In this document: positions 1-23,173 of the stretch, piece after piece
How positions within the stretch are numbered: position 1 is the stretch's first letter
How the letters are laid out: the number at the start of each line of letters is the position of its first letter
DNA from: a virus
Virus record (IMG/VR): IMGVR_UViG_3300009161_000247
Location: 1-23,173 of that record
Reading direction: 5' to 3' (one strand)
DNA length: 23,173 nt
Program-made: the position numbers and the translations under genes
Notes under the pieces: generated by a model
Database searches by the model: none
Seen by the model: only the letters and a program-made list of their open reading frames with translations
Told to the model about the DNA's origin: nothing

Positions 1-576
1 AATGTCTGGGTACCGTTCTCAGGCTATGCAGCTAATTTAATGGCTGTGACTGATCGTAATGCTCAGCCATGGATTGCAGCTGCAGGATTTAATCGCGGGA
101 TTGTTACGGGTGCAAGTGATCTTGCTATATATCCAAAGCAGAAAGAACGCGATCAGTTATATAAAATTGGTCAAAACCCTGTCGCATTATTCCCATCTGA
201 TGGATTTGTGGTGTTTGGTCAAAAGACTCTATTAAAACAACCAAGTTCATTTGACAGAATTAATGTTCGACGATTGTTTCTATATCTCGAAAAGACTACT
301 AAAGCAACTGCGAAATTCTTCGTATTTGAGCCAAATACATTGTTTACACGGACAAGAATAATTAATACTTTATCTCCGATATTCGAAAATGCTAAAAACA
401 CTCAAGGTATCTATGATTACTTAATTGTATGTGATGAACGTAATAACCCCGCTAGTGTTATTGATGCTAATGAATTAGTAATTGATATATACATTAAACC
501 AGTGCGTACAAGCGAGTTTATTCTAATTAACTTTTATGCGACAAGAACAAGTACAAACTTTAACGAAATAATTTAA
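1..576 (+). CDS. gp18: Contractile tail sheath protein, C-terminal part (gp18-like)
   Basis: The frame is open from the first base, so this is the 3' end of a longer gene that starts upstream of the window; the ATG at 40 is internal. The visible 191 residues carry the conserved end of T4-type sheath proteins: a W-x-A-x-A-G-F-N-R-G stretch, then G-A-S-x-L-A-I-Y-P, E-R-D-Q-L-Y, V-F-G-Q-K-T-L, and F-D-R-I-N-V-R-R-L-F with L-E-K-T following. In this family the C-terminal domain lines the inner sheath, contacts the tube and supplies the strands that link neighbouring subunits. The tail tube gene follows 33 bases later, the usual T4-like order. The stop is TAA. The identification is firm; only the N-terminal part is missing. 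Confidence 0.95.
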   Translation, partial: NVWVPFSGYAANLMAVTDRNAQPWIAAAGFNRGIVTGASDLAIYPKQKERDQLYKIGQNPVALFPSDGFVVFGQKTLLKQPSSFDRINVRRLFLYLEKTTKATAKFFVFEPNTLFTRTRIINTLSPIFENAKNTQGIYDYLIVCDERNNPASVIDANELVIDIYIKPVRTSEFILINFYATRTSTNFNEII

Positions 577-596
577 TTCTAGAAAACAAATTTAAC

Positions 597-602
597 TAAA
601 TA
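597..602 (+). promoter_or_regulatory. T4-late-promoter-like TAAATA before the tail tube gene
   Basis: CTAAATA lies in the short gap between the sheath stop and the tube start. The TAAATA ends 7 nt before the ATG at 610. In T4 the late -10 element TATAAATA sits about 13 to 6 bases before the transcript start, so transcription would begin within a few bases of the ATG. No Shine-Dalgarno sequence is present. The call rests on the recurrence of the motif at other starts in this window. Confidence 0.5.
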
Positions 603-609
603 TTATTAT

Positions 610-1242
610 ATGCCAAGCAATCAAACAATTAGGAAATTTTACAAAGAGGCAGTTAGCAGAGAATTTTCGAGAGATTTTCTCTTTAAAGTAGCTAACCTCA
701 AAGTCGGTAAACTTGAGATAGATGAGAAAGATTTAACATATGTTAAAGCTGCTAAGCTACCTGAGCGTACATTAGCAAATATAGATGTTAAATATATGGG
801 AGTATCATTTAATTTACCGGGTGTACCAACCTATGGTGAGGCAGCTGGTTACTCACTTACTTTTTATTGCGATGCTAAATCAGAATTGCATCACAAATTT
901 TTACAGGAATCGGCGCGAACATTTAATGATGGCAGCAGTACGGGTGCCTATGATATTGCTAACGATGATAGCACAATTTCATTGATGCAGCTTGATAAAC
1001 AATTAGAACCGGTCCGCTATTTTCAATTAATTGGCGCTTCAATCAGAAAAGTCGGCGGCATTGAGTATAATATTGCAGAGGGTACAGGTGCACCAGTAAC
1101 ATTTGAAGTATCATTTGGATATCACTATTTTACAGTAACTAATCCAGCGGATCCAAAAAGAGGCGATGGACCTATAAATACTCCATTATTTAACACTATA
1201 AATAAAAGTGCATCTGATACTCCTAATGCTTTAGGAGTATAG
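610..1242 (+). CDS. gp19: Tail tube protein (gp19-like)
   Basis: This 210-residue protein forms the stacked hexameric rings of the inner tail tube through which DNA passes. It shows the T4-type tube pattern: an N-terminal segment F-x-K-x-A-V-S-R-E-F-S-R-D-F-L-F-K-V, then A-K-L-P-E-R (residues about 48-53), a V-x-F-N-L-P-G-V-P-T-Y stretch, and a C-terminal F-E-V-S-F-G-Y-H-Y-F. It lies directly after the sheath gene, as in T4. The length is somewhat above the 163 residues of T4 gp19 and fits larger relatives. It is probably transcribed from its own late promoter. A strong intrinsic terminator 35 bases after the stop would cap the highly expressed sheath/tube transcript. The stop is TAG. Confidence 0.93.
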   Translation: MPSNQTIRKFYKEAVSREFSRDFLFKVANLKVGKLEIDEKDLTYVKAAKLPERTLANIDVKYMGVSFNLPGVPTYGEAAGYSLTFYCDAKSELHHKFLQESARTFNDGSSTGAYDIANDDSTISLMQLDKQLEPVRYFQLIGASIRKVGGIEYNIAEGTGAPVTFEVSFGYHYFTVTNPADPKRGDGPINTPLFNTINKSASDTPNALGV

Positions 1243-1277
1243 ACAATTAAATAGATTCGTTTAATTATTTAAAAATT

Positions 1278-1316
1278 AAAGAGCTGCTATAAATATTTTT
1301 ATGGCAGCTCTTTTTT
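1278..1316 (+). terminator. Rho-independent terminator after the tail tube gene, overlapping the next start codon
   Basis: The arms 1278-1293 and 1298-1313 pair over 16 bp with one T-G wobble around a 4-base TATT loop. The GC-rich part is AGAGCTGC against GCAGCTCT, and a run of six T follows at 1311-1316. This is a textbook intrinsic terminator. The ATG of the next gene (1301) lies in the 3' arm, so the arm also encodes Met-Ala-Ala-Leu-Phe. In any read-through RNA the start codon would be buried in the stem. Confidence 0.85.
1288..1295 (+). promoter_or_regulatory. Full T4-late-promoter consensus TATAAATA inside the terminator
   Basis: An exact TATAAATA spans the inner 5' arm and the loop of the terminator hairpin and ends 5 nt before the ATG at 1301. 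With T4 late spacing, +1 falls on the A of that ATG. A transcript starting there would contain only the 3' arm of the hairpin and could not refold it, so it would be free for translation. The same motif and spacing recur at five other starts. Confidence 0.6.
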
Positions 1317-1999
1317 CAGGTTTAGATAATGGTGAAAAATCTTATAGAAATTTATTTCACAAACAAATAAGTTTATGGGAATCAGGCATTCCTCTACAGA
1401 CATTATGGGTAGCTCGATTTAGCACCCCAATTAATGAAACCTTTTATAAGAATATTAATACGGATATTCACATGGATAGTAATAGAAAATTTGGAATTAA
1501 GAAAGATGATCAACAAAAGATATTCAATGACGATATAAATAAACAAATGGGCTGCTTTTATATACAAAGCATTAAATTACCATTAGATAGTTTTGCAACA
1601 AAAGATGCAGATTTGGATGCAGGAGCAGGTGGTTTCTTAACAGGTGTGGTTGGATCAGATAGAGCTAAAAATTCATCTAGAAGTTTAACTATAGATTTTC
1701 TTGAAACTAATCTTGATTTTATTGATTTAATTATACGACCGTGGATGGTAACAGCTGCATATAGAGGATTATTAGCACGAAAATGTGGAAGTTTTAAAGC
1801 AAATATTGATATAGTTCAATTTACAAGGTCAATGGATAAAAAGCGCACAATCCGAAAATATTATCAATTTTTTGACTGCGTTCCAACAAATATACCTGGT
1901 AATCCATTATCTTATACCGCTGAAGAAGTTAGGACTGTTAGTGTGCAGTGGGCATATAATACATATACGTATAGGAATCACATGCTCGAAGAAACATAA
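1301..1999 (+). CDS. Tail-tube-fold baseplate protein (gp54/gp19 paralogue type)
   Basis: A 232-residue protein directly after the tube gene. I recognise the general look of tube-related proteins of T4-like marine phages: an internal F-L-E-T-N-L-D-F-I-D-L-I-I-R-P-W region around residues 138-153, then Y-R-G-L-L-A, and a C-terminal V-S-V-Q-W-A-Y-N-T-Y-T-Y that would be a tube-type edge strand. The likely role is a tube initiator or adaptor between baseplate and tube, as T4 gp54 and gp48 are, or a tube terminator at the head end. The start ATG lies inside the terminator of the tube gene. Translation therefore probably depends on the internal late promoter and a leaderless mRNA, giving lower expression than the tube. 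The exact T4 counterpart is uncertain. Confidence 0.6.
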   Translation: MAALFSGLDNGEKSYRNLFHKQISLWESGIPLQTLWVARFSTPINETFYKNINTDIHMDSNRKFGIKKDDQQKIFNDDINKQMGCFYIQSIKLPLDSFATKDADLDAGAGGFLTGVVGSDRAKNSSRSLTIDFLETNLDFIDLIIRPWMVTAAYRGLLARKCGSFKANIDIVQFTRSMDKKRTIRKYYQFFDCVPTNIPGNPLSYTAEEVRTVSVQWAYNTYTYRNHMLEET

Positions 2000-2008
2000 C
2001 GACTAAAC

Positions 2009-2859
2009 ATGTTTACTTTTAATATTAAATTAACAGACAATAAATCTATTGAGTGTCGTGAGCTGCCAAATAGATTATATGTACCGTTTGTTAAGTCTAT
2101 AATGAATAATGATAATGTAATTATATCGAATTTTTTAGACAAAATTATTGAATATACAGTAATAAATAAAAATCAAATTAAAGAATTAAACTGCATTGAT
2201 AAATTTTTAATTTTATTAGACTTACGATCTATTAGTATAAACAATAGTATTACAATTAATACAGGTCAATTATTTAACAATACAAATGTAAAATCGATAA
2301 ACTGTGTGCACATATACTAGAATCTCTACCAATAATAACAGAGCAAGTCTTTATTGATGATTTAATAAAAATAAAGATTAACATACCTAAAGATATTAGT
2401 TACGAGTTCACAAATATTGCTAATACTATTCAAAGTATACAAATAGACAAAGATTTAATTCAAATGAATCAAGTAACTAGTAAAATGCGTGAATCAATTT
2501 TAAATTTTATACCAGCTAAGTTATTTAATCAAATAATTAACTTTATAGATATTACTACTAAATCTATGGAGCATATTGATATTATTGCGGCTAACACTAA
2601 ACAAAATATTAGCAAAGTAGAGTTTAATATTTTTAATAATACATTATTTGAATTTATAAAAGCAATATACAACGAAAATTTATTAAACGTATATAAAATG
2701 CAGTATATTTTAATGAGTAAATTAAATTATGATAACGATACGTATTTAAATTTGACTCCAAATGAGTCTCAACTCCATTTAAACTTTTACAATGAAGAGT
2801 TAAAACAGCAACAAGATGAATATAATAAAAATAGTAAAGACAGTAGTAAAACATACTAA
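2009..2859 (+). CDS. Baseplate hub protein, gp26-like, with a -1 frame break
   Basis: The first frame runs from ATG 2009 to a TAG at 2318-2320. A second frame, one base back, is open from 2278 to the TAA at 2859. Joined at the AAAA run (2290-2293) they give about 283 residues. The join is supported by the next gene, a paralogue. The I-E-C-R-E-L / I-K-F-R-Q-L segments match, L-I-L-L-D-L-R matches I-I-L-K-L-R, and after the join L-E-S-L-P...I-K-I-K-I-N-I-P matches I-P-L-P...I-E-L-D-I-S-Y-P. The pattern resembles the T4 gp26 family of hub assembly proteins. The break may be programmed -1 slippage at A-AAA, a real mutation or a one-base assembly error. The ATG at 2464, which would start a shorter second gene, lies inside the matched region. 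No promoter motif precedes 2009; translation probably couples to the gene 9 bases upstream. Confidence 0.6.
2288..2296 (+). other. Candidate -1 frameshift site (GTA AAA TCG)
   Basis: The window in which both frames are open is 2278-2320. The only homopolymer of four in it is AAAA at 2290-2293, in the reading GTA-AAA-TCG. A tRNA on AAA can re-pair one base back on AAA, after which ATC GAT AAA continues the second frame. It is not a full X-XXY-YYZ heptamer and I see no strong downstream stem. One missing A in the assembly would look the same. Confidence 0.4.
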
Positions 2860-2876
2860 CTGTAATAATTATTAAT

Positions 2877-3623
2877 ATGAGCCAATTAACAAATATTTTA
2901 ACTAAATTACGTAATATATCAGATACTAATCTTGTGGATATATTCGTTGCATCACAGAAACGATCTATTAAATTCCGTCAACTGTCGATTAAGCAGCAAA
3001 AAGATTTATTTAAAACTGGATTAGACGGTGTAGCAGCGGGGATTACTTTAAGTGAAGAGATTACAAATATTATAAATACTAATTCTATGGAAAATGTAGA
3101 ATTTAGTATTTACGATAAAATTCCAATTATTTTAAAGTTACGCGCAAATGCACTAGGCACAAATTGTATTATATTAAATGATAATAATCAACAGACATTA
3201 AATTTTAATCAATTATTAGCAAAAGATATTAAAATACCTTTACCCGAAGAGTGTTCTAAACATATTGTATTTGAATCCGAAATTGAATTAGATATTTCAT
3301 ATCCTTCATTAGCAAAAGATTCAAAAATTAATAGATCGCATATTGATAAAGCTAAAAAGCAAGAAGGTATTAGTGAAGCAATAGGTAATTTATATATATA
3401 CGAAATAGCAAAATATATTGATACTATTACGATTGGTACAGAGACAATTGATTGTAATTTATTAGCTGTTAAAGAATTGGTAAACATTATTGAAAATCTC
3501 CCCGCAAAATTAAACGAAGAGGTAATTAGTTTTATGGGTAAATTACGTAAAAGTGAAGAAGAGTTTCTAACTATATCAAACAATGTTATAATTATTGATT
3601 CGAGATTCTTTACAAAAGAATAA
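2877..3623 (+). CDS. Baseplate hub assembly protein, gp26-like paralogue
   Basis: A 248-residue protein with the typical segment order of T4 gp26-type hub proteins: F-R-Q-L-S-I-K-Q-Q-K-D-L (about residues 33-44), an I-Y-D-K-I-P-I-I-L-K-L-R core (78-89), then a β-rich middle and a helical C-terminal half. It resembles the corrected product of the preceding gene along the N-terminal 150 residues, so the two look like a tandem duplication with divergence. In T4, gp26 takes part in assembling the baseplate hub together with gp27, gp5, gp28, gp29 and gp51. Here the gene lies between tube and tape-measure genes, which fits. The gap to the upstream gene is 17 bases, A+T-only around the ATG, with no Shine-Dalgarno. 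Confidence 0.6.
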   Translation: MSQLTNILTKLRNISDTNLVDIFVASQKRSIKFRQLSIKQQKDLFKTGLDGVAAGITLSEEITNIINTNSMENVEFSIYDKIPIILKLRANALGTNCIILNDNNQQTLNFNQLLAKDIKIPLPEECSKHIVFESEIELDISYPSLAKDSKINRSHIDKAKKQEGISEAIGNLYIYEIAKYIDTITIGTETIDCNLLAVKELVNIIENLPAKLNEEVISFMGKLRKSEEEFLTISNNVIIIDSRFFTKE

Positions 3624-3631
3624 GTCTTAAG

Positions 3632-3637
3632 TAAATA
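3632..3637 (+). promoter_or_regulatory. Late-promoter-like TAAATA before the tape measure gene
   Basis: GTAAATA lies in the 20-base gap after the TAA at 3623. It ends 6 nt before the ATG at 3644 and directly before a TTG at 3638 that could in principle also start the protein. The position fits the spacing pattern seen at other starts. Confidence 0.45.
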
Positions 3638-3643
3638 TTGGTA

Positions 3644-6343
3644 ATGGACGTTACCGCGCAATTATCAAGAGTTTTACTTTTATTAGAACAATTCTGTTTA
3701 AAATTTAATGAGCAGAAAGAAAATACTACTTCCAGGTATGCTGAAGAAAGTAATAAAAATAAAATTAAAGATGGCTTTGGGCCTGATGAACCGTCTACTT
3801 TAACCTCAAATGAGAAAATAAGATGGAAAAGTATTGCAAAGATTTTTAATTCAACACTTGGATTTAGCTTACTTTCACTGTTTACTGGGCAGGATAAAAA
3901 GAGTAATTTAACTTCTAATGTAGTTGATGTTAGATTAATAGAAATATCAAAGAGAGCAGTAAAGGATCTTAACCAAGATAGTGAGAAATTAAAAGGATCT
4001 AGTAATAGCTGGTTTACAACTTTATTTAAAGGTATAGGGGCTGTAGCAGGTATTGCAGCACTAGGCACTGCAATATATTTTATTATTAAATCAATTGGCG
4101 GCATGCCATCTGTTGATGTAAAAACAATTTTACTAGTTGCGGGTGGGATACTAGCGTTTATTAGTATATTAGCCGGTCTAATAATTGTCCCTTGGAGTAG
4201 TATATTAAAAGGTTTAATAGCTTTAGGCGGTATTGCAGCAATTTTAAATTTAGCAATAGCCCCTGCAATGATAAAATTAAGTCAAGTTAAATGGAAGGAA
4301 GCTTTAGGTGGTATTATTGCAGCTGGTATAGCAATAACAACAGTTGCAGTATTAGCAACAACAATAGGTAAAACAATAAATACAGGCGCAGGCGCTTTAA
4401 GTATGTTAGCCGGCTTACTTGCAATTGCAGCAATTGCAGCAGTAATTCAATATTCAATTGCACCTGCAATGATGGAAATAAGCAAAGTACCGTGGGAGTC
4501 TGCTATGGGTAGTGTAATTGCAGCAGGATTAGCAATAACAACAATCGCATTATTAGCTGAGACAATAGGTGCTGCAATAGAAACTGGTGTAGGCGCAATT
4601 GCAGCAATAGCCGGTTTAATTACAATTGCTGCAATTGCTGCATTAATTCAATATTCAATTGCACCCGCAATGATGGCTATTAGTAAAGTACCGTGGGAGA
4701 CTGCTATGGGTAGTGTAATTGCAGCAGGATTAGCAATAACTGCAGTTGCAATATTAGCTGGGTCTATAGGTGCAGTAATGATAACTGGTGTAGGTGCTGT
4801 TGCAGCTATAGCCGGTTTACTTGCAATTGCAGCAATTGCAGCAGTAATTCAATATTCAATTGCACCAGCAATGATGGCTATTAGTAAAGTTCCGTGGGAG
4901 TCTGCACTTAAAGGTATTACAGTAGCAGGATTAGCAATAACAGGTTTTGCAACACTCGCTACTGTAATAGGTTCAATAATGATAACTGGTATAGGTGCTG
5001 TTGCAATTGGTGCAGGTTTAATTGCATTAACCGGGTTGGCACGAGTAATGGGATACATTGCAGAAAATTTACTAAAATATAATAAGGTGGACCCTGACAA
5101 ATTAACAAAATGTGCGACTGCAATTGTTAAATTAAACAAAGCTCTTGCAGCAGGTATAATAGGGTCTGGTACAAATTTAGCAGCTACCTTACTTGATTTC
5201 TTTTCTAAAGATCCAATAAAGTATTATGCAAGATTTGCTAATGAAATTAATGCTGTAAATCTCGAGTCTGTAGCAAATTCAATTAAAAATTTAAATGAAT
5301 CGTTAAGTTTAAAGTTAAATAGTAATGAAATACCTAAAATAGATTACCCAACGTACTATAGCTGATTCGCTAATGAAATTAATGCAGTAAATCTACAATC
5401 TGTAGCAGATTCAATTGCAAGTTTACATAATAGTTTATCTGTGCCTATTAATTCTGAGCCAATTAAGGATTATATAGATAATTACACTAAATTACTAAGT
5501 GTAATGTCGAATCCAGACATATTCAACAATTTAAATTTAAACACTGTTGTCGATAGTATTAAACGGTTTAATACAGCTATTACTGACTCGTTTAAAGACT
5601 TTAATATAGGATTAATTGTAGATAGTATTAATTCATTAGATGTAGCAATTAAAGACATATTTAAAGATTTTAATGTAAGTACAATTGTAGACAGTATTAA
5701 TGCATTAAATGAAGCTACAGCAGGCTTATTTAAAGATTTTAATGTAAGTACAATTGTAGACAGTATTAATGCATTAAATGAAGCTACAGCAGGCTTATTT
5801 AAAGACTTTAATGTAAGTACAATTGTAGATAGTATTAATGCATTAAATAAAGCTACAGCAGGCTTATTTAAAGACTTTAATGTAAGTACAATTGTAGACA
5901 GTATTAATGCATTTAATACCGCTATTACAGACTTATTTGCTGAATCAACAAGTTTATTATCAAATGTAGTTAGTAGCTTCAATCAATTAAATGAAATAGA
6001 TTTAACACCTATCAATAATAAAGTTAATGATTTAGTTCTTAATTTACGTAATACCTTTAATGATCCTATTGGTATTAAACTAAATATAGATAGCCAATTA
6101 AATACAATGCTAACAAATTTACACGAAAAAGAAGCAATAATTTTAACAAAACAGCTTGACCAATTGATTAATAACGGTAATAAATTAGATATTATTGCAA
6201 ATAATATTTCTAATTCGAAAAGCTCAACTCAATTAAGTGGCGATAATAATAAAAATACTTTTATTTCAAATAATGTGTCAGATACAAAAACTTCATTTTT
6301 AAAGAATATTGTGCTCGAAACATCTAACTTAGCTTACAGTTAA
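3644..6343 (+). CDS. Tail tape measure protein (gp29 role), interrupted by one in-frame TGA
   Basis: The frame runs 900 codons from ATG 3644 to TAA 6343, broken only by TGA at 5363-5365. The order is: an N-terminal charged helical part (residues 1-120), a very hydrophobic Ala/Ile/Gly-rich region (about 125-490) with several potential membrane helices in 67-residue repeats, a helical region with a 44-residue repeat pair, six 23-residue repeats (about 627-764), and a charged Asn/Lys/Ser-rich end. Membrane segments, periodic repeats, long helices and position between tube/hub-assembly and tube-cap genes are typical of tape measures, which set tail length and help DNA cross the inner membrane. 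Sequence after the TGA repeats sequence before it, so the two parts belong to one gene. If the TGA is not read through, the product stops at 573 residues. A GTG at 5441 could start a separate 300-residue part. The start could also be TTG 3638. Confidence 0.75.
4241..5047 (+). repeat. Four tandem 67-68-codon hydrophobic repeats in the tape measure
   Basis: Units start at 4241, 4445, 4646 and 4847, spaced 204, 201 and 201 bases. Each carries I-A-P-A-M-M-x-I-S-K-V-P-W-E-S followed by G-x-V-I-A-A-G-L-A-I-T and an Ala/Ile-rich membrane-like stretch. The last three are close at DNA level, including the shared ATTCAATATTCAATTGCACC block, so their amplification is recent. A looser related unit precedes 4241. 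Confidence 0.9.
5222..5443 (+). repeat. 44-codon repeat pair flanking the in-frame TGA
   Basis: Copy 1 (5222-5311) and copy 2 (5354-5443) lie 132 bases apart in the same frame. Both encode F-A-N-E-I-N-A-V-N-L-x-S-V-A-x-S-I-x-x-L-x-x-S-L-S. Copy 1 has AGA (Arg, 5231-5233) exactly where copy 2 has TGA (5363-5365). This shows the region after the TGA is the continuation of the same gene. Confidence 0.85.
5363..5365 (+). other. In-frame TGA within the tape measure gene
   Basis: TGA followed by T stands at the position of an Arg codon in the sister repeat, one base change from AGA or CGA. The frame stays open for 325 more codons on the far side. It could be a point nonsense mutation, a read-through codon or a base-call error. 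The stop is not followed by a C or by an obvious read-through stem. Confidence 0.7.
5522..5935 (+). repeat. Six tandem 69-bp (23-residue) repeats in the tape measure
   Basis: Units start at 5522, 5591, 5660, 5729, 5798 and 5867. The consensus is F-K-D-F-N-V-S-T-I-V-D-S-I-N-A-L-N-E-A-T-A-G-L. Units 3 to 5 are nearly identical in DNA, while units 1 and 2 have diverged. A 23-residue period with hydrophobic residues every 3-4 positions fits a long helix or coiled coil. The copy number could change by slippage and so alter tail length by whole units. Confidence 0.95.
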
Positions 6344-6347
6344 TATT

Positions 6348-7466
6348 ATGGGCTCCTCAGATTTTAAAAAAGCTGGTGAATGGTTTCAATTATTAAAATC
6401 AAATCCATTACTGGCTATTAAGAATATTATACCAGGTATAAGCGATCAAACAGATAAATTAACAATATTTAATATAGTTGAATCTAGCGAGAATGGAAAG
6501 TGGACAGTTTCAGAAATTACAAAATATAAAACCAACGGGTGTGACGAGAGAATACCACATGTAATTTTAACGGAATATAGAATAACATCTTCATCAGCAT
6601 TACAGTCAATCCGTCATGCAATTGGTCTTATACCTGATGGTATAGGAACATTAGATAAATTTATACCGGATGCATTATCAAATCTAGTAAAGTTATTTAT
6701 ACCTGATAGTTTGGGTGGGTTTTTAACAAGTATTACTCAAAAAACACTTCTTCAGGATATTCAGCCTCAAATTGAAAGCGATCCAAATTTAGCACCATAT
6801 TCATGGCTATATAGTGTGGTTCCCACAGGATTTAACTATATTTTTCCTTACTTTAATGAGTCATATTTTGAAATAAAAAATCGGTGGGCTGACAGCTCAA
6901 AAGATTCACCACTTTTTGTAGGGATAGAAAACGTTATTAATGCAGGAATAGATGTAATAAAGGGGGCATCGTTTTGGGACCCAGGTATTTATATAGAGCG
7001 TCCTAAATTTTACAATTTTGATTCAACAAACACTCTTGAAATACCTATAAAATTTCCATTAATAAATACGCATAAATTTGAGGATGTTGCGAGAAATTTA
7101 GCAATAATAAAAAATTTAGTAATTCAAAATTTGCCATACAGAATTAATCTTGTTAAAAATGAAATACCTGTAGTGTATGATGTAACTATACCAGGGGTAG
7201 CACATTACCCGTTTTGCTATGTTAAGAGATTATCTATACATCATCTTGGTAATAAACGATTAACAAAAGAATTTACCGATGGGGTTGAAATCTTAATACC
7301 TGATGCATATATAGTTAGTATAACTCTAGAAACGTTGACTACAGATGCCAGCAATTATTATATTCAAGCGTTTGGCAAAGATCTTAATGGTATAAATGTT
7401 AGAACTCACCTAAACACCGAAGCTACCGAAGCTACCGCTGCTTCCACCGCTCCCACGCCATATTAG
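6348..7466 (+). CDS. gp48: Baseplate tail-tube cap protein (gp48-like)
   Basis: A 372-residue protein right after the tape measure gene, 4 bases from its stop. The middle and end match the gp48 style of T4-like phages: P-G-I-Y-I-E-R-P-K-F-Y-N-F (about 219-231), I-K-F-P-L-I-N-T, I-Q-N-L-P-Y-R, V-T-I-P-G-V-A-H-Y-P, and near the end L-I-P-D-A-Y-I-V-S-I-T-L-E-T-L. In T4, gp48 together with gp54 caps the baseplate and starts tube polymerisation, touching the tape measure. T4 gp48 has 364 residues, close to this. The final 17 codons form a Thr/Ala/Glu/Pro tail with C-rich codons unlike the rest. No promoter motif is seen; the ATG follows TTAATATT, so it is likely co-transcribed. The stop is TAG. 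Confidence 0.65.
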   Translation: MGSSDFKKAGEWFQLLKSNPLLAIKNIIPGISDQTDKLTIFNIVESSENGKWTVSEITKYKTNGCDERIPHVILTEYRITSSSALQSIRHAIGLIPDGIGTLDKFIPDALSNLVKLFIPDSLGGFLTSITQKTLLQDIQPQIESDPNLAPYSWLYSVVPTGFNYIFPYFNESYFEIKNRWADSSKDSPLFVGIENVINAGIDVIKGASFWDPGIYIERPKFYNFDSTNTLEIPIKFPLINTHKFEDVARNLAIIKNLVIQNLPYRINLVKNEIPVVYDVTIPGVAHYPFCYVKRLSIHHLGNKRLTKEFTDGVEILIPDAYIVSITLETLTTDASNYYIQAFGKDLNGINVRTHLNTEATEATAASTAPTPY

Positions 7467-7483
7467 TAAAAAAAATTACAATA

Positions 7484-7834
7484 ATGAAACAAAATAGCAT
7501 AAACGAATTACCATCAATTAATTCTAATAGATACGAGAATTTATTCAACGTTTTTACTACTATTAAAGATAGTAATTATTATTATTATTATAATATTTTA
7601 AATAAAATAACAATACCTGATACAACATCTGACAATGTTTATGAATTATATGAAGTAAATAAACTATTACCATTGACGACACTAAGTTTTAATATATACA
7701 ATACAATACATTTATGGTGGTTAATAGTAATAGTCAACAAAATACAAAATCCAACTAAGTTAATTGCGCCCGGCTCGACACTTAGAATACTTAGACCAAA
7801 TTATATTAATAATGTAATTAACAAATTAAAGTAA
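7484..7834 (+). CDS. gp53: Baseplate wedge protein (gp53-like)
   Basis: A 116-residue protein. The end resembles gp53 of T4-like marine phages: T-T-L-S-F-N-I-Y-N-T-I-H-L-W-W-L-I-V-I (about 65-83), N-K-I-Q-N-P-T-K-L, A-P-G-S-T-L-R-I-L, then a helical tail. This is a LysM-like arrangement. In T4, gp53 is part of the inner baseplate and clamps neighbouring wedges together. At 196 residues T4 gp53 is longer, so this is a compact version. Five consecutive Tyr residues come from a TAT trinucleotide run at about 7575-7591. It sits 17 bases after the gp48-like gene, and the next gene follows after 2 bases. There is no Shine-Dalgarno sequence. Confidence 0.6.
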   Translation: MKQNSINELPSINSNRYENLFNVFTTIKDSNYYYYYNILNKITIPDTTSDNVYELYEVNKLLPLTTLSFNIYNTIHLWWLIVIVNKIQNPTKLIAPGSTLRILRPNYINNVINKLK

Positions 7835-7836
7835 TT

Positions 7837-9324
7837 ATGCATTCAAATTTACCTGCCTCAAACCCTACTACTACAATTATAGGTAACAAAGAATACACAT
7901 TAAATATTACATTATTTAATGAAATGCCTGTTATGGATAATGATGGTAATATAACCGACAGTACTGTGGAGGGAATTGCATTAAATAAAAATGCAATTCT
8001 TTTATTAGTAATTAATGATAATATTTTTAATCCATTTTCTGAAGCAACTTTAATACTTAATAGTGTTGAAGTATACGAAAAATCAAGCGACGAAAAATTT
8101 TCTTTTAGGGGTAACGGTCGTGATCTGGTATATATTGAGTTTATGTCAAATTTAGAGAGTGACACAACAGTAGCTCCATCCGAAGAAGTAAAGCAAATAT
8201 TAATGATGTCACATGCATTTATTGTAACTGAATGCTGTGATATTCAGTATGATAAAAGAAAGGCTAAAAAGTTAAAATTAGTTGAAGCATTTCAGTATTA
8301 TTTAAATGAAAAAAAGTGCGCATTTAATACAGGCAATAACTCCAATTCAACTGATAGTAATAAAGATAGGTCCATTTTTACCGGTGATATAATACAGTCA
8401 CTTTTATTTGACTGTTTAAAACGTGACTACAATATTAGTGTTGATAATTTAATAGATACAAAAAAATTTGATAGAGGTAAACAGCAAATGTTTCTCTCTT
8501 TTTCAGGCGATGTTAATTTTAGTGATGCAATAAATTATATTAGAAACTATCATTCATGTGAAGATCCTTACAATGATTATGGTATTTTAAATTATGGTAG
8601 ATATAGTAAAAAATTTACTTTTGAATCATTAGGTAAAATATTTAAAGAGCATTCCGAAGCAGATAAAGGACATGGAATTGAAACTTTATTTTTTAATGAT
8701 ACAATAAATCAAAATACTAAAAGCGGTGATATAATAAAATACCCATATTACAGTACTATATTAAGAGAATCAGCGATATTAACATTTAATATTAACAATC
8801 CCAGTAGTAATAGTAGTTCTGATTTTCTTGTAAATGTAGCTAATATATCTACCGGTAAGCCTGTAAATACTTATATAATAGATTTAAAAATAGGTAATAC
8901 AAAAAATATTATTGAAAAATTTACGAAATTGTATATTGATCCATTTAAGCTAATGTACGATAATGTAGAATTAGAACCAAATTTTGATTTAAATGTTAGT
9001 AAATTAAAGAAACAGTCAAAAATATATCAAAACAAAAAAAATGATGAACCTAGAGATGTTTCTGCCGCAACAATAAATCAAACTCAAATCGGTGCGTTTT
9101 TGTTCTTACAAAATACTTATAGTATAGAACTAGAAGGCTTTACTAGCCGTCAATCAGGTAAGTTTATTGATGTTGTAAACAATGGTACTCAAGACATAGG
9201 CGGTACATCTCGATGGGATAAATATCATATGGGTAGACATTTTATAACCTCCGTAAAGCACATAATAACACAGGATAGATACACTAATGTTGTTGAAACA
9301 ATTAAACCTTATAGAATAAAATAA
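7837..9324 (+). CDS. Baseplate hub protein (gp27-like)
   Basis: A 495-residue protein. The start (Y-T-L-N-I-T-L-F-N-E-M-P, then N-I-F-N-P-F-S-E-A-T-L-I-L) and the end (Y-S-I-E-L-E-G-F-T-S-R, W-D-K-Y-H-M-G-R-H-F-I-T-S-V-K-H-I, Y-T-N-V-V-E-T-I-K-P-Y) fit the hub family of gp27 and phage protein D, whose two tube-like domains form the trimeric ring on top of the spike. T4 gp27 has 391 residues; the extra length lies in the middle, with a Ser/Asn-rich linker near 165-180. Position among gp48, gp53 and a possible spike/lysin gene agrees. It starts 2 bases after the preceding stop, so translational coupling is likely. The assignment rests on pattern and context. Confidence 0.55.
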   Translation: MHSNLPASNPTTTIIGNKEYTLNITLFNEMPVMDNDGNITDSTVEGIALNKNAILLLVINDNIFNPFSEATLILNSVEVYEKSSDEKFSFRGNGRDLVYIEFMSNLESDTTVAPSEEVKQILMMSHAFIVTECCDIQYDKRKAKKLKLVEAFQYYLNEKKCAFNTGNNSNSTDSNKDRSIFTGDIIQSLLFDCLKRDYNISVDNLIDTKKFDRGKQQMFLSFSGDVNFSDAINYIRNYHSCEDPYNDYGILNYGRYSKKFTFESLGKIFKEHSEADKGHGIETLFFNDTINQNTKSGDIIKYPYYSTILRESAILTFNINNPSSNSSSDFLVNVANISTGKPVNTYIIDLKIGNTKNIIEKFTKLYIDPFKLMYDNVELEPNFDLNVSKLKKQSKIYQNKKNDEPRDVSAATINQTQIGAFLFLQNTYSIELEGFTSRQSGKFIDVVNNGTQDIGGTSRWDKYHMGRHFITSVKHIITQDRYTNVVETIKPYRIK

Positions 9325-9329
9325 AACAT

Positions 9330-10358
9330 ATGATATTAGCAAAAACATTAGCACCAGAAATATTAGAAGCAATATCAATAGGCCCAGATAGTTCTTATTT
9401 GAGAAATCATACAAACTTATGCGAAACCGCTGATTTATTTGCAACAGAATTAGATTTAATGTATAATTGGAAAGATACTATTTCACAATCTAATCAATTA
9501 AATGCTTATAGAGATTTTACTAAAAAATTTACATTATTAGGACCTGAATTAGATACTAATATGTTAATATTTTTTAGAGATAAAATTAATAGCGGGCCAT
9601 TAGATGTCGTCAACAGAGTAAAATATGAATTAAATAAAGCATTTGAAACAGCCTCAAATATTAAAAATCCGTCAAAAAAGAAAGTATCTGATAGTAATAC
9701 AATAGATAATGATAACCAGTTTTTAAATGCTTTAGCTGAAGCACTTCAAAGTTGCTTAGCTCCTTGTAATTACCTCGAACCTACTAGTGAAAGTGTTGGA
9801 ACGCATGCAAATAAGACTGATGCAGTTGCTTCTTCAGGCTCACCATTATGGGATACTACTTGCGAGTTTTTGCAGGCTCCTATTGGTATGGCAGTCAATA
9901 CGTTTAATAAAATAAATAATCATTTTGCAGCAGAGCATGCAAGCTTATCTCTAGCAGTTGAAAATACTTATAGAAGTAGCCTTTCTTTATTTTTTCCTAA
10001 AGCGAGAGTTGAAAAAGAGAAAGCAGCAGTTGCACAAGGGATGCCATATGTTAGTACTGATAACTTACCATTTACAAGTGATTTGTCCACAACATACAAT
10101 GCTTTTAACAATACTAATATGATAACTAATATTGTTGCGAAAATATTAGGAGACTGTCATAGAATTTCAGATTTTAATCGTAGATTTAATTACCAGGATC
10201 CTAATATGAATCTTGGGAAATCAAAAGATTTTTATATTACAGTTAATAACCATGGATATAAAAATACTATTGATTTAACTGGTAAAGAACAGTTTACAAC
10301 TCCGATTGGTCCCTCAGTAAACGATTTAGTTCCATATAAATACACATACGGTTGTTAA
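9330..10358 (+). CDS. Unrecognised baseplate-region protein (342 aa)
   Basis: I do not recognise the family. The N-terminal 110 residues look helical and acidic. A Lys/Ser/Asp-rich linker follows at about 110-130, then a region with three Cys (near 144, 148 and 180). The end (T-I-D-L-T-G-K-E-Q-F...V-P-Y-K-Y-T-Y) looks β-rich, suggesting a small C-terminal β-domain. No signal peptide, membrane helix or enzyme motif is evident. It lies 5 bases after the gp27-like gene and 4 bases before the possible cell-wall-domain gene, so it most likely belongs to the hub/spike complex or its assembly. The stop is TAA. Confidence 0.5.
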   Translation: MILAKTLAPEILEAISIGPDSSYLRNHTNLCETADLFATELDLMYNWKDTISQSNQLNAYRDFTKKFTLLGPELDTNMLIFFRDKINSGPLDVVNRVKYELNKAFETASNIKNPSKKKVSDSNTIDNDNQFLNALAEALQSCLAPCNYLEPTSESVGTHANKTDAVASSGSPLWDTTCEFLQAPIGMAVNTFNKINNHFAAEHASLSLAVENTYRSSLSLFFPKARVEKEKAAVAQGMPYVSTDNLPFTSDLSTTYNAFNNTNMITNIVAKILGDCHRISDFNRRFNYQDPNMNLGKSKDFYITVNNHGYKNTIDLTGKEQFTTPIGPSVNDLVPYKYTYGC

Positions 10359-10362
10359 AATT

Positions 10363-10959
10363 ATGAATTCATGTAATTATCACAAATTTGATGATGGGCA
10401 AGTACCAAATGGTAATATCGGACCATCCACTGGTGCTTTACAACAAGGTAACGATAATCATCAACACGTGCTTCCTACACCAGCAGTTTTACCAGAAGGG
10501 TATTCGATAGATCCTGAAACGAAAAATATTTTAAATGCAAATGGTGACGTTGTAGGGAATTCCGTTGATAGCGGCGGCAATGTAAATATAGATTTTGACG
10601 GAGGATATGACCCAAGAGGTTATGGCGATCGAACTAGACAAAATAATACATCTCTTGGCAAAAAATTATATAATCCTGATTTACCAGGTGTTGCATTAGT
10701 CAGTAAACAAATAGCTTTAATTAGACAAACAGATCCTAATTTTAAATTGGGCGATAAAGTTGGATTAATGTATAATGGGCAATATCAGGAAGCAGTTTTT
10801 TTTGACCGCGGTGATGACGCTCAGCATCAGCGAAATAATTATTATGGTCATATGGAAATAAATCCACAAGCAGCAACTAATTTCGGTATAAAATTTACTA
10901 GTAACTCAGTAACAAATAGAGGTACACTGCATATAATTGCACTACCTAAAAACCGTTAG
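10363..10959 (+). CDS. Possible hub-associated cell-wall lytic protein (RlpA/GH75-like domain)
   Basis: A 198-residue protein with a low-complexity Gly/Asn/Pro-rich N-terminal half (1-85) and a compact C-terminal domain (about 100-195). In the latter I see G-V-A-L-V-S, G-D-K-V-G-L-M-Y-N-G, a short loop to V-F-F-D-R-G-D (Asp148-Arg149-Gly150), and I-N-P-Q-A-A-T-N-F-G-I. That order resembles double-psi β-barrel domains of RlpA lytic transglycosylases (D-R-G-P then I-D-L-S-x-A-A-A-x-x-L-G) and GH75 chitosanases (G-D-x-G-P then A-x-x-L-G-I). Following hub genes where T4 keeps the gp5 lysozyme, it could open peptidoglycan during entry. The domain call is pattern-based only; a structural spike or needle protein is the alternative. 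Its TAG overlaps the stop of the opposing gene. Confidence 0.5.
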   Translation: MNSCNYHKFDDGQVPNGNIGPSTGALQQGNDNHQHVLPTPAVLPEGYSIDPETKNILNANGDVVGNSVDSGGNVNIDFDGGYDPRGYGDRTRQNNTSLGKKLYNPDLPGVALVSKQIALIRQTDPNFKLGDKVGLMYNGQYQEAVFFDRGDDAQHQRNNYYGHMEINPQAATNFGIKFTSNSVTNRGTLHIIALPKNR

Positions 10960-11435
10960 TCATTTCCAATTTCAAGTAAATCAACATTAATAATCTTTGC
11001 ATCCTCAATTAACTGCGCACTATTAAGTAACTGCTTCATTAACTCTTCTCTGGTTAACAGCAACTTTACCCCAATTGCAGTATCTAATTCTTCTCGCCTA
11101 CTATTAATATCCATCTCTTTAATTTTAATTAAAGTATTGTTTTTCTTTTCAGTAGATAAAAGGTTGTTCAAAGTATTGACTGCAGTTGCCGTTGCTTTGA
11201 CCAAATCCGCTAATGCTGTAACATCCTCAGCATTAGGAGCACTTGTAACATAGTCTTTAACTAGCTCTACAGCTTCGGAGCTACTTTTTACTAATTCACT
11301 AGTGTGCTTTAAAATAAATGCTTCTAGATTATCTTTAGTAACCGCGGGAAAAGCTTCTACCTTTTTTATTACTGTATTGTTAGCGCGTAACTGATCAAGT
11401 ATACCATCAACTGTGTCATCTAAATCGTCATTCAT
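10956..11435 (-). CDS. Helical protein, possibly terminase small subunit (gp16-like)
   Basis: A 159-residue protein when started at the ATG at 11435 (M-N-D-D-L-D-D). A longer frame reaches 11504 but would cross the promoter-like motif and has no support. The protein is almost all helix, with an acidic start and a central region L-V-K-S-S-S-E-A-V-E-L-V-K-D-Y, A-L-A-D-L-V-K-A, then T-L-N-N-L-L-S-T-E-K-K. This spacing resembles small terminase subunits of T4-like phages (a helix pair of the type ‘E-A-L-E… P-R-A-x-E-V… L-I-K… L-L-D-L-H-K-K’), which bind the DNA end and regulate the large subunit. Length matches T4 gp16 (164 residues). A scaffold or other assembly factor remains possible. It converges on the preceding gene with stops overlapping in TTAG. 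Confidence 0.5.
   Translation of the reverse strand: MNDDLDDTVDGILDQLRANNTVIKKVEAFPAVTKDNLEAFILKHTSELVKSSSEAVELVKDYVTSAPNAEDVTALADLVKATATAVNTLNNLLSTEKKNNTLIKIKEMDINSRREELDTAIGVKLLLTREELMKQLLNSAQLIEDAKIINVDLLEIGND
11262..11289 (+). terminator. Weak plus-strand terminator candidate inside the opposing gene
   Basis: TAGCTC (11262-11267) pairs with GAGCTA (11278-11283), extendable by one T-G pair, followed by C and five T (11285-11289). It lies about 300 bases past the stop of the plus-strand gene at 10959, within the minus-strand gene. The short stem makes it uncertain, but the arrangement resembles the stronger hairpin at 12984. Confidence 0.35.
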
Positions 11436-11449
11436 AATTAGTCTAACTG

Positions 11450-11455
11450 TATTTA
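11450..11455 (-). promoter_or_regulatory. Late-promoter-like TAAATA for the minus-strand gene
   Basis: On the minus strand ACTAAATAC ends 14 nt before the ATG at 11435. With T4 late geometry the leader would be about 9 nt, longer than at the other sites here. It is a single motif, so evidence is modest. Confidence 0.4.
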
Positions 11456-11483
11456 GTATTATGAATGAGTTATTCAACAATTC

Positions 11484-11511
11484 TTGCTTTATTACGGAAA
11501 CCATCTATAAT
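11484..11511 (+). promoter_or_regulatory. Sigma70-like promoter for dUTPase and clamp loader
   Basis: A perfect -10 hexamer TATAAT lies at 11506-11511, with a TTGCTT at 11484-11489 as a partial -35, 16 bases apart. The ATG of the dUTPase begins 7 bases after the -10, so the transcript would start at or next to the start codon. A host-type promoter suits early or middle expression of replication genes, unlike the TAAATA elements at the structural genes. Confidence 0.5.
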
Positions 11512-11517
11512 ACAAAT

Positions 11518-11955
11518 ATGATTGAAAAAATTGAAATTAAATTCGTTAAAACTCACCAAAACGCCCTACTTCCGACTAAAGCATATGATGGAGATAATTG
11601 TTATGATATCTATGCTGTCGAAGGTGTAATTGTACCAGCAAAAGGATCTGCAGTGGTTCAAGTCGGATTAACTGTTGGTTATATTACCCCTGGTTTTGGA
11701 TTTGTTATTAAGTCGCGTTCAGGTCTTAGCTTTAAGAATGATATCCAAGCTCATGCAGGTGAAATTGATAATGGATATCGCGGGGATATGGGGGTTAAAC
11801 TGTATAATCATAATGATATCGATTATACTGTTAATCGAGGAGATAGAGTGGCTCAGTTCAAAGTTGAAAAAGTCTGGTTAACTACTCTTAGCTTTATTGA
11901 TGAAATCATTCCTGCAGATCGAGGCAGTCAAGGTCGAGGAAGCTCTGGACAATAA
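11518..11955 (+). CDS. dut: dUTP diphosphatase (trimeric dUTPase)
   Basis: A 145-residue enzyme that hydrolyses dUTP to dUMP and pyrophosphate, keeping uracil out of DNA and supplying dUMP for dTMP synthesis. All five trimeric dUTPase motifs are present: 1, A-Y-D-G-D-N-C-Y-D-I-Y-A (22-33); 2, R-S-G-L-S (67-71); 3, G-E-I-D-N-G-Y-R-G-D (81-90) with the catalytic Asp84 and Tyr87; 4, G-D-R-V-A-Q-F (108-114); 5, R-G-S-Q-G-R-G-S-S-G (135-144). In motif 5 the usual Phe that stacks on the uracil is Arg140. The ATG at 11518 is chosen because motif 1 then sits at the normal distance and the sequence before it holds a promoter. Longer starts at 11413 and 11461 would overlap the opposite gene or its promoter. 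The clamp-loader gene follows after 6 bases. Confidence 0.95.
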   Translation: MIEKIEIKFVKTHQNALLPTKAYDGDNCYDIYAVEGVIVPAKGSAVVQVGLTVGYITPGFGFVIKSRSGLSFKNDIQAHAGEIDNGYRGDMGVKLYNHNDIDYTVNRGDRVAQFKVEKVWLTTLSFIDEIIPADRGSQGRGSSGQ

Positions 11956-11961
11956 TAGCGC

Positions 11962-12897
11962 ATGATTAATTTAGATTTAATTTGGTGTGAGCGTTATAGA
12001 CCTAATTCATTGAGTGAATTAGTTGTACCTAAAGATACTTTTAACCAATTGCAGTTATATGGTGAGAAAGAAACTATTCCGAACTTAATTTTAGTAGGAA
12101 CACCAGGTATTGGTAAGAGTTCGATGGCGAAGATTATTGTAAAGGATGTTTTGAAGTGTGACTACTTATACATTAATGCTAGTGATGAGTCAGGTATTGA
12201 TACGATTCGTAATAAGGTTATTGGCTTTGCTCAGACTAAGTCAATGAATGGTGGCATTAAGGTTGTTATTCTTGATGAAGCATGCGGAATTACTTGTGAT
12301 GCACAAAGAGCATTAAGAAATGTTATGGAGGAGTATGCAACTAATACTCGGTTCATTATTACTGCGAACTATATTCATAAGATCATACCTGCATTGCAAA
12401 GTCGATGTATGTCGCTTTCGTTTAATTATGATATCCATGATGTTGTAAAGCGCTGTGTATATATTCTCAATAAAGAGAATGTTAAAATACCTGATGATCA
12501 ACGAGTAAAATTAATTGAGCTAATTCGTTCTACTTTTCCAGATATTAGAAAAATTATTAATTACTTACAAAAATACTCTATTGGTGGAGTATTGAGTATT
12601 GATAACTTTAATCTTGTAGAGACGTTTATTACTGAAGTTTGGAATGGCATTAAAGACTTAGATTTAATGTCGCTTCGTAAATTCATTATTACAAATGAAT
12701 CAAGCTTCCAAGCTGATTATCATATGCTACTAAAAGTTATCTTAAATAAGCTATACGAGAGTACGATTAATGTAGGTAAAAAACGTGAAGGTATTCTAAT
12801 TATCTCTGAATACATGTATCGACATAGCTTTGTGATTGATGCTGAGATTAATGCATACTCAGCTTTAATTAGCTTACAGAATTGCTTATACTCTTAA
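11962..12897 (+). CDS. gp44: Sliding-clamp loader ATPase subunit (gp44-like, RFC small-subunit type)
   Basis: A 311-residue AAA+ ATPase that, with a gp62-type partner, opens the gp45 sliding clamp and loads it on primer-template junctions. Motifs are: W-C-E-R-Y-R-P near the start (8-14); Walker A G-T-P-G-I-G-K-S (46-53); Walker B V-V-I-L-D-E-A-C (101-108); sensor 1 T-A-N (134-136); and S-R-C (147-149), the arginine finger of RFC/gp44 small subunits. Length matches T4 gp44 (319). Unlike in T4, no gp45 or gp62 gene adjoins; the partner here is dUTPase, presumably on the same mRNA. The end overlaps the stop of the converging gene (TTAA, 12894-12897), and a strong hairpin 87 bases further on terminates this transcript. 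Confidence 0.95.
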   Translation: MINLDLIWCERYRPNSLSELVVPKDTFNQLQLYGEKETIPNLILVGTPGIGKSSMAKIIVKDVLKCDYLYINASDESGIDTIRNKVIGFAQTKSMNGGIKVVILDEACGITCDAQRALRNVMEEYATNTRFIITANYIHKIIPALQSRCMSLSFNYDIHDVVKRCVYILNKENVKIPDDQRVKLIELIRSTFPDIRKIINYLQKYSIGGVLSIDNFNLVETFITEVWNGIKDLDLMSLRKFIITNESSFQADYHMLLKVILNKLYESTINVGKKREGILIISEYMYRHSFVIDAEINAYSALISLQNCLYS

Positions 12898-13475
12898 AAT
12901 CCTTTTAAGTAATTAATAGTATAGCTATCAACCGAGGGAGAAGAGGCTCCTTTAGGTGTATTAGAAGGAATCTTAACATATTTAGATGGCAGAGATAATT
13001 GTGTCTTTGCCATCTTTTTATCGTTGACCATAGTCTGACGAGAAATATGTTTATCATCAGCTTTAAACTCAATTGGAGTTATTTGTTGATTATTTGGTCG
13101 CGTGAGTGAATCAGGAATAGGAGCAAGACCAGGTGAAAAGTCCAGAGGCATGACTAGATCAGGTGCAATGGTGCAATAGTGTGTATATCTGCCACCGCTG
13201 TTATCGAGAGCGATATTTAGTGCTACCTCACCATTCATATTTTCATCATTACCAGGTGCACGTGATGGATATTTATTATTAATGCCGGTCACTCGAATAT
13301 TCAGACCGGTTTCTATCATATGGTCAATTAGTTTTTGAGTTACTGCTGGCATACTCTTAAATGATTCAGATGATTTAAATTTATCAACAAATTTAATACA
13401 ATCACCAATTAAAAACCCACCACGGGTATAACGGGTTATTTGGGACTCACATATTTTTAAAAATTGCTTACTCAT
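12894..13475 (-). CDS. Conserved protein of unknown function (193 aa)
   Basis: I know no function. The N-terminal 65 residues (K-I-C-E-S-Q-I-T-R-Y-T-R-G-G-F-L-I-G-D-C-I-K-F, then N-I-R-V-T-G-I-N-N-K-Y-P) have the look of a conserved protein seen in T4-like marine phages, with a small β-domain in which G-F-L-I-G-D-C-I-K-F is a strand pair. The second half (P-L-D-F-S-P-G-L-A-P-I-P and the Ser/Pro/Lys-rich stretch to the end) looks extended and probably disordered. No membrane segment or catalytic motif is evident. It is transcribed from a late-promoter-like element that forms a palindrome with the one of gp25, so it is probably a late, possibly virion-associated protein. Its 3' part carries on the other strand the terminator of the clamp-loader transcript. 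Confidence 0.7.
   Translation of the reverse strand: MSKQFLKICESQITRYTRGGFLIGDCIKFVDKFKSSESFKSMPAVTQKLIDHMIETGLNIRVTGINNKYPSRAPGNDENMNGEVALNIALDNSGGRYTHYCTIAPDLVMPLDFSPGLAPIPDSLTRPNNQQITPIEFKADDKHISRQTMVNDKKMAKTQLSLPSKYVKIPSNTPKGASSPSVDSYTINYLKGF
12984..13019 (+). terminator. Rho-independent terminator of the dUTPase/clamp-loader transcript
   Basis: AGATGGCA (12984-12991) pairs perfectly with TGCCATCT (13008-13015); four more inner pairs (one G-T) lengthen the stem to 12 bp around an 8-base loop. The T run covers 13015-13019. It functions on the plus strand, 87 bases after the clamp-loader stop, entirely inside the coding part of the opposing gene. Confidence 0.75.
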
Positions 13476-13481
13476 TATTAT

Positions 13482-13502
13482 TATTTATGCCTAGCATAAA
13501 TA
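13482..13502. promoter_or_regulatory. Palindromic pair of divergent late-promoter-like elements
   Basis: TATTTATGC (13482-13490), a 3-base CTA spacer, and GCATAAATA (13494-13502) form a perfect 9-bp inverted repeat. Read on either strand it gives GCATAAATA. The plus copy ends 5 nt before the ATG of gp25 (13508), and the minus copy ends 6 nt before the ATG of the minus-strand gene (13475). The start-to-start distance leaves room for only one polymerase at a time. Confidence 0.6.
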
Positions 13503-13507
13503 TTTTT

Positions 13508-13984
13508 ATGTCAAATATTATAATAGACACGTTACCAGTCGCACAATTAGGTAGTCAGGGATATTTATATGCTGATCTTCATCTAGATTTAAAGCAAGGT
13601 ATTTTATTAAATGATCAGCTACACAAAACTCCGCAAATTTCGGATATTGTTAGCGATTTTGATTTAAATGCTGTACGCAATTCAATGGTTACTTTATTTA
13701 CAACTTCTCCTGGCGAAAAGATTTTATCACCAGAATACGGTCTTAATTTAAAAGGTTTTTTATTTAACCCAATTACAGAATATACTGGCAGAATAATTGC
13801 ATCAAAAATTATTAGAAATGTTAGCTTATTTGAACCTAGAGTCAAATTAACAGATATTGACGTTACTGCAGATATAGAAAGTCAGCAATATACTATAATT
13901 ATTCAGTTTGATATACCAACATTAGGAGTTGTAGGAGTCAAATTAGCCGGTGCAATTAATGATGTAGGATTTCAATTTATTTAA
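13508..13984 (+). CDS. gp25: Baseplate wedge protein gp25 (GPW/gp25 family)
   Basis: A 158-residue protein with the gp25/W pattern: D-L-N-A-V-R-N-S-M-V-T-L-F-T-T-S-P-G-E-K-I-L-S-P-E-Y-G as the core (about 51-77), then L-F-N-P-I-T, and a F-E-P-R-V-K-L-T-D-I-D-V segment. gp25 forms the inner disc of the baseplate, where the sheath is initiated, and binds gp6 and gp53. T4 gp25 has 132 residues; the extra ones are N-terminal. The ATG at 13508 is preferred over the in-frame one at 13487 because the promoter palindrome lies between them. The next gene begins 4 bases after the stop. Confidence 0.92.
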   Translation: MSNIIIDTLPVAQLGSQGYLYADLHLDLKQGILLNDQLHKTPQISDIVSDFDLNAVRNSMVTLFTTSPGEKILSPEYGLNLKGFLFNPITEYTGRIIASKIIRNVSLFEPRVKLTDIDVTADIESQQYTIIIQFDIPTLGVVGVKLAGAINDVGFQFI

Positions 13985-13988
13985 AATT

Positions 13989-14831
13989 ATGATTACATTT
14001 AAGCAATTTTTAGTAGAATCTAATTTTAATGTGTTACCGAGGTATATAGTAGATCAACTTAGAAAAATAGTCGCGGATTATATTGATAGAGGATGTAAGA
14101 CTATAAAATACAAACCAATTACTCACTTAAGTTTATTGGGATATGTAAACATAAATCATTTAAATAAAACTCAATATAAAATACCTTTAACTTTTACAAA
14201 ATTTTTAGATCAAGGTGGAGAAATGACAGAGATATATAAAAATGTTAATAATAAGTTAGTGTCCTCATTGCAGATTAGCATATCATTAAACGAAGGTAAA
14301 AATATTAAAAACAAAAAACAAGAAATAAAATTATATCAGTTACTTGTTCACGAGACATCGCATGTAATAGATGAGCTTTTAAAGAGATTTAAAACTAAAT
14401 CACAAGAGTCATACAATAAAATACGTATACGTATGGATCAACTGAATGCAGGGGCTCCTGCAAAAGATAATATATATTATGATGAAAGGGAATCATTATA
14501 TAGAGATTATATAATGCATCCAATTGAGAAGTCACCAATTTCATCCGAAATACATCACGCTATTGTGGAATATTATTTAAACATTAAAACAAGGCCAGCG
14601 AGGCAATTATTTTTAAAACAGTTGGAATTATTTATTAAGTCCGATCTCGATACATATTTTGGTAAAAATCCAGAGTTAAAGCTTCCACAATTTTTATTAT
14701 ATAGTGACTATTTGAGAGGTTTTTTTAAGAGGCTGGAGCCAGGTAGTAAATTATACAAAAAAATAAAATTAAGTTTACTAAACCTGTATAACAACTTATC
14801 CAGAGTTAAAGCTTCCACAATTTTTATATAG
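13989..14831 (+). CDS. HExxH metallopeptidase-like protein A with capsid-targeting-like N-terminus
   Basis: A 280-residue protein, first of three tandem paralogues. The first ten residues, M-I-T-F-K-Q-F-L-V-E, match the pattern of the T4 internal-protein targeting peptide (…Y/F-x-x-F-I-x-E), with the L-x-E that the T4 prohead protease cuts after. A conserved helical segment follows (S-N-F-N-V-L-P-x-Y-I, 11-20). The zinc-binding motif H-E-T-S-H is at 121-125, and a second conserved block H-P-I-E (177-180)…S-S-E-I-H-H (185-190) could supply the third ligand, as in gluzincins. It is coupled to gp25 (4 bases) and has no promoter of its own. A tandem duplication at its 3' end replaces its natural last residues, so the end S-R-V-K-A-S-T-I-F-I is read from the duplicate. 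Substrate unknown; activity untested. Confidence 0.7.
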   Translation: MITFKQFLVESNFNVLPRYIVDQLRKIVADYIDRGCKTIKYKPITHLSLLGYVNINHLNKTQYKIPLTFTKFLDQGGEMTEIYKNVNNKLVSSLQISISLNEGKNIKNKKQEIKLYQLLVHETSHVIDELLKRFKTKSQESYNKIRIRMDQLNAGAPAKDNIYYDERESLYRDYIMHPIEKSPISSEIHHAIVEYYLNIKTRPARQLFLKQLELFIKSDLDTYFGKNPELKLPQFLLYSDYLRGFFKRLEPGSKLYKKIKLSLLNLYNNLSRVKASTIFI

Positions 14832-14912
14832 TGACTAATTGAGAGGTTTTTTAAGAGGCTGGAGCCAAGTAGTAAATTATACAAAAAAATAAAATTAAGT
14901 TTACCAAATAAC
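14669..14912 (+). repeat. Tandem duplication of the 3' end of metallopeptidase-like gene A
   Basis: Copy 1 (14669-14798) is coding; copy 2 begins at 14799, exactly 130 bases on, with the same TCCAGAGTTAAAGCTTCCAC start. Copy 2 has lost TTA after the first 28 bases, one T in a T run, and several bases near its end, plus scattered changes. It is largely outside any gene and is decaying. It fills most of the 129-base gap before the next gene. Confidence 0.9.
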
Positions 14913-14949
14913 TTACTTGTACGTTATAACCTTAACTTAAGATAATTAC

Positions 14950-14955
14950 TAAATA
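14950..14955 (+). promoter_or_regulatory. Late-promoter-like TAAATA, 5 nt before gene B
   Basis: ACTAAATA ends exactly 5 nt before the ATG at 14961, in an otherwise degenerate stretch of duplicated sequence. It predicts a leaderless mRNA for metallopeptidase-like gene B. Confidence 0.55.
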
Positions 14956-14960
14956 TTAAT

Positions 14961-15773
14961 ATGCTACCATTTAAACAATTTATATTAGAATCAAACTTTA
15001 GCCAATTACCAAGTTATCTAATTGATCAAATTAAAGCATTAATTGCTGATTATGTTGGTACATCCTGCCAGATTGAGATTAGCCCAGGTAACTATGTTAA
15101 ACCGACTGATTATAGTCTTTTAGGACATATAAAAATAGACCATCCTCAAAATAACTATGCATGGGCAGCGATTCAAGTGCCTATAAGGTTTGTGGATGCC
15201 TTGACCAAAGGTGGAGGGTTTAATGAGAAATTAATGCTTATTGGTATCTCATTAGCGGAATTTGAATATATTCATTACATGGACAACCGCAAAAAATCAA
15301 ATTTGTTTAGCACGCTTGTTCACGAGACACAACATGCAATTGATATAATTAGAAACAAATTTAGCGATAAAACGAAAGTGAAATATTATAAAGCAGTAGA
15401 TAGACTTAGGAAAGCAGTACTAAAATCGGAAGAGGATCCTGCATATAGAGATTATATACAGCATCCTGTCGAAATGCATCCAGTTTCATCTGAAATTTAT
15501 CACACTATTACAGAATATTATTCAAACCTTAAAGTAGAATCTGAAAAACTATTATTTTTAGAAGAATTAAAGGCATTTATTAAGTATGGTCTCGATAAAT
15601 ATGTTGGGACAGGAAAAGTGTTAAAACTACCACCATATTTTAATACTAATTATTATAAGGATTTTTTAGAGAGTTTAATTCCGGGCAGTCAACCATATAA
15701 ACAATTTAAATTAAGATTACTGAACCTGTATAATAACTTACGCGCAGTTGCACCACGTTTTAGCGTAAAATAA
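14961..15773 (+). CDS. HExxH metallopeptidase-like protein B with capsid-targeting-like N-terminus
   Basis: A 270-residue paralogue of the neighbours on both sides. It begins M-L-P-F-K-Q-F-I-L-E, with the predicted prohead-protease cut after Glu10. The region S-N-F-S-Q-L-P-S-Y-L then follows. H-E-T-Q-H lies at 121-125, in L-V-H-E-T-Q-H-A-I-D. The downstream block has H-P-V-E at 168-171 and S-S-E at 176-178, followed by I-Y-H-T-I-T-E-Y-Y; Glu171 or Glu178 is the likely third zinc ligand. The C-terminal third is helical and ends with L-L-N-L-Y-N-N-L-R, shared by all three. Unlike A it has its own late promoter at 14950, so each copy may be separately expressed. No signal peptide or membrane helix is visible, consistent with head packaging rather than secretion. 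Confidence 0.72.
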   Translation: MLPFKQFILESNFSQLPSYLIDQIKALIADYVGTSCQIEISPGNYVKPTDYSLLGHIKIDHPQNNYAWAAIQVPIRFVDALTKGGGFNEKLMLIGISLAEFEYIHYMDNRKKSNLFSTLVHETQHAIDIIRNKFSDKTKVKYYKAVDRLRKAVLKSEEDPAYRDYIQHPVEMHPVSSEIYHTITEYYSNLKVESEKLLFLEELKAFIKYGLDKYVGTGKVLKLPPYFNTNYYKDFLESLIPGSQPYKQFKLRLLNLYNNLRAVAPRFSVK

Positions 15774-15775
15774 TC

Positions 15776-15783
15776 TATAAATA
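15776..15783 (+). promoter_or_regulatory. Full late consensus TATAAATA, 5 nt before gene C
   Basis: An exact TATAAATA lies between the TAA of gene B and the ATG of gene C (15789), with 5 nt between motif and ATG. It is one of the two full-consensus matches at this spacing in the window. Confidence 0.65.
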
Positions 15784-15788
15784 ATAAT

Positions 15789-16628
15789 ATGTTACAATTT
15801 AAACAATTTATATTGGAATCTAATTTTAATCAGTTACCAAGTTATATTGCGGATCAAATTAAAAAAATCATTACTGATTATATTGACAGCGGCTGCCAGG
15901 TAAAGGTAACTGATTATAGCTGGAAAGGAACCTATGTAAAACCTCTAAATGGTAGCTCTTTAGGTCATATAAACATAAACCATCTAAATGAGTATAAGAT
16001 TACTCAAGTGCCTATAAAATTTTCAGATAAGATTAGCGAAGGTGGGATGTTTAAATCAAGAATTGTCCCGCCACGTCCTAATGGTGATACAATAGCAATG
16101 TGGATTGAGATATCATTAATTCAATTTGAAGGTATTGAAAACGACAAAGAAAGCATATCAAATTTGTATAGCGTACTTGTTCACGAGACACAACATGCAG
16201 TTGATAGATTTAGAAACATATTTAAAAAGAAAAAGAAATATTTTAAAGCAATAAAGCAGCTTGACCATGCATATGAAAATGATTTGGATCCGCTTCCAGC
16301 ATATAAAAAGTATGTACAGCATCCAATTGAGCAGTCAGCAATTTCATCTGAAATTTATCACTCTATTACAGAACATTATTCAAAACTTGAAACAAAATTC
16401 GAAAAGCAATTATTTTTAAAAGAATTAGAAGTATTTATTAAGTCAGATAATATTTACAATACATATTTTGCGCCAAGTGCTAAGTTTTATCCCCCTATAT
16501 ATTTTGATACTGAATTTTTTAATGGACTTTTTAAGAGTTTGACACCTAATAGTAAAATATATAAAAAAGTAAAATTAAATTTACTAAACCTGTATAATAA
16601 CTTACGCGTACAATCCAACATTACTTAG
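15789..16628 (+). CDS. HExxH metallopeptidase-like protein C with capsid-targeting-like N-terminus
   Basis: A 279-residue third paralogue. It starts M-L-Q-F-K-Q-F-I-L-E followed by S-N-F-N-Q-L-P-S-Y-I. H-E-T-Q-H lies at 132-136, the shift coming from an insertion near residues 90-105 (R-I-V-P-P-R-P-N-G-D). H-P-I-E is at 178-181 and S-S-E at 186-188. The spacing from HExxH to H-P-x-E (45 residues) equals that of B (46) and is shorter than in A (55). B and C are closer to each other than to A in the motif (H-E-T-Q-H against H-E-T-S-H). The zinc motif is kept in all three while surrounding loops vary, which suggests selection for activity with differing targets; that is inference. The stop is TAG. 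Confidence 0.72.
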   Translation: MLQFKQFILESNFNQLPSYIADQIKKIITDYIDSGCQVKVTDYSWKGTYVKPLNGSSLGHININHLNEYKITQVPIKFSDKISEGGMFKSRIVPPRPNGDTIAMWIEISLIQFEGIENDKESISNLYSVLVHETQHAVDRFRNIFKKKKKYFKAIKQLDHAYENDLDPLPAYKKYVQHPIEQSAISSEIYHSITEHYSKLETKFEKQLFLKELEVFIKSDNIYNTYFAPSAKFYPPIYFDTEFFNGLFKSLTPNSKIYKKVKLNLLNLYNNLRVQSNIT

Positions 16629-16637
16629 TCTAATTAC

Positions 16638-16643
16638 TAAATA
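16638..16643 (+). promoter_or_regulatory. Late-promoter-like TAAATA, 5 nt before gp6
   Basis: ACTAAATA lies in the 20-base gap after the TAG at 16628 and ends 5 nt before the ATG at 16649. It predicts a leaderless mRNA for gp6 and the following gene. Confidence 0.55.
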
Positions 16644-16648
16644 ATGAT

Positions 16649-18454
16649 ATGGCAGCAAGTAATTTTACAGAGTTTAACTTACCAAAACAAGCATATGCAG
16701 CATTTGATGCTACATCGCTTCGGGATCTGATAGTCCAGCGCTTACGCAATAGCGGCCTGTTTCCAGATGTAGATTATAATGGTAGTAATATATCTGGTCT
16801 AATCGATGTTGTTGCTTATACATACCACGTACTTTTATTTTATTTGAACAATACTGCCTCGGAAAGTTTATTTAATCAGGCAGAATTATATGAGAATATT
16901 AATAAGATTGTACAGCTTATTGGATATAAACCAATGGGACCACAAACAGCTATTTTAAATTTTAGCTTAACATTATTAAATACATTACCGCTAAATTTTT
17001 ATACATTAAAACGTTATTCAAATTTATCTATAAACGGTGTATCATATTCATTTAAAGATGATATTTATTTTGAAAAAACCACAACTGCAAATGAAAATGT
17101 AGATTCTGTTGGAGAAAACAACTTTCTTTTTCAGGGCATATATAGGGAATATCCGTTAATTACAGCAATTGGTGAGAATTTCGAGCAATACAGTATTACA
17201 ACTATTAATCCAAATACTTCAGAGTCTTTTGTCGATTATAATAATATAGATGTGTATGTATTAGACAGTAATACAAATACATGGTATCAGTGGAGTGAGG
17301 TTGAAACATTATTTTTTGCAACTATTACTGATAGAGTATTTGAAAAGCGCTATAACGAAAACGGTATAATTGAAATTAAATTTGGTAATAATATTAATGG
17401 TAAGCGACTAAATGCTGGGGATGTGGTTGCTATCTATTATTTAGAAAGTAACGGAACTGGTGGATTAATTGGTCCAAATTCATTAAATTCAAATAATATT
17501 AATCTGTTTAATACAAGTCAATTTAATTCAATTAGTATAGACATTTTTGATAATACGTTAAATTTTATTAATTCAACAACTAAAGGCTCATTATATTTAC
17601 AAAACATATATTCATCAACAAACCCAACTATTAATGAAAGTGTAGAGTCAATAAGAGCAAATGCGCCTGTTTTATTTGCAGCTCAAAATAGATTAGTTAC
17701 AGTTACTGACTATGAAGCATATATACTGAAAAATTTCTCAAATTTAATTACCGATACTGCTGTAATTAATAACCAACAATATGTATCTGAGTATTTAAAG
17801 TATTATTTTGATATTGGACTTGAGCGACCAAATGATGATGCGAGAGTATTGCTCAACCAGGTAAATTTTAATGATTCGTGCGATTTTAACAATGTATATT
17901 GCTTTACTGTCCCTCTAATAGCTGCTATTATTAATGAAACTACTCCTAATTATTTAAATAAGACATTGAAGCAGCTAATTATTAATAAATTAAATACCCA
18001 AAAAATTATTACTCAAAATGTTGTCCTATCAGACCCTGTATATCAAGCATTTACTATTGGTATACAAAAAAATAATGAATTACCTACCCCTAGTACATAC
18101 CTTGATACTAAAATAATAATTACAAGAAATCTTAATTCTGTTCAATCAAAAGAACAAATAAAAAATACATTTTGTAATAAAATAATTGATTTCTTTAATC
18201 AATCAAACAATAAATTAGGACAGTTTATTAATCTTGCGCAATTAAATGTCGACTTATTATCAATAGATGGAGTAAAAGAATTTAAAATTACTAACGGTGA
18301 GATAGAATTAAAAAGATTAAATGTAATTTATTGGAACCCGACATACGAAAAAAACGATATTACTTCAACATCTCAAAATATCCAATTAGCTGTATTTAAA
18401 TTTCCATTCTTATATAAAAGTAGTACTTTAAAGAATCAAATTGAGATCGTATAA
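16649..18454 (+). CDS. gp6: Baseplate wedge protein gp6 (baseplate J-like)
   Basis: A 601-residue protein. The N-terminus is very characteristic of gp6 of T4-like marine phages: F-D-A-T-S-L-R-D-L-I-V-Q-R-L (19-32), then D-Y-N-G-S-N-I-S-G-L-I-D-V-V-A-Y-T-Y-H, L-L-F-Y-L-N-N-T-A-S-E-S, and A-E-L-Y-E-N-I-N-K-I-V-Q-L-I-G-Y-K-P. The middle has the J-like segment E-S-V-E-S-I-R-A-N-A-P…A-A-Q-N-R-L-V-T-V-T-D-Y-E-A-Y-I (about 330-360). gp6 dimers knit the wedges into the continuous baseplate ring together with gp25 and gp53. T4 gp6 has 660 residues. The next gene follows after 2 bases and is probably co-transcribed. Confidence 0.88.
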   Translation: MAASNFTEFNLPKQAYAAFDATSLRDLIVQRLRNSGLFPDVDYNGSNISGLIDVVAYTYHVLLFYLNNTASESLFNQAELYENINKIVQLIGYKPMGPQTAILNFSLTLLNTLPLNFYTLKRYSNLSINGVSYSFKDDIYFEKTTTANENVDSVGENNFLFQGIYREYPLITAIGENFEQYSITTINPNTSESFVDYNNIDVYVLDSNTNTWYQWSEVETLFFATITDRVFEKRYNENGIIEIKFGNNINGKRLNAGDVVAIYYLESNGTGGLIGPNSLNSNNINLFNTSQFNSISIDIFDNTLNFINSTTKGSLYLQNIYSSTNPTINESVESIRANAPVLFAAQNRLVTVTDYEAYILKNFSNLITDTAVINNQQYVSEYLKYYFDIGLERPNDDARVLLNQVNFNDSCDFNNVYCFTVPLIAAIINETTPNYLNKTLKQLIINKLNTQKIITQNVVLSDPVYQAFTIGIQKNNELPTPSTYLDTKIIITRNLNSVQSKEQIKNTFCNKIIDFFNQSNNKLGQFINLAQLNVDLLSIDGVKEFKITNGEIELKRLNVIYWNPTYEKNDITSTSQNIQLAVFKFPFLYKSSTLKNQIEIV

Positions 18455-18456
18455 TT

Positions 18457-21400
18457 ATGAGTCAAAATACTGTTTTTTCACGTTTTAATACTACTGACTA
18501 TACGAATCAGCCTATACTCACTTCATATAGCTTAAGCATTACTCCATTCACTTTTAAACCGGTACTAGATGATGTTTCAAATATCTATTCTAATCGTAAA
18601 ATATATTGGGATTTTGGTGATGGTACTTTTTCTGAATCAGTCACTGCTTCACATTATTATAAATTACCTGGGGTTTATAATGTTACTTGCTTTTTATATG
18701 ACAAGAATGGTGAAGCATATCGAAACTCATTTATTCAAACAGTTACAGTATATGACTTAATTACAGATATTATTAAAATTGTACTTCCAGTTTCTAATAC
18801 TATTAATTATTCCTCACACGTATCAAATCCATTTACAGTATATAGATTTAACAGCTGGCAAAATTATAATATTATAACTAGTGCTGGTTATACAATTAAT
18901 TTATATGCTAGCGGTTCAAATTCACCTTTTATAACGTCAGAAAATTATAATAAAGATAAATTCGCACATTTAAAGCCTTATTCAAAATTTATTATTAAAG
19001 AGTTTAACAATCATACACAATCTCTTGAAGATATAGTGGTTGATAGTATTAATACTTCAAATGAAGAAATATATTTTAATGTGCAGAATAATAATCTTGT
19101 AAGGTGTTTACCTACTGATACTAATGCTTGTTTTGTTGGCACATCCGGTCTAAAAGATGTATATTTTGTAGATGATCTAGGAGTCAATACTGTATTGTAT
19201 GTCTCAGGGTCAGATACATGCCTAACAACATTTAATGATATACCCACTAATATTTTCGCATACTTTAATTATAATAAATTAGATTATGATAGCAAGGATA
19301 TACCAAAGTCTGAGTATAAGGTAATTAATGCTGTCTCAAATAATATTGAATATACATTTTACAATCAATTAAGCTCTTCACAATTAGTTATAACATCAAA
19401 TGGATTAGACGGTGATGGTGAAACATATGATACATTTAATATTGACCAAAACAAATTTCAAAGTCAAAAAATATCATTTGTTATAAGAGCGAAGGATTCA
19501 GATAATTATCCTTCTAAATTTATTAATACCTTGACTTTAATAGATAATAATCAAGAGTTGACTCCCAATACGATTAAAATCCAAACAATGAGTGGTAATA
19601 ACATTGTTTTACCTATAACTGCAATATCTAATTTTGGGGTATTATCTTCGCAGACTAATGGTGGGTATTTTCGTGGCTATATTGAGCCCTCTATTAGCTG
19701 TGAAAATGTTTACTTATCGGCAATTGCGAACTTGGCATTTTATAATAGTAACCCAAACAGCCCATTAGTAATTGCTCACCCGCAAAGCAAATATATACAT
19801 AGCATAAATTTAAATAGTTATAATCAGCCAATTACTAATACTTTAAACTTGACTGGTGTGAGTACTATTTCTTTAATTACTGAAAGCACTATAAAAAATG
19901 GTGTATGCTCAACTTATTCAATGTGGGCTGGTGATGCAGATGTTGACTATATTAAGAAATTTAATTCAAATGGAGAGATATTAAGCACATTTAATCTATC
20001 TGCAATTGCAACAACTGCAAATAGCAATGTAAGTCTACTAGGTAATTTAAGTAGTGCTGCGCCATCTAGTATTGCGTTTGACTCAAATAAAAATGCTTGG
20101 GTAACATTATTTGATGCAGTAAGTACAATTAGAATTAACAACACAACAGGCCTTGTAGATAGAGTTTTATATCCTAATTTAACTAATACAGACAATAGCT
20201 TATCAGCTGACTATGCAAGATTAAGTGGATTTGGTGGAGGTAATTCACTATCACCTTCTTCTGTTGACGTTGATAGATCCAATAATGTGTGGGTCACGTA
20301 TTCCAATCCACTATCAAGTTATATAATTAAGTATGATGATAGTGGTAATGTTACTTTACAAATACCCCTAACCGCGGGATATTCCGCTGATCAATTAATT
20401 GTAGATAAAGATGATAATGTTTGGGCTGTTTATAAGGACTATTTAACAAAGACAACGGAGTTAACAGGATATAAAGATTGTTTACTATATCTAAGTGCTG
20501 CAGATACAAATATTACTAAGATAGTACCATTAGTAGGTTCAATTGGAGATATAACCTTAGATTTGGATCAGCTGCCAATAGTAACATTTAATAAGAATTC
20601 ATTAGTCCGCATTAATAATAAGACAACATTCGATACAACCACTTATACAATAAGCTCCTCACCATTTAATTTATCTAAAAATATTAGTGATTTAAATGGT
20701 ATTGCGATTACAAGCAATAATGAATTGTTCGTAATTAGCGACCCATCAAAATGTATTTTTAATATTAATTTAGATATTGCTGTTCCATCACCGGTTACAA
20801 GTGTGTATGTATATTTATCTTCTAATGAAATTGCGCCTCCAGTAACACAAAATTCAGTATATTCATATGGTGATTGGACTGGTTTAAGGTGGAATAATAA
20901 GTATTCTTCAGCAACTATTAAGCAATTAATCTTTTTTACAGAAACTATATCTTGTACTAGTAACAACTTTAATATATACCCTGCAACTGGCAAATATGAA
21001 ATAGGTAAGATTAATGAAAACGTAGATTTTACCGAATTATATAAAGCAAATACATTTCAAGAATCTTTAATGCTTAAGCCTGCATTATATGATAACTTTT
21101 TAGGCACAATTGTTGGTAATATATCATCAAATCAAAACACAATCGGTAAGCGAGTATATGAGAAAATTTCCAATTTTACAGATAATGTGTATAATGTTGA
21201 TACTTGTAATATATCTTCATTATTATCATTACAAACATTATTAAACGAGCCATCTATTCAATTTACAAAATACAGTTATATATTTCCTGCTAATATTAAT
21301 CGGATTATGGATCTTGCATCTGTAAAGATTACCAAAATGTGGGGCGAGGCGAATAAATTTAATCAAAATTATAATAAATATGGTTTAACTGACAGCGATA

Positions 21401-21852
21401 TTCATGGTATAAATCTTGGCAGTGAATTAAACTTCTTTACAACAACATTAACTGCTGGTTCCGCATCTTTGCCAATTGTTGCATATGAAAAGTTTAGCAA
21501 GAATTATTATTATATAAACACAAATATCTTGAGTGCATCGTATGTTAATATAAATACAACAAACAACACATACAAGTTATCTGCTTATAATGATAGGTGG
21601 GGATGGGGCTTAGTCTTGCCTAATAATTATGTATCAACTGATATTTCAAATTACTATACGTTTTATAATTATATATCAACATTTGAAAATACATATATTG
21701 GGGGATTAATTAACTGGAACGATGAGAATACAACAATAGATAAAACTCAGCGTAACATTACATATGTAGATAGTGTCTTTAACAATATGATAACTTATCA
21801 ATTTGCGAAGGGTCTACACTTATTAACTAGTGATGCTAACATTGATGCGTAA
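18457..21852 (+). CDS. Large baseplate/tail adhesin-like protein with PKD domain and propeller-like repeats
   Basis: A 1131-residue protein directly after gp6, where T4 has gp7. A PKD domain is clear at about 25-100: Y-W-D-F-G-D-G-T (50-57), then H-Y-Y-K-L-P-G-V-Y-N-V-T and a closing T-V-T-V. At about 530-780 NHL-like strands repeat: P-S-S-I-A-F-D-S-N-K-N-A-W-V-T, P-S-S-V-D-V-D-R-S-N-N-V-W-V-T, A-D-Q-L-I-V-D-K-D-D-N-V-W-A-V, and L-N-G-I-A-I-T-S-N-N-E-L-F-V-I, suggesting a β-propeller. The C-terminal 250 residues are Tyr/Asn-rich with W-G-W-G-L near the end. Such domains bind carbohydrate or protein, so a role in receptor contact or wedge architecture is likely. No signal peptide. A role corresponding to gp7 is inference from order. 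Confidence 0.7.
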   Translation: MSQNTVFSRFNTTDYTNQPILTSYSLSITPFTFKPVLDDVSNIYSNRKIYWDFGDGTFSESVTASHYYKLPGVYNVTCFLYDKNGEAYRNSFIQTVTVYDLITDIIKIVLPVSNTINYSSHVSNPFTVYRFNSWQNYNIITSAGYTINLYASGSNSPFITSENYNKDKFAHLKPYSKFIIKEFNNHTQSLEDIVVDSINTSNEEIYFNVQNNNLVRCLPTDTNACFVGTSGLKDVYFVDDLGVNTVLYVSGSDTCLTTFNDIPTNIFAYFNYNKLDYDSKDIPKSEYKVINAVSNNIEYTFYNQLSSSQLVITSNGLDGDGETYDTFNIDQNKFQSQKISFVIRAKDSDNYPSKFINTLTLIDNNQELTPNTIKIQTMSGNNIVLPITAISNFGVLSSQTNGGYFRGYIEPSISCENVYLSAIANLAFYNSNPNSPLVIAHPQSKYIHSINLNSYNQPITNTLNLTGVSTISLITESTIKNGVCSTYSMWAGDADVDYIKKFNSNGEILSTFNLSAIATTANSNVSLLGNLSSAAPSSIAFDSNKNAWVTLFDAVSTIRINNTTGLVDRVLYPNLTNTDNSLSADYARLSGFGGGNSLSPSSVDVDRSNNVWVTYSNPLSSYIIKYDDSGNVTLQIPLTAGYSADQLIVDKDDNVWAVYKDYLTKTTELTGYKDCLLYLSAADTNITKIVPLVGSIGDITLDLDQLPIVTFNKNSLVRINNKTTFDTTTYTISSSPFNLSKNISDLNGIAITSNNELFVISDPSKCIFNINLDIAVPSPVTSVYVYLSSNEIAPPVTQNSVYSYGDWTGLRWNNKYSSATIKQLIFFTETISCTSNNFNIYPATGKYEIGKINENVDFTELYKANTFQESLMLKPALYDNFLGTIVGNISSNQNTIGKRVYEKISNFTDNVYNVDTCNISSLLSLQTLLNEPSIQFTKYSYIFPANINRIMDLASVKITKMWGEANKFNQNYNKYGLTDSDIHGINLGSELNFFTTTLTAGSASLPIVAYEKFSKNYYYINTNILSASYVNINTTNNTYKLSAYNDRWGWGLVLPNNYVSTDISNYYTFYNYISTFENTYIGGLINWNDENTTIDKTQRNITYVDSVFNNMITYQFAKGLHLLTSDANIDA

Positions 21853-21855
21853 ATA
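21850..21855 (+). promoter_or_regulatory. Late-promoter-like TAAATA overlapping a stop codon
   Basis: GTAAATA, whose TAA is the stop of the preceding gene, ends 5 nt before the ATG at 21861. It shares both spacing and spacer (ATAAT) with the element before gene C at 15776. Confidence 0.5.
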
Positions 21856-21860
21856 ATAAT

Positions 21861-23173
21861 ATGCTAAATAACAATTTTAATTATAAGGGTGTCGATGTTC
21901 AGCAATCTATTTTAAGTAATAATGTTGATATGTCGACTGCTCTGGACATTTATACACCATTTACATTTTTTGATTTCTTAAAGCAAGGCAAGCAGTCTTT
22001 ATCTCCTCAAGAATTTAATGATGCATATTTAGCATATTTAAAAAACTGGTATTTATTTAAAGATGGGGTATCTGTAACAAACGAAACTAATATTAGAGAT
22101 AGGTATATTGAGCTATTAAAGGATATTACTTTAAACTATACCACACAATCTGAAAAAAGATTTTTAAGTAACATTGATTATAGTGATCCAACGGATTTGG
22201 ATGTTACAATTCCATTTTTTAGTAGAAAGATTATAGAAATTTGTAATTTTTACAAATCTAAACGAGATGAATTAAAATTTAAGATACAAAAAAATAAAAT
22301 TAAAGGTAATAATGTATCTATTGACACCTCTATTTATCAAGCAATTGTAGATTATTTACTTTTAAATGACAATGATGAAAATTTCTACAATCTAAATATT
22401 TCATTATCTGCGGTAACAACAAATTTAAAGGTTGAAGTTGAGGAACTATTTGATTACTATGTTAATTACTTTGATATAGATCCAACTAAATCGGCAACAT
22501 TTTATGATGTTAATACTAAATTAAGGTCAGATTATTTTTCTGCTAATGTCAATGATTTAATCCGACTTATTTTTAAATTTTGATACTGCATTAAAGCAAG
22601 CAATATTAGGACCAAACGTATTTTTAGCTGAATTAGGCAGATTATTTACAATTAACTATAACATTGATCAGGTTAATTTAAACTGTTCTTCCGATGACAA
22701 GCTATTTAATTTAATAACAACAAATAAAAGTAAGCAGTCATCTTTTATTGAATTAAAAAAGAAACTAATATCGAAATACATTGGTACTGATTTCTATTAT
22801 CTCTCTACAGGATCGACAGTAACAGATATTGCTTCTGGTAAATTCTTAACAGCTCAGAATCCATCTGGTAATTTATTAAATAGACATTTTCCGAGCACAG
22901 CCTCTATTGAAGAGCATAGTCAGCTATTTAATTTGAGGCAAATTGGATTATTCTTTACCCCTGATAAACAAAGCATTTTACATTTTTCAACAGATAGAGC
23001 TCATTTTAATATAGATTACAGCAAACTATTACCTAATAAAATATATACATTTCCTGATCCTAGTATGTATGGTAATACAACAGGTTTAACAAAAACAACT
23101 TATGATTATCCATTAATCCAGGTTATTGATGTTTCGAGGTCTGTAAATAATATTAGTTATTTTGCTGCTGAAG
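21861..23173 (+). CDS. Virion structural protein, partial, requiring a +1 frame change
   Basis: The first frame gives 240 residues from ATG 21861 to TGA 22581-22583. The next frame (+1) is open from 22561 to the end of the window, about 200 codons, with no suitable start codon near its beginning. Joined at TTT-TGA, the reading is R-L-I-F-K-F-D-T-A-L-K-Q-A-I, a smooth helix, and continues L-G-P-N-V-F-L-A-E-L-G-R-L-F. The protein is helical at first (T-P-F-T-F-F-D-F-L-K-Q near 33-43) and becomes β-rich later. I cannot name the family; as it follows gp6 and the PKD protein it is probably a baseplate or fibre-attachment protein. The gene continues beyond the window. It may be a real programmed frameshift or an extra T in the sequence. 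Confidence 0.6.
22578..22584 (+). other. Candidate +1 frameshift site TTT TGA T (RF2-like)
   Basis: The codon TTT is followed by the slow stop TGA. A peptidyl-tRNA on TTT can move one base forward onto TTT again (22579-22581) and resume at GAT. The bacterial prfB site works the same way at CTT TGA C. Unlike prfB there is no internal Shine-Dalgarno just upstream, only A/T. One surplus T in the run of four would give the same picture. Confidence 0.45.

Follow-up and report, generated by a model that had tools for sequence, protein, structure and literature searches.

What are three tandem HExxH proteins doing inside the baseplate gene cluster of a T4-like phage, and why does each of them begin like an internal head protein of T4? 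The window, by which we mean the whole 23,173-base virus record analysed here, is a fragment of a T4-like myovirus, an environmental phage, and encodes the C-terminus of the tail sheath, tail tubes, a dUTPase, the large subunit of the clamp loader and the baseplate wedge proteins gp25 and gp6. Between the end of gp25 (13984) and the start of gp6 (16649) lie, in tandem and on one strand (+), three genes delimited by their open reading frames and by alignment: HX1 (13989–14831; 280 aa), HX2 (14961–15773; 270 aa) and HX3 (15789–16628; 279 aa), each led by a capsid-targeting-like sequence (CTS). Their pairwise identities in BLASTP are 39–48%; as paralogues, they therefore count as one origin followed by retention. 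An earlier, sequence-only reading of this DNA had reported that all three start with M-x-x-F-K-Q-F-[LI]-x-E-S-N-F, with Glu at position 10, and carry HET[SQ]H followed by an HPxE...SSE block, and alignment confirms both statements. In HX1 numbering, the invariant residues are M1, F4, K5, Q6, F7, E10, S11, N12 and F13 in the N-terminal part, and H121, E122, T123, H125, D128, H177, P178, E180, S185, S186 and E187 in the rest.

The same reading had proposed injected zinc peptidases. Of this proposal, loading into the head, trimming and injection are well supported computationally, whereas the peptidase half draws on sequence only, the structural models being too weak to contribute. Taken whole, we consider it reasonably probable that HX1–HX3 form a new zincin-like family of metallopeptidases that is packaged in the virion and injected, and that would cleave host proteins. 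This best explanation takes in the motifs, the paralogy, the insertion site, the specificity of the leader, the residue-11 (P1′) signature and a far homologue of the same build, and from them predicts packaging, cleavage, injection, zinc binding, catalysis and a host target.

The leaders read MITFKQFLVE in HX1 (13989–14018, +; predicted cut before Ser11), MLPFKQFILE in HX2 (14961–14990, +) and MLQFKQFILE in HX3 (15789–15818, +). In the T4 record, IPII starts with MKTYQEFIAE|AR, IPIII with MKTYQEFIAE|AS and IPI with MKTFKEF...ITE|AT, where the bars mark the established T4 cut sites; the T4 leader cited in the earlier reading, MKTYQEFIAE, is indeed that of IPII and IPIII. Mutagenesis of the IPIII leader assigned residues 4 and 7 mainly to targeting and residues 8 and 10 to processing (PMC9026906). 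All four mapped positions are kept in HX1–HX3, with an aromatic residue at 4 and 7, Leu or Ile at 8 and Glu at 10, so that the three proteins carry the aromatic pair and the [LIV]-x-E cut site by which we define a T4-type internal-protein leader of 10–19 residues. As a control, we searched for M-x-x-[FY]-x-x-[FY]-[LIVM]-x-E at the N-terminus: among 138 ORFs in 36 kb of T4 it picked out IPII and IPIII only, and it occurred in none of 2,819 ORFs from 76 loci of gp6-bearing relatives of the window and at none of 3,693 internal Met residues in those relatives. The resemblance of the HX leaders to the T4 leader exceeds chance.

Downstream of the leader, HX1 has HETSH (H121–H125; 14349–14363) and a P-I-E motif (14520–14528) whose E180 is the proposed third zinc ligand; HX2 has HETQH (15321–15335) and P-V-E (15465–15473), and HX3 HETQH (16182–16196) and P-I-E (16323–16331), with the Glu proposed for the same role and all motifs on the + strand. 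An Asp stands three residues after HET[SQ]H in each. A profile search of related contigs with the trio recovered one homologue, at 167237–167998 of the 199 kb relative G001 (E = 2e-4), through a match outside the leader. It is collinear with the trio to the C-terminus at 23–26% identity and keeps a leader (MLSFKQYISE), HELYH, DPVE, in which the P and E of the HX1 motif recur, and the downstream Glu, with Gln in place of the Asp three residues past HExxH. The G001 gene is single-copy and far from the gp25–gp6 junction; the gene thus occurs at different loci, while leader and active-site motif stay together. Further homologues of the trio were absent from viral contigs scanned with full and catalytic-core alignments, from the genome-contig scan and from tblastn against 50,697 phage records. 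The HExxH of zincins and gluzincins is present in all four proteins, as is the P-x-E, which is predicted to be helical. Secondary structure prediction gives an N-terminal helix, strands, the HExxH helix and a helix with P-x-E, which fits the order given for zincin-like MPTases (PMC5512222). On the strength of the HExxH, the downstream P-x-E and the zincin-like succession of predicted elements, we regard the assignment of HX1–HX3 as putative zinc peptidases as moderately supported.

As to the gluzincin fold that had been expected, the predicted order of elements is zincin-like, but no family or fold matched. The HX proteins gave no significant match in Pfam, PHROG, NCBIfam or PDB and no match to MPTase-PolyVal (PF18818) at E ≤ 1, and they scored 13–14 bits against Peptidase_M91/Tox-MPTase2, under the cut-off of 25. 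AF2 models from 3-row and 4-row alignments reached pLDDT values of 46 and 59, at which a zinc site cannot be made out; PDB fold searches with these low-confidence models returned unrelated helical bundles (Z < 8) and no zincin among the matches listed. With the zinc fold shown by neither models nor fold searches, one could suppose that HX is packaged and injected through its leader while its HExxH domain is catalytically idle or inhibitor-like, as in T4 Ip1–3, which share the leader only and inhibit GmrSD enzymes (PMC12373910). We hold this unlikely, given that four homologues whose remainder is 23–26% identical agree in the two His and the Glu of HExxH and in the P-x-E Glu, and that other HExxH proteins bear the same leader. 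HExxH alone was rejected as a peptidase call, for it also arises by chance in His-rich stretches of several leader proteins (L124, L165, L169 and L174). The HX family profile scores another leader-bearing protein, with HELQH and SPMEL (L131:2651–3535), at E = 7e-5; since part of this score comes from the leader, we count the protein as no more than a possible member of the family.

The setting of the genes bears on a further alternative. The triplet is bordered on its left edge by the gp25-type gene (13487–13984, +) and on its right edge by the gp6-type gene (16649–18454, +). Both genes were found in 75 relatives, and in each of these gp25 is directly followed by gp6; the 2.7 kb HX triplet is therefore an insertion. 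HX1 bears a partial tandem duplication of its own 3′ end, with a first copy at 14668–14782 (+) and a decayed second copy at 14798–14908 (+); its last residues thus derive from the repeat, and the duplication is a mark of rearrangement. The stop codon of HX1 falls within the second copy of this 14668–14908 duplication. Repeats also occur elsewhere in the window: the protein encoded at 5441–6343 contains several near-identical consecutive repeats of FKDFNVSTIVDSINALNEATAGL, and that at 3638–5365 about four long hydrophobic repeats (IIAAGIAITTVAVLATTIG...); the latter protein is tape-measure-like and is listed with a TTG start.

TAAATA boxes, which resemble the T4 late box, begin 11–13 nt upstream of the ATG of HX2, HX3, gp6, both tail tube genes and two others. 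Those of HX2 (14950–14955, +; late-promoter-like) and HX3 (15778–15783, +; inside TATAAATA) each lie 11 nt upstream of the ATG, and HX1–HX3 are probably made late, with which the boxes are consistent. Across the window, TAAATA sites stand at 597–602, 1290–1295, 14950–14955, 15778–15783, 16638–16643 and 21850–21855. The fixed spacing of 11–13 nt leaves almost no 5′ leader and no visible Shine–Dalgarno sequence, which could reflect either late promoters whose mRNAs are nearly leaderless or a host that initiates translation without Shine–Dalgarno signals. Two HX genes thus share their box with a baseplate gene, and the trio lies in the baseplate cluster between gp25 and gp6, a position compatible with a tail role; moreover, a zincin has been suggested to act in the maturation of certain jumbo phages (PMC7824862). 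HX could accordingly be a head- or tail-maturation peptidase acting on structural proteins in the particle or baseplate rather than a host-directed effector. We consider this improbable: HX is absent from the gp25–gp6 junction in 75 of 75 relatives and patchy in whole contigs, and three divergent copies are not what one would expect of a core maturation enzyme.

Delivery into the host is better viewed through the wider distribution of the leader. Three DNA-pattern scans of viral contigs recovered 468 non-redundant leader proteins, which, once the leader is removed, fall into about 150 (151) similarity families by single linkage, the largest group being inflated by low-complexity sequence. A looser pattern that had played no part in retrieval matched 126 times within the first 41 residues of an open frame and 7 times elsewhere. 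The leader is a portable module, which stands at the N-terminus of proteins from about 150 families that have no other relationship. At residue 11, which the searches left free, Ala, Ser, Gly or Thr occurs in 50% of the 151 families as against 26% in the background (p = 2e-10) and Ala in 24% as against 6%, and from residue 12 onwards composition is again at background. This enrichment matches the expectation for cleavage after Glu10, that is, a P1′ signature, and could be inflated by shared ancestry if residue 11 was inherited with the leader module. A chance likeness, in which a short amphipathic helix serves some other purpose on ordinary cytoplasmic accessory peptidases made after infection, is very improbable: the motif is only ten residues long and HX processing is predicted only, but the pattern's absence from the control ORFs and internal Met residues, the P1′ signature, the same leader on Acb1 and ADP-ribosyltransferases (ARTs), and a G001 homologue that keeps 5–7 of 10 leader residues while being 22–24% identical elsewhere all speak against it.

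The cargo of this module is varied. Pfam searches with 121 leader representatives identified Acb1 (anti-CBASS), S-adenosylmethionine lyase, ART-PolyVal, ADPrib_exo_Tox, DUF3990, a zeta-toxin-like kinase and GNAT, whereas 121 non-leader ORFs from the same loci matched replication and structural genes (helicases, UvsY, gp23; best 25 of 71 families). Several leader-bearing families are of host-takeover or counter-defence types; PADLOC matches among the leader proteins were few and weak. At L282:2346–2852 (−), an Acb1 (5.7e-23) whose domain starts at residue 17 has gained the N-terminal leader MMSFKQFIAE, which suggests from its sequence that some phages may inject Acb1; the T4 Acb1 is presumably the product of gene 57B, which adjoins ipI, and has no leader. 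Runs of five to seven leader genes (L121:413–4565, L128:5870–10325, L154:5380–13689 and L251:3–11136) contain many ADP-ribosyltransferase-like proteins (LYHxT/LYRG...), mostly without a Pfam match. On the contig of L040, a relative of the window phage, L284:3838–6587 includes a ligase-like protein with the leader MITFKQFLLE and a KIDG motif, whose gene adjoins one for a nucleotidyltransferase-like protein (variant leader MRFDDLVNEI) and one for a small basic protein. A small, very basic protein starting with MEF[DN]KLVAEILLEKAG, possibly a variant leader, is encoded at L030:8854–9153, with equivalents in L024, L042, L043, L060 and L061; in these relatives its gene lies upstream of gp25–gp6.

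A second family joins the leader to HExxH. The protein at L248:7040–7864 has a leader (MKTFKQFILE|K), HELTHWID and a downstream Glu. Its gene takes the fourth place in a block of six adjacent leader genes, another of which specifies an ART-PolyVal protein. Vibrio phages PVA8/PC-Liy1 and F86 and Microcystis phage Mel-JY01 encode homologues, each annotated as hypothetical, that retain the L-x-E site at their N-termini (MITFNEHLVE|A, MIIFNQLNE|K and MQLNE|R). These proteins resemble HX in their CTS-like start, downstream Glu and similar length, their HExxH reading HE[LI][ST]HW, yet they form a separate family, and the Mel-JY01 leader is shortened: in a profile comparison with HX, only 24 columns around HExxH align (probability 75%). 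The match of the L248 family to MPTase-PolyVal (PF18818), at E = 0.34, is below significance. More tentatively, and with somewhat less conviction than we attach to HX itself, we propose that the internal-protein leader is the common tag by which T4-like phages of lakes and seas load an extensive arsenal of injected effectors, most of it undescribed. At least two HExxH families in this arsenal may cleave immune or regulatory proteins of the host during the initial minutes of infection, and tandem copies would diversify against host variants.

Trimming requires a protease. Of 14 contigs whose gp6 links them to the window, 8 carry a gene for a gp21-type Peptidase_S77 (E down to 3e-37); in G001 the gene sits in a T4-like head cluster together with scaffold-like and gp23-like major capsid genes, both named by eye from sequence. 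The window contig, a 23 kb fragment, does not include a prohead protease gene. That HX1–HX3 would be loaded in the head, trimmed and injected is well supported, because the four CTS positions are kept, the leader is portable, the P1′ signature is present, related contigs encode the protease and the far homologue has the same build. In the mechanism that we propose, the proteins would be synthesised late, and their ten-residue N-terminus would bind the prohead core through aromatic residues 4 and 7. A gp21-type prohead protease would then cut after Glu10, at [LI]-x-E, and the trimmed enzyme, retained in the head, would pass into the host along with the DNA. Once inside, it would hydrolyse peptide bonds of host proteins by means of a zinc ion bound by HExxH and by the P-x-E Glu; these proteins would most likely be of defence or regulatory type, a plausible target class that we infer. 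HX1–HX3 thus suggest a phage that fires proteases into bacteria at infection.

With HX, proteolytic cargo would join the T4 internal-protein system, in which the Ip1–3 inhibitors and Alt have been characterised. T4 Alt, an ADP-ribosyltransferase, modifies RNA polymerase; leader cargo in other phages includes ADP-ribosyltransferases, the same activity, although the N-terminus of Alt itself does not fit the ten-residue pattern. T4 Ip1–3 have only the leader in common and, once injected, inhibit type IV restriction enzymes (PMC12373910); they thus provide a precedent for injected, variable cargo. Like IPI, IPII and IPIII, the HX proteins have aromatic residues at leader positions 4 and 7, Leu or Ile at 8 and Glu at 10, and the T4 system and the leader phages alike combine variable cargo with several such genes per genome. 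They differ in that HX cargo is a HExxH protein of 270–280 aa, whereas the T4 internal proteins are small inhibitors without enzymatic motifs, and in that packaging and cleavage, measured for the latter, are predicted for HX. Across T4-like phages, proteins injected for counter-defence, the leader-bearing Acb1 among them, appear to be recognisable by the ten-residue pattern at their N-terminus; if confirmed, the leader would be a cheap, testable predictor of phage-injected effectors, most of which are now listed as hypothetical proteins.

Among peptidases, the nearest comparison is with the MPTase-PolyVal domain (PF18818) of polyvalent proteins, which are thought to be delivered with DNA and whose phage-type clade has a conserved upstream His near the end of a predicted strand and an Asp three residues after HExxH (PMC5512222). 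HX shares with it a predicted HExxH helix followed by a predicted Glu helix, the upstream His and the Asp at +3 (D128), the last of which the G001 homologue, with Gln, does not share with that clade. Unlike MPTase-PolyVal, HX is a stand-alone protein with a CTS rather than a domain of a giant polypeptide, and no significant HMM match connects the two. Set against the open-access literature, the novelty appears to lie in the catalytic class predicted for HX and in how varied the cargo is; earlier reports of CTS-led peptidases may exist elsewhere. On the best reading, HX would represent a new zincin-type class of cargo for a known delivery system.
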